From: Aphrocallistes beatrix
Taxonomy: Eukaryota; Porifera; Hexactinellida; Sceptrulophora; Aphrocallistidae
Reading direction: 5' to 3'
Assembly: GCA_963281255.1 (NCBI GenBank)
Contig: OY725496.1
Span: 1,798,001 to 1,862,000, forward strand
DNA: 64,000 nucleotides
The notes beneath the pieces were generated by a model, which was given only the letters and a program-made list of their open reading frames with translations, was not told the DNA's origin and did not search any database. Positions 1-64,000 of this stretch are shown in pieces (position 1 is the stretch's first letter; every line of letters starts with the position of its first letter). The translations under genes were made by a program, and so were the position numbers.

Positions 1-76
1 CCAGAAATGTCTCGGCAAATATTATGTTTAAACAAGGCTTTTTACAAATTTAAAATTAGGTAGATATCATCTCTAA
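1..76. other. unassigned AT-rich flank
   Basis: Short AT-rich stretch before the degenerate first TTAA-A terminus. No gene, repeat or motif was recognised. Confidence 0.4.
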
Positions 77-150
77 AGAATATCGCCCGCAAAAAAACAT
101 TAGATTATGCTTACAGCAAACGATGAAAGGAGAGCTATAAGAAATGTTAA

Positions 151-1355
151 GGTTGGTGTTTCTTATGGGAAACTTGTTTTTACTAAAAATGTGCCCAAAT
201 TTTTATCAATTTTTGATCCTTATAGGGGTTATAAACAATACTTTCGATTTTTATAACTCCAGCCCCAATATTTCGGCACTTTGAGCCACTTGTATCACCT
301 AGTGTCGCTCTGAAAACGAGACATTTTGAGTGCGAAATGTCCCACAGCTATAACTTCTTTTAACAGTGCCAGATCATCTTTTTAATGTTGAATTCATGCT
401 CAGCACTAGATTTCCAGCAAATTGAAATAAATATTGACCGTATTTGGAAACATATTTGTTTGACCGTGCCTAGCAACGGCCAGGAATTTTTTCACATTCC
501 TGGCCGTTGCAAGAAACAGGCAACCAAAATATTCTCCAAATATGGTCAATATATATGTCAAATTGCTGGAAATTTAGTGCTGAGCACGAATTCAGTATTA
601 AAATAACGATCTGGCATGGTCAAATAAAGTTATAGATATGGGATTTCGGATACTATCGGATGTGGTCATTTTTGGGTCCCAGTCATAACTGACAACTTTT
701 TCACACTTATGGAGGTGTCATGATGTTAAAATTTTTGATATGCCATATTTTGAGGTTAAGTACTACTATAAGTTGTTAATTAAGGATGTTTGGATGTTAT
801 TAAATATTAGGATACAGCAAAAACTAATGAAAATCAAGCCTTTGCGAAGAAAATTGCTTTGTAGCCTTTTTTTAGCACTTCAAAAAATCAATTTTACAAA
901 GGAGGTATCTTTAGTTACAAAGGTCGTAGAGTAAAAAACTCGACGGTTTTGGAAAGATCTCGTCACGTAGAACAAAATGTTAAAGACAGATATACGATAT
1001 TCTACTTTAGAAAACGTTAAAATATTTTTCCTTATGAAAATCTGCTTCTAAATATTGCACCAACGAAATTGGATAGAAAATTTTAATTAGGTTAAAATTG
1101 AAAATTTATTTTCTATTATTTTCTTTATTTAACCATATCGTACAAGAATAATTGAGTAAAGTATGCATGCCATTGAAGTTTCCTTGAATGTCCTCTATAA
1201 ATTAGGTGAGGTAAGTAAGTGAGATAACTTTTTGCTTCTTGAGCTCCCAAAAGGTGTATTTTGCGTATAACTCATCGAGAACAGTTTCCACAAAAGATTT
1301 CTGGAGAAAAATAATGGAAAACTTTTTGAGTTAGTTCTCGTAGGAAACACCAACC
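151..1355 (+). mobile_element. TTAA-B copy B1
   Basis: A 1205-bp non-autonomous element with short inverted ends (GGTTGGTGTTTC at the left, GAAACACCAACC at the right), bounded by TTAA at 147-150 and 1356-1359. It contains a ~220-bp hairpin (about 385-605) and no transposase. The intact site at 360-363 (TTAA within CTTCTTTTAACAGTGCC) is the empty equivalent of the place where copy B3 received an A element. Confidence 0.85.
385..605. repeat. hairpin inside TTAA-B
   Basis: Two ~95-bp arms pair across a short loop near 490. The left arm carries CTCAGCACTAGATTTCCAG and the right arm its near-complement CTGGAAATTTAGTGCTGAG. The inner stem repeats GGCCAGGAAT/ATTCCTGGCC. The same hairpin recurs in B2 (~1600-1820) and B3 (~4750-4970), and diverged forms lie near 26240-26400 and 42000-42110. 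A small open frame across it is an accident of the palindrome. Confidence 0.8.
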
Positions 1356-1359
1356 TTAA

Positions 1360-2575
1360 GGTTGGTGTTTCCCATGCGAAACTTGTTTTTTATTATAAAT
1401 GTGCCCAAATTGCTTTTTTATCATTTTTAGATCCTTATAGGGGTTCTAAAAAATAATCCCGATTTTTATAACTCCAGCCCCAATATTTCGCCACTTTGAG
1501 CCACTTGTATCACCTGGTGTCGCTCTAAAAACGACACATTTCAAATGCGAAATGTCCCACAGCTATAACCTCTTTCAAAAGTGTCAGATCATCTTTTTAA
1601 TGCTGAATTCATGCTCAGAACTAGATTTCCAGCAATTTGATATATATATTGGCCATATTTGGAAACATTTTTGTTTGACCGTGCCTAGCAACGGACAGAA
1701 ATTTTTTAACATTCCTGACCGTTGCTAGGAAAAGGCAACCAAAAATATTTCCAAATATGGTCAATATATATATCAAATTGCTGGAAATTTAGTGCTGAGT
1801 ACGAATTCAGTATTCAAATAACGACCTGGCATAGTCAAATAAAGTTATAGGTATGGGATTTCGGCGGAAACTGTCGGACATGGTCATTTTTGGGCCCCCA
1901 GTGATAACTGTCAACTTTTTCACACTTTTGAAGGTGACATGATGTTAAAATATTTGATATGTCATATTTTGAAGTTAAGTATTACTATAAGTTGTTGATT
2001 TAGGATGTTTTGATGTTATTTATTATCAGAATACAGTAAAAACAAATGGAAATCAAGCCTTTCCGAAGAAAATTGCTTTGTAGCCAGTATTAGCACTTAA
2101 AAAAATCAATTTACAAAGGAGGAATCTCTAGTTACAAAGGTCGTAGAGTTAAAAACTCGACGGTTTTAGAAAGATCTCGTCACGTAGAACAAAATGATAG
2201 AGACAGATTTTTGATATTCTACTTTAGAAAAAAGTTAAAATATTTTTCCTTACGAAAATCTGCCTCTAAATTTTTATAAACGAAATTTGAAAGAAAAAAT
2301 TATTTGGGTTAAAATTGAAAATTCTATTCCTATTATTTTCTTTATTCAACCATTTTGTGCAAGAATAATTGAGTAAAAGAGGCATAAGGCATTAAAGTTT
2401 CCTTGAATGTCCTCTATAAATTAGGTCATTTGGGAAAAAAAAAAATTTTCTCTTACTTCTTGGGCTCCCGAAAAGTGTATTTTTGCAGATAACTCATCGA
2501 GAATAGTTTCCACCAAAAATTTCAGGATAAAATAATGAAAACTTTTAAAGTTAGTTCTGGAAGGAAACACCAACC
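1360..2575 (+). mobile_element. TTAA-B copy B2, direct tandem of B1
   Basis: A 1216-bp element of the same family and orientation as B1, separated from it only by one TTAA (1356-1359) and followed by TTAA at 2576-2579. The arrangement is TTAA-B1-TTAA-B2-TTAA. Internal order and hairpin match B1 throughout with scattered substitutions, so this is a second copy and not a partial duplication. Confidence 0.85.
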
Positions 2576-3059
2576 TTAAGGTGGACACGTATCTCTCTCT
2601 AGAAACACTCGTGCAATCCAAACTGCTTTTGAATTTTATTTCTAGTTTTTGAGATACAGCGTCTCGAAGTCTGTTTTTTCGTCTTTCGCTCGCACATCCT
2701 AATAGTAGACCCCCGGCCACTCAAAATATTTTTACGACATGCCAAGGAAACAAATGCTCCCTAATTTGGATCATAGATAGTCTATCATATTTGCAACTTT
2801 GATAGGATCAAAAGAAAGCTAAAATGACAAAAATTATAAATTTTAAATGGGTCTGAAGAAAAAGCATCAAAAATCCACGAAAAAAGGCGATTCTTTTGCT
2901 AAATCAGCAATAATATCACGTGAATGTGAAGGTCTTAATCCCCAAAAGATATCAACGTAGTGCAACAAATACAAGTTTTTAGAAATCCATTACTTGAAGT
3001 AATTACATGAAACTTGTTTATCGTTTGTAACAGGTCCTGTAATAAACACATAAAAAGCT

Positions 3060-3267
3060 CAAAAGGTGTTGGCCGTTATAGACAGGTAATGGCCGTTATA
3101 CACAGTTCTAGAGTTAGTAAGGGACTACAAACAGGTGGCCGCTGGCCGCGTTGAGCAGGTGACCGCTATACACAGGTTCAATATTATGGAATTTCGGATT
3201 GGACTGTTCATTGATGCTATAGACAGGTGACCATTATATAGAGTGGCTGTTATAGCAGGTTCGACTG
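3060..3267 (-). repeat. degenerate mariner/pogo-like MITE inside A1
   Basis: Four imperfect repeats of the type GGCCGTTATAGACAGGT end in CAGGTTCGACTG followed by TA at 3268-3269. Read from the right end it starts CAGTCGAACCTGCTATAAC, a terminus typical of short Tc1/mariner/pogo relatives. The left terminus is not clear. Confidence 0.5.
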
Positions 3268-3982
3268 TATATAGTATATAAATATACATTAATCGACTTT
3301 TATAGTATTGATGTAGAGTTATTAAGAATAAATAAAATAATTCACTGCCTTTTATTAGCATTTATAGTGATGATTCAGATACATTCCAACCAAATTTTGG
3401 GGAAAATAGTAAAAGTACACTGAAAATCCAAAGGTTTCCTTGAGGGCCCTAATCCCAAATATTATGATCTAATTCGAACAATAATTAATATTCCTAGCAC
3501 TACAAAGCATAATCATTTTAGAATGAATCAAGAGCTTTTAAAAAATATATTAGTTTGTTAGAAAGAGAGTCTACGACTTTAGTTTCCAAGTTAGGATTGT
3601 TGAAAAATGCTACGTCATCACATGTTAAAGATTTATCAATTTTTATCAATTATTCATATACGCGTATATACCGTTATAAAAAGTATATTAGTAATTGAGA
3701 ACTAAGAATTTGGGGCTATATCTACAGAGATAGAGAGATATCTATTTTGGACCCTAAATGGGGGGTTTTGACCGAATATGGGTGGTCCAAGGCCATAAAT
3801 CTCAAAATAATTATGAAAAGTGCTCCAATCTTTCTGCATACACTATTAACGACTATTGTATTTGCATAATAGCCACATTAGGACACATACTTCATGACTA
3901 GATTCGCCATTTTCAAATATATTCAAAGTTCTCCATAGAATTTCAATTACATTAAAGTCAATGATAAGTCGTGAAACATTAA

Positions 3983-6900
3983 GGTTGGTGTTTCCTTCCA
4001 GAACTAACTTTAAAAGTTTTCATTATTCTCTCCTGAATTTTTTTGTGGAAACTATTCTCGATGAGTTATCTGCAAAATTACACTTTTCGGGAGCACAAGA
4101 AGTAAGAGAAAAATTATTTTTTTCCCAAATGACCTAATTTATAGAGGACATTCAAGGAAACTTCAATGCCTTATGCCTCTTTTACTCAATTATTCTTGCA
4201 CAAAATGGTTGAATCAAGAAAATAATAGGAATAGAATTTTCAATTTTAACCAAAATAATTTTTTCTTTCAAATTTCGTTTATACAAAATTTAGAGGCAGA
4301 TTTTCGTAAGGAAAAATATTTTAACTTTTTTCAAATGTAGAATATCAAAAATCTGTCTCTATCATTTTGTTTTACGTGACGAGATCTTTCTAAAACCGTC
4401 GAGTTTTTAACTCTACGACCTTTGTAACTAGAGATTCCTCCTTTGTAAAATTGATTTTTTTGAGTGCTAAAAACAGGCTACAAAGCAATTTTCTTCGGAA
4501 AGGCTTGATTTCCATTAGTTTTTACTGTATTCTGATAATAAATAACATCAAAACATCCTAAATCAACAACTTATAGTAGTACTTAACTTCAAAATATGAC
4601 ATATCAAATTTTTTCAAATCATGACACCTTCAAAAGTGTGAAAAAGTTGACAGTTATCACTGGGGGCTCAAAAATGACCATGTCCGATGGTTTCCGCCGA
4701 AATCCCATACCAATACCTTTATTCGACTATGCCAGGTCGTTATTTTAATACTGAATTCGTACTCAACATTAAATTTCCAGCAATTTGATATATATATTGA
4801 CCATATTTGGAAATATTTTTGGTTGCCTTTTCCTAGCAACGGTCAGGAATGTTAAAAAATTCCTGGCCGTTGCTAGGCACGGTCAAACAAAAATGTTTCC
4901 AAATATGGTCAATATATATATCAAATTGCTGGAAATCTAGTGCTGAGAATGAATTCAACATTAAAAAGATGATCTGGCACTGTTAAGGATACCGCCCTCG
5001 AAAAACATCGCAAAACATTAAAAAAAATTGTGGAATTATTTATTGTCAATTCCATCGGATTATTGAGTAGTCTACCATCTAATCGTACTTGTTGGACGGT
5101 ATTTATTTTGATATTCTAGAACTGGGCACCTAAAGCTCAGGCGTACTAAAAATCGGAAAGTTATTCGTGATTTTGCGGGGCATTCATCAATTATTTTCTA
5201 ACTTATCTGATATTTTTTCAATTATACGAACCTCAAAATGGTTTTGGCCCCTTTAAATATTATAAAACAGATGAATTTAGAAAAAGAGGCACCTGAAATC
5301 CAATCAAAAATATCTTTATGAGGGACTTCATTTCTAAAATGCTCGGGAAATGGCCGTTGTGATATTAGCTATTGTGTTTGAAAAAAATTCTGAACATTTT
5401 AAAAAAAAGTTTGTTCAGATCGGACCATTAGTTCGTAAGTTATAGTATATTGTAGGTAAAGTTCGGACATCAAACCACTCTATGGCCCCCAAAGTGCTCG
5501 ATGTCAATGCTTAAAACTATTGAAGATATATAATCTATAATAATCTTAAATGAAAGGATATATATGATAATATATAGGTTCCTCAAACATCTCTTTGTCA
5601 AAAAGTAAATATTTCTTGACTAATCATCGTTTTTGTTGTAATACAAATTCTATGGAGAACTTTGAATATATTAGAAAATGGTGAATCTTGTCATGAAATA
5701 AGTTCCCAAAAGTAGCTATTATACTCAAAAAACTATGCAGTAGTCACTAGCAATGTATACAGAAACTTTGAAGCACCCAACATGATTATTTTGGAAGTTC
5801 AAAGCATTTATCTCCAAATTTCGGTCAAAGCCCCCCCATTTATGGTCCAAAAACAGATTCCTCCATATCTCGGGAAATATACACCAAAATTCTTAGCTCT
5901 CAATTCCTAATACACTTTTCAAGACGGTATATATCTGATTCTTAAATAATAAATGTACTACATGGAATGGAATGCTAAGTTTCAAATTTTTATCACGTGA
6001 TGACGTAGCATTTTTCGAAAATCCTAACTTGAAAACTAAAAGTCGTAGACTCTCGCTCTAACTTCCCAATATACTTTTTGGTAGCTCTTTATTCATTCTA
6101 AACCGATGAATTATACATTGTACTGCTAGGAATATGATTTACATTCCCTAATTGGTTCAAAATATTCGGGGTTAGGGGCCTCAAGGTAATTTGTGAATTT
6201 TCAGTATAATTTTGCTATTTTCACCAAAATCTGTTGGAATACATCTAATTCATTAGTATACACGCGATTAAATGTCCATGGATGCTTTTATTTTTCGTTA
6301 ATAGCTCATTTTACATCGTTCTTACCATCAAAACTTCAAATCCCTATATCTCGGGACTTTAAAATTCCAAAATTGACCGTCTTTCAAAAATTTTAACTCA
6401 AAATTGCTTTTTGATATTTTATAAATTTGTGATTTTATTGCTGATTTGCAAAGAAAATCGGGCTTTTTTCGCCGTTTTTTGGCCCTTTTTATTCGGACAC
6501 CGATAAAATTTACAATTTTTAAAATTTTAACTTTCTTTTGGTCCTATGAAGTGGCAAATATGATAGACTATCTATGAATAAATTTTCGAAGCATTTGATC
6601 CAAACATGTGCTTTAAAAAAATCACAGAGTGCAGGAGGGCTTACCATTAAGATGTGCTAGGGAAAAACGGAAAAAACCGACTTTGAGACGCTGTAATTCA
6701 AAAACTAGAAATGTGAACCAAAAACTGTTTGGCATGTCTCAATATTTTTTAATTGCACTACCTGCCCACGCTTAACATCTTATATATCTCTATTCTTGAT
6801 ATATGCTGTAAGCCAAACCTATGGATTTTTCACGGGCGGTATCCTTAAAAGAAGTTATAGGTGTGTGACATTTCGCATTTAAAATGTGTCGTTTTTAGAG

Positions 6901-7063
6901 CGACACCAGGTGATACAAGTGGCTCAAAGTGGCGAAATATTGGGGCTGGAGTTATAAAAATCGGGATTATTGTTTAGAACCCCTATAAGGATCTAAAAAT
7001 GATAAAACAGCAATTTGGGCACTTTTTTAATAAAAAACAAGTTTCGCATGGGAAACACCAACC
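3983..7063 (-). mobile_element. TTAA-B copy B3, split by A2
   Basis: Reverse-orientation B element flanked by TTAA at 3979-3982 and 7064-7067. It is inserted in A1 and interrupted by A2 at 4987-6844. Without A2 and one TTAA its length is about 1219 bp, equal to B1 and B2. The halves join at CACTG-TTAA-AAGAAG, matching the uninterrupted site in B1. Confidence 0.88.
4987..6844 (-). mobile_element. TTAA-A copy A2, nested in B3
   Basis: A complete 1858-bp A element bounded by TTAA at 4983-4986 and 6845-6848, with termini GGATACCGCCCTCG and CACGGGCGGTATCC. It is nearly identical, inverted, to the copy at 16671-18600: a 67-codon accidental open frame at 6193-6396 translates identically at 17189-17392. 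It is the youngest layer of this nest. Confidence 0.9.
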
Positions 7064-7592
7064 TTAATTTTTTGACAAAGAGATGTTTGATGAAACCATA
7101 TATTATCGTTTATTTCCTTTCATTTAAGATTATAATATATTATATACCTTCAATAGTTTTTAATATTGGACACATCGCCCTCTTTCGGGACCATAGAGAG
7201 GTTTTATGCCTGAAATTTAACAATAATAAGTGAAAACTCACGAATAAATGGTCGGATCTGATCAATTTTTTTGAAATGCTCAGAATTTTAATAATGAAAT
7301 CCTGTATACTAGAGCTATTTTGATAGGATTTATTGGCCTTTCTTCTAAATCTTTATGTCGTATAATCTCCAAAGTGGTGAAAACAATGTTGAGGTCCATT
7401 TCATTAAAAAGATACCAAATAAGTAAAAAACTAATTGATGAATGCATCGAAAAACCTCCAATAATTTTCAACTTTTTTGTAACGCTAAACTTTAGTGTTT
7501 TACTTTAGGGTTAAATCTAAATAATTACCGTCCAAACTTTAGGGTTAAATCTAAATAAATACCGTCCAACTAGTACGATTAGGTCCTACCGA

Positions 7593-8068
7593 CCCACCGA
7601 CCTAACTATAAGTTATATAAGTATGGTGGGAAGAACTACATCTATAAAGACCTGCTAGGGTGAATGTAACGTCATCACATCATTTGAGGGGAGTAATATT
7701 AGTGTAGGGGATTAAATGGCACAAAAAAATTACCCGGGCCAATTTTTACTTGGACCACTTTTAGCCGGCAAAATTGGACCCATGGATCAATTTTAATACC
7801 GGACCGAATTTTTCCTGACATAACTCCAAGACATCACATCGTGGAGGCGACTGGAAAAGGAGCAGTTTAGATAATGTATGCCAACATCCGGGATCCGAGA
7901 GGTTCCAAGGTTCAGCTCGAGACTATCATGCTGCCTAAGTTATCGATATGGCCTGCTTCACCGAGATGATCATTATTCCTTTGATTGAGTATCTAACGGA
8001 GAGCCCCAGATGGGTAGATTGATGGTCCGTCGTGACGATGACTTGATTAAAAATTGGAGCCTAACGAT
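7593..8068 (+). other. coding-like flank of the 8.07-kb insertion, unidentified
   Basis: A stretch less AT-rich than the surrounding repeats. Open reading is visible in short runs (for example from about 7989 to the target duplication at 8060-8068) and continues in phase on the far side of the inserted element at 8634-8840. I do not recognise the protein; it may be a host pseudogene or part of an older mobile element. Confidence 0.3.
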
Positions 8069-8624
8069 GGGGCGCCTGCATTAGTTCGAATTTGGACAGT
8101 TGGCATTAGTTCGACAGTAATTTCAGACAGTTGGCATTAGTTCGACAGTAATTTCAGACAGTTGGCATTAGTTCGACAGTAATTTCAGACAGTTGGCATT
8201 AGTTCGACAGTAATTTCAGACAGTTGGCATTAGTTCGGCAATAATTTCAGACAGTTGGCATTAGTTCAAATTCTGTATGTAGTCGTTAGTTCTATATGAT
8301 CAATTCTTGATTTTTGTTCATTGTTATGCTTCCAAACCTCACAAAATTAAAATGCCACTTTCACGGTCAATTTGACATTGTTTCAAACTTAAAATGCCTA
8401 CTTTCAAGGTCAATTTGACATTGTTTCAAACTTAAAATGCCTACTTTCACTTTCTGCGATTATTTTCTCCGCAACCATATTTCTGTTAACGAATGTCTAC
8501 TCTCTATAAAATAGAGTAGAACTAATGACAGGTCTCCTAATTATGAGTAGAACTAATGCCAACTGTCTGAAATTATTGTCGAACTAATGCCAACTGTCCA
8601 AATTCGAACTAATGCAGCGGCCCC
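8069..8624. mobile_element. Mutator-like MITE with 31-bp tandem repeats
   Basis: A 556-bp element with inverted termini (GGGGCGCCTGCATTAG left; CTAATGCAGCGGCCCC right) and a 9-bp target duplication CCTAACGAT at 8060-8068 and 8625-8633. Nine-base duplications are characteristic of Mutator-like elements. The left side carries about six 31-bp units (GGCATTAGTTCGACAGTAAT and flanks) at 8100-8265, while the right side has only one or two inverted units. A ~48-bp unit is also duplicated near 8340-8450. Confidence 0.85.
8100..8265 (+). repeat. 31-bp subterminal tandem repeat
   Basis: Successive TTGGCATTAGTTCG starts are spaced exactly 31 bases apart, with almost no divergence in the first four units. 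Units are directly adjacent without unique spacers, and the array is part of the terminal inverted repeat of the surrounding element. Confidence 0.9.
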
Positions 8625-8633
8625 CCTAACGAT

Positions 8634-8844
8634 CTACTGGTACCGGCTTGATGGACATGGAGTTTGCATGCATCTTGCCGAGCCTGAGCCTAGAAGTGCA
8701 GATCAAGAAGCAAACAATGTGTTCAAAGAATTATTCGTGTTTGACAGTAATCTATCAGGTAAACCACTCCAATCGCGAATGAGAGAAGAGTATTCTGAGC
8801 TCAATGTCAGAATTGTGGAGCAGGCATACCGATCTAGCCCTTAA
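8634..8844 (+). pseudogene. unidentified coding fragment
   Basis: An open frame of about 70 codons lies directly downstream of the Mutator-like MITE and ends where an A element begins at 8841. Visible features are a Trp/Tyr/Arg-rich start (YWYRLDGHG), an acidic middle and no recognisable domain. The upstream flank is in phase with it. I do not recognise the family. Confidence 0.3.
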
Positions 8845-10088
8845 GGATACCGCTCGCGAGAAAATCTTCATTTTGGCTTGCAGTATATGTTAAAAAGGGA
8901 AATATAGCGTGGGCACTTATCGCCCCAAAATATGTTGTCGCAAGCAAACCGCTTTAGCTTCGCATTTCTAGTTTTTGAGTTAAAACATCTCAAAGTTGTT
9001 TATTTTCCCGTTTTTCGCTAGCACATCCTAATGCTAGACACAGCTGCATTCTGTATAAAGTTTGGAACATACTTTAAGAGCAAAACATACTATAAGAAAA
9101 AATTGAATCATAGAGTTTACCATATTTGCTACCCCATAGAACCAAAAGAAAGTTTAACCCTACTTGGACTTGGGGTCAAAGGTATAAATAGAAAATTCCC
9201 ACTTTCATTTTCACTTTCAGTTCACTTTCAATTAACTTTCACTTTCACTTCAACATTCCAAGTCCAATTAGGGTTAAAAGACAAAATATGTAAATTTTAT
9301 AGGGGTGTGAAAAGAAATTACCAGAAACTCCGAAAACGTCTTTTTTTTTTGTAAATCAGCAATTAATCACATAGCTATATGATATCGGAAATCGAATGGT
9401 CCTACGTTTATTGGATAATGAGAATGAACGAGGATTGAAATTTACAGCCCTCTATCTCAAAACAATTTTCTTTAATCATTTTAAAAACGGTCAATTTGAA
9501 ATTTTAAAGTCCCGAGATGTAGAATTTTAAATTAAATTTTAAAAACAAAGTAAATTGAGGCATTAAGGATAAAGAATAGCATTTACAGGTATATATTTCC
9601 GCATTTACACGAATTATTTTAACATATTCCAATCAAATTTGGGAGAATGTCAAAAGTAAGTTGAAATTCCATATATCTCTTTGAGGTCCCATATTCCGAA
9701 TATTCTAGATAATTGTGGATAATCATTCATATTACTATTACTATAAATAAATATATCTGTTTCTAATGAATAAGGAGCTTCTAAAGTGTATTAGGGAGTT
9801 AGAACAAGATTATACTACTTAGTTTCCGTGTGGATTTTCGAACAATGTATATTCCATTGTATGTAGAGCAATTATTATTATTTAAACATATATATACTTA
9901 TATAGAAAGTATATTTGCAATTGAGAGTTAGGAATTTGGCATTATATATTTACAGAGATAGAGAGATATCACTTTTGAAATCCAAATTGGGGGTTTTGAC
10001 TGAATCTGGAAGGTCAAAGCTAGAACTTCCAAAGTAATTACATATTGTCTTCAAAAATTTTTCTTCAAGTTTTTCGAAGGCGGTATCC
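8845..10088 (+). mobile_element. TTAA-A copy A3 (internally shortened, diverged)
   Basis: Begins GGATACCGCTCGCGAG after TTAA at 8841-8844 and ends TTCGAAGGCGGTATCC at 10088. The right target is decayed (ATTAG). At 1244 bp it lacks roughly 0.7 kb of the usual length, mostly from the right half. Landmarks shared with other copies include the GCTACGTCATCA-region homologue and the CTATCTCTGTAAAT-type stretch. Confidence 0.75.
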
Positions 10089-10258
10089 ATTAGTTCGGAG
10101 GTGGCTTCAAAGTCGACATGATGACTCGGGATCTTATAAACTACGGGAGGACATGCGTCTAGTTGGCATGATGTGGAGACTAGTCCCACCCGCTATACCT
10201 TATTTCATGGATCAGCTTCTACCGTCGGCAATGTTTTGGTCGAGCATTGACTACATAA
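10089..10258 (+). pseudogene. unidentified coding fragment between A3 and a pogo MITE
   Basis: An open frame of about 55 codons runs from the end of A3 to the pogo-like MITE at 10261. Its translation contains MRLVGMMWRLVPPAIPY and looks more protein-like than the surrounding repeats. It may continue the fragment at 8634-8844 but I could not identify either. No start or splice site can be assigned. Confidence 0.3.
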
Positions 10259-10260
10259 TA

Positions 10261-10673
10261 CAGTAGACCCTCGATTATCCGACACCTCGATTATCCGAAC
10301 AGTGTGTTCGAGTACCACTCATTTTATCAAATACTTTTCAATCGAATTTGTGAAAATAATGTGTCCGGATAACTGAAATATGTGTTCGGATAACTGAAAT
10401 AATGTGTTCGGATAACTGAAATAATGTGTTCGGATAATCAATTCCTTAAAAATGTATGTTCCAAAATTGTGCGTATCATTGTCAATTTGTTACGGTTATA
10501 CATACGTGTAAGTAGTATTCAAATCATAATACGTTCTTTAATAACATCTAAGTTGGTACATGCGCATTTAAGAGCGTAAAATACGTATTTCGCTTATCCG
10601 AACGATTTCACTTATCCGAACACCAATCTTTGAGGTAACAAACGGAGGTGTTCGGATAACCGAGGGTGTACTG
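10261..10673 (+). mobile_element. pogo/Tigger-like MITE, copy 1
   Basis: A 413-bp element with ends CAGTAGACCCTCGATTATCC and CGAGGGTGTACTG and the TA target duplicated at 10259-10260 and 10674-10675. These ends are typical of Tigger-type pogo relatives. Positions 10375-10440 hold about three ~22-bp tandem units (GTGTTCGGATAACTGAAA). No transposase. Confidence 0.88.
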
Positions 10674-11489
10674 TACTTTGGACTGTAAACTCTCCTACTC
10701 GGATCCATTGTGTATTATTGACATCTCGTAATTCACTCAAGTTAGACATGGGAAATCTATTATTGTAAAATAGGAAGTCATATTTTTGGAATCCATTAGT
10801 CATATTGGCTGACCTCAACTATGTGTGGAATGTGAGTTATGTGGTTTTCGCACCTGTTTCTCACAGATTTAAGAAACAATTTGGCGATATTCTGATCTGT
10901 TTTAAGCATATTTAAAAGCGTTATTAATGTATAATTTTGAAAGATAATAAAAAGGTGGGGACGGGATGTTTCGAAAAATATGATCTTTTCTAAAGGAGTG
11001 TTGTTACATTCCAGCGTTGATATGAAGCGCAATTTTACCATTTGAGCCTATTTCGTGAAAACCGTTATTGCTATACACTTTAAAATTTGAGTATATCTTA
11101 TATATTAAAATGCTAGGATTTTTTTAAAAAAATGTTTTTAATGTGTTTGTCCGAATTGATTGAAGAATTGGGAATTCATAGAGATATGAAATTGGCATGT
11201 AGGTGTCAAATGATATAACTACGATTAAGTTCTAAGATCTAAGCGAAATTTTCACACCTCTACAATAAAAATGGAAAAAAATTTTTACACCTTTTCTATA
11301 CAAAATAAATGACTACACTATCACAATAGAAATCATTGTACGACACTACAATAGATCGTCATTGTTATTAATAATTCAAAGCCACAACTTATGTTTGATA
11401 TCTTAAATGTATTATAGTGTATGGCAATAAAAAAGATTATGTGCATTTTTCACACCTTTAGACATATTTTCACACCATTTGATGAATTT

Positions 11490-12385
11490 TGAAAATAATG
11501 CTAGAGACTAGCTTCCAACGGGTGACATGGGGTTTTTAGGGGTATAGATTTCGAATATCATATTTTCAGATCTATATCATAGGCGTCGGACCCACCCGGC
11601 CACCCGGCATGTGCCGGGCGTCCCTAAGGAGCTTCCCGGCTCTACCCAGCCCATGCCCGGACTATGACCGACTCTACCCGGCATCGTCGGTTATGGGCCG
11701 GATAGGCCCAGAGGGACTACCTGACTGGGTACAAGCTTTCTCGATACATTCCCAAAGTCCTAGAACCGTGTATCATGCAGTTTAACTGCGCAACAAGCGA
11801 GCAGGTAGCTCAGTAGGGAGTTTCCCGTCTTGGGAAACCACTATCGCAATACAGTAGAGTAGATTATGATAATAGTCGATTTCTATAGAGTTTTGGTTAT
11901 GTTAGTGAATTGTGAGTGTGATATTTATTTATGCCGTGAATGTAGCGGCCCCGGAATAGATTGGGCCGACCACGGAGCCTTCGGGCTGGGCGCCCGAAGG
12001 CCCGTCAAACCCATTTCCGACGCCTATGATCTATATGATAAATTATTTGTTTATTTTTGTTTACATTAGATACATAAAGTAAACAAATCTCAAAGATATG
12101 CTAGAAACTTGCTTTAAACGGTTGACATGGGGTTTTCAGGGGTGTATATTTCGAATATCAAATTTTCGAGTAAATTTGATAATTAATTTGTTTACTTTTG
12201 TTTACAATAGATACATAAAGTAAACAAATCCCAAAAATGGGCTAGAGACTAGCTTACAACGGTTGACATGGGATTTTTAGTGCTCTAGATTTCGAATATT
12301 ATATTTTCGGATCCACATGAGAAATTATTCGTTGACCTTTGTTTACAATATTTATATAAAGGAAGAAATTTCCAAAATATGTTAG
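11490..12385 (+). repeat. ~137-bp minisatellite, interrupted by a hAT MITE
   Basis: About three and a half imperfect tandem units, each containing GCTAGAGACTAGCTT, GGTTGACATGGGGTTTT, TTCGAATATCA and GTTTACAATAGATACATAAA. The first unit is separated from the rest by the MITE at 11578-12028. Confidence 0.75.
11578..12028 (+). mobile_element. hAT-like MITE, family CATAGGCGTCGGA, copy 1
   Basis: A 451-bp GC-rich element with inverted ends CATAGGCGTCGGA and TCCGACGCCTATG and an 8-bp target duplication ATCTATAT (11570-11577 and 12029-12036). The interior includes many CCGGG/CCCGG motifs and a tRNA-like segment (GGTAGCTCAGTAGGGAG). The second copy is at 58105-58531, inverted. An 8-bp duplication with these ends fits hAT. 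Confidence 0.88.
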
Positions 12386-12482
12386 ATTGAGTGACTCTCC
12401 AGGCGCCCGCAGGGCGACTCTGTGGACACGCAGTGTTCGCAAGCCGCGAATCGCAAGCAAGCGAAGCGTGCTTGTTTGATAA
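12386..12482 (+). repeat. R repeat, GC-rich end fragment
   Basis: Carries the R-family signature: GGCGCCCGCAGGGCG, then GGACACGCAGTGTTCGC, then AAGCAAGCGAAGCGTGCTTG. Only the ~90-bp GC-rich end is present. Confidence 0.75.
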
Positions 12483-13075
12483 ATAATAGGCTACTTTCTG
12501 TTGGATCATAATACATTTTGTCACATTAAATCATATTGTTTTCGTGATATGGTGCAATTTATCAAATATGATTGATAAATTATATTGCACCATATCTCGA
12601 AAACCTTAAGATTTGAATAAAAAAATCTATAAGGAGCTAATTGAAAGTAGCCTATTATCTATCGAATACAATTAAATTTGAATGAATAGCTAAAACAGTT
12701 TCAAGATATAGGCTCAAATGTTCAAAGTGCGTTTCCATAACAACGATGGAATGTAACAACATTCCTTTAGAAAAGATCAATTCTTTCGAATCAACCTGTC
12801 CCCACCTAGATTATGCTTTAAAATCATACATTAATAACGCTTTAAAATGTGCTTACAGGTCAGAATATCGCCAAAATTTATCTTAAATCTGTGAAAAGCA
12901 GGTTTGAAAACCACATAACTCATATTCCACAAATAGTTGAGGTCATCCAACATGACCAATGGATTCCAAAAATATGACTTCCTATTCAACAATAATACAT
13001 TTCCCGTGTCTAACTTGAGTGGATTACGAGATTTCAATAATACACAATGAACCCGAGTAGGAAAGTTGACAGTGC

Positions 13076-13780
13076 TAGTATTAAGTAATCTATGGGGTAG
13101 AGAAAGAGCTGTGTCAGAAATCTTCGGAGCCGGACAAGATTGTTATGGATTCTGGCCACCTAGAACTGGGACTCTGCGTTGGTGTTTAAGCTCGTTGAAA
13201 GAAAGAGACTAGCGAATTTGGTCCGAAACTGCAGTAACTTGAACCGGGGGACTTCAAAGAGGAGTTGAATGTGTGGAAGACTTGGCCTCCCATACTAAAA
13301 CGGCTAACGAGAAGGTATCTGGTTTCCCTAAGGGCTCGGATTTCGGTGAATGGTAGTAAGTCACAGTTGATATTGGTGGAGACATGAAAACTCTTATCCA
13401 ATGTACTTCGGAACCTCAGTGTTTTCTTAAATGGGAGATGGTTCTACTCAAGTCGACCGTGACTGTGCTTGGTATCATTATTGAGGAAACCCTCTCATTC
13501 ATCCCACACCAGGGGCGGCGCGAGAGGAGTAACAGGGGTTGCGAGACTTTTAATACTTATACTTGATATTTTTTAACATCTGGAATACTCTAACACATTC
13601 TAAACAGTAGACACAATTCACTGAAATAAACAATTTTCAAACTTTTAGGTCTATTCCAAATACTAGTACCAATCGATCAAATGTCAAAAATAATTTTAAT
13701 ACGAACCTGAGGGTTCGCGAGCCCATCGCGAGGGATTGTGACCCAAGTGCAATTCCAGAGTTATAAAATTTCATAAGGCC
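13076..13780. other. unassigned region
   Basis: About 700 bp of mixed composition. At 13509-13525 the sequence CACCAGGGGCGGCGCGAG looks like a hAT-type left terminus, but I found no partner end. Open frames on both strands (13186-13401, 13384-13566) overlap in antisense and have no recognisable domain. Confidence 0.3.
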
Positions 13781-14335
13781 GGAAGACTCCTCTCTTGTCA
13801 CAGAGCATTCCTTCCCCAGGACCTGGTCTATTCGCAGCTAATATACTGTGATGCAGACATGTATAGCCTCAATCAATACTGGCTGAACCGATCGAACGAA
13901 ATCCAACCCGTAGCTGCAAGGCTAGTATTAGGATCGCTTGCTCGCCCCCGGTGGCATCACTGTACCATCTCAGGGAAGTAGTACTGCTGGAACATTGATG
14001 CAACGGCTTTGAACGAATCGCCCTGCTAAAGTAGGTTCCTCTATCTGAGAAGCAGCACATACACCTGGTTGCCCGGGTCTGGTAATCATTCCACAATCCA
14101 CTGTAGCTGTACTCCTTTAATCTTCCAGAACAACTGAAAGTGTCAACACAAACCCGGGGCGCGAACTCTAACACCTTGGAACAGCATTCGTGGTGCAAGG
14201 ACCTTCGGGCAGAAGGCATTTAGTGTGCAGGGTTTTTCAGAGTGGTCCCCCACCCAGCATCCGGCAAGCGAGAACATTTAGGTGCTCCGAGGGGAGTACG
14301 TACACGGCTAGCTAGGAGGCCATCCGAGAATTTAA
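13780..14335 (+). pseudogene. CR1/L2-like LINE, ORF2 3' relic
   Basis: The plus strand, in several shifting frames, resembles the C-terminal end of CR1-group non-LTR retrotransposon ORF2. In order: a SQLIYCDAD-like stretch, an RSNEIQPVAARLVLG stretch resembling the 'LQrvQNaAARlv' block, a YHLREVV stretch resembling 'LreLHWLPv', and a TFGQKAFSVQG stretch resembling 'GeRaFsv.aP'. Stops and shifts separate these blocks, so it is long dead and truncated at the 5' side. The large antisense frame at 13869-14219 is its shadow. The assignment rests on remembered consensus motifs. Confidence 0.6.
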
Positions 14336-14475
14336 GAAGCAGGAAGTAATCCTTTTTTATTTTTATCATGTATACATTTCTGTTTTGTGTGTTGTTTTAT
14401 GTTATGTTTTGTTCGTTGCTGTTTATTTTTATTTTGTAACTTTAATGCAATTTTAATGCACCTGGTCAAAATATA

Positions 14476-14949
14476 CACTGCCTGAACAAAATATTCGTAT
14501 ACCTCATAATTCCCCATGCAAATAGTTATAATACTGATTTATTTAGCGAGTCAAGGTATTTAATTGGTAAGAGATACGCTTAATTTACTTCAAATTCGAA
14601 TTCTCCATATTCGAGTTACTCACTTTTTAATCATTCAACTAGTTTACACTCCCACAAGGTTACAAATTTTCAAACTGTGCCACCTCATACCACCAATGCC
14701 ATCATATACAATGGTGATCACTCGCGACATGTGGCATAGGAAAGCAAATGCTGAAAAACTTAATCTTGAAGAAGAGTAATTTGGTTGAAAACTTAAAAAG
14801 TGGGTAATTTGAAAGTGGAGAATTCGGATTTGAAGTCAAATTAAGTGTATCTCTCACAAATTAAATATTCTTGAAACGCTAAAAAATCAGTATTATAACT
14901 ATTTGTATGGGGAATTATGGGGTATACGAATACTTTTGTTCAGGAAGTG
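14476..14949. mobile_element. Tc1-like MITE, family CACTGCCTGAACAAAA
   Basis: A 474-bp element with inverted ends of more than 60 bp (CACTGCCTGAACAAAATATT on the left; TTTTGTTCAGGAAGTG on the right) and TA at 14474-14475 and 14950-14951. Both sides are near-palindromic, so the open frame at 14564-14779 is not a gene. The ends resemble the common Tc1-type CACTGCCTGGCCAAAA. Confidence 0.85.
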
Positions 14950-14971
14950 TATACAAAATAATGACCCCCGT

Positions 14972-16043
14972 CATGGAATACTTAATATACGGCTATATAT
15001 GTCACCGAGAAGGCCATAAAACGAAGAGACCAGTTTTAACAAAATCAAAATTTAATTAGACTGATAAATCAAAAACAGCTTCCGATAGACATTTGAAATG
15101 TATTAATACCATATACAAACATTATATCAGAGTATCCAATTCAGCTGTCAAAAATTTAATATGTCATCATGTGATTGCGCAATTGGCAATTTTTGGAGCG
15201 GAAAATGTTGCTATTCCAGCTCATATTAAACATCGTTATCTGCATTTCTAATGTTTGATTTTTTTTAATAGAGCAACAATAGAAAGACCTCAAGCCAAAA
15301 AATCTGAAAATTTTGGTTGGAATGTCTATGCATTCCTCAGTTGCTATGGAAACAAAAAATTACATGTTTAAGCCATAACTCGAAAGGTATAGATCGTAGA
15401 CACTAAGAAATTATACTATTTAATCCGTAAACTATTACTTCCTATATGAGAATAAAACTATTCACATGTCTATTTTCAATAAGTTCTGAGTAATCTTGGA
15501 TTTTGTCACATCCCATTACTTCTCTATAGATCGTGATAAAATCCTCGATAACTCAGAACTTATTGAAAATAGACATGTGAATTGTATTATTCTCATATAA
15601 GAAGTAATAGTTTGCGCCTACGATCTATACCTTTCGAGTTATGGCTTAAACATGTAATTTTTTGTTTCCATAGCAACTGAGGAATGCATAGACATTCCAA
15701 CCAAAATTTTCAGATTTTTTGGCTTGAGTTATTTCTATTGTTACTCTATCAAAATTCTAAGCATTAGAGATGCAAATAACGATGTTTAATATGAGCGAGA
15801 ACAGCAACATTTTCCGCTCTAAAAAGAGCCTATTGCGCAATCACATGATGACATATCAAATTTTTGACAGCTGAATTGGATACTCCGATATAATGTTTGT
15901 ATATGGTAATAATACATTTCAAATATCTATCGGAAGCGGTTTTTTATTTATCGGTCTAATTAAATTTTAACTTTGTTAAAACTGGCCTATTCGTTTTATG
16001 GCCTTCTCGGTGACATATATAGCCGTATATTAAGTAGGCCATG
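14972..16043. mobile_element. P-like fold-back element, copy 1
   Basis: A 1072-bp near-perfect palindrome centred near 15520. Ends are CATGGAATACTTAATATACG and, inverted, CATGGCCTACTTAATATACG. The 7-bp flanks CCCCCGT (14965-14971) and CCCCCAT (16044-16050) are a target duplication with one difference. Arms include GTCACCGAGAAGGCCATAAA and the stretch TTCCATAGCAAC shared with the fold-back at 22971. It is noncoding and would fold into a ~500-bp hairpin. Terminus and duplication length match the THAP-bearing element at 39079. Confidence 0.82.
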
Positions 16044-16050
16044 CCCCCAT

Positions 16051-16666
16051 TTACAATTAAACTTCAACTCTAACTGAATTCATTTCAGCCATGCCTGTTT
16101 TTGACTTTCGCTATCCCCATTGTACAGAAGGATTATTAGACTAGGGATGTAATTGATTACGACACGGAGAACAAAAAAATGTAGTAAAAGATGGAGACAT
16201 ATCAATTCACAGGATTAACTTGCATTTATAGAGGCAAAAATATATAATTCAGATACCTTTGTTTGACTCCACTTTTGTATACGATTACAATCCTGACCAC
16301 TTCGAAAATACCAAGTGAGTATTGCTTTGATTTGTCCCGAGTGAGTTAAGTTATTGTAAATAATTTATAATATGCTAGACCGAATTCATGTAGTATCGCG
16401 GTGCATTTGTGGGTTGTCACAATCGTCAACAAACTGAGTTATCTTTAGATATTTTTAGCTTGGGAAGTTATCGTTGACTTCGGTCGACTGCTTCTTGATA
16501 TATCCTCATCCTCTTTTATTTTAAAGTTGGGTCGGCATACATAAATTTCTGCCCAATAGCATTGAAGAGTAGTAAGGCTCATGGCGGAGTTGACTAATTT
16601 AGCTTACTCCTTTTGTCTACATGTGAATAGATACTTGTGCATAAATTATGGGAAATAACTTGTTGA
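16051..16666. other. unassigned AT-rich spacer
   Basis: About 600 bp between two mobile elements with no long frame, repeat or known motif recognised. Confidence 0.4.
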
Positions 16667-16670
16667 TTAA

Positions 16671-18600
16671 GGATACCGCCCGTGAAAAATCCATAGGTTT
16701 GGCTTACAGCATATATCAAGAATAGAGATATATAAGATGTTAAGCGTGGGCAGGTAGTGCAATTAAAAAATATTGAGACATGCCAAACAGTTTTTGGTTC
16801 ACATTTCTAGTTTTTGAATTACAGCGTCTCAAAGTCGGTTTTTTCCGTTTTTCCCTAGCACATCTTAATGGTAAGCCCTCCTGCACTCTGTGATTTTTTT
16901 AAAGCACATGTATGGATCAAATGCTTCGAAAATTTATTCATAGATAGTCTATCATATTTGCCACTTCATAGGACCAAAAGAAAGTTAAAATTTTAAAAAT
17001 TGTAAATTTTATCGGTGTCCGAATAAAAAGGGCCAAAAAACGGCGAAAAAAGCCCGATTTTCTTTGCAAATCAGCAATAAAATCACAAATTTATAAAATA
17101 TCAAAAATTGAGTGGTCCTACGCTCATCGCCTAATGATATGGAACAACTCCTGAAATTTTCAAACCTCTATCTCAAAGCAATTTTGAGTTAAAATTTTTG
17201 AAAGACGGTCAATTTTGGAATTTTAAAGTCCCGAGATATAGGGATTTGAAGTTTTGATGGTAAGAACGATGTAAAATGAGCTATTAACGAAAAATAAAAG
17301 CATCCATGGACATTTAATCGCGTGTATACTAATGAATTAGATGTATTCCAACAGATTTTGGTGAAAATAGCAAAATTATACTGAAAATTCACAAATTACC
17401 TTGAGGCCCCTAACCCCGAATATTTTGAACCAATTAGGGAATGTAAATCATATTCCTAGCAGTACAATGTATAATTCATCGGTTTAGAATGAATAAAGAG
17501 CTACCAAAAAGTATATTGGGAAGTTAGAGCGAGAGTCTACGACTTTTAGTTTTCAAGTTAGGATTTTCGAAAAATGCTACGTCATCACGTGATAAAAATT
17601 TGAAACTTAGCATTCCATTCCATGTAGTACATTTATTATTTAAGAATCAGATATATACCGTCTTGAAAAGTGTATTAGGAATTGAGAGCTAAGAATTTTG
17701 GTGTATATTTCCCGAGATATGGAGGAATCTGTTTTTGGACCATAAATGGGGGGGCTTTGACCGAAATTTGGAGATAAATGCTTTGAACTTCCAAAATAAT
17801 CATGTTGGGTGCTTCAAAGTTTCTGTATACATTGCTAGTGACTACTGCATAGTTTTTTGAGTATAATAGCTACTTTTGGGAACTTATTTCATGACAAGAT
17901 TCACCATTTTCTAATATATTCAAAGTTCTCCATAGAATTTGTATTACAACAAAAACGATGATTAGTCAAGAAATATTTACTTTTTGACAAAGAGATGTTT
18001 GAGGAACCTATATATTATCATATATATCCTTTCATTTAAGATTATTATAGATTATATATCTTCAATAGTTTTTAAGCATTGACATCGAGCACTTTGGGGG
18101 CCATAGAGTGGTTTGATGTCCGAACTTTACCTACAATATACTATAACTTACGAACTAATGGTCCGATCTGAACAAACTTTTTTTTAAAATGTTCAGAATT
18201 TTTTTCTATACACAATAGCTAATATCACAACGGCCATTTCCCGAGCATTTTAGAAATGAAGTCCCTCATAAAGATATTTTTGATTGGATTTCAGGTGCCT
18301 CTTTTTCTAAATTCATCTGTTTTATAATATTTAAAGGGGCCAAAACCATTTTGAGGTTCGTATAATTGAAAAAATATCAGATAAGTTAGAAAATAATTGA
18401 TGAATGCGCCGCAAAATCACGAATAACTTTCCGATTTTTAGTACGCCTGAGCTTTATGTGCCCAGTTCTAGAATATCAAAATAAATACCGTCCAACAAGT
18501 ACGATTAGATGGTAGACTACTCAATAATCCGATGGAATTGACAATAAAAAATTCCACAATTTTTTTAAATGTTTTGCGATGTTTTTCGAGGGCGGTATCC
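16671..18600 (+). mobile_element. TTAA-A copy A4 (complete)
   Basis: A 1930-bp element with TTAA at 16667-16670 and 18601-18604 and termini GGATACCGCCCGTG and CGAGGGCGGTATCC. It is nearly identical to A2 in the opposite orientation, implying recent movement. A-family landmarks include ATGCTACGTCATCACGTGAT, TCCCGAGATAT and the ends themselves. No open frame longer than about 70 codons. Confidence 0.92.
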
Positions 18601-18613
18601 TTAATAACTAATA

Positions 18614-19058
18614 CAGTACACCCTCGGTTATCCGAACACCTCCGTTTGTTAGCTCAAAGATTGGTGTTCGGATAAGTGAAATCGTTCGGATAAGCGAAAT
18701 ACGTATTTTACGCTCTTAAATGCACATGTAGCAACTTAGATGTTTTTAAAGAACGTATTATGATTTGAATTCTACTTACACGTATGTATAGCCAAACAAA
18801 TTGACAATGCTACGCACAATTTTGGAACATACATTTTTAAGGAATTGATTTATTAAACATCATTTCAGTTATCTGAACACATTATTTCAGTTATCCGAAC
18901 ATATCATTTCAGTTATCTGAACACATTATTTCAGTTATCCAGACACATTATTTTCACAAATTCGATTGAAAAGTATTTGATAAAATGAGTGGTACTCGAC
19001 ACTGTTCGGATAATCGAGGTGTCGGATAATCGAGGTTCGGATAATCGAGGGTCTACTG
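18614..19058 (-). mobile_element. pogo/Tigger-like MITE, copy 2
   Basis: A 445-bp inverted relative of the element at 10261-10673, with TA at 18612-18613 and 19059-19060. It lies only 8 bp beyond A4. The tandem TCAGTTATC.GAACA units are again present near 18865-18950. Confidence 0.87.
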
Positions 19059-19060
19059 TA

Positions 19061-20982
19061 TACTGGTTATGCTTGGATTGATGGTAGTCTTAATTGGGGA
19101 CAGAACTTAAATCGCACCCTGCACGCATCAACTAACATATAGATTGAATTCTCTAGTATTATAGTTTGAGGCTGAGGGAATAATTGTGTTTTGAAGTGGT
19201 TTACTACCATTTTTGTCCCACTTTTGAGTGGCGAAAATTGGCAAAAATCCACTAAAGTGGCATGATATTTTTTCAACACGAGCAATACTATTGAACACCT
19301 CCCGATTACTTTTTCACATTGGTTCTTAATTATTTCACCTTTTAATGACCTTATTCTACGATTTTTAGATACAGATAGATGATAACTTTTTGAATGCCGT
19401 AAGCAATAATATATGAAGCCGTGACCCAAGTCATATAAGGCCTATTCACAAATTTCGAGAAATGGATTAATGGGAAGATATTGAATATATATACAGCATA
19501 TTGTAAAGCATTAGCCATGCATAATAGGCCTTATTTATTACAAGGATATATAAAAATGATATCAAAGTATGCGTATTGGTTGAGAAAAAACAGAATAGTC
19601 ATTATCTTGTTGCACAACAGCTATGCTATCATACAAATTGTTCATTTTTAGTGTGCTTCCTATATTCTTATATTTGATCTATGATCCAGTATAATAATAG
19701 TAGCACAGTACTAAAATGAGTGCTGGTGTAGGGCCGGCCGGCCGTAAGTGGTGCACAGACCAAAGCTTAAAAGATATCGCCCTGAAAGCTTTTGTGAAGC
19801 TACGGACATATAGTTGTGCATCTACTCATACGATTTTCAATATATTCTAAATCATCATCATTACGTAGCATTTTGTGATTTTATTCTTTTGCTTATTATA
19901 CAAGAGCTAGAAGAGCTGAGATTGATAACACTGGTGAAATATGAGGCCCTCTAAAACCCATTTCATTTCTAGATCCATTGGACATACTAGGACCAAAGTT
20001 TTGTCGCGTCAACATCGCCGAATTTTAATGATAAATGCCTATTAGAGCTCAAATTTAGTAGTTTGAGGTAAAGAATTGTTCGATAAAGAGTTCAATATAG
20101 ATGTCTCAACAAAATTATATTCATTAATTAAGCTTACGTTATCATGATGACACAGCAATAATTATAAATGGCTAATAGAGTTAAAATGATAAGAAATAGA
20201 AATAAACATATGTTGTAGAAAGTGTTCAGTGTAGATGACTATACAAAATAATGCTAATTAGTTATGCTCACGTCATCATGATGACACAGCCAAAATTTAC
20301 ATCCACAATTTTAATCGTTCAAACTTTAATTGATGTAAGAAAAGCCCCTCACTAACGGGCTAGAAATGTGCTTCCAAATTTCTCGGATGACATGTAATGT
20401 GTCATCATCCAAGGAATGTGGAGGCACACTTCTGGGCTGTCTGTGAGAGGCATTTTTTTGAACTGTTTTAAACATACCTTGAAATACGAGTAGTATGGAC
20501 AATTTTGGGATAAAAAAGTGGCAATGGAAATTCATTTTGGGCAATTGATACTTTATTGTGAAAACAATTGTAATAGTAACTGTGATCAATTTGAACAGAT
20601 TCGATAGACAACTACAATCAAATCAGAAATAATCTAAACAAGCACACATCGCTTGCTTGCACTGCGCGGCTTTGATAAAGTGAGATTGTTTTGTTTTAAA
20701 TTGAATGAAAATAAGTTTACCATTATATTGCTGAAAAAAGATTACTATAGTAATATACAAATATACATAGCATTCATATCATAGTAGGTAGGCTTTCAGC
20801 CTTACCTAACTTACCTATTCTGGTAGCAGAAGTGATTCACAACATGATTTCTAACTTTCTAAAAATAAAATAACTTGGAACAGGAGGATGCTACATAGTA
20901 TTTAGCTTAATTATACCCTTTTACTCAAATAAATATGAAATTAACTGAATATACTTGTACATTTGATTTGAAATGAATTATA
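19061..20982. other. mostly unassigned region with a two-copy tandem repeat
   Basis: AT-rich. Two direct repeats of about 125 bp lie at ~20030-20170 and ~20170-20295, each ending in ATCATGATGACACAGC. GGCCGGCCGGCC occurs at ~19733. A small GC-rich R fragment (CGCTTGCTTGCACTGCGCGGC) is at 20648-20675 in inverse orientation. The open frames at 19067-19429 and 20326-20589 (minus) have no recognisable domain and are not supported. Confidence 0.4.
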
Positions 20983-21490
20983 TCACTCTATCACTAATTG
21001 ATCAAGATAATCCCTATTGTACGTAGTATGAGTACTCTTTTTTATTGTAATAACAGGTGCATAATGCTCAGAATTGTTTCTAATGTATAGAGCGGTTGGT
21101 GTTGAATTTTCTAGCGAGCTACTGAATCTAAGGACATTGTTGATAGCAAATAATCTTCTTTCCAAGATAAACTTCCAACATAATATCAGTTGACAGCATA
21201 GAGGAAGTTGCCTTTATCTCAGCTTCTGTTGCTACATGCATCGTATCCAAGTGCATTCCTGAATCTTGAATATGCTTTGCTGCAGTTTCGTTGCGCATCT
21301 GGAAATACCTTTGAAGCTTCACCTTTCCTTCTGTGAGCAAATATCTGCGAAGCTCTTCGCGTAATTTGACATGATATTTCTCGTTCCCTGTAATAATCTT
21401 TGAGATACATCAGAAATAACAATTGCCATCTCCTACAATTTTATAAGTCTCCCATGGTTCGGATTTACTGAGAGGTTGATTCACGAGTAA
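20983..21490 (-). pseudogene. OTU-family cysteine protease relic
   Basis: OTU proteases are ubiquitin-directed cysteine peptidases; OTU domains also occur in several mobile elements. The minus strand shows the family blocks in order: the catalytic Cys block as VGDGNCYF (about 21455-21435), a region resembling the helix after it (ITGNEKYHVKLREEL), the block ATEAEIKATSSML (about 21235-21195), and a catalytic-His block NNSEHYAPV (about 21085-21050). One in-frame stop follows the Cys block and the last block is in a different frame. Spacing of ~130 codons between Cys and His fits a full OTU fold. No terminal repeats were found, so host pseudogene and element-borne gene both remain possible. Confidence 0.65.
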
Positions 21491-21659
21491 GTTGTGTTGT
21501 TCGATAGGTTCTACAGATTAGCTTCAATGGTTTGTCTCGTGAGTGAGAGATCCAGAATATCAAATTTAAAATATCGCAATTCTTCTGTTCCAAATGTCAA
21601 TTTATGAACAAAGAAATACGTATTTAATATGAGTTACCATTGGGACGCGACTAAGGCAG

Positions 21660-21715
21660 AACCAAAATGTACTCAGGCCGCGCACCGCGAGCAAGCGAAG
21701 CGCACCTTTAGAATT
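21660..21715 (+). repeat. R repeat, GC-rich end fragment
   Basis: Short fragment with GCGAGCAAGCGAAGCGCACC, matching the 3' end of the R repeats at 31.5, 32.1 and 50.1 kb. Confidence 0.55.
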
Positions 21716-22257
21716 TAATGACTATTAAAGCTGTGGTAAAACTAAGTTTTATTTAGTTGACTGATTTAGAATATCTTCTCGTGAGATACCATAGGTGAAA
21801 CGAGGGATCAATTTGCTCGTTAAACTCTTTTTGGAGCATGACTGAAGAATGTTGAAGCATTAAGTTGTGATCCAGGCCTTGTTAGTTGTGGAACAGGTAT
21901 TACATTTGACATATTTTAACTTCGTTGAAAAAACGCTTTGCAAGGTGTTGAGGAATTTTAATCCCAGAACGATCCTATTTGCTATTGCATTACTATCAGT
22001 CACCTTAGATATACCGAATTAGTATATGAAAGAATTACCTGTTTACCTATACTTTTTGTCATAATGAAGTTTATATTTAATCTGTTCTTTTAAAATATTA
22101 TTAGGAGCTTCATTGCATAGTTAACTATGTTGTAGTTTTGAAATACGCCTTCGAGGTCTTCTTGGTACTCAAATCTACATGCATATTAATGAATGAAGAT
22201 AAATATTGTAACAAAAGTCTCCTGGAAAAATCTTCTGAAGCAAATTCAATGAGATTG

Positions 22258-22530
22258 TTAAATCTTGCATTTTATGCCGTTAATGTGATGAGTAAAAAAT
22301 TCTGCTTTCTTTAAATCTTCGAGAGTCCCTGGTTCGCTCTCTATAGTTGCGCGATTGTCGAAAATTCCGTAGAGATGGTCTAATAATCCAATTAACTTAG
22401 GGAGTTGATAGTTGAAATGGACTGTATTTAGTAACTCGGTTCCATTCATTATAGACTTCAATAAACTTGGCCATCTCTTCCCTATCTCTACTTCCATCTT
22501 CTCAGCTTTTCTACTGACGTCGCACGCCAA
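22258..22530 (-). CDS. unidentified 90-codon open frame
   Basis: The minus-strand frame starts with Met and has unusually even, helix-like composition (Lys/Glu/Leu-rich, for example KAEKMEVEIGKRW and LPKLIGLLDHLYG), unlike the translated repeats around it. It is followed about 60 bp on by more coding-like sequence in another frame (DLEGVFQNYN around 22150). It lies upstream of the OTU relic on the same strand and could belong to the same dead gene. No family recognised. Confidence 0.3.
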   Translation of the reverse strand: MACDVSRKAEKMEVEIGKRWPSLLKSIMNGTELLNTVHFNYQLPKLIGLLDHLYGIFDNRATIESEPGTLEDLKKAEFFTHHINGIKCKI

Positions 22531-22599
22531 TCATGACACAAGATATCTCCTATACTAGGAGCATAATACTGCATTAAAAATTATACCAAAATGTGGCTT

Positions 22600-22860
22600 A
22601 TACGTACACATTGGAGGGTTTTGGAAGCAATTCTCTAGAAGTTTTTACATACTTGATATTTTTTAATGATATGGACCTCATATATTGTTTTGGCCCCTTT
22701 GGAGAATATATAATGCTTAAATACAGAAGAAAGGCAATCAAAATACCTTAAAAATATATCTAGAGGATAGTTTCTTTCTCGTGGAGTTTTCGATTCTATG
22801 TTCAATTCACAAAATGATTCCCACTTATAAATTATAAAATAATATAATCAAAATATTGAT
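22600..22860 (-). repeat. TTAA-A fragment A9
   Basis: Matches the part of A elements containing ATTTTTTTAATGATATGAACC and CCTTTGGAGATTATAA (compare 33440-33510). Both ends are missing and divergence is high. Confidence 0.55.
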
Positions 22861-23735
22861 TTTAAAAAAAATAGATTTGCAGTATCCCTCAATTTCCATT
22901 AGGTTAACTGCTTCATCATATTATATAACGTGCAATTATCAGCAGTTCTTAACTTCAAAATATGACAAATCATAGCCTACTGTATATGAGGCCTCAGAGG
23001 AACTTGACTAGGGATGCGGTAGAAGATGGTTGAGCTAATACAAGAGCTGCCTTAAATCATTAACAAAGCACAATAGAGCTTAGGAATGTATTACCAGCAT
23101 ATATAAATATGGTGTCAAAGTACCGATATCCGTTGTTAAAATTTAGATTAGTCACCATATTGTTGCGCAATAGGGTATTTTCGTGACAAATTTGGTGATT
23201 TTAGAGGTCGTTTAAGGGCACTTCTAAGTGTTTTTTTATTATGAAACTTTTCGCATAGAACTAAGATGTGAATGGGTTATTAATACGAAAAACTTGGGAT
23301 TTTTTCATGGAATGTCGCTACATTCCAGTGTTGCCATGGAAACGTGTTTTGGTCAGTTAGAGTCATATCTTAAAAACCGCAATAGCTAGTCGTTCAAATG
23401 TAATTCTATTTGATAGCGAATATACTACTTCCTATTAAGCGATAATATAATTTCGACGTCTAAATTCAATGGTTTACGAGATATTCGACAAATTACCAAA
23501 TGTGACCATTATGATAAATTGTATAATATCTCGTGAATCATTGAATTTATAAAATAAATTATATCATTACTTGATGGGAAATAGTCTATTGGCTATCAAA
23601 TGGATTACATTTGAATGTCTAGCTATCGCAGTCTTCAAGATATGACCCTAACTGACCAAAACACGTTTCCATAGCAACACTGGAATGTAGCAACATTCGA
23701 TGAACAAATTCCAATTTTTTCGTATTAACCCATTC

Positions 23736-25801
23736 CATAGCCTACTACATACAGGCTGTTTCACTACTTTAGACCAGGGATAAGATAAAGTCGAGTTTTT
23801 AATACAATTAAATTTAACACAATATCATTTTGATATATTTAATATCGTGTAATTATACATCCTCTATCCCACAATAATGATATTACTGACTGCTGGCATA
23901 ATTTAGTTGACGGACAAGGAATACTACATAAATATATAGGTGTATATATATATACATATATTAATTAGAGGTAAGTTTAAGTATCTTCCTTTGAGTATCT
24001 TTGGGACAAGAGGTGGTAGAAGTAATATTATTGGCCTTGTTGTTGAGTAAACAGTTACTTGAAGTCATTAAAATACAACGTAGCATATCTTTTCCGTCAA
24101 TACAGCAATCAGTACACTCAAAAGCCCAATCCTCACATTCTTCATCCTCAATTTTTAGAATAGCCAACTGAGCCTCATCCAAATGCTCCAGGTGCGTATC
24201 GAAACTGGGCGAGTGGACACATGTGTCATCAACAAACGCCTGTACATTCGGACACCCTCGTAGAGCCTGGTCTACCGCTCGCTGATAGGTAGCCTGTGAG
24301 TTTGACAATCCAAAAGGCATGCGGTTGAATTCAAACTGGCCGCGAGTTGAAACAACGCAGTGAACTCCCTATGCTTTTCCTTCACAAGAACGCTCCAGTA
24401 TGCGGATGCCCCATCCAGTGTAGAGAATACAGTTGCCCCTCCCATACGATCGAAAACATCTCGGGTATCCGGCATCGGATAGGCATCTCGCTTCGTCACA
24501 TCGTTGAGATCCCGGAAATCTACGGCAAATCGATGGGTCCCGTCCTTTTTCTTCACTAAGATCACTCGACTCGCCCAAGAGGAAGAAGAGGGACGTATGA
24601 TCCCATTCTCGAGCATTTCATCTATCTGCTTGGATACCTCCGCCTCAATTTCCGGAGAAACACGCAACGGCCGGCTTCTGATCGGCCGCTCATCCAGAAG
24701 AGTGATAACGTGTTCCGCAGTTCCAATTTCGCGCGGGCTCTTCGGGTTCTCCGCGATAACGTCTTTCCATCTCGACAGCACCTTGCGTATGGCTGTCTCT
24801 TCTCGCGGTGATAGTTTCGGGTTTATATCGAACCTGGCCTCCAAGCTATCTCCCTCCTTTCCCATCTCAGTCTGCATAATTTCTGCTCTAGTCGCCGCGT
24901 ATCCCGGCGTGCCGCAGCTAAAGAGGTTTTCCAACAACCACCTAGCCTAACTCTCATGTTTTCCCAATCGAAAGTAGTATTCTTGAAGCGCGCGAGGAAC
25001 CTTCGACCCAATATATACACCCTATTGTTAGTATCGAGTACTTCGATTTCGTGTTCTAGTGGTCGACCATCCCCCACATCCATCGCCACGCAGGCCGTAC
25101 CACAGACCGCAAGCGCTGTCCGCCCTAGCCCATACACTTGACTGTACTTTGTGCTGTAAGGAATATTCATCTTTTGTACGGTGCCTCTGTCCACCACCGA
25201 AGGATCCGCCCCCGTGTCCATCATTACATTGATGGGTTTGCAGTTCCATTTAACTGGTACCACAACCGCCGTCTCATGTACAACACTATGCTGCGTCGTG
25301 GCCTGAAATACCCCTCTTCGACTTCGTGTATGTGGGCAGTAGCGGACCTCGTGTCCTCTTTCGCCACATTTCGCACAGTGCCGTTCCGGGCATTGGGCCA
25401 TAAAGTGCCTGTTCGAGTCGCAAATAAAGCACCGACCCTTCTTAGGGAATTGGCTTGCCGGATACTTCCTTGTAGGTCCATCCCGCCTCCCCATTGCCCT
25501 TTGCTGCGTGGCGCATCCATATATGTATAGAAACAGTTGAGAGCTAACATTCAAGAACAAATACAACGTAAAAGTAAAAAGGAACCATATAGCAGAGAAA
25601 GAAAATAGCCATAACATTGATATTAATTTATTGGAACGTAGACTAGTTTCATATAGTTAGGCATCAAACAAATGATGAATTAGCAGATTTGGAACAAAAA
25701 TTATTTATTCATATTATGGGTGCGTAAGAAAATCCACTTTATCTTATCCCTGGTACCATGGAAAATTGTTCAGTGAAACGGCCTGTATGTAGTAGGCTAT
25801 G
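23736..25801. mobile_element. P-like element nested in the previous one
   Basis: Ends CATAGCCTACTACATACAGG and, inverted, CATAGCCTACTACATACAGG, with a 7-bp duplication CCCATTC (23729-23735 and 25802-25808). Subterminal repeats (AGGGATAAGATAAAGT) are also inverted. Its middle is filled by a Gypsy-type retrotransposon fossil, and I see no P-type transposase in it. Confidence 0.85.
23990..25617 (-). mobile_element. Ty3/Gypsy-type LTR retrotransposon fossil (gag end-pol fragment)
   Basis: On the minus strand, in the order typical of the family: two CCHC-type zinc knuckles (about 25435-25330), a retropepsin-like aspartic protease with its DTGA motif (about 25230-24970), and the N-terminal two thirds of a Ty3/Gypsy reverse transcriptase including its FVDD box (about 24820-24190). 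RNase H, integrase and LTRs are not seen; homology ends near 24180 and an acidic, Cys-rich stretch of unknown origin follows. The element is truncated and broken, with roughly one or two breaks in the remaining part. The good preservation suggests moderate age. Base composition is clearly more GC-rich than the surroundings. It sits inside a P-like element. Confidence 0.8.
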
Positions 25802-26424
25802 CCCATTCACATCTCAGTTCAATGCAGAAAACTTTATAATAAAAACACTTAGAAGTGCCCTTAAACGACCTCTGAAAATCACCAAATTTGTCACAAATAT
25901 AACCTATTGCGCAACCATATGGCGACTAATCTAAATTTTAACAACGGATATGGGTACATTGATACCATATTTATATATGTTGGTGATACATTCTTAAGCT
26001 CTATTGTGCTTTATTAATGATTTAAGGCAGCTCATGTATTAGTTCATCCATCTTCTACCGCATCCCTAGTCTCAAATCTGCAAATTACTCTGAGGCCTTA
26101 TATATAGGCTATGGACAAATAAAAAATTTTCACCTCCAAAATGTGAAAAACTGGACAGTCATGACTAGCCACCCAAAATAATCACATCGGATAGTATCGG
26201 CCAGAATCCCAGATCTATAACTTCTTTCAACAATGTTAGATTATTATTATAATTCTGATTTCGTTTCAAACTTTGAATTTCCAGCGATTTAAAACATATA
26301 TTGAACATATTTGGAGAATTTTGTGGTAGACAATGGCAAGCAGTGACCAGGAATTCTTAAACAATCCTGGCAGTTGCAAGGAACCCGCAGCTACAATATT
26401 ATCCAAATGTACCCATTATATATA

Positions 26425-26660
26425 CAAGCGCGCTTCTTTTCGCTTGCTTGCGCTGCGCAGCTAGCGCACACTCTGTGTCCGCCGTAGGCGCCCTTTTTGG
26501 TACCTGCGTCACATTGAATAATTGTAAGGGAGATAACATCCCTAACTGCATCTGTCCTACTGTTAATATCGATATCGCACGAGAAATCACCAAATTTGTC
26601 AATTTTTTATTTTGTTGACGTCATAACAGAGTTATGATTCATCATCTTTTGATGATAGTT
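26425..26660 (-). repeat. R repeat, inverted copy
   Basis: Inverted R copy. The GC-rich end (CAAGCGCGCTTC, then CGCTTGCTTGCGCTGCGCAG, then GTAGGCGCCC) is at 26425-26500, and the AT-rich part with TTGACGTCATAACAG and ATCATCTTTTGATGATAG extends to about 26660. The minus-strand open frame across the GC-rich end recurs with every copy and is not a gene. Confidence 0.75.
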
Positions 26661-27079
26661 GCAAACAAAATCTTTCTGGTATGATTTGTCTGAGATTTGC
26701 AGCACATGCAGTAAATGGGTTGACATTATATTTATATAAAAAATGGAGGTGCTATTTTGTTATTGTTCTATTAAAGTAAAAAATATTTTATTTTTCAGAA
26801 ATTTTCAATCAATACTAACATTTATTTATTTTTTATTGTCTCTAAGTTATAATTCTACATCAGATTCATTGAACTGTATACATGGAAACAGACATACTCT
26901 TGAGAATTTTTGGAATGTACACCTAATTCTTAAAATAGTAACTACCACAAATCAGATGTGTGTAACCTATTTGAAACTTGAAACTGTACCATGGTATGTA
27001 ATACATAATAATGGAAACATAAAACATAGAAAGTTAACACACAAAGTTATATAAAGTATTCTGTAATCGATGTGATTTC
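26661..27079. other. unassigned AT-rich stretch
   Basis: Contains a plus-strand open frame (26743-27054) rich in Ile/Asn/Leu with no domain; composition and position suggest a chance frame. Nothing else recognised. Confidence 0.35.
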
Positions 27080-28905
27080 TTTAGTTGCATTCTCTGAACT
27101 TTTCTACAATCAGTTTTAAATCTTCTGAAGGAAGAACGTATTGACGTCCTGACGATGATATAGTTGATGGAGGATTTATCTTACATAGGATATTCCATAT
27201 TGGAATCAAACATCTATCTTCCCTACTAGGCTATCTAATCGTTTTCAATTTTGGATTAAAATGCATCAGTTTTATTTCTGCATCGCCTTCTTCGTCAAAT
27301 AGTTGTAAAATTACTCCAATCCACCAATTATTGTCTTGTTTGAAAGCAGCATAGTCTCCAATGAAGAATGATGGTAACTCTTTCATATCTGAGAAATCGA
27401 TATCAAATTTAATTGAATCTCCTTCCTGATCGCTTGATCGCATAACTTCGAGTACAGATGAGTCAATAATAGGTCTGAATCGATGGAAACTACGTGTTCC
27501 TGAGATTATCTTCGCTTTGGCAAATCTACAAGTAATCTTTAAAAACTCACGATCATTTTCGATTTCACTCTTAATCATACTATAAAAGAAATCTATTTCA
27601 CTAAAATGCTTTGGTAGATATGATACATTTCTTCAGGAGTTAGTATCTGATTATTCTTGGTTCGCTTGAGGCTTTCAATTGGTGTGACCCTTTTGACATT
27701 CCCTCCAATCCAATCACAGGGAGACTTTCCATGCGCAGTTGCAAAAAAGTTCCATTCGGCATCGAATCCAAAATCGCACTTATGTAGGCACAAATTGGTG
27801 AAATTATATTTGTTTTTATACTGAGCTGCACATCTATCAGAATAATATTCTACCTTAGTTACATTTGGATAATGAAGTTTGATGTGGTTTAAAAACCTCT
27901 TTTGGATCGAATATACCATGGCTGTATCATGGTGTAAATCATCAATATTCATCATCTTCATAGAACTCGAGGGTGAGATCAAGAATTGCTTTAGGTAAAG
28001 GCCTTCCCTTCTTGGGATCCAAAAATAATAGAATACCCTTTTCCTGAAATAATTTTCTAGCTTGCTTTGCTTGATAAGATGTTACCTCTATGTTTGTTAT
28101 AATCGATTACCATTGATTAAGAAGAAGACTTCAAGGCAAGAATAAAATTAAGTTTTCTAACATTAACTGGCAAACTCCGCGACATTATTAGAAGTAAGCG
28201 CTTCTCTCGGATCTCGAGAGGTGCCGTATTAAGAGGTTTACCTGTATTGTGTTAATTACTACAATAAATGATACAATAAAAGAGTGTTATTACTTGTACT
28301 TGTAATTATTACTGGTATATGAGTTATCATTTAGAAAATAATTTTACTCCATATACCTCGAAAAAATCCTGAACTTACTATTAGGCCAGGTGGGAGGCTC
28401 GAGAGTTAATAAATGAATCCGATTTCTGGTATTATGCGTTTCCTGTATTTTCGTTTTGATTACCGTCATCAAAGAATCAAAGTTAGCTGCCTTTTCCATT
28501 ATATCTTGAACTGGTGATAAATACTGTCCGTATATTGTGTCTAATTTACCTTTTTCTTTCGAATGTTTCCTAAATTGAAAGAAAATGGCATAAACAAGAT
28601 TGCCTCAAAGCGGGAAGCATTACTTTCAGTAAATAGTAATACATTTTCTTTTAAATGTTAACAACTACTAAATACCTAGGTAAAATTAGCTGCTGGTGTT
28701 AGATCATATAGGCCAAGAGTCTCATTAAACTTTGCAAGAAGATTTTCTTTTGTCACATTTTCTTCTATCACTCTAAGTTCTAAATCGGGAGAATCGAATC
28801 CGGCTACTTTATTTTGTATTCCCTCTATTTCCACCTTTTGAAAATCTCTCTAAAGTTTCGAAAATTCGGATCTTGCAGCTAATGCAGACTTTTTTCTAGG
28901 AATCA
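27080..28905 (-). pseudogene. relic of a multicopy invertebrate gene family (FATxHGK motif), with introns
   Basis: Five minus-strand blocks fit, in order, a protein family I recall as repeated many times in invertebrate genomes and suspect to be transposon-derived; its enzymatic role is unknown to me. Block a is ~28905-28690. Block b, ~28575-28385, contains YGQYLSPVQDIMEKAANFDS and RIHLLTLEPPTW. Block c, ~28095-27970, has EKGILLFLDPKKGRPL. Block d, 27960-27593, has YYSDRCAAQYKNKYNFTNL and FATAHGKSPCDWIGG. Block e, 27578-27080, has NNWWIGVILQ and, past a stop, a NILCKINPPSTISSSG tail. Block b is preceded by an acceptor-like TTTCTTTCAATTTAG and followed by GTAAGT. The central part between c and d is deleted and frames shift, so it is dead. 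The 3' neighbour is a TTAA-B fragment. Confidence 0.6.
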
Positions 28906-28910
28906 CAATC

Positions 28911-29151
28911 ATATTAAAATGATGATCTGGCTTGGTTAAAAGAAGTTCATAGATATGTGACTTTCGATTCAAAAACTGTGTCTTTTTTGAATAACATCAG
29001 GTGGTACAAGTGGTTTTAAGAAGCGAAATATTTGGCACTGGAATAAAAATCGAGATTAATGTTTAGAATCCCTTAAGGGATCTAAAAATGATAAAAAAGG
29101 ACTTTTGGTAAATTTTTGATAAAAACAAAATGCCCTCAGGAAAAACCAGCC
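28911..29151 (+). mobile_element. TTAA-B fragment B4
   Basis: Right-end fragment of TTAA-B: ATGATCTGGCTTGG, GGTGGTACAAGTGG and AAAACCAGCC before TTAA at 29152-29155. About 240 bp, clearly diverged, cut off on the left where the gene relic begins. Confidence 0.65.
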
Positions 29152-29155
29152 TTAA

Positions 29156-29325
29156 AAGTGTAGTAATTGTTCCAGAGAAAACGAAAAGATAGTTTCTGGA
29201 ACGTGCTCATTATGATGCAGAATACCAAGAAACAGAAACGTTGGATCAGTTAAAAAATACAGAGGTTAAGAAATTGATGTTAAAAAATTGGTGATAAGAA
29301 AATGATTGGCCAATTGAAAGCTGGT
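29156..29325 (+). other. short coding-like segment, unidentified
   Basis: Purine-rich 170 bp whose plus-strand frame reads HYDAEYQETETLDQLKNTEV with stops on both sides. No family recognised; it may be a fragment of an older element. Confidence 0.2.
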
Positions 29326-30896
29326 AGACTTGATTTCTAAAATGCTCGGGAAATGGCCGTTGTGATATTAGCTATTGTGTATAGAAAAGAATTCTGAACA
29401 TGTTTTAAAAAATTTTGTTCAGATCCGACCATTAGTTCGTAAGTTATAGTATATTGTAGGTAAAGTTCGGACATCAAACCTCTCTATGGCCCCGAAAGTG
29501 CTCGATGTCAATGCTTAAAAACTATTGAAGATATATAATCTATTATAATCTTAAATGAAAGGATATATATGATAATATATAGGTTCCTCAAACATCTCTT
29601 TGTCAAAAAATAAATATTTCTTGACTTATCATCGATTTTATTGCAATACAAATTCTATGGAGAACTTTGAATATATTAGAAAATGGCGAATCTTGTCATG
29701 AAATAAGTTCCCAAAAGTAGTTATTATACTAAAAAACAATGCAAAAGTCACTAGCAATGTATACATAAATTTTGAAGCACTAAACATGATTATTTTGGAA
29801 GTTCAAAGCATTTATCTCCAAAATTCGGTCAAAGCCCCCCCATTTATGGTCCACAAACAGATTCCTCCATATCTCGGGAAATATATACCAAAATCGTAGC
29901 TCTCAATTCCTAATATACTTTTCAAGACGGTATATATCAGATTCTTAAATAATAAGTGTACTACATGAAATGGAATGCTAAGTTTTAAATTTTTATCACG
30001 TGATGACGTAGCATTTTTCGAAAATCCTAACTTGAAAACTAAAAGTCGTAGACTCTCGCTCTAACTTCCTAATATACTTTTTAGATGCTCTTTATTCATT
30101 CTAAACCGATGAATTATACTTTGTAGTGCTAGGAATATGAATTATATTACCTAATTGGTTCAAATTATTCGGTGTTAGAGCCCTCAAGGTAATTTGTGAA
30201 TTTTCAGTATAATTTTGCTATTTTCACCAAAATCTGTTGGAATATATCTATTTCATTAGTATACATGCGATTAAATGCCCATGGATGCTTTTATTTATCG
30301 TTTATAGCTCATTTTACATCGTTCTTAACGTTAAAACTTCAAATCCCTATATCTCGGGACTTTAAAATTACAAAATTGCTTTGAGATAGAGGTTTGAAAA
30401 TTTCAGGAGTTGTTTCATATCATTAGGCGATGAGCGTAGGACCCCTCGATTTTCGATATCTTATAAATTTGTGATTTTATTGGTGATTTCCAAAGAAAAT
30501 CGGGCTTTTTTCGCCGTTTTTTGGCAATTTTTTTTCAAACCCCTATAAAATTAACAATTTTGGTTATTTTAACTTTCTTTTGGTTATATGCGATAGCAAA
30601 TTTTATAGACTATATATGAATAAATTTTAGAAGCATTTGATCCAAACATGTGTTTCAAAAAAATCACAGAGTGGAGGAGGGCTTACCATTAAGATGTGCT
30701 AGGGAAAAACGATGTGCTAGGGAAAAAACCGACTTTGAGACAGTGTAACTCAAAAACTCGAAATGCGAACCAAAAACTGTTTGTCATGTCTCAATATTTT
30801 TTAATTGCACTACCTGCCCACGCTTAACATCTTATATCTCTCTATTCTTGATATATGCTGTAAGCCAAACCTATGGATTTTTCACGGGCGGTATCC
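29326..30896 (-). mobile_element. TTAA-A copy A5 (left end truncated)
   Basis: Homology to A2 starts abruptly at TTTCTAAAATGCTCGGG and runs to the terminus CACGGGCGGTATCC, followed by TTAA at 30897-30900. The first ~340 bp of the family are missing. The right flank is part of an M-type MITE. Confidence 0.85.
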
Positions 30897-30983
30897 TTAA
30901 TATGATTTGTATCGAAAGAAGTTCGCTTAATGTCACGGGCGGTATCCTTAATATGATTTGTATCGAAAGAAGTTCGCTTAATG
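30882..30983 (+). repeat. 51-bp tandem duplication spanning the A5/MITE junction
   Basis: The segment from CACGGGCGGTATCC through TTCGCTTAATG occurs twice with a period of 51 bases. The duplicated unit contains the last 14 bp of A5, its TTAA and MITE sequence, so it arose after A5 inserted. Confidence 0.9.
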
Positions 30984-31049
30984 TGAAGTATCTCTATTAT
31001 GAATAATTTTTTTGGTCCCTTGGTGGTTCGCAATGAGCGACCTTGAATG
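30901..31049 (+). mobile_element. M MITE, right part (interrupted by A5)
   Basis: Matches the right half of the intact M element at 36374-36561: GTTCGCTTAATGTGAAGTAT, CTCTATTATGAA and GGTGGTTCGCAATGAGCGAC. It ends before TA at 31050-31051. Confidence 0.65.
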
Positions 31050-31077
31050 TAGTATATTAATATACACATTCTATTAA

Positions 31078-31120
31078 AATTCGTCACATATATATAAATA
31101 TATATATATATATATATCCT
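31078..31120. repeat. (TA)n microsatellite
   Basis: Near-pure TA/TATA run at the left of the tandem R repeats; similar runs are at 31578-31612, 37770-37782, 38497-38514 and 47560-47586. Confidence 0.9.
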
Positions 31121-31164
31121 CACTATTAAAACTCGATTAATATTTATTTATTTATACGTATATA

Positions 31165-31577
31165 TATTTGTAACGAATTGATTGAAGAAACTGTCAGGCG
31201 CAGAGAGCTGCTTTTTGGTATGTTGGAGTCTTTTGGCAATGGCTCCACTAAGTTCTGAGCTCAGAACAAATGTTGACTCATCATGGAATTATGACGTCAT
31301 TTTCACCTTTTTTAGAATTAGAATTTTCATTTTTTCGGCCATAACTCAGCCATTTTAAGTGATAGAAGGCTGAAATTTTAAAAGAATATGTATATTAATA
31401 TATCTCACATATGATACAAATATCATTAAAAAAAGACGTCATTATTATGCATCAAAATTGACGTATTTAGAGATGTTATCTCCCTTATACTTGATCAATG
31501 TAACCTCGGGCGCCCACAGGGCACCTCTGTCGGGCACAGTGTCCTCCAGCCGCGCAGCGCAATCAAGCGAAGCGCGC
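31165..31577 (+). repeat. R repeat, copy 1 of a head-to-tail pair
   Basis: About 410 bp starting TAACGAATTGATTGAAGAAA, with ATGACGTCATTTTCACC and TAACTCAGCCATTTTA in the middle. It ends in a GC-rich ~80-bp block (GGGCGCCCACAGGGCACC, then GGGCACAGTGTCCTCC, then AATCAAGCGAAGCGCGCTTG) and a TA run. No open frame of note. Class uncertain: SINE-like or Helitron/Helentron-like. Confidence 0.75.
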
Positions 31578-31609
31578 TTGTATATATATATATATATATA
31601 TACACTATA

Positions 31610-32095
31610 TATATATCTTTGACGAATTGATTGAGGAAACTGCCATGCACAGATTGCTGATTTTTGGCATGTAGGAGTATTTAGATATGGCTCCACTAGT
31701 TTCTGAGTTTAGATGAAAATGTGGACTCATCATAGAATTATGACATCATTGTCACCTTTTTTATGAATAGAAATTTCAGCTTTTCCACCATAACTCAGTC
31801 ATTTTAGATGATTGAAGGTTGAAATTTTATAAGATATGTATATTATTTTTTTCACATGTGATACAACTATCATCAAAAAATGATGACTTATAACTCTGTT
31901 ATAACGTTATCATAACGTAATAAAAAATTGATAAATTTGATGAATTTTCGAATGGTATCGATATTAATAGTAAGATATATTTCGAGTCGATATCTCCCTT
32001 ATAATTCATCAATCTGCGCCCATGCGCCCGGAGGTCCCCTCTGATGGACAGAAAGTGTCCGCCAGCCTCGCGCGAGCAAATGAGCGCGCTTGAAT
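31610..32095 (+). repeat. R repeat, copy 2 of the pair
   Basis: Same order of landmarks as the previous copy: GACGAATTGATTGAGGAAAC, TAACTCAGTCATTTTAG, TGATGACTTATAACTCTG, then the GC-rich end GCGCCCGGAGGTCCCC and AGCGCGCTTG. Separated from copy 1 by a TA microsatellite. Confidence 0.75.
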
Positions 32096-32104
32096 TATTC
32101 AATA

Positions 32105-32440
32105 TTGAAACTGATTTGCTATATAAGGCTTGAAACCAGGGATGCGGTCGAAGCTGGTTGAACTAATACATGATTTGTCTAAAATAATTAATGATTTTAG
32201 ACGTAGAGTCTGCGTCGATTATTTTGAACCACCAGGGGACCAAAAATATTTTCTAAATAGAGAGATACTTCATATTAAGTGAACTTGATTCAATGCGAAT
32301 CCTATCTAAAAAATGAAATTTGAACCTGGAGGTTAGTTCATAATAAGCGACCATGACTGTATCATCTTTACTTCAATCATCTTCGACCGCATCCTTGGTT
32401 CATTTTTTCGATTTAGATGGCACGCCTTCTATACAGTTGG
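32105..32440. mobile_element. P-like end fragments around an M MITE (tentative)
   Basis: ACCAGGGATGCGGTCGAAG at ~32137-32156 and its inverted form CTTCGACCGCATCCTTGG at ~32380-32397 are the subterminal motif of the P-like family (compare 39125 and 41455). Outer termini are decayed. An M MITE occupies the middle. Confidence 0.5.
32205..32359 (-). mobile_element. M MITE, inverted copy
   Basis: Inverted relative of the element at 36374-36561: GAACCACCAGGGGACC on the left, TAGTTCATAATAAGCGACC and ATGACTG before TA on the right. The left terminus is diverged. Confidence 0.7.
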
Positions 32441-32589
32441 CTGTGGCTGTCCCAAATAACATATTATAAAATGTTGCATATTCATTTAATACTGTGAGAA
32501 GTACTGTGAGAAGGACCAGATGTCGTCTATATTCTATAGACGGCATCTGGTCCCATCTTCCCACTTGCACTAATTATAGGTGGATATTG

Positions 32590-32800
32590 CACTCTCAGGT
32601 ACTCCGTCATCTCCCACCTTGTACTAACTATGCCACATCCCAATGCAGCTGAACAGCGTGTTTCCATTGTGTCAGTGAACAAAACTGCCTTCAGCCCCAA
32701 TCTTGATTTTGAGAAACCTTTGGGAGTATCATCGCTACTAAAATTGCCCTTCAGACAACTTATCCCTCAAATTGGAGCCATATAATGTGCTACAGTACCC
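32590..32800 (+). pseudogene. hAT transposase C-terminal fragment
   Basis: A ~70-codon open frame containing VLTMPHPNAAEQRVSIV and NKTAFSPNLDFEKPLG resembles the C-terminal dimerisation domain of hAT transposases (usual form 'lP.SNa.cERvFS.v...KT..R..L'). The rest of the protein is absent. A short palindrome (CCAGATG...CATCTGG) lies just upstream at ~32517-32556. Confidence 0.55.
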
Positions 32801-33123
32801 GGGCAAAAGTATTCGACCACCACGAAGCCTCCATACAAATAGTATTAAAGTGGATCTATTTATATTGGAATATGTACTCAAACTGTAAGAAATATTCTAT
32901 TTTCGATTTCTAACTCGTAAACTACGCTTCCGAATTGCCCATCTTTGAAGCTTTCAACCCAAATACTCATTCCCATGTAGAAAATCATCAGCCTGTGCCA
33001 CTTTGTGTCACTAATCGCCATCTTATTTAATGGCCCTGACTAGGGAAAAGTAGCATTAGGTGTAGGATGTAGATTTTTTTAACTTTGAGATAGTAATTGA
33101 GTTGAAGCTCTCAATTATGAGTA

Positions 33124-33223
33124 CAGTCAGGGTCGCTTTTTATGAACCCGCTTAATATATTATGAACTAACCTCCTGGTCCCAATTGCATTTTTAGGTAG
33201 GATTTGTTTTGAATCAAGTTCGC
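33124..33223 (+). mobile_element. M MITE, left part (interrupted by A6)
   Basis: Begins CAGTCAGGGTCGCTTTTTAT after TA at 33122-33123 and continues to GAATCAAGTTCGC, where A6 begins at TTAA. The intact M copy reads AAGTTCGCTTAATTAATATG at this place. The right half is not found beyond A6. Confidence 0.8.
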
Positions 33224-35535
33224 TTAAGGATACCGCCCTCGAAAAATCTTGATTGGCGTAAAAAAAAACTGCAAAATGTTTTATTGCTAATTTTATTGTA
33301 TTACTGATCGGTCCACCATCTGATAGCACTATTTGGACGGCATTTTTTTGTATTTTTTGCGAAATAACCCCCTAAAGTTTAGCGCTAATAAAAATTGAAA
33401 ATTATTAGAGGATTTTGACTCATTTACCAGTTAGTTTTTAACTTATTTGATATTTTTTTAATGATATGAACCTTGACATTGTATTAGCACCTTTGGAGAT
33501 TATAAAACACAAAGATTTAAAAGAATGGGCAAATAAAATCCAAACAAAATAGCTCTATAAGGGAGTTCATTTATATAATCCTCGGGAAATCGCAAGTTTG
33601 ATCTCAGATATTTAGCGATCACTGGGTCAGAAATAAAATTCTGATCGTTTCAAAAAAAAATTTGTTCGGATCCGACCATTTGTTCTTGAGATATCGCATA
33701 TTATAGGTAAAGTTCGGCCATAATATCCCTCTAAGGTCCCGAAAGAGGCTGATGTCATATCTTAAAAACTATTGTAGATATATAATATATTATATCCTTA
33801 AATAAAAGGATATATGCGAAAATATATAGGTTCCTCGAACATTCCTTTGTCAAAAAATAAATAATTCTCGACTTATCATTGATTTAATTGTAATACAAAT
33901 TCGATGGAGAACTTTGAATCTATTAGAAAATGGCGAATCTAATCATTAAATATGTGTCCAAATTTAGCTATTATGCTAAATAGTGAATACAATTGCCGTT
34001 AATAATATGTACAGAAAAATTGGAGAACTTTTGATAATTATTTTGAAAGTTCTGGCCTTGGACCTCGCAGATTCGGTCAAAAACCCCCATTTAGGGTCCA
34101 AAAAGACATATCTCTCTATCTTTGTAAATACAAGTCCAAATTCTTAGTTCTCACTTCCTAATATACTTTTTACGAGTGTACATATATGATTCTTTGATAA
34201 TAATTGCGCTACACCCTATGGAATGTTAAGTTTTAGATTTTTGTCATATGATGACGTAGCATTTTTCGAAAATCCTAACTTCGAAACTAAAAAAGTCGTA
34301 GACTTTCGCTCTAACTTCCTAATATACTTTTTGGAAGCTTTTTATTCATTCTAAACTGATATATTATACTTCGCAGTGCCAGGAATATGAAATATTATCT
34401 ACAATTATCTCAAAATATTCGGAGTTAGGGGCCTCAAGGAAATTTGTGGATTTTCAGGGTACTTTTGCTATTTTTGGTAAATATTTGGCTTTAATATACC
34501 TAGATCAGCAGTATGGATGCGAATAAATGTCTGTGGATGCTTATGTGCATTATTAATAACTCATTTTACATTCTTCTTAACACCTAAACTTAAAATCTCT
34601 ATATCTCGGGACTTTAAAATTTCAAAATTGACCGTCTTTACAGAATTATTTCTCAAATTTGGTTTGAGATAGAAGTTTGAAAATTTCAAGAGTTGTTTCA
34701 TATCATTAGGCGATGAACGTAGGACCACCATTTTTTGGATATATTCTAACTCGGTGATTTTATTCATGATTTCCAAAAAAAACAGACATTTTTCGCCGTT
34801 TTTTGGCCCTTTTTTTTCGGACACCGATAAAATTACAATATTTGTCATTTTAACTTTCTTCTGGTCCTATGAAGTTGCAAATATGGTAGACTATCTATGA
34901 TTCGATTTTGGAAGCGTTTGATTCCTTGGTATGTCCATAGCATTCTATATACTAAGGCAATGGCACTCTATTCAAAATCTGGACCATGGATGGCCATTAC
35001 CATCGAACTTTCTAGACAATTAATTTATCAAGTTTTATGATTTTGTGATTAAATATGATAAATTCATATACTCTCTACTTACTTAGAAGATATTTTGAAA
35101 TAATTTTCCGAAACTGAAATAATTCATTTTCCTGGATATTTGCACCATCTATCTATGCGTGAAAAATATCATAATACATCACCTTAGAATGACAACATCT
35201 TGATTTTTACAACCTCGGGTTCAGGAAATAGATGCACTGATGTAATTACTTGGAAATAAGCCTGTGAATTTACTAATATGTGTCAACTTCTGTCAAATAA
35301 ACGTCACTGAATAAAATGACTAACCACATTTTGGTCACCCATAATAATTAAAAACAATATTTTTACGATATTTCAAAATGTTCTCAAAATATTGTCACTC
35401 ACTCAAATCACCTATCTGCGCATCGCTTGTCTATTCAACATTCATCTTCACATCACGTCTGCTCTATTCTACCCTATTCTCACTATTACTCGATTCACAG
35501 CATACTTTTCAACATGGCTCGTCTGGTACCTGGTT

Positions 35536-35700
35536 CATACTTGCCAACTGTCCCGTTTTGGCGGGACGTTCCGCTTTTTTCACCCTCCTCTTGACCTCAT
35601 TTTATCGAGTGTCCCGCTTTTAAATGAAATTTCCCCATTATGTCCCGCTTTTTTTTAACGCTGCGTCCCGATTTTATCATGACTCAGGTTGGCATGTATG
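35536..35700. mobile_element. small MITE, family CATAC(A/T)TGCCAAC
   Basis: 165 bp with inverted ends CATACTTGCCAAC and GTTGGCATGTATG and a 6-bp direct repeat CTGGTT on both sides (35530-35535, 35701-35706). The interior has repeated TGTCCCG motifs, also read inverted. A related left end lies at 51085 (CATACATGCCAACTGTC). Confidence 0.7.
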
Positions 35701-36373
35701 CTGGTTGTAAGTCAAACTATTGTGATAAGATGAATCCAACCTGTTTTCTCTTTTCCTGCTGACAATGTAACTCGTGAAAAATGGTTCCGAGCTATACCTC
35801 GGCGGAGAGAAGACTACGAGATGAACAAACGGTTGAGGGTATGTTGGATAATACACTTTAATCACAATAGTCTATTGTAATTTGTTTTTGCATCTATTGC
35901 ATCTAGTCGAACTCCCTGTCGGTGGGTTATTTATTGATCAAATTCAACGGTCATATTTTTTCTTAAGATACAATATCATAATGAAATTTCTACAATCGAA
36001 CCTTCAATCATTATTAATGAAAATTTATATTACAAGGCTTTTTATAATGGAAACAAACAAAATTTAACTATCCTGCCACTCACTAACCGATACCATGTCA
36101 TTGGAAAATATCATTAATGAAGTCGAATTATTTGAAATTATTAAAAATGAGAAGGTAATTTCCTCATCCACCCCTTCGATTCAACACGTGAATAATGCCA
36201 TTCATAATATCACTAATGCTAAGATAAAAAAATAGTATTGGTTTAGAGAGTGAGTATACTAAAATTCTAGAAGTTGCTTCCAATTTAACGATTTAGAGCG
36301 TCATGTCATTCTTCTGAAGTCTACATTCGTAGTGATGAAATAGAGATAACACTAAGCTAAAAATATATAACTA

Positions 36374-36561
36374 CAGTCAGGGTCGCTTACTATGAACCCG
36401 CTTAATATGAACATTCGTTTATTATGAACTAACCTCCTGGTCCGAATACCTTTTTTTAGATAGGATTTGTATTGAATCAAGTTCGCTTAATTAATATGAA
36501 GTATCTCTATTATGAACATATTCTTGGCCCCCTGGTGGTTCACAATAAGCGGCCCTGACTG
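36374..36561 (+). mobile_element. M MITE, intact reference copy
   Basis: 188 bp, ends CAGTCAGGGTCGCTTACTAT and ATAAGCGGCCCTGACTG, TA at 36372-36373 and 36562-36563. Tc1/mariner/pogo-type. Three further partial copies at 30901, 32205 and 33124 can be aligned to it; two of them were targets of A elements. Confidence 0.88.
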
Positions 36562-36584
36562 TATTTTTTAATGTTCTTTTGTTT

Positions 36585-36612
36585 TAGAGAGAGAGAGAGA
36601 GAAAGAGAGAGA
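36585..36612. repeat. (GA)n microsatellite
   Basis: Run of GA dinucleotides with one AA interruption, inside the 1.97-kb element. Confidence 0.9.
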
Positions 36613-37146
36613 ATGAAGAAGCTAGTCTAGTTCTAAATGAATTGTCACACTTTATCTTTTATTTATTTAATTATTTATTTATATTTAGCAGTGTATTGAT
36701 TGTGATTTTACCTTACATTGTGATTTTATTTTAAGTGGGTTGGGTGGTCCGAAATCATTAAAATCAATCAAATGTTACATTATAGTACTTTAGAATAGTA
36801 ATGAAAGGCAGTATAACAATACATTATATTTTGCAAGCCGATGGTAATGGCCATCCATGGTCCAGATTTTGAATAGAGTGCCATTGCCTTAGTATATAGA
36901 ATGCTATGGTATGTCCTAAACAATTCATTGAGTGCCTAAATTTCTACCATTAAGATGTGCTAGCGGAAAAAAAACAGACTTTGAGACACTGTATCTCAAA
37001 ATTTAGAAATGAGAATTAAAAACGGTTTGGAATGTGCCAGTATTTCTTGATGGAGATACCTCCCCACGCTTAACATCTCTTATAGCTCTACTTTCATCGT
37101 ATGCTGTAATGCAAATCATATGTTTTTTCGAGGGCGGTATCCTTAA

Positions 37147-37782
37147 TATAACCAGTACGGCACTTGACTACTGAACACTTGTGAGGCATTATCTAGTCTA
37201 TAAAAAATGTACGAAAATTAGTAAAGGGGTCCCATTGAGCACGAAACATTTAATGTGTGATAATAAAGCCATAATTCCCTAAAGGAAAAGTGATCTGAGC
37301 ACATTGGGCAAGGTGAAGAAGAAACTCGTGAATATTAAGTTATTAATTTACAGATATAAAAATTTGAATGTAAAGAGTACCTTGTAAATCACCTATTTTG
37401 TTTAAATATGGTTGTATTAAATTTACAAAATGCATAATGATATTCAGGGTTTGATACATAATTTATTGCTGGGGGGAGGGGAAACTTCAGTCCATTTACC
37501 GTATACATCACCATTTAGATATCTGTTTAAATAACTGTCAAGTATATACCGCATATGGCCAAATTTTATGGGGGGGGAGAAACAATTCTGGGAGGGGAAG
37601 TCCCTGAGTACCCACCCTCTGTATAAAACCCTGATATTTATATCTGATTGTTCTTTAACCACTAACATAAGCGCCAAACAGTGGTAAAATACTAAGATAT
37701 AAGCTCTTCAGTTTTAGCACACAATATCCGAAATATTATATTCTGTCACCCAATTAAGTATATACGTATATATATATATATA
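37147..37782. other. unassigned AT-rich spacer
   Basis: About 640 bp with G-runs at 37571-37577 and no supported gene. The minus frame at 37444-37677 has no domain. It ends in a TATA microsatellite. Confidence 0.4.
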
Positions 37783-38026
37783 CACTACCTGGCCAAAAGT
37801 ATTGGAACACATTCTAATGTGTGCCACTTTTGCCAAAGTGGCACAACCCATTGAACACAATATTAAACAAGTGTAAACGTGATATCAATAGAAACTGTCC
37901 CTCCGACCTTTTCAAATAAACTTTTGTTGATTTCCTTCAATGGGCCCGTTTCCCTGCCACATGTGCCACTTATGGCATAAGGTGACACACATTAGAATGT
38001 GTTCCAATACTTTTGGCCAGGTAGTG
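37783..38026. mobile_element. Tc1-like MITE, family CACTACCTGGCCAAAA
   Basis: 244 bp with nearly perfect inverted ends of ~37 bp (CACTACCTGGCCAAAAGTAT / ATACTTTTGGCCAGGTAGTG) and TA at 37781-37782 and 38027-38028. Inserted in a TA microsatellite. Confidence 0.9.
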
Positions 38027-38041
38027 TATATATATATATAT

Positions 38042-38497
38042 CAGCGTTGAAACCAAATAGTTGATTATTCGGTTTAACCAAATATTATTTGCAAATAGTT
38101 GATATTTGGTTTGTAACCAAATATCATTATTTGGTATTCGGTTGAGAACTAAATAATTTGGTCAACTGAATAATTTGGTCAACCAAATAATTTGGTCAAC
38201 TGAATAATTTGCATGCTTTCCCAACACAATCACATGTTCTTACATTAGGTGGTCCGAACACAAATAAATCTAATAGGTACATATACTTGAGTATATTTTT
38301 GTATAAATATTTATATAATATATAAACATTTACGCGAAAATATAATCAAGTATTATTTGGTTAACCAAATTAATTGGTTGACCAAATATTCGGTTGACCA
38401 AATTATTCGGTTTGACCATTATTCGGTTAACCAAATTATTTGGTCTGACTATTATTCGGTTAAATTGGTATTTGGTTGAAGCGGTTTCAACCTTTAT
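38042..38497. mobile_element. AT-rich MITE built of AACCAAATA repeats
   Basis: Inverted ends GCGTTGAAACC and GGTTTCAACC enclose about 450 bp dominated by degenerate AACCAAATATT / AATAATTTGGTC units in both orientations. Flanked on both sides by TATA runs, so a target duplication cannot be measured. Confidence 0.65.
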
Positions 38498-38514
38498 ATA
38501 TATATATATATATG

Positions 38515-39078
38515 TTATCGTCATCATTAAATAACGCCTAAACCACAAAACCACATTCTTAAGTACCTCAAAAATGTTCGGAGTAGATTTGCCATACCTG
38601 ATTACCTCATATTGTATATAATCTATAACTATAAAACGACTATTTTACCAGAGAGAAAAAATTCAAAATTGGCCCTTCTTTTTTTTCTGAGTTTCGGCTA
38701 CTTGCCAATCTGTATATTAAGTAGTCTATGAATCTTTGAAGAAAATTTATTGTTGCAGAACTTTTGGATCACTCTATATCTACATTAACACAGGAAAAAT
38801 GTACATGGTGACTCATAATTTCTGTGAAAAACATTCTTCGTTAGGAATAATCTTTTTATACTCAAACAATCTTAATTATTATGGTCTTTAGAGATTGTAA
38901 TTCGAATATTTTCAATGATTTCAAAAGATTTTTCGAGTCTAAAATCTGCAACTGTGTTTTGTATGGCAAGTTTTGTGAAAAAAATGTGTCCCTGCGCGGA
39001 GCGAAGATCGCAAATCAGGACCGACTGCTTTTCAAATATCTTTCTAGTCTTCGAATTCTAGGAAAAATTAGCTGTCAC
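38515..39078. other. unassigned flank with a solitary P-like end
   Basis: AT-rich. GTATATTAAGTAGTCTATG at about 38708-38727 matches an inverted P-like terminus, but no partner end was found. A plus-strand open frame (38881-39153) runs across the left end of the next element and is not accepted. Confidence 0.4.
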
Positions 39079-39556
39079 CATGGCCTACTTAACTCAGGCC
39101 TCACAGTAGAATGTGAAATTTGGACCAGGGATGCGATCGAAGCCGAACAATGAAATACCAACTTTTCAATATTTCGTGGTAATTTTAGTACATAATGATT
39201 TGAGTGATAGCCTTGAGCGTTCACATTTGATCTAACCCTCATTAATTTCTATTTTAAATGTTTCCATCATACTATACTATATTGAGTATTGAAGTATATA
39301 TATCATATATTTCATTTAAATAACTGAAATAAACAAGGCAATACTATTACAATCACAATTAATAATGTACAGTATTAAAACAGTTTTACAACACATAAAC
39401 TTTCTTTCGATCCTTTTAGCGCTGTTGTTTCTCCGATTAACAAATTGAGGGTTGAGTTACTGGCATGTGAGAAAGGTTGGCCGCGCTTACAGCTGAACTA
39501 AATAAAGAAAAATAAAGTTAAGCACATACTATATTAAAATATAAGGATATTAAGAG

Positions 39557-39835
39557 TTAAATTTTTTCAATTCCTCTACATACTACCATGGAATTATAAT
39601 TTTTTACTTTATTAGCTATCATACAATTTCCTGAAACAAATAATCGAAAAACGAGGAATATTGCAGGAAGGACATGTATTTTCCCAGACATCACATGTAT
39701 TTTTCCAGAAATCAGTCTACTATCTACTATTGAGTTTAAAGCAAGCACGACTAGAATTTTCCTCGCTGGCCCTTCATGGTAACAGACGAACAATGCAGGA
39801 CCATTTTTTCTGAAGGCTCGAGACCATGATATCAA
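39557..39835 (-). CDS. unidentified open frame inside the P-like element
   Basis: A 92-codon minus-strand frame with a protein-like start (WSRAFRKNGPALFVCYHEGP) and a short internal near-repeat (SGKIHVMSGKIHVLP). It lies downstream of the THAP exon on the same strand, where the rest of a transposase would be expected, but I cannot match it to a P transposase domain. Confidence 0.25.
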   Translation of the reverse strand: MISWSRAFRKNGPALFVCYHEGPARKILVVLALNSIVDSRLISGKIHVMSGKIHVLPAIFLVFRLFVSGNCMIANKVKNYNSMVVCRGIEKI

Positions 39836-40108
39836 TTACAGTTTTCGTAGGATTATCTAGACATATATTGGATCCTATAATTTTGCCGCCCTTGTATTAT
39901 ATATCGGGTTTTACGTGAATTTCATCCATTTGAAGGATGACATGCTTTCGTTCATTCGAAAAAGAACACGTTGCTTGCCTCAGGAATGGAAATAATTTAT
40001 TTTCGAGCCCAAATGAAAAGTACAATTTTTCTAAAGTATTGAAGTGAGGAAGTAATAGGCAAGGCATGTGCTGGAGATACTTATAGGCGAGATCAGATGT
40101 GTTTTAAG

Positions 40109-40342
40109 CAGGGTTGGGTTTTGTCCGTCCAAAACAGGTTTTGGACAGGGCAGTGGACAAAACCTGGTTTTAACAACTGGACAAAACCTGGACAAAACTT
40201 GGATATAATGGTTATATCCAAGTTTAGTCCAAGTTTAGTCCAGGTTTAGTACAGTTTTGTCCACCCAAGTGTTGGACAGGACGGTTTTAACCTGGTTAAA
40301 ACCACTAGGTTTTGTCCAAGTGGACAAAACCTGCCAACCCTG
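40109..40342. mobile_element. hAT-like MITE, family CAGGGTTGG
   Basis: 234 bp, nearly palindromic, built from repeated GGACAAAACCTGG / CCAGGTTTTGTCC motifs. Ends are CAGGGTTGGGTTTTGTCC and GGACAAAACCTGCCAACCCTG-type; the 8-bp target duplication is GTTTTAAG (40101-40108, 40343-40350). It supplies the last ~33 codons of the THAP open frame, which are therefore not original. Confidence 0.92.
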
Positions 40343-41247
40343 GTTTTAAGAGATAATATTTGTGTGAGTATGTTGTATCTACGTCTATTTTTGGGAACAA
40401 GACTGTTTTCTAATTGGCATTGAATGAATTGGAGAGAAATTTCTGGATGCTCAGATGTTTCCACATCCGAACTGGTATGCATAATATCAATGGCTTGTTG
40501 GATATGAACATTCGCTGATGATATATGGGAAGCAGTAGATCCAGAATTCTTAGATGGCTCACATCGATAAGGCGCACTAGAAATTTCATTCACAAGTGGT
40601 TCAAGTTGTCGAATATCACTTAGGCAACTGAGCGAATGTGGAAAAATCTCATTTTTACAAAAGTCCTTGATAGAAAGATCGAACGTTACTACCAAATAAA
40701 CATCAACTAGTATACTAGAATTCTCTAAACTAGGACGCATACAAATCAAGCTATGTTCATCTGGGTTCCATAATGACCAGGTTTTAGGTAAAGAAATAAG
40801 TGATAACTTACCTTGCATTTCCTGGAAGCAGCTAACCTTGAATCTCTCTTTTTCTTCTGGATCAGATCTCAGGCTAAGTGTCAAAGCTTGATTGATGAAC
40901 TCGTCATCTTTTGAGTCGAGAGACCGACGACTTCGCTTAGCTGCAGATTGGGAGTAGTATGAAGAACATCCTGGTAGAAAGACTGGTACAGCATCATCCC
41001 TCAGCTTTGGGTTCACTCTAGGGATTTCGCGAAAAGTACCATCTCCGTTGGGAACCTTGTTCGTGTACTCGATATCTTCAGTCCTAAAGTGCTTCGCGCA
41101 GACGTAAACAGCCTTTAACTCGTCTATATAATCTCTGCGGAGTGCCCGAACCCAAGCGTGTCTAAGTTGATCTGGTTTCTGCGGCATCTTGAAAAGAGTC
41201 ACACGATCTTCAGACTTGTAGTTACTCTTGCAACCAGATGCCGAGCA
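40343..41247 (-). pseudogene. THAP zinc-finger protein exon of the P-like element
   Basis: THAP domains are C2CH zinc-dependent DNA-binding modules. On the minus strand the domain reads, in order: CSASGCKSNY (first Cys pair, about 41247-41218), VTLFKMP, W in HAWVRALRRDY, CAKHF (third Cys and His), and the C-terminal AVPVFLPG box. About 90 residues, the normal THAP length. It is followed by a basic stretch KRSRRS and ~200 residues of unassigned sequence. The first Cys pair precedes the earliest Met at 41202, and a stop lies just before it, so an upstream exon joined at the CACAG near 41250 is likely. The reading frame runs on into the hAT MITE, so the native C-terminus is lost. Confidence 0.75.
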
Positions 41248-41520
41248 ACTGTGGTCGGCATTTCAAATGTAAGTACGTTGCTAGTGCAAAAAAGAAATGT
41301 ATGTAAATATTTATTATTATGATTAAAATATATATGAATGCAATTTTTACAAATTAAAGTATATACGAACATGATTGTATGAAAATGTTATGGGTAGTTG
41401 TGAATAGATAAACACGAATAAAACATTGTGGTTAATTAACAATTACCGGCTTCGACTGCATCCCTGGTGCAATATTTCCATTCTACTGTGAAGCCTGAGT
41501 TAAGTAGGCCATGCTGTCAC

Positions 41521-42680
41521 ATTTTCTTCGAACACACTAAATTTAATGAAATATTGGATGTTTAGATCATTACATTTTGACAACCATTTGGATCAGATTT
41601 ATTGGCGATTTGAAAAAGAGGTACAATTTTGAGTGATTTTGCAAAATGTACCTAATTTGAACTCGTGAATAATAAATTTCTCCCGTTTCTGATACATATA
41701 CCAGTTTATCTGTACCTAGCCATAAAATAGTATTCAGAATATGCTTTAAAGGGTTCTGCCTGGAGTAATCTGGGACTACCCGTAATGAACGGTTAGTACA
41801 GTCAGATAAATATGCATGACCCCAAAAAATTGCAAGAAATTGTTTTATTGTAGTTTTCCGCTGTATAATGTCTTAGGAGTAACATACTAAAAGTTTACCG
41901 AAATCGGAAAATCAGAAGTGATTTGGCACGACCCCGTCGTTGATCCCGTACTATAAAAATTGCCGATTTTGAAAACTGAGATTTAACCTTTCAAACGAAT
42001 GTAAATCGTGCTCAGCATCAAATCTCCGGCAATTTGATATATATATTAACTATATTTTAAGCAAAAAGTTTTGGGTCCTCCCTAGCAACAACCAGTAATG
42101 TAAAGATTCCGATCTCCAAATCTGGTGTAAACCATATCGAGTGGCCCCTTGTTTTTCTCGGCTATGCTTGATGAGTACGAATTTCTTAATATAAATACTC
42201 TTAACGTTAGTTTTTAAATTTATGGTTTGCTGCTTGTGGATTCATGTGTTTTTAACGGTAAACATTACTCATAAATTTTTGTTTTGTCTCTTTAACTCCT
42301 ATGAAATATGAGAATGGAAAATTTTGCTGGTATAGATGGATAAATAGATGGATTGATATGTTCACACTTCAATTTCATCTTCGGTTTCATCATCCGATGC
42401 AATTCCTTCTTTCACATTGCCACGGTTGTTATCTTGGCATCGTCCGCATGCTTGGGAACTGTTGAGTCCTTGTTTTCTGCAGCTACTTCAGAGACTTCTA
42501 CAGCCTGTGGAACAGTTACAGTAAATCATTTTCAGGAGTGCTTCAGGTGCAGGGTTACTGTTCAACATGACTGGGATAAGGCTATTGTTATCTTGGCAGT
42601 TCCATCCCCTATTCGGTGACCTCCATACCATCATCCATGCCCATCCACATCATCACCTGGAAATAGCACCTCAGAGAATG
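41521..42680. other. unassigned region with a diverged TTAA-B hairpin arm
   Basis: AT-rich to 42350, then more balanced. At about 42003-42110, GTGCTCAGCATCAAATCTCC, CAATTTGATATATATATT and CTAGCAACAACCAG match one arm of the TTAA-B hairpin. The plus frame at 42353-42619 contains Ser/Thr-rich sequence without a domain. Confidence 0.4.
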
Positions 42681-42684
42681 AAAT

Positions 42685-42909
42685 TTCGTGGCGCAGGCTG
42701 TAATACAGGCTGAGGAGGATGCCGATGTTGACATCGTGAAGGCAGCAGTATCAATGGGATATTTCAAGACAACAACTCTCAGCTAGGATACAGATCTATT
42801 GGTTCTGTTGCTGCACTGCACTCATAACAACAATGCAAAGAAGATATACTTCCGCTCGCATAAAGGGAAACCAACCGTAGCGTTTGACATCAAGATGATA
42901 AAGCAGGGG
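42685..42909 (+). pseudogene. fragment of a DTDLLVLL-motif multicopy invertebrate protein
   Basis: The plus-strand frame reads IQAEEDADVDIV, a linker, then DTDLLVLLLH, KKIYFRSHKG and VAFDIKMIKQ before running into the assembly gap. This order (acidic DAD block, DTDLL block, basic strand) is shared by a protein family I recall as repeated in many invertebrate genomes; I am not sure of its function and it may be element-borne. One stop codon directly precedes the DTDLL block. A few codons may continue after the gap (43110-43169). Confidence 0.5.
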
Positions 42910-43109
42910 NNNNNNNNNNNNNNNNNNNNNNNNNNNNNNNNNNNNNNNNNNNNNNNNNNNNNNNNNNNNNNNNNNNNNNNNNNNNNNNNNNNNNNNNNNN
43001 NNNNNNNNNNNNNNNNNNNNNNNNNNNNNNNNNNNNNNNNNNNNNNNNNNNNNNNNNNNNNNNNNNNNNNNNNNNNNNNNNNNNNNNNNNNNNNNNNNNN
43101 NNNNNNNNN
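42910..43109. other. assembly gap (200 N)
   Basis: Exactly 200 undetermined bases; the round size suggests a placeholder of unknown true length. Confidence 0.98.
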
Positions 43110-43247
43110 CCTCGACGTAAATAATGCTTTACTTATAATAAAAGATAATCAAGTTCGATCTTTTTTTTAGATTATTATTTTTCTATACAGTAGTTCCAGA
43201 TTACGTTGCGTTAAATTCCTATACCATAGCAAAGTAAGCATCTAACT

Positions 43248-45599
43248 CAGCGGTTCCCAACCCCGGGGTAATTACCCCAAGTGGGGTAATATGAAGATTT
43301 TCGAGGGGTAATGGAGTGCTTCTTTATCTTTAGAATTCAGGTCAGAATTTGTTATTATTACTTCGGCATAAAGTTTTTGTTATTCGTTTTGCAGGATATT
43401 AATGGGGTTCTAATTGGCTTCATACTGTGAATTATAAACTAATATTGACTAAACGTGTTTGAAGGTATTCCTGTGATAAAATTATATTGGCTGTTATTAT
43501 ATATTACCTACAGAAATGTTCCAGCTACAATCTTTGTCGATTACTATAAGTATGTTTAATATTGAAAAATCTCACATTACAACTTGCAACATTACAACTT
43601 ACAGTCTTACAACATTACTACATTACTACATACAACTTTAAACATTGTTTACCAAGATCCTTAAAATGTCTAGAAAGAGGTCGTATAATGAAAGTTTCCT
43701 GAATTTTGGTTTTTCGTTTATGACGAAAAATGATACTCAAATTCCACAGTGCGTTATCTGTTATAAAACACTGACTAACGAGTCTATGAAGCCATCAAAA
43801 CTGAGGGAACATTTCGTTAAAATGCACCCTGAGCTCGTGGACAAGGGGGTTGAGTACCTTAAGTTAAAAGCCGAGGGGCTCAAAAGAGCGAAACTTGATT
43901 CAAGTGCGACTTTCCGACAGGAGTAGAATAAGTTTGTAGAGGCATCTTACTACATCTCATTGCAAATAGCAAAGAACAAAAAACCTCATACTATTGGAGA
44001 AGAACTCATCAAACCTTGCATACTATTGGAGAAGAACTCATCAAACCTTGCCTTCTAGAAACTGCCCGTCTCATTTTCAATGAAGGGAGCTACAACAAAA
44101 TCAAAGAAATCTCGCTATCAAATAACACCGTACAACGTCGAATACAGGAAATAGCTATCGATATCAAGGAACAGGTGATAGAAAAAATTCATTCTTCTCC
44201 CTTTTTCTCAATTCAACTCGATGAATCAACTGATGTCGCTCAGTGTGCACAACTAATGGTATTTGCAAGATATGTTTATAGGGGCTCTGTTGAGGAAGAT
44301 TTTCTTTTTTGTCGTCCGTTGGAGGCTACGACAAAGGCAGACGACGTTATGTCCTATGTGTCCAGTTTCTTCGAAGAAGCAAAATTCCCTTGGAACAAGC
44401 TTGTTGGTGTATGTACTGACGGAGCACCAGCCATGCTTGGTTCTCGATCAGGATTTATTACTCAAGTTAAGCAGAAGAATCTTGAGGTTGTTGGAACACA
44501 TTGCATGATCCATCGAGAGGCTCTTGCTTCAAAGACGCTACCTGCCAGACTAAGAGCAACCTTAACCGAAGTAATCAAAGTAGTAAATTATGTGAAGGGT
44601 AGTGCGCTAAATACAAGATTGTTTCGACAATTATGTTCGCATTTCGATTCAACACATCACGATCTACTGTTTTATACCCAAGTACGGTGGTTATCAAAAG
44701 GTAATATGCTAGAGAGCGTGCTTGAACTTCGATATGAGCTTGAGACATTTCTTGATGGACAGGAAAAGAATGATCTCTTATTAATCATGAAAACCCAGTG
44801 TTTCGGTACACAACTTGCGTATTTAGTTGACGTATTTGAACTATTGAATAGTTTGAACAAAAAGCTGCAGGGCAAGGAGTCTGATATAATAACACACAGT
44901 GATCACATCGAAAAAGTTCTTCTTTGGAAAAGAAAATTGGACTCAGGGAATTTCTCGGCCTTCCACAAATTGAGTGAAATTTTAGGGGAGGAGTCGATAG
45001 GTGCAGAGTTAAAAGAGGACATCAGAAACAATCTCAATGGTTTACAAGGCGAGTTTGAGCGATATTTTCCACAGATCAACACTGAAGCAATTGAAATGGT
45101 CCTAACAAGAGATCCCTACAAGTGTATTGTGGATGAACTTCCGGAAGATACTCAAGAAGAGTTTTTGGAACTCACAAACAACTCATCCGTGAAAATGGAA
45201 TATAATTCACTTAGTCTCCCAAACTTCTGGGTAAGGATGTTACCATTATTCCCGAAGATTAGCAAAATTGCTCTTCTGATCCTTATTCCATTTTCATCAA
45301 CTTATCTATGTGAGGCCGGATTTTCGTCTTTGCTTGCCATAAAAACCAAGCAAAGCAATAAATTAGATTGCGAGGGGGATCTGCGCTGTGCATTGAGCAA
45401 AACGGAACCTCGTTTGAAAGAATTAGTGGCGAAAAAACAGAAACAAGTTTCCTATTGAACTATATTTAGATAATATAATTATAAATAATTAATTCAAATT
45501 AATAAAAAAATTCTGATACATTGCCTCCTCAATTCGGGGTAGTAGGGTTGACAGTGTCGAACAACGGGGTAGTAACAATAATAAGGTTGGGAACCGCTG
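43248..45599 (+). mobile_element. complete hAT element with ZBED-type transposase
   Basis: 2352 bp with inverted ends CAGCGGTTCCCAACC and GGTTGGGAACCGCTG and a perfect 8-bp target duplication ATCTAACT (43240-43247, 45600-45607). The ends are flanked internally by GGGGTAATTACCCC and repeated GGGGTAGTA motifs. It carries a nearly full-length transposase gene. The CAG...CTG ends and 8-bp duplication are diagnostic for hAT. Confidence 0.95.
43666..45458 (+). pseudogene. hAT transposase, BED finger plus catalytic and dimerisation domains
   Basis: The N-terminal part (from the Met at 43666) has a BED-type finger: CVICYKTLTN and LREHFVKMHPE. The catalytic RNase H-like region follows with PFFSIQLDESTDV, GVCTDGAPAMLG and GTHCMIHREALA, and the hAT C-terminal dimerisation block ends the protein (STYLCEAGFSSLLAIKTKQ). 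This is the ZBED5/SCAND3-like group of hAT proteins. Two lesions separate the N-terminal frame from the rest: an in-frame TAG at 43924 and a 32-bp tandem duplication (43987-44018 repeated at 44019-44050) that shifts the frame. The remaining 480-codon frame from 44016 is intact. Base composition is markedly less AT-rich than the flanks. Confidence 0.9.
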
Positions 45600-45607
45600 A
45601 TCTAACT

Positions 45608-47150
45608 CATCCAACTTAAAGGGGATATCAAAGAAACAATAAGTCGCTTTCTGCTTCTCTACTAAGGATTGCTGAATTGTCATGTGTCTACGGTCATCAT
45701 TAATTAAATAGCTCTTAATATAAAAAAGATTAAAATGAATTTTTTAAAAATTATTCAAGAAATATATTCTATATCACTTGTTCTATCTGATCTATCAAGT
45801 ACGAATCAATAAATTCATTATAAACAAAAATTTCAAATTTCATCACGAGGTTTTTCTATTAGTAACATCTTCCCGAATTTGAGTTCTGCATCGCATAAAG
45901 TATTACGATAAGAAATATTATAAGTCACAATTTAACAGAAGATAAATATCTTTAGACATTTGAGTTTAAAATTGAAATTGCGAAAAATCTGGCTAGGATC
46001 GAAGAAAAATTCCTGTTCAAGTTGTTCAAAACATTTACATCTTTCCGATGGTGTCAAGTTTGTAAGAATAAGTTGACTAATCTTTTAAGTTATAATTGAA
46101 AGGCACAAAGTGTCACAATTGTGTCGAGAAGTGCCTGATTGAAAATCGTATAGTAACTCTAATAGCCCACGTACAAGTATAATAACCCACCAAATTAGTA
46201 GCGAAGTATCGTGTAACGAAATGTCGGTATCCCATTTTATAACACCAAAATTTGTAGTAGAATGTGTTTGCGAAGTCTAAGATAGCTTCTAAACTGGCCT
46301 CGAAGTGTGTAGGTCAAAGAATTTTCCAACTTACAGTACCTCAATAATAATTTTACATTACTAAAATAACTAGTGAAATAAATAAGATAATTTCCAACCT
46401 GTGATATGCTTATCATAGTTCTCTCTATGCTCATCTTTGATACATTCCAGCTCCATCCCTTGCATCGCAACTGGACTGGGACTCGTGTGAAAAGTGTAGC
46501 TGTCTCATGATAGCTTTTCTCCTGCCACAGGTTCTGCTGGTTCTCTTGCATCTTCTCACCGCTACAGTCAAGTCTGGACTCAATCTTCCATTGGTCATGA
46601 GAATATTCTCTCAGGGCTGAGTGGAATGTGAATGTAATAATAATGTAGCATCCGAATTTAGCTAACCAAATCAGCTGGTATATTATATGATAAAAAGTTG
46701 GATGAGCAATTATCTTCGAATGTTTACTAAATAATAAGACATAGGCAAGTAAACATTTGCCTATAAACTAAGAATTTCACATACCAATTTCAGATACTAG
46801 CTAGGAAAAAAAATTCAAGCACAGTAATCTCGAAGATAAATTCTTATTTGGGTAAGTAAATATCTGGCTATATGTAAGAATTTCACATACCAATTTCATA
46901 CTTCGGAAACTAGCTAGATGAATAAAAATGTTCAAGTACAATAGTATACTTGATGATAATATAATTTTGAGCGAAGTCATGGAAACAAAGCAGATACGTA
47001 TGATTCGTATGATGAAATTTCGGCATTTGGACACAGACAAGTCATTGTACAAGTTTAGTGAGATGGTTGTGTAGGGAAGTAGTGCGACATTTGTAAGGTG
47101 GTGGGTAGATTTGTGGTGAAAGGACAATTGTACGTACCACAGCATTGGTG
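45608..47150. other. unassigned region, one coding-like stretch
   Basis: AT-rich. On the minus strand at about 46620-46420 a less AT-rich block reads REYSHDQWKIESRLDCSGEK and continues open for ~70 codons; no domain was recognised and no splice sites stand out. Two ~55-bp blocks around 46760-46810 and 46835-46920 are direct repeats (ATTTCACATACCAATTTCA). Confidence 0.3.
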
Positions 47151-47154
47151 TGTT

Positions 47155-47478
47155 TTTAACTGCAAAAGATTGTAGTATCTGTGGAGAATTACCTCAGGAG
47201 TCCACATACAAGTACCGTATGGGGGTGGGCAAGCTTGCTAGAGCACAGCTGGGGCACAGGTAAATTATTTAGAGTCGATTAGCAATACCTTACACATAGA
47301 TGAAAGTACCAAACTTTAATGTTTAATTTGAAGCGCGGCTTAATTTGAAGCGCGGCCCTGGAAAAATAAACACTTTCAGAAGAGTCCCTACACATGCCAA
47401 ATATTGATCACTTTCACAAATCCATTTCACATTTGCTTACATCATGAATCTGTTTGATGGGATAATACAATATATATA
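47155..47478 (+). repeat. D repeat, copy 1
   Basis: About 320 bp shared with 58738-59118 at high identity, starting ACTGCAAAAGATTGTAGTAT and including TTAATTTGAAGCGCGGCT and CATTTGCTTACATCATGAAT. Copy 2 has insertions relative to this one. The first ~16 codons read AKDCSICGELPQESTYKYR and stop before GTATGG. Class unknown. Confidence 0.7.
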
Positions 47479-47556
47479 CAGGGCGGTTCATAAGTAGTGA
47501 CCTAATTTTGAAATGATAGCAGATCAAAATTAGGTCACTACTTATGGACCACCCTG
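47479..47556. mobile_element. 78-bp mariner-type palindromic MITE
   Basis: CAGGGCGGTTCATAAGTAGT and its inverse ACTACTTATGGACCACCCTG with TA at 47477-47478 and 47557-47558. The CAGGGTGGTCCATAAGT-like end is typical of mariner relatives. Confidence 0.88.
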
Positions 47557-47632
47557 TAAATATATATATATATATATATATATATAATCCCTACGATATG
47601 CTAGGAATGTTGTAGCGTAATTTCCGGATTAA

Positions 47633-49570
47633 GGATACCGCCTGTGAAAAATCCATATGTTTGGCTTACAGCATATATCAAGAATAGAGATATATAAGAT
47701 GTTAAGCGTGGGCAGGTAGTGCAATTAAAAAATATTGAGACATGCCAAACAGTTTTTGGTTCACATTTCTAGATTTTGAGTTACAACGTCTCAAAGTCGG
47801 TATTTTTCGTTTTTCCCACGCACATCTTAATGGTAAGCCCTCCTCAACTCTGTGATTTTTTTGAAACACATGTTTGGATCAAATGCTTCGAAAATTTATT
47901 CATATATACTAGTAGTCTATAAAATTTGCAATCGCATAGAACCAAAAGAAAGTTAAAATGACCAAAAATGTTAATTTTATAGAGGTTTTAAAAGAAGTTG
48001 CCAAAAAACGGCGAAAAATGCCCGATTTTCTTTGGAAATCAGCAATAAAATCACAAATTTATAAGATTATCGAAAATCGAGTGGTCCTACGCTCATCGCC
48101 TAATGATATGGAACAACTCCTGAAATTTCAAACCACTATCTCAAAGCAATTTTGAGTTAAAATTTTTGAAAGACGGTCAATTTTGGAATTTTAAAGTCCC
48201 GAGATATAGGGATTTGAAGTTTTAATGTTAGGAACGATGTAAATGAGCTATTAACGATAAATAAAAGCATCCATGGGCATTTAATCGCATGTACTATACT
48301 AATGAATTATATGTATTCCAACAGATTTTGGTGAAAATAGCAAAATTATACTGAAAATTCACAAATTACCTTGAGGCCTCTAAGCCCGACTATTTTGAAC
48401 CAATTAGGGAATATAATTCATATTCTTAGCACTACAAAGTATAATTCATCGATTTAGAATGAATAAAGAGCTTATAAAAAGTATATTAGGAAGTTAGAGC
48501 GAGAGTCTACGACTTTTAGTTTTAAAGTTATGTTTTTCGAAAAATGCTACGTCATCACGTGATAAAAATTTCAAACTTAGCATTCCATTCCATGTGGTAC
48601 ACTTACTATTTAATAATCAGATATATACCGTCTTGAAAAGTATATTAGGATTTGAGAGCTAAGAATTTCGGTAAACATTTCCCGAGATATGGAGGAATCT
48701 GTTTTTGGACCATAAATTGGGGGCTTTGACCGAATTTTGGAGATAAATGCTTTGAACTTCCAAAATAATAATGTTGAGTGCTTCAAAATTTCTGTATACA
48801 TTGCTAGTGATTATTGCATTGTTTTTTGAGCATAATAGCTACTTTTGGGAACTTATTTCATGACAAGATCCGCCATTTTCTAATATATTCAAAGTTCTCC
48901 ATAGAATTTGTATTACAATAAAATCGATGATAAGTCAAGAAATATTTACTTTTTGACAAAGAGATGTTTGAGGACTCTATATATTATCATATATATCCTT
49001 TCATTTAAGATTATAATATATTATATATCTTTAATAGTTTTTAAGCATTGACATCGAGCACTTTCGGGGCCATAGAGAGGTTTGATGTCCGAACTTTACA
49101 TACAATATACTATAACTTGCGAACTAATGGTCGGATCTGAACAAATTTTGTTTTTAAATGTTCAGAATTCTTTTCTATATACAATAGCTAATATCACAAC
49201 GGCCATTTCCCGAGCATTTTAGAAAGGAAGTCTCTCATAAAGATATTTTTGATTGGATTTTAAGTGCCTCTTTTTCTAAATTCATCCGTTTTATAATATT
49301 TAAAGGGGCTAAAACCATTTTGAGGTTCATATAATTGAAAAAATATCAGATAAGTTAGAAAATAATTGATGAATACGCCGCAAAACCACGAATTACTTTC
49401 CGATTTTTAGTACGACTGAGCTTTAGGTGCTCAGTTCTAGAATATCAAAATAAGTACCGTCCAACAAGTACGATTAGATGGTAGACTACTCAATAATCCG
49501 ATGGAATTAACAATAAAAATTATTCACCATTTTTTTTTATGTCAGGCGATGTTTTTCGAGGGCGGTATCC
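47633..49570 (+). mobile_element. TTAA-A copy A7 (complete)
   Basis: 1938 bp with TTAA at 47629-47632 and 49571-49574, termini GGATACCGCCTGTG and CGAGGGCGGTATCC. Same subfamily as A2 and A4, with a few percent differences and no coding capacity. Confidence 0.92.
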
Positions 49571-49574
49571 TTAA

Positions 49575-49767
49575 GATTAAGGAACTCACTCTCAAATGTT
49601 CAGTAATTTCCATGATAATGGTTATCAGTTCGTTTACATCATTCCGCAGGCGGAGCAATTCGCTATTCTTGCGGCGAATAATACAGGGCAATTTATTTAT
49701 TGCCGTTAGAAATATCTGAGACACTACAGAAATAAAATAAAATAACTTACAGTTGATGTTGGTAAAA
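49575..49767 (-). other. short coding-like stretch, unidentified
   Basis: The minus-strand frame (49724-49542) overlaps the A7 end, but the part outside it reads LLRLRNDVNELITIIMEIT, with heptad-spaced Leu/Ile like a coiled coil. Too short to identify. Confidence 0.2.
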
Positions 49768-50130
49768 TTTTGTCACCTTTTTTATAATTAGAAATTTAAG
49801 TTATTTTTACTATAACTCAGCCATTTTAGGAGATAGAAGGCTGAAAACTTAATAATATGTGTATATTAATATATCTCAAATATTATAAAAATTTCATCAA
49901 AAAATGATGACGCATCACTCTGTTATGACGTCATCATTACCCATCAAAAATTAAAAAATTGACAGATTTGATGATTTTCCGAGTGACTGCGATTTTACCA
50001 GTAAGACAGATATATTTAGAGATGCTATTTCTTTACAATTAATGTAAGCCCAGGCGCCCAAAGGGCGCTTCCGGCGGACACAAAGTGTTCACCAGCCACG
50101 CAGCGCAAGCAAGCGAAGCGCGCTTGTGAC
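49768..50130 (+). repeat. R repeat
   Basis: R landmarks in order: TTTGTCACCTTTTTTATAAT, TAACTCAGCCATTTTAGGAG, TATGACGTCATCATTAC, then GGCGCCCAAAGGGCGC, GGACACAAAGTGTTCACC and AAGCAAGCGAAGCGCGCTTG. It ends without the TA run seen in other copies. Confidence 0.78.
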
Positions 50131-51084
50131 TATTAAATGAAATTCATCAATTTGCACCAAATGACCAAATTGAATCACTCGTAGATAATCATAATCAAGG
50201 AGAGATAGTACTTGTATTATGAATTCCAGAATTTATCTGGGGTGATCATCGTGGGAGTTAGGCAGTGTGACATACCATGCGAGTTTTATCCAACTCCCCA
50301 AAGCCGATGCAGAAGACTACATAGCGATGGACGATGGAGACGTGCGAAATGCCATAAAAGCGAAGTCAAAGAATCTAACTAAAGTTCTAGGCACTCGAGT
50401 GCCGCAGCATTATTACCCTTTATTCAAAATGGATTACTTGAAACGGAATTTCGAGCTATATCTCTATTTGACAGACGTTCAGATGTTCCATAGGCGAAGA
50501 TGCCAGATATGGATAAATTTAACATAAACGAGTCTCACATTATTTTGAATGAAACAACAATTTGTTAGAATAAAGAGATGTATAGTCCAAAATATTAAAA
50601 TGCATCGGGCAGTTATTAATTAGCAAATTTCGGACAGGTTCATAAGCAACATTGAATCAACCATAAACAATGAAATTTCCGGTGGCGGTGATAAATATAA
50701 ACAAATAATTAATTGTACATAGCATATATTTATATAATAAAATAGTAAGTATCAACTCTCTCGTCGTACGAGTCTAGGGGGATACCGACAATTCGTTACA
50801 CGACATTTCGCTACTAATTTGATTGGCTAATAATTTTATTATAAATTTACGTGTTATATTATATTTAATTTACTTAAATGTATTAGGAAATGTATCTATT
50901 GATCAATATAAGAGTACATACAAGGATAATAAAATATTAATCGTTTACCTGTAGTCTATATGAAAAAAAAACGTAGTTAAGAGTTCTAGGTTGATTAAAC
51001 ATGTTTATTGATTTTGATTGCGAATGCCCATAAATTAAAGACTAAATATGGAGAATATTAGATTCACAAGAAAAAAAAGCATAC
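50131..51084. other. unassigned region with one open frame
   Basis: A plus-strand frame at 50267-50527 (86 codons) contains DAEDYIAMDDGDVRNAIKAK and QHYYPLFKMDYL, with more natural composition than the flanks. No family recognised; possibly a host exon fragment. The rest is AT-rich without motif. Confidence 0.3.
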
Positions 51085-51730
51085 ATGCCAACTGTCTCGT
51101 TTTTATCCGGACATCCAAATAAACAATATTGCATACTTAATTTCTTTATTTCAAATCGAAACATGGCAAAAATAGAATTCCTTGGGACACAGGAATTTGA
51201 CCTAAAGAAAGCATGAATTTGACCTAAAAACGGCGAAGTAGCAATTTGACGTAAAGAAATTCGGGAAGTAGAAAAAGGACCTAATTTCGAAGTAAGGATT
51301 CGACCTAAAGAAATTTGGGGAGTAGGAAAATACCTAAATTCGAAGGAGGAATTCGACCTAAAGAAATTTGGGAAGTAGGAAAATACCTAAATTCGAAGGA
51401 GGAATTTGACCCTAAAGAAATTCGGGAAGTAGAAAAAGGACCTAATTTCGAAGTAAGGATTCGACCTGTTTTAGGTCATATTCCTATTTCCCAATTTCTT
51501 TAGGTCAAATTCCTACTTCGATTTTAGGTCATTTTTATCCTTCCCAAATTTCTTTAGGTCAAATTCCGATGCGATTTTAGGTCAAATTCCGCGTTCCCGA
51601 TTACTTCTCGACCAAATGGAAACGAGAATCTAAAAATAAACAATATTGCATACTTAATTCCTTTATTTCAATTCGAAACATGACAGGAATAGAATACCTT
51701 CTCGACTAAATAGAAACAAATGGACGCATG
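51085..51730. repeat. palindromic minisatellite region
   Basis: Begins with a MITE-like end CATACATGCCAACTGTC. From ~51180 to 51470, units of about 50 bp (GACCTAAAGAAATTTGGG and TACCTAAATTCGAAGGAGG) repeat four to five times. From ~51465 to 51600 related units appear inverted (CCAATTTCTTTAGGTC). A further pair of direct repeats, AATAAACAATATTGCATACT, flanks it at ~51118 and ~51636 and recurs inverted near 55020. An open frame across the array is an artefact. Confidence 0.7.
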
Positions 51731-52242
51731 CATTTGCCCGAATTTTTAAGTATGCATTTGTCCAAATTTCATAGTTTGAAAATAAACATCACTCCTAAAA
51801 CTGCAAAATCCTAGCATTACAACATATTCCTTGATCAAAATGCCTCAATGTTCCCAAAGGGGAGCAAGATGCCTTACCTAAAAGGCCTCTACACACACAC
51901 CTTTCTTCAGAAAAAAACACTTTTAGGACAAATGCATACTTCAATCGGAAAATGCATACTCTATTCAGACAGATGCATACAACAAAATTCGGACAAATGC
52001 AGCCATGGGCGCCGAACTTTGAGAATTATTTTGATGTCGAGGGGGGGCTCAAATTTCTCACTATAAAAAAAGTTCAAAGATATAAATCAATTGAAAATAT
52101 CCTGGTAAGTAGCGAGCCTAATGATTTATTAGTAACTTGTTATTATGAATAAATAGCTGATTCAATTCAGTATTACAAAGTGTAAATCAGGAAAATTATG
52201 TAAAGTAAAAAAGCTATGTACGTGATGCTTCATCCTCCTAAT

Positions 52243-54210
52243 TTAATCCTTCTTAACAAAGAATGTATTTTCGCGTACTGTTGTGCCAAGAATAAAATCA
52301 TCACCGATCTTTTGTATATCGAGTGTATCCGAAATATCACGGTGAACTGATAAAAGAGCCAATGAACTTAGTCGCATCTCTCCCATTGTACTCCTCAGCC
52401 ATGTTTTTAACCTGCGAAGGCAGCTAAAGCTTCTTTCTGCAGTACAAGATGTGGCAGGAAGAACAAGTAGAAGTCTCACGGTCATTACATAATCCCTGAA
52501 AACTTCCATGAGTGTGCTATTTTCTGATAGAATCTCTTGAAGACCTTTGAGAGTTGATGCTTTTTCTGTAATTTCGCTATAGTCTACATATGCAAAAAAG
52601 GACCCTTTCTGATTATTCAATCGGTCTGCATCTAAATCTTCATGGTAAAAGGCTGCAATCTCGTTAATGTAAGGTGAATTTCTATCTAATACAACCGACT
52701 CTAATTTTTCTAGAATTTCCATACATTCCAAATTGTAGTGATTGGAGATTGTTGCAGCACAATCAGCAAATACTTCTAGGTAAATGCTAGTGTAGTACGC
52801 CTCTACTCCAATGTCAGCCTGACTAATGAGAGAATGATCATTTTGTGCTTTACGGCCGCACCTCCGTGGTAATTTTGGGTCCTCAAGCTTCAAATCTATA
52901 GCTTCTCTTACAACTTTTTCAAAGTGCTGCTTTGCACCCAACGCATTTTTACTTCCCGATATAAGAAGCCTCTCCAAAGTTCTTATCTTTGATTTTGCGT
53001 AAGTAATGGTGATATTTGGTGATATTTGGTGATTGTATTGCTGTATGAACAGGATGTACCATTTCAAAGAGTTTCTGAAGCGTCCTAATCAAGTAATAAG
53101 TGGAGAATTTCTCCATATAGTTGAGTGTAGCCATCGCTTTGCTTCTATCTTCTGCCCTAAGGTCATTATCCATCTTTCGCACCTCGTACCAATCCATGAG
53201 TGCTTCATACTGCTGTACAAATGCACTGAGAGCCGAAGCCCTGCACACCCAACGGGTTGACGAAAGGGGCCTTAATGAAGCTGATTCTTCTGACATAAAT
53301 CCCTTGAAAGAAGCTAAACGTTTTGGAGACATCTTCACATAGTTAACAACCGACGATACAAGTGTCATAGCATTCTCTGCAAGGGAACCATGTTTTACAG
53401 AATGTTGTACGACGAGGTTCAAAGCATGTCCAGCACAGTAACAGTATAATGCTTGTGGAACAACTTCACGCACTCGACTCTGGAGTCCTTTTACATGTCC
53501 TCTCATGGCCCCAGCACCGTCATAGGATTGGCCTCTGACTTTGTGAAGTGGCAACTCACATTGCACCAGTTTTTCTTTGAGAATTGCAAAAAGTGCCTCA
53601 CCATCAACCTTTTCAGCGCTGACAAAACCGATAAAATCCTCTCTTACAGCTAAAGTATTCGGATGGACAGATCTAAAACAGCAGGTAACTTGTTCGAGCG
53701 TTGCAACGTCGCTAGTTTCATCCATTATAATGCTATAAATCGCTGATTCTCTAACCTCCTTCAGGACCACATCTAAGATAGCATTCCCAAGGCGTGTAAT
53801 CATTTCATTCTGGATTTGATGACTCAAATACTGCATGAGATTCTTTTCGGAGAGCCAGTTCTTCAGTTCTAAGCTAGTCATTGCAACAAGATTCAACAAC
53901 TGTATTAGGTTGCTATTTTCATCAGTGTGACCCCGAATGGCAAGGTCCTGTCTCCCGCAAAGTTTGATAGTAGCCAAAATAATATCTAAAGCTCTGCGGT
54001 TTTCTTTTTTCTGTTATACATGTTGCTCGCTCACCATGTCTATCACATTTGGGCATGCTGAAGACGAATAAGTGGTGTTAGCTAACCTGTGGCATTCCGA
54101 ATTTTCATGAGTCTTAAACCCTCCATCTTTTCCCAAGGCCTTCTTCCAATTACAGTAGCCATCATGTACCCATACTTTCGAGATCCGACAATAAGTGGGA
54201 ATACGTTTGT
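52243..54210 (-). pseudogene. hAT transposase (TTF finger, ZMYM1-like group)
   Basis: In order on the minus strand: a TTF-type zinc-finger end (WKKALGKDGGFKTHENSECH, about 54160-54100), a domain with HTDENSNLIQLLNLVA, and a catalytic region with SIIMDETSDV, GQSYDGAGAMRG and CYCAGHALNLV. The C-terminal hAT dimerisation domain follows (SCTAERSFSCLRRLKTWLR). A stop near 54015 separates the finger from the catalytic part. A near-threefold 10-bp repeat (GGTGATATTT, 53008-53035) accounts for the frameshift that splits the rest into two overlapping frames. Otherwise well preserved, so fairly young. Confidence 0.88.
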
Positions 54211-54663
54211 TTATTGAAGCCCACTTACAAATATATACAAATAAAACCTTGGATTGATCGGCATTTGGCTCAATCCAGGGAAATTATTGTAGCCAGGATT
54301 CCTGAAAGTTACGCCCAGTCATATTTTCAAATAATAAGTTAACAATATTAAGACACAACAATGATCTATCTTATATAAATAACACACAATACTAGTTATA
54401 ATATATACTAGCAACTAATAGTTATTATAAGCCTATTCACTTCATTGTACTCGGTACTTTCAAATAACAAATTTTCAAGAATGTTGTTAACCATCACTAC
54501 AATCCATCCTCCACAACAACCAATATAATTGCTGTTAGATTGGTAAAAAATTATACATTCTTACGCTTCCAATGTACTGAATTCAAGACTTGAAGTTAAT
54601 TATCATTCATGAAATTTCAATGTTCGGGATTAAGTTAATAAATGATCTGAAAATTCAGGCATT

Positions 54664-54945
54664 ACCCTCGAGAGCCCCCCTATCTCCCGCTCGAGAGCCC
54701 CCCAGCCCCCTCTCGAGAGCCCCCCAGCCCCCTCTCGAGAGCCCCCCCATCCCCCTCTCGAGAGCCCCCCCAGCCCCCCCTCGAGAGCCCCTCCCCAGCC
54801 CCCTCTCGAGAGCCCCCCTAGCCCCCTCTCGAGAGCCACCCCCAGCCCCCCCTCTCGAGCCCCCCCCCAGCCCCCTCTAGAGCCCCTCTAGCCCCCCCGG
54901 GTTGGAGAGTAGGGGGGGCTTGAGCCCCCCAGCCCCCCCGGGTTC
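54664..54945 (+). repeat. C-rich minisatellite with CTCGAGAG cores
   Basis: About eleven units of 21-26 bp of the form CCCCCTCTCGAGAGCCCCC. Strong strand asymmetry (C on plus, G on minus). It lies inside the subterminal region of the hAT element. The proline-rich and glycine-rich translations on the two strands are artefacts. Confidence 0.9.
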
Positions 54946-54963
54946 GGCGCCTATGAATGCAGC

Positions 54964-55690
54964 TCTCCCGAAACAAGAGTCTGAAAATAAACAAAATTGC
55001 ATACTTTTTCTTTAAAAAGTATGCAATATTGTTTATTTTTAGACTCTTTCTTTATTTCAAATCGAAACAAGGTGAAAGAATACAATTCCTTCTGAACTAA
55101 ATAGATTCTAAAATTAGAAATTTTAAAGAACATCAGATGTGTTTAAGGAAATACAGTTGGTATAAATAGGGAAATTAATATTGAAATTTATTGATAAATA
55201 TTTACAAACACAAAAATACAATGACTTCTTCAGAACAATAAATGTCTTCTTCGCAGCAGAGTATCTTTTGAGGAACAGAAAAATATTTTTACGTTTTTGG
55301 GGGAATAAAAAAATATTTTCCCGGAATAAAAAATATTTTAAAATTTTTGACACTTGTACTATAGTTAGAGTTTCATGTCGCCTTTCCCCATTGAGTTTCC
55401 TCAAAGGATGTGTTTTTGGACATGACTAGTGTACCAGTAGTGGTTATTAGTGATGAAAAAACTAACGAGAAAAAACTTTGACAATGCTACTATTAATAGT
55501 CTATTATGCTAGCCTCCGAAAAATAAAAAATATTTTCACGAATTCTGAATTTATAAAAAATATATTTCTGAACAAGAAAATTCTAGATTAATAAAAAAAT
55601 GTGCTTAAAAGATACCCTGCTTCGGAGCAAGAAACTGTTCCAACATTTAGAAGTGCCGACCTCACTTTTCTTCTAGTATAGAATCAAGTG
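54964..55690. other. AT-rich region with small palindrome
   Basis: At ~54980-55045 a palindrome (AAGAGTCTGAAAATAAAC and its inverse) surrounds TTGCATACTTTTT. Beyond it are repeated AAAAATATTTT motifs at 55280-55345 and 55515-55570. No gene supported; small overlapping frames on both strands are AT-driven. Confidence 0.4.
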
Positions 55691-57959
55691 ACTCTGGCTT
55701 GTCTCAAACAGTCACTAAATATGACCGCGTATTCAAAGTTCCAAATACTCCAACTGATGTTATCCCTTCTTCAACCTCTCCTACTGAGCTCAGATCTACT
55801 TCTCACAATTTTCCTTGTCTTCACAGACTTCCGAAGATTCGGATAACTCCACGAAAGTTCCTTCTTTTTCTTTCAGAGGTAAAAGAAGAGTAAAAAAGTC
55901 AACGTTTAGAGGTTTCGTAAAGGGGAAGGACTGAAAAGAAAATCATCTTTCACACCATTACCTGCAAAGAGACTACCATCGAAACCGACATCCGAACTAT
56001 TCAAACAAGTAAAGTTCCTTCATCCACTAAATTCATAAGTATCAAATTGCGTAAAGGCGAAACTCACTTATTCTGTGATCTATTAACTCCCCATGGATCA
56101 CAAATTATCGACATGGACTTACTTAGCATGGTATTTTTCGCTTTTAAGATGCACTGAACCAAAAAGCACAGGATCACTCAAAGTATACATATACGCCTTT
56201 CGAGATGGCTTACAGTCATATTTATTATTAAATTGTAGCTATTGCCATCTTGTGATGCCGAATTCCCAACTTCTCTGCCTATTGGCATGCAACCCACGGG
56301 TGCCATGTATGACTCTCAAATGCAATCCTGGAAAAGGTTGGAAGTGAGCGTGAGGGCTTTATTAGCAGTGCACTGCACCTCTTTCAGTTGGAATGATTCC
56401 TTACTCTGGTGCAATCTCTTTGGGATACAGAATATCTGGAAGCGAATGAACCTTTCTTTTCCCTCTTGAAATTGGTCGAATCAGCAAATAAATCTGTCAA
56501 CAACCCATGTCCATGTCATCTAAACTTGTACGCGACACAGCCGACACGTCAAATATCCCAGAATGTAAGAATTGTACTGTCACTTCATGGCATCAGAGAG
56601 GCAATTATTCGAATCAAGGGTTCGCGGCTGCAATTGAGGTATATAGTGGTAAGGTATTAGACTACATCCTCTATGAACGCGTGTGCAGCAAATGTCTCAA
56701 ATGAACTGAAGAGAGGAAGAAAGACAATCCAGATTATTATTGCGAATACTGGAAGAAACATTCCGGCGAGTGTCCGGCAAATTATTCCGGGACTAGCTAA
56801 GGAATGGAATCTTCAGCTGCACTTGAAATTTGGGCTAGATCTGTCACCAAACATTCTCTTGCTTATACTTCATATGTAGGCGAAGGAGACTCAAGCTCTT
56901 TTAAGCGGCTACGAGAAAGCGATCGGTACAAAGGATTGGAAATTTACGAAAGGAGGAGTGCATCTGGCATGCGCAAGAGAGATTAAAAAAGACATTGAGG
57001 AAGAAAACCAGGAAAACTTTGACATCAAAACCAATACCCGCTTCAAAGGTTCAGAGGATTGGCCATCTTTACGCACTTGTCATCGTTCAAACAGAAGGAA
57101 AACAGCGAAAGACATTCAAAAGGCTCTCTATACACTACTCGATCATTTAGTTGAGAAGCATGAAAGTTGTCCGTTTTCAAAGAGCTCTTGGTGCTACTTT
57201 CAAAAGGCCCTTGCACTTTCATTCGAAGATATCCCTATTCCACCTCCCAAACTGCGACGACCCTATCTGAATGTAGATGAGTTATCACGACTGCAAGATA
57301 TCTTTTAGAAGTTTGCAAGCCTAGATATGTGTTCCGCCTTGACGCTTGGTTTGACACAAAATGCCAATGAAACCTACATTCAGTTCTGTGGCACAATGCT
57401 CCCAAAGAAAAACGGGTAGGACTATACTCACTCCAAGTTTCTGCGTCAATAGCTGTGTCAACTTTCAATGAAGGATCATTGATACTCGCATCGATCTTAG
57501 AGGATATGGGGTACCATGTACTAATGTGACTCTAGCTCACCTCGTAACGATGGATAAGGAACGAAATAGATGCAAGACAAAGGCTGTTATGGATACTCAG
57601 AAAAGACGCAGGAGTCTTCTGAAGAGTCAATTCCTGACTGCCGAATCGAATCGAATCGTAAAAGCGAAAAAGACGCGACTACGTATAAATCTGGATGCTT
57701 TGGTAGTGAGCTATCCTATTCTGGCAGTAAAGAAGTCACTCCTCCCATCCTTGTTGTTAACAAGAATGATAATGAAATCTGCGAGAAATGCGGAATGCAT
57801 GATTGTCCAGTTCTGAGAGACCAGAAGAATGATGACTGGGTGGGATGTGATTTCCGTGAAAGTTTGTATCATACTGGCTGTGAAGATGTATGGTTGATGG
57901 ATATAGGTGATGACCCTTATATCTGTAGGAAATGCGAGCAAGAGTGGAATAAAGTGTAA
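55690..57959 (+). pseudogene. Mutator-like transposase relic with a C-terminal PHD finger
   Basis: The plus strand, in several frames, shows the block order of the animal Mutator-like transposase family. Blocks are GSQIIDMDLLSMVF (~56096), GFAAAIEVYSGKVLDY (~56622), a cysteine block around CSKCLK, ARSVTKHSLAYTSYVGEGDS (~56840), a CPFSKSSWCYFQKALAL block (~57170) and GLTQNANET (~57345). The last two match the family's SWC-Y and TQNANES signatures. A PHD-like zinc finger closes it: CEKCGMHDC, a DDWVGCD stretch, YHTGC and GDDPYICRKC (57785-57940), ending at TAA 57957. At least six stops or shifts interrupt it. Terminal repeats were not found. Confidence 0.72.
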
Positions 57960-58104
57960 TCTGCATCTATAATTTCTGTAGTATCATGCCATCATTAAAA
58001 TAAACATATCCCTTTGTTCTTTAATAAAATCGCTAATATATACAGGTAATGCGGAAAAAAATTCATCAAATTATTGAGGGTTTTTTTGAAAATATACACA
58101 TAAT

Positions 58105-58531
58105 CATAAGCGTCGGAAATGGCTCCGGGGTCGGCCCAATCTATTCCGGGGCCGCTACATTCACGGCATAAATAAATATCACACTCACAATTCACTAACA
58201 TAACTAAAACTCTATAGAAATCGACTATTATCATAATTTACTCTACTGTATTACGATAGTGGTTTCCCAAGACGGGAAACTCCCTACTGAGCTACCTGCT
58301 CGCTTGTTGCGCAGTTAAACGGCATGATACACGGTTCTAGGACTTTGGGAATATATCGAGAAAGCTTGTACCCAGCCAGGTAGTCCCTCTGGGCCTATCC
58401 GGCCCACAACCGACGATGCCGGGTAGAGTCGGTCATAGTCGGGCATGGGCCGGGTAGTGCCGGGTGGAGCCGGGCAGCCCCTTAGGGCCGCCCAGAGCAT
58501 GCCGGGTGGCCGGGTGGGTCCGACGCCTATG
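58105..58531 (-). mobile_element. hAT-like MITE, family CATAGGCGTCGGA, copy 2
   Basis: 427 bp, inverted relative of the element at 11578-12028. Ends CATAAGCGTCGGA and TCCGACGCCTATG, 8-bp target duplication CACATAAT (58097-58104, 58532-58539). It lacks the ~25-bp GGAGCCTTCGGGCTGGGCG segment of copy 1. Confidence 0.9.
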
Positions 58532-58737
58532 CACATAATCCTTTTTATTACTACGTATACGTATAGTACTATATGACAAAATTAAAATATATATTTAAGA
58601 TACAATTGCTTGGAACTACTCCGCTTATCGGAACAAACTGAGTTCATCGAATCAAAATTATCATAATCAAGATACAATTCCTATTATATCCGAAATTATA
58701 GTGAACTAGGTCAATTCGAGTAAATCGTGACTAAATT

Positions 58738-59118
58738 TTGACTGCAAAAGATTGTAGTATCTGTGGAGAATTACCTCAGGAGTCCACATACAAGTACAGT
58801 ATACGGGTGGGCAGTGGTGTAGCTAGGGATTGAAGCTTGCTAGTGTACAGCTGGGGCACAGGTAAATAATTTCTGTGTGAAACACAGAGACGCCATAGAG
58901 TCGATTATCAATACCTTACACATTGATGAAAGTACCAAACTTTAATGTTTAATTTGAAGCGCGGCTAATGAACACTTCGTGCTCTCAGAGTCGCCCTGGA
59001 AAAAATAAACACTTTCAGAAGAGTCCCTACAGGTGCCAAATATTGATCACTTTTACAAATCCATTTCACATTTGCTTACATCATGAATCTGTTTGATAGG
59101 ATAATACAATATATATCC
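58738..59118 (+). repeat. D repeat, copy 2
   Basis: Long version of the repeat at 47155-47478, with two or three extra segments (for example GTGTGAAACACAGAGACGCC near 58876). CAGTGGTGTAGCTAGGGATT at 58813 resembles a hAT left terminus. Confidence 0.7.
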
Positions 59119-59743
59119 TTACGATATGCAAAAACGGTATTTTATATCTTATATTGATTTTGCTGTTTTTTAATGCATTCATAAAGTAAACAAATTTAAA
59201 ATGGATCAGTAAATTATGAATATTTATCACCCGTAGGCAGGGTCCCTTTCTTTCAGGATTTTATGTAAGTTGGACAAATGAAGGTTTGTAGAACTATAGG
59301 GGGGCATGGCCATCCGCGAGGAAATTTTGTCCTAGCCACACACATTTTCATATCCACACCCATTTTTAGACCTTGGCAACATTTGTTGTACTCTGGTCAT
59401 GTCAGTTATGTATCCCCACGTGTTTTAAATATAATCTGACAAAGATCGAACCTAATGTGTTCACAGGATTCTTGAATGAATAACCAATTGTCAGTGTTAA
59501 TAAACAATAATGAATACAATAATTAGTATCAATTGTTGACAATTTATCAATAACACTGGTCATGGCTTCCCCCATACTGTCATGGTAACTAAATTGTCAC
59601 ACAACAGTACATATATAAGGGACTTGGTTTTTAAGTACAAAAGCTGAGTTTTAATTCTTAATTTTGTTCTGTTCTTTGGCTTGGCCCATCTCTTCAATTT
59701 GACTTCAGAATCTGCCAGAATCTTGGTGCTCCAGACTTCAGTT
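59119..59743. other. upstream flank of the hAT relic
   Basis: AT-rich, no frame. CTATAGGGGGGCATGGCCATC near 59297 and ATATATAAGGGACTTGG at ~59609 (a TATA-like box about 135 bp before the Met at 59744) are the only notable motifs. A promoter is possible but unproven. Confidence 0.35.
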
Positions 59744-60896
59744 ATGCAGGATCTTAATCATTACTTCACTACTGCAGCCAGCAGAAAAAACAATTCCGGA
59801 GACTCCGAATCTGACAGTGAAGTGCTAGCTACAACTTCTCCTAAAAAGCTTTGACAACCACAACTTTTCAACCTGAGCAAGAGCAGCGAAGAACAAAATC
59901 TCGCCCTGTTTCCAACAAACGCCACTACAAAAAACAATGGGAAAGAGAATTTCCTTGGCTGGAATATGATGAAGATCTCCAAGGTGCTTTCAGAAAGGTT
60001 TGTAAGAAAGGGGGGAAGTCACTTGAGAGAACTGGTGGAACTTGGGATACCCTTTTAACAATTGGAAGAAGGCTGTAGAAAAGAAGCGAGCACAATCACA
60101 GAGTAATGGACACATTCAGTCTTGTGAAACTCAGATTGCTGCTGCTAGAGCAATGCAAGAGGAGTCCATCGTACAACAGTTGCAGCAAGTAGGAGAAATA
60201 GAGAGGCTAAAAAACAGAGCAGCTATTAGATCACTCATCGTTGCACTCACTTTCTTGCTCGTAATCATATTGCTCATACGACTAATTTCAGTGGCCTAGT
60301 TGATTTAATAGTTGTGGCGGCGAAGATTTGAGGTTATTCATTGAAATAGCTGGAAGAAATGCAGTGTATACGTCCAAAGACGCCGTGGTTGAATTTGTTG
60401 CAACAATAGGTCAGTGGGTTGAAAAATCCCTTCTCAAACGCCTTCATCAAGCACAGTATTTCAGCTTGATGGCTGATGAATGTACAGATATTACAGTGCA
60501 GACACTAGAGAGTGAAGAATTTTCTAAACCAGCTCTTACGTCAGCTGAAATTAGTCTGAATGGAAGACATTCCGGCACTACCTCACTAAACAACCTAAGG
60601 AAGATATGGGAGTACAACTGCATGAACTGGTGACCAATGACATGCTGAAAACAATGTTTCCTAGCCTAAACACTCTGGCTAATGTCTACCTGTCAATTCC
60701 TGTCGGCACTGCGTCTGTTGAATGGAGTTTTTCAGGGATGAAAATGATAAAAACTCGATTACGAAACCGTATAGGAGAATCTAGTCTATCATACCTAATG
60801 GAAATTGCAATCGAATCACCAGAGAAACTATGTGAGTTGGAGCTAGAAAATATTGTAGATATATGGAATAGAAAGAATAGAAGAGTAGTTGTGTAG
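59744..60896 (+). pseudogene. hAT transposase with internal deletion (TTF finger type)
   Basis: Starts MQDLNHYFTTAASRKN at 59744. A TTF-like finger region follows (WEREFPWLEYDEDLQGAFRK, then NNWKKAVEKK), then the start of the catalytic region (SLLKRLHQAQYFSLMADECT). The protein then jumps to the C-terminal dimerisation block (SVEWSFSGMKMIKTRLRNRI). Roughly 300 residues of the catalytic domain are missing, and at least three frameshifts or stops are present. Terminal repeats were not identified. The transmembrane-looking stretch at 60230-60290 is a frameshift artefact. Confidence 0.8.
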
Positions 60897-60908
60897 TTTC
60901 TAATTACG

Positions 60909-61090
60909 TAGTAGAACTCGGTTAGTACGTGCTTCGGCTTAGTACATATGTACCATTTCTCTGAACCAGAATTCATTTATTATATAGATTCCTATGTAAT
61001 ATCATCTCGGTTAGTACGTAGTACGTACTTACAGATAGTATGTACTTTTTTCCGCTTCACGGAGGGGTACGTACTAACCGAGTTCTACTG
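60909..61090. mobile_element. mariner/pogo-type MITE, family GTAGAACTCGGTTAGTACGT
   Basis: About 180 bp with inverted ends GTAGAACTCGGTTAGTACGT and ACGTACTAACCGAGTTCTAC, directly after the hAT relic. The left terminus seems to have lost the CA expected before GTAGAAC. Internal GTACGTACT repeats. Confidence 0.75.
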
Positions 61091-62488
61091 ATATATACGT
61101 ATATATATATATTAACCTCCGTTTCCCGTGGAATGTGTCGCGTCATTTCCGGTTTAAGCCTTTTGGGCGGGAAAGCCATAACGACTCGGGGTATTTACTA
61201 TAAATAGAAAAAACCCAAGCGATCCGGGGGATAATTATGAACTGAGTTTTAATAGTAAGGATATCGTTTGATTATGTATGAATTAAAATTTAAGACAAAT
61301 CACGGCGTAGAGGCCAAAACTGAAAAATTGTCAAAAAAAAGCCCACTTTCTGGCGGGAATGACGTTGAAATTTGTAGTTTTGCACTAAACCCCTCCAAGC
61401 ACTAGAGGAGGCATTTCTTTCCCCAAAATGCCCACTTTCCCTCAATAATTTCGATTTCAAATTTAGACAAAATTCCCAACCTCAAATCTTTGGTAGCAGC
61501 AAAACTCAAAGGTATCCATTATCCCAATGCAAAAATACGCACAGAGTCTCTTCACAAATGACTGGTTTCGATTTTTGAAAAATGTATTTTCAAGTAATAA
61601 TGTCACTTAATGAATACCTTTTGTGTTACCAAGAACTTGAGGTTGAGAATTTTATCAAAGTTTGAATTCAAAGTTATTGAACCAAGTGTGTATGTTAGGT
61701 TAAAAAAGCCTTGGGGTGTTTTGGTGCACAGATTTCTACTTCATTCTCATGCGAAAGTTATCTTTTTTTAACACATTTTCAGTTTTCACCTCTACAGCGT
61801 GATTTAACCTTAAATGAATTTAATGAAGGTTATCTGCTACTCAATTTGATGAAAATTCTATACATCATTTTATTGAATTTATTTTCAACGATCAAACATT
61901 TAATATCAGGAAAGAGTCAATGTGTGAGCTTTCTTTGTTCAATTCTAAAAATATCAACCCTTCTTCATCACTTCGAAGTATGCTCTTACAATATCTACAC
62001 AGACATAGCAGGTAATTTAATTATATACATGTATATTTCTTTATTGCTTTAGAACACTTTTAAAATTACTAGTATTATGATTTATAATACGTTTCGACAT
62101 GTACGAGTATGTATGCATCCTTTTTGTCCCAATATGAGGAATAAAGGAGAATACACATATACACATAGCAAGAATGGCTTAAGGATAAGAATAACTTTTG
62201 ACAATGAAATGTATGGTCCTATGAGGGGATTGAGCTTGAATATTTTATTAACATTTCAATATTTTATTCACTTTTTCTAGGTATGAAATCATAAACAATC
62301 AGATTGGAGATCGCATTGCAAAAATATGTTCGGATTTTAAAAAAAGAAATCCAAGCAGAAAGCCTGATTATTGTTGTTCTACAGAGTTGGAGGTTTGATT
62401 CATAAATGTAGATATTCAGTCGCGTAGCCATAATAAAATGAGTGACAGTACAACTTGGGATAGGACAAAAAGGGTGTCTTTTCTATAC
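61091..62488. other. unassigned region
   Basis: A TA run (61091-61116), then ~150 bp of higher GC with GGCGGGAAAGCC and CGATCCGGGGG, then AT-rich sequence. Plus frames at 61711-62052 and 62077-62280 are Leu/Ile/Phe-rich without domain and probably chance. No repeat of another region was recognised except GAGTTTTAATAGTAAGGATAT, which echoes 31116-31135 inverted. Confidence 0.4.
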
Positions 62489-62492
62489 TTAA

Positions 62493-64000
62493 GGATACCG
62501 CCCTCGAAAAAACATATGATTTGCATTACAGCATACGATGAAAGTAGAGCTATAAGAGATGTTAAGCGTGGGGAGGTATCTCCATCAAGAAATACTGGCA
62601 CATTCCAAACCGTTTTTGATTCTCATTTCTAGATTTTGAGATACAGTGTCTCAAAGTCAGTTTTTTAAATTTTCCGCTAGCACATCTTAATGGTAGAAAT
62701 TTAGGCACTCAATGAATTGTTTAGGACATACCAAGGAATCAAACGCTTCCAAAATCGAATCATAGATAGTCTACCATATTTGCAACTTCATAGGACCAGA
62801 AGAAAGTTAAAATGACAAATATTGTAAAATTTATCGGTGTCCGAAAAAAAAGGGTCAAAAAACGGCGAAAAATGTCTGTTTTTTTTGGGAAATCATGAAT
62901 AAAATCACCGAGTTAGAATATATCCAAAAAATGGTGGTCCTACGTTCATCGAATAATGATATTAAACAACTCTTGAAATTTTCAAACTTCTATCTCAAAC
63001 CAAATTTGAGAAATAATTCTGTAAAGACGGTCAATTTTGAAATTTTAATGTCCCAAGATATAGAGATTTTAAGTTTAGGTGTTAAGAAGAATGTAAAATG
63101 AGTTATTAATAATGCACATAAGCATCCACAGACATTTATTCGCATCCATACTGCTGATTTAGGTATATTAAAGCCAAATATTTACCAAAAATAGCAAAAG
63201 TACCCTGAAAATCCACAAATTCCCTTGAGGCCCCTAACTCCGAATATTTTGAGATAATTGTAGATAATATTTCATATTCCTGGCACTGCGAAGTATAATC
63301 TATCAGTTTAGAATGAATAAAAAGCTTCCAAAAAGTATATTAGGAAGTTAGAGCGAAAGTCTACGACTTTTAGTTTCGAAGTTAGGATTTTCGAAAAATG
63401 CTACGTCATCATAAGACAAAAATCTAAAACTTAACATTCCATGGGGTGTAGTGCAATTATTATCAAAGAATCATATATGTACACTCGTAAAAAGTATATT
63501 AGGAAGTGAGAACTAAGAATTTGGACTTGTATTTACAAAGATAGAGAGATATCTCTTTTTGGACCCTAAATGGGGGTTTTTGACCGAATCTGCGAGGTCC
63601 AAGGCCAGAACTTTCAAAATAATTATCAAAAGTTCTCCAATTTTTCTGTACATATTATTAACGGCAATTGTATTCACTATTTAGCATAATAGCTAAATTT
63701 GGACACATATTTAATGATTAGATTCGCCATTTTCTAATAGATTCAAAGTTCTCCATAGAATTTGTATTACAATTAAATCAATGATAAGTCGAGAATTATT
63801 TATTTTTTGACAAAGGAATGGTCGAGGAACCTATATATTTTCGCATATATCCTTTTATTTAAGGATATAATATATTAAATATCTACAATAGTTTTTAAGA
63901 TATGACATCAGCCTCTTTCAGAGGGATATTATGGCCGAACTTTACCTATAATATGCGATATCTCAAGAACAAATGGTCGGATCCGAACAAATTTTTTTTT
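62493..64000 (+). mobile_element. TTAA-A copy A8 (runs off the window)
   Basis: Starts GGATACCGCCCTCG after TTAA at 62489-62492 and continues to the window end without its right terminus. Closest to A6 (33228-37142), inverted. It holds the unoccupied sites matching two insertions elsewhere: TTAA at 62562-62565 (tandem B pair) and GGACATACC at 62723-62731 (1.97-kb element). Confidence 0.9.

Follow-up and report, generated by a model that had tools for sequence, protein, structure and literature searches.

The window, meaning the whole 64,000-nucleotide stretch of DNA analysed (positions 1798001-1862000 of contig C10 in a 100.5-Mb genome of 28 contigs), contained five inserted elements whose ends and flanking duplications were read directly. 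The features are as follows.

14972-16043, no strand: fold-back of 1072 bp; duplications CCCCCGT/CCCCCAT, with one difference
22971-26113, no strand: fold-back of ~1070 bp with ends of clade A type, interrupted by the nested element 23736-25801; GACAAAT duplicated on both flanks
23736-25801, no strand: non-autonomous element of 2066 bp, nested in the fold-back 22971-26113; duplication CCCATTC on both flanks
34936-36908, no strand: fifth element, 1973 bp, with CATAGCATTC ends; duplication GTATGTC on both flanks
39079-41513, minus strand: non-autonomous P-superfamily element of 2435 bp; duplication CTGTCAC on both flanks
39072-39078, no strand: left 7-bp target duplication CTGTCAC, from the flank reading
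41514-41520, no strand: right 7-bp target duplication CTGTCAC, from the flank reading
39079-39145, plus strand: left terminal inverted repeat, 67 nt, 91% alike to 41447-41513, with which it pairs
41447-41513, minus strand: right terminal inverted repeat, pairing with 39079-39145
39124-39133, plus strand: subterminal motif ACCAGGGATG, nt 46-55 from the left end, a candidate transposase (THAP) binding site
41459-41468, minus strand: subterminal motif ACCAGGGATG, nt 46-55 from the right end, a candidate binding site
40981-41247, minus strand: THAP domain (PF05485, E 4.2e-13, residues 6-94) in the truncated transposase frame 40246-41262
40109-40342, no strand: 234-bp MITE, presumably hAT-type, with CAGGGTTGG ends and the 8-bp duplication GTTTTAAG, within the transposase frame
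39775, no strand: approximate junction of a ~1.39-kb internal deletion in which the catalytic core was lost, from blastn against L039

A preliminary description of the window had reported four insertions with CAT(A/G)-type inverted ends and 7-bp direct repeats, three perfect and one with a single difference. All four were recovered with the boundaries it had drawn and the flank reading agreed with its repeats; the element at 34936-36908 was absent from it and brought the count of exact 7-bp duplications to four of five, with one mismatch in the remaining one. Its wording of the ends as CAT(A/G)GCCTAC held for most window ends, but not for the left end of the fold-back at 14972 (CATGGAATAC) or the right end of 22971-26113 (CATAGCCTAT). 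The element at 34936-36908 is a shortened relative of the element at locus L048, which has a 935-codon transposase frame. Pieces of a retrotransposon-type protease and reverse transcriptase were seen in the nested element 23736-25801.

The element at 39079-41513 carries the THAP finger that had been ascribed to one of the insertions, the minus-strand frame 40246-41262 giving the PF05485 match listed above. The inverted-repeat pair found for this element also spans 6 bp of flank on each side. The first 20 nt at both ends are identical in L038 and L039. L039 is 3591 bp long and has one open frame of 990 codons with both THAP and RNase H domains, and the L038 protein is 98-99% like it, with a broken frame. 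The search proposed at the outset for longer members joining a P-type transposase to this THAP part thus led to the L038/L039-type elements, whose ends match. The 39079 element matched L039 in three blocks by blastn, with element nt 1-697 answering to 3591-2897 and nt 697-1030 to 1509-1169; a 1.18-kb block that includes the THAP part was 96% alike between this element and the L038/L039-type elements (breakpoints from blastn), and the L039 protein matched the 39079 frame at 91%. Judged by its sequence, 39079-41513 is an internally deleted relative of the L038/L039 elements, broken up by a MITE that we label hAT-type from its ends and duplication length. One in-frame stop also lies within the aligned part of this copy, in addition to the MITE interruption. 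At least nine copies, the window's included, matched parts of L039 residues ~1 to 340-450 at 82-91% (46 of 1670 candidates scored), and one of these N-terminal copies also had a C-terminal piece. Among 100 places listed from a search for an end plus the subterminal motif, 32 end pairs lay within 7 kb, five of which were 2542-2545 bp long. Shortened copies have probably multiplied.

With 150 of 177 candidates scored, the genome yielded at least 131 matches to PF21787, the P-type RNase H family. We fetched 10 kb around 20 of these loci and sought element ends by a generic scan, which gave accepted ends at 16: 14 with 7-bp duplications (13 exact and, in L047, one with a mismatch), L031 with 8 bp, and L030, which was scored as ambiguous with a duplication that reads as 7 bp or as an asymmetric 8 bp. 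The scan yielded no accepted ends at the other four of the 20 loci (L033, L034, L041 and L046). Inverted repeats with 6- or 8-bp flanks at L033, L034 and L041 were discarded as chance matches, as were two end pairs at L002 (76 bp) and L037 (3277-8982). One of the discarded L041 matches had 8-bp flanks with one mismatch, and L046 gave no match.

The RNase H domain PF21787 was present in all eight long genome frames scanned, and the THAP domain PF05485 in six of these and in the window frame. The two frames without PF05485, L041 and L048, both begin inside the THAP domain and may be without a first exon. PF21788, the GTP-binding insertion, scored above the cut-off in L043 only (one of eight) and below it in L041, and at E 0.001 the remaining six frames gave no match; the insertion region does align with 6p5a in the profile alignment. 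A profile of 11 frames matched the solved Drosophila P transposase (6p5a) at E 4.7e-27 over residues 95-540 of the 569-residue chain, and a single-sequence comparison with fly P was weak (E 6e-5). Fly P was the sole transposase among the PDB matches listed, the rest being THAP-domain proteins. The catalytic residues given for fly P are D230, D303, D339 and E531 (PMC8230255, in excerpt). The columns answering to D230 and D303 each held D in 10 of the 11 frames (Y in L047 and E in L044, respectively), the column answering to D339 lay in D-x-x-H in all 11, and the E531 column was E in all 10 frames reaching it. An RNase H-like fold with the D, D, E and D-x-x-H pattern is predicted from these alignments. 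The THAP plus RNase H frames and the match to the fly P transposase bear out the P-superfamily membership suggested in the preliminary description.

A tree of 28 sponge loci, with fly P as the one outside sequence and with rows that may combine pieces of neighbouring elements at a locus, resolved three clades. Clade A comprised many subfamilies (support 0.989 on the branch separating it from the rest), clade B comprised L040, L042, L044 and L045 (0.999) and clade C comprised L031 and L026 (1.000); the grouping of B with C was weakly supported (0.705). Clades A and B are deeply separated and both have 7-bp duplications, and the single measured clade C element, L031, has 8 bp. The 7-bp length may be ancestral, since two deep clades have it.

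By blastn, inverted-end length ranged from 28 to 260 nt in 13 of the 14 coding elements that have 7-bp duplications; no inverted-end match was found for L043 at the blastn threshold. Elements start with CATA or CATG, with the exceptions of L032 and L036 (CGTG) and of L030. Subterminal motifs begin 36-48 nt inside each end overall. In clade A, ACCAGGGATG or a close form typically begins 46-48 nt from the end, and one end has the motif 7-10 nt closer in 23736-25801 and 22971-26113 and also in L043, L047, L045 (outer) and L050 (variant end identified by eye). Clade B elements and the fold-back 14972 have a different subterminal sequence, that of 14972-16043 resembling the clade B elements by eye. 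From its position, our guess is that ACCAGGGATG is the THAP binding site. The spacers of fly P differ in length, one being 21 bp, and have been compared to the 12/23 rule (PMC7776569, in excerpt), and in Galileo the nearest site lies ~70 bp inside the end (PMC3688188, in excerpt).

The CATRGCCTAC end occurred 3,584 times genome-wide (1807 + 1777), and this excess is not due to chance because the backwards-read pattern was far rarer (70 + 83 = 153). About 1,800 element copies would be present if each has both ends, other end types being uncounted. Both ends were resolved in 24 elements, of which 20 had exact 7-bp duplications, two had 7 bp with one mismatch, one had 8 bp and one was ambiguous, so that the footprint proposed for further copies was found in 22 of 24. 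Counts at the ends agree independently with this length. GT stood at position -7 in 775 of 3,584 ends (21.6%), compared to 107 (3.0%) at -8 and 192 (5.4%) at -6, and AC stood at -2, directly at the element end, in 753 (21.0%), against a dinucleotide background of ~4.9% measured in the window. GT at -8 was below background, which does not fit the canonical 8-bp duplication of Drosophila P. The target preference is a palindromic GTNNNAC with the symmetry of a 7-bp stagger.

The 1.07-kb palindromic derivatives of the preliminary description were seen both in the window and at L050. The fold-back at 14972-16043 is a near-palindrome over its full length with arms 92% alike, 22971-26113 minus its nested element is a 1070-bp palindrome with arms 88% (88.2%) alike, and L050 is 1066 bp long and palindromic over its full length, the arms of the three being 88-92% alike. 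Among 100 CATRGCCTAC places listed on contig C1, 24 end pairs lay within 6 kb, 10 of which spanned 1040-1100 bp. An origin by simple internal deletion of coding elements was ruled out, the terminal 55-70 nt alone being in common by blastn, and the 1.07-kb fold-backs are non-autonomous P-type members keeping only the ends. Both arms of a copy grouped together in a tree for four of four fold-backs (supports 0.83 to 1.00), meaning that arms are homogenised within a copy, via conversion or repeated palindrome formation. The margin is thin for 22971, whose arms are 87-89% alike to those of L008 and 88.2% alike to each other. L050 differs by ~30% from the other two clade A-type fold-back copies. A 765-bp copy at C11:2426711 is 100% identical to 22971-23735 and stops where that segment does, a sign of either a recent duplication or a duplicate made in the assembly.

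The genome also contained short palindromes in which one element end faces another. With a spacer of 0-30 bp, 49 such places were found genome-wide and none in the reversed control; they were 21-48 bp long, 30 of them no longer than 34 bp. With a spacer of 31-61 bp (51-81 bp long) there were no places genome-wide, although the search itself works over these gaps, 203 ends being recovered when the second word was the subterminal motif. The 98 stubs were compared with 35 end sequences, consisting of the elements' ends and every other CATRGCCTAC in the fetched DNA, which are partly putative ends. Stub length was 17 nt in 25, 18 nt in 15, 19 nt in four, 16 nt or less in 49 and 21-27 nt in five. 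The drop from 17 to 19 nt is that expected from chance matches of the next base added to a 17-nt limit; 35 of the 98 stubs fall in a further group at 12-14 nt, which may represent trimmed ends or end types absent from the library. We know of no other cut-and-paste family with such long stubs. In fly P, the transposase cleaves the 5' strand at 17 bp within the inverted repeat (PMC7776569, PMC10983969, in excerpt); at a donor site resealed by end joining, the two duplications should then persist along with no more than 17 nt from either end. Flanks were read for nine scars, hand-picked and not a random sample: four had exact 7-bp repeats, three matched at 6/7, one matched at 8/8 and one had an indel-disturbed repeat, i.e., seven of nine had 7-bp repeats with no more than one mismatch. 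Most of the flank-read scars fit the prediction for a 17-nt staggered excision.

Starting from the directly observed ends, duplications, target bias, transposase family, scars and stub lengths, we propose that these are cut-and-paste P-superfamily transposons with a 7-bp insertion stagger and a 17-nt excision stagger, which leave scars and carry passenger derivatives; we put the probability of this explanation as a whole at about 0.86. In long members such as L039, the THAP finger and the P-type RNase H-like nuclease are parts of a single protein. We infer that this transposase most likely binds the subterminal motif 36-48 nt inside each end, that it mobilises elements other than those encoding it, and that end joining seals the break at the donor site. 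The cut would be made at the element end on one strand and ~17 nt inside on the other, and insertion would follow with a 7-bp stagger at GTNNNAC-like targets. The scar left after end joining would hold the 7-bp duplication twice, together with at most ~17 nt from each inverted end. In this scheme the element at 39079 would be an internally deleted passenger that has kept the THAP part, and the 1.07-kb palindromes would be non-autonomous passengers with ends only.

The short palindromes could instead be ultra-short internally deleted elements, or micro-MITEs, that moved with 7-bp duplications of their own. Some are flanked by perfect 7-bp repeats as true insertions are, 21-27 nt of an end is still present in a few, and four of the sequences are present at two places each, one such pair (L057 and L058) differing in its flanks with an exact 7-bp repeat at each. 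These twice-present sequences could reflect copying instead of independent events. However, the size limit is sharp (49 at 21-48 bp vs. 0 at 51-81 bp), the palindromes are too short for two subterminal motifs starting 36-48 nt inside, 45 of the 49 are distinct with ends from several subfamilies, and internal direct repeats of 8-9 nt, resembling templated filler, are present in five of the 49. Some of the repeated sequences are also perfect palindromes, in which annealing at the same short match could recur. We regard micro-elements as rather improbable and excision scars as the preferred reading. If the 1.07-kb palindromes were a fold-back family of their own, with acquired P-type ends and another source of mobility, this would account for the absence of any blastn match to the compared coding elements beyond the terminal 55-70 nt, and for their oddly constant length (10 of 24 pairs at 1040-1100 bp). 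The ends are nevertheless the same, as is the subterminal motif in the clade A-type copies, and the 7-bp duplications are exact in L050, L008 and 22971 and 6/7 in 14972; this origin is very improbable compared with passengers of the P-type transposase.

THAP domains are also found outside P transposases, for instance in Kolobok, and the THAP-bearing element could on this ground belong to another superfamily. Harbinger-associated THAP genes are mentioned in the literature (PMC10027918, in excerpt). An origin in another superfamily was refuted by the partners L038 and L039, which have matching ends, a P-type RNase H domain and a match to the P transposase structure, together with 7-bp duplications, and its probability is negligible. 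The elements could, on the other hand, be true members of the Galileo (or Galileo/1360) branch and not a separate lineage, given the 7-bp duplications, the GT...AC target bias near GTANTAC/GTATTAC and the fold-back derivatives. Against this, the inverted ends of the coding elements do not exceed 260 nt, compared to 0.5-1.2 kb, and two deep clades with 7 bp suggest that this length may be ancestral. The clade tree covers the sponge loci and fly P, and the comparison with Galileo, 1360 and THAP9 draws on published descriptions. We consider membership of the Galileo branch unlikely.

The mitochondrial cox1 gene on contig C28, a 527-codon frame, uses TGA 14 times, TGG never, AGA 16 times and ATA 42 times. 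Judged by eye against known cox1 motifs, the AGA codons sit at conserved serine positions and the ATA codons at conserved isoleucine positions. In glass sponges AGR is read as serine, AUA is the preferred isoleucine codon and UGG is nearly absent (PMC2267718, in excerpt). These code features led us to take the host as a hexactinellid, and it is probably a glass sponge. No report of P elements in glass sponges appeared among the papers listed in our literature search; 'P element' and 'THAP' were absent from the main texts, the part covered, of two glass-sponge genome papers, one of which gives DNA transposons as 15.44% of its genome (in excerpt).

The 17-nt stagger of the P transposase has been called atypical and credited to work on the Drosophila enzyme (PMC10983969, PMC7776569, in excerpt). 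It is possible, and we suggest it only tentatively, that 17-nt staggered excision and 7-bp GT...AC targeting are both ancestral to the P superfamily and go back to the last shared ancestor of the fly and sponge elements, the 8-bp duplications of fly P and vertebrate THAP9 having arisen later or separately. If so, thousands of insertion ends and dozens of scars would make an ancestral mechanism readable without an enzyme assay. With ~1,800 copies, three clades and 49 scars, it could be asked which of stagger, duplication length, target and subterminal spacing are fixed and which drift. The set is also a source of non-bilaterian candidate transposases and of a natural series of fold-backs whose arms stay alike within each copy.

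Among known systems, one close to these elements is Galileo of Drosophila, whose transposase belongs to the P superfamily, whose duplications are 7 bp long and whose inverted ends measure 0.5-1.2 kb (PMC4168063, PMC3573991, PMC3688188, in excerpt), with GTANTAC or GTATTAC as target and a duplication of 7 bp, rarely 8 bp (PMC4168063, in excerpt); three 8-bp copies are described in D. willistoni (PMC4168063, PMC3688188, PMC3573991, in excerpt). As excerpted, the likeness lies in the P-type transposase with THAP, the 7-bp duplications, the palindromic target and the copies made of long inverted arms, and the Galileo-type duplication and GT...AC target were found here at the outer positions (GT 21.6%, AC 21.0%). 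The sponge coding elements differ in having ends of 28-260 nt where measured, the long arms being confined to non-coding fold-backs that are near-complete ~1.07-kb palindromes, and the host is presumably no insect. The proposal in the preliminary description that 7 bp plus fold-backs marks a distinct P lineage therefore stands as regards P membership, 7 bp, THAP and palindromes, and is weaker as regards distinctness, since Galileo already combines a P-superfamily transposase, 7-bp duplications and long inverted ends and since 7 bp is given here by two deeply separated clades. Drosophila P ends, for comparison with those described above, start with CATG, and its transposase likewise has a THAP finger and an RNase H domain bearing D, D, E and D-x-x-H. 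Further likenesses to Drosophila P are a subterminal motif spaced unequally at the two ends in several sponge elements and scars that fit a 17-nt stagger (PMC7776569, in excerpt); the sponge elements differ in duplications of 7 and not 8 bp, in an L039 transposase contained in one open exon, and in fold-back derivatives. Zebrafish Pdre2/THAP9 likewise has a P-type transposase and internally deleted copies but 13-bp inverted ends and 8-bp duplications (PMC7776569, in excerpt), whereas 8 bp was seen here only in L031 of clade C. The KP element of Drosophila is an internally deleted P element that has kept its THAP end, of which at least nine counterparts occur here; the window copy differs in being broken by the hAT-type MITE and in having one in-frame stop. 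The combination of 7-bp duplications and fold-backs is thus of a kind known from Galileo, here abundant and with a readable record of cutting, and what is new to us is the host, the scale, the diversity of clades and, above all, the scars.

The outer element at L045, one of the loci around a P-type RNase H match elsewhere in the genome, holds a P transposase element of clade B. Subtracting the inner element and one copy of its duplication leaves 1057 bp, and because of this net length the outer element is probably a further fold-back of ~1.07 kb that was used as an insertion target.

L045:2557-6639, outer element, holding the inner clade B element (3019 bp)
L031:581-6359, P transposase element of clade C, flanked by AGAAATGC as its 8-bp duplication (exact)

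A hAT-like frame, its residues judged by eye, apparently also lies within the clade C element. The ends of the clade A elements at L032 and L036 start with CGTGACCTACG rather than CAT, and their 7-bp duplications are still exact, with GTA as first letters.

In the window, the left part of the fold-back (22971-23735) was identical to C11:2426711-2427475 on another contig over 765 bp (100% identity), with both copies ending at the same break position. This match points to either a recent segmental duplication or an assembly duplicate. The P-type non-autonomous element nested in this fold-back (23736-25801) contains retrotransposon-type pieces, among them two reverse-transcriptase pieces, one scoring below the Pfam cut-off; these came in either by capture or through a later insertion. 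Other transposon matches include a MITE with many TGGACAAAACC repeats.

Window 23961-25656, minus strand, retrotransposon-type protease and reverse-transcriptase pieces (Pfam domain matches)
Window 40109-40342, hAT-type MITE of 234 bp within the THAP frame, 8-bp duplication GTTTTAAG
Window 43932-45458, hAT-type transposase remnant (dimerisation domain, below cut-off)
Window 52243-54013, hAT-type transposase remnant (DUF4371 and dimerisation domain)
Window 56880-57308, Mutator-like match (score below cut-off)
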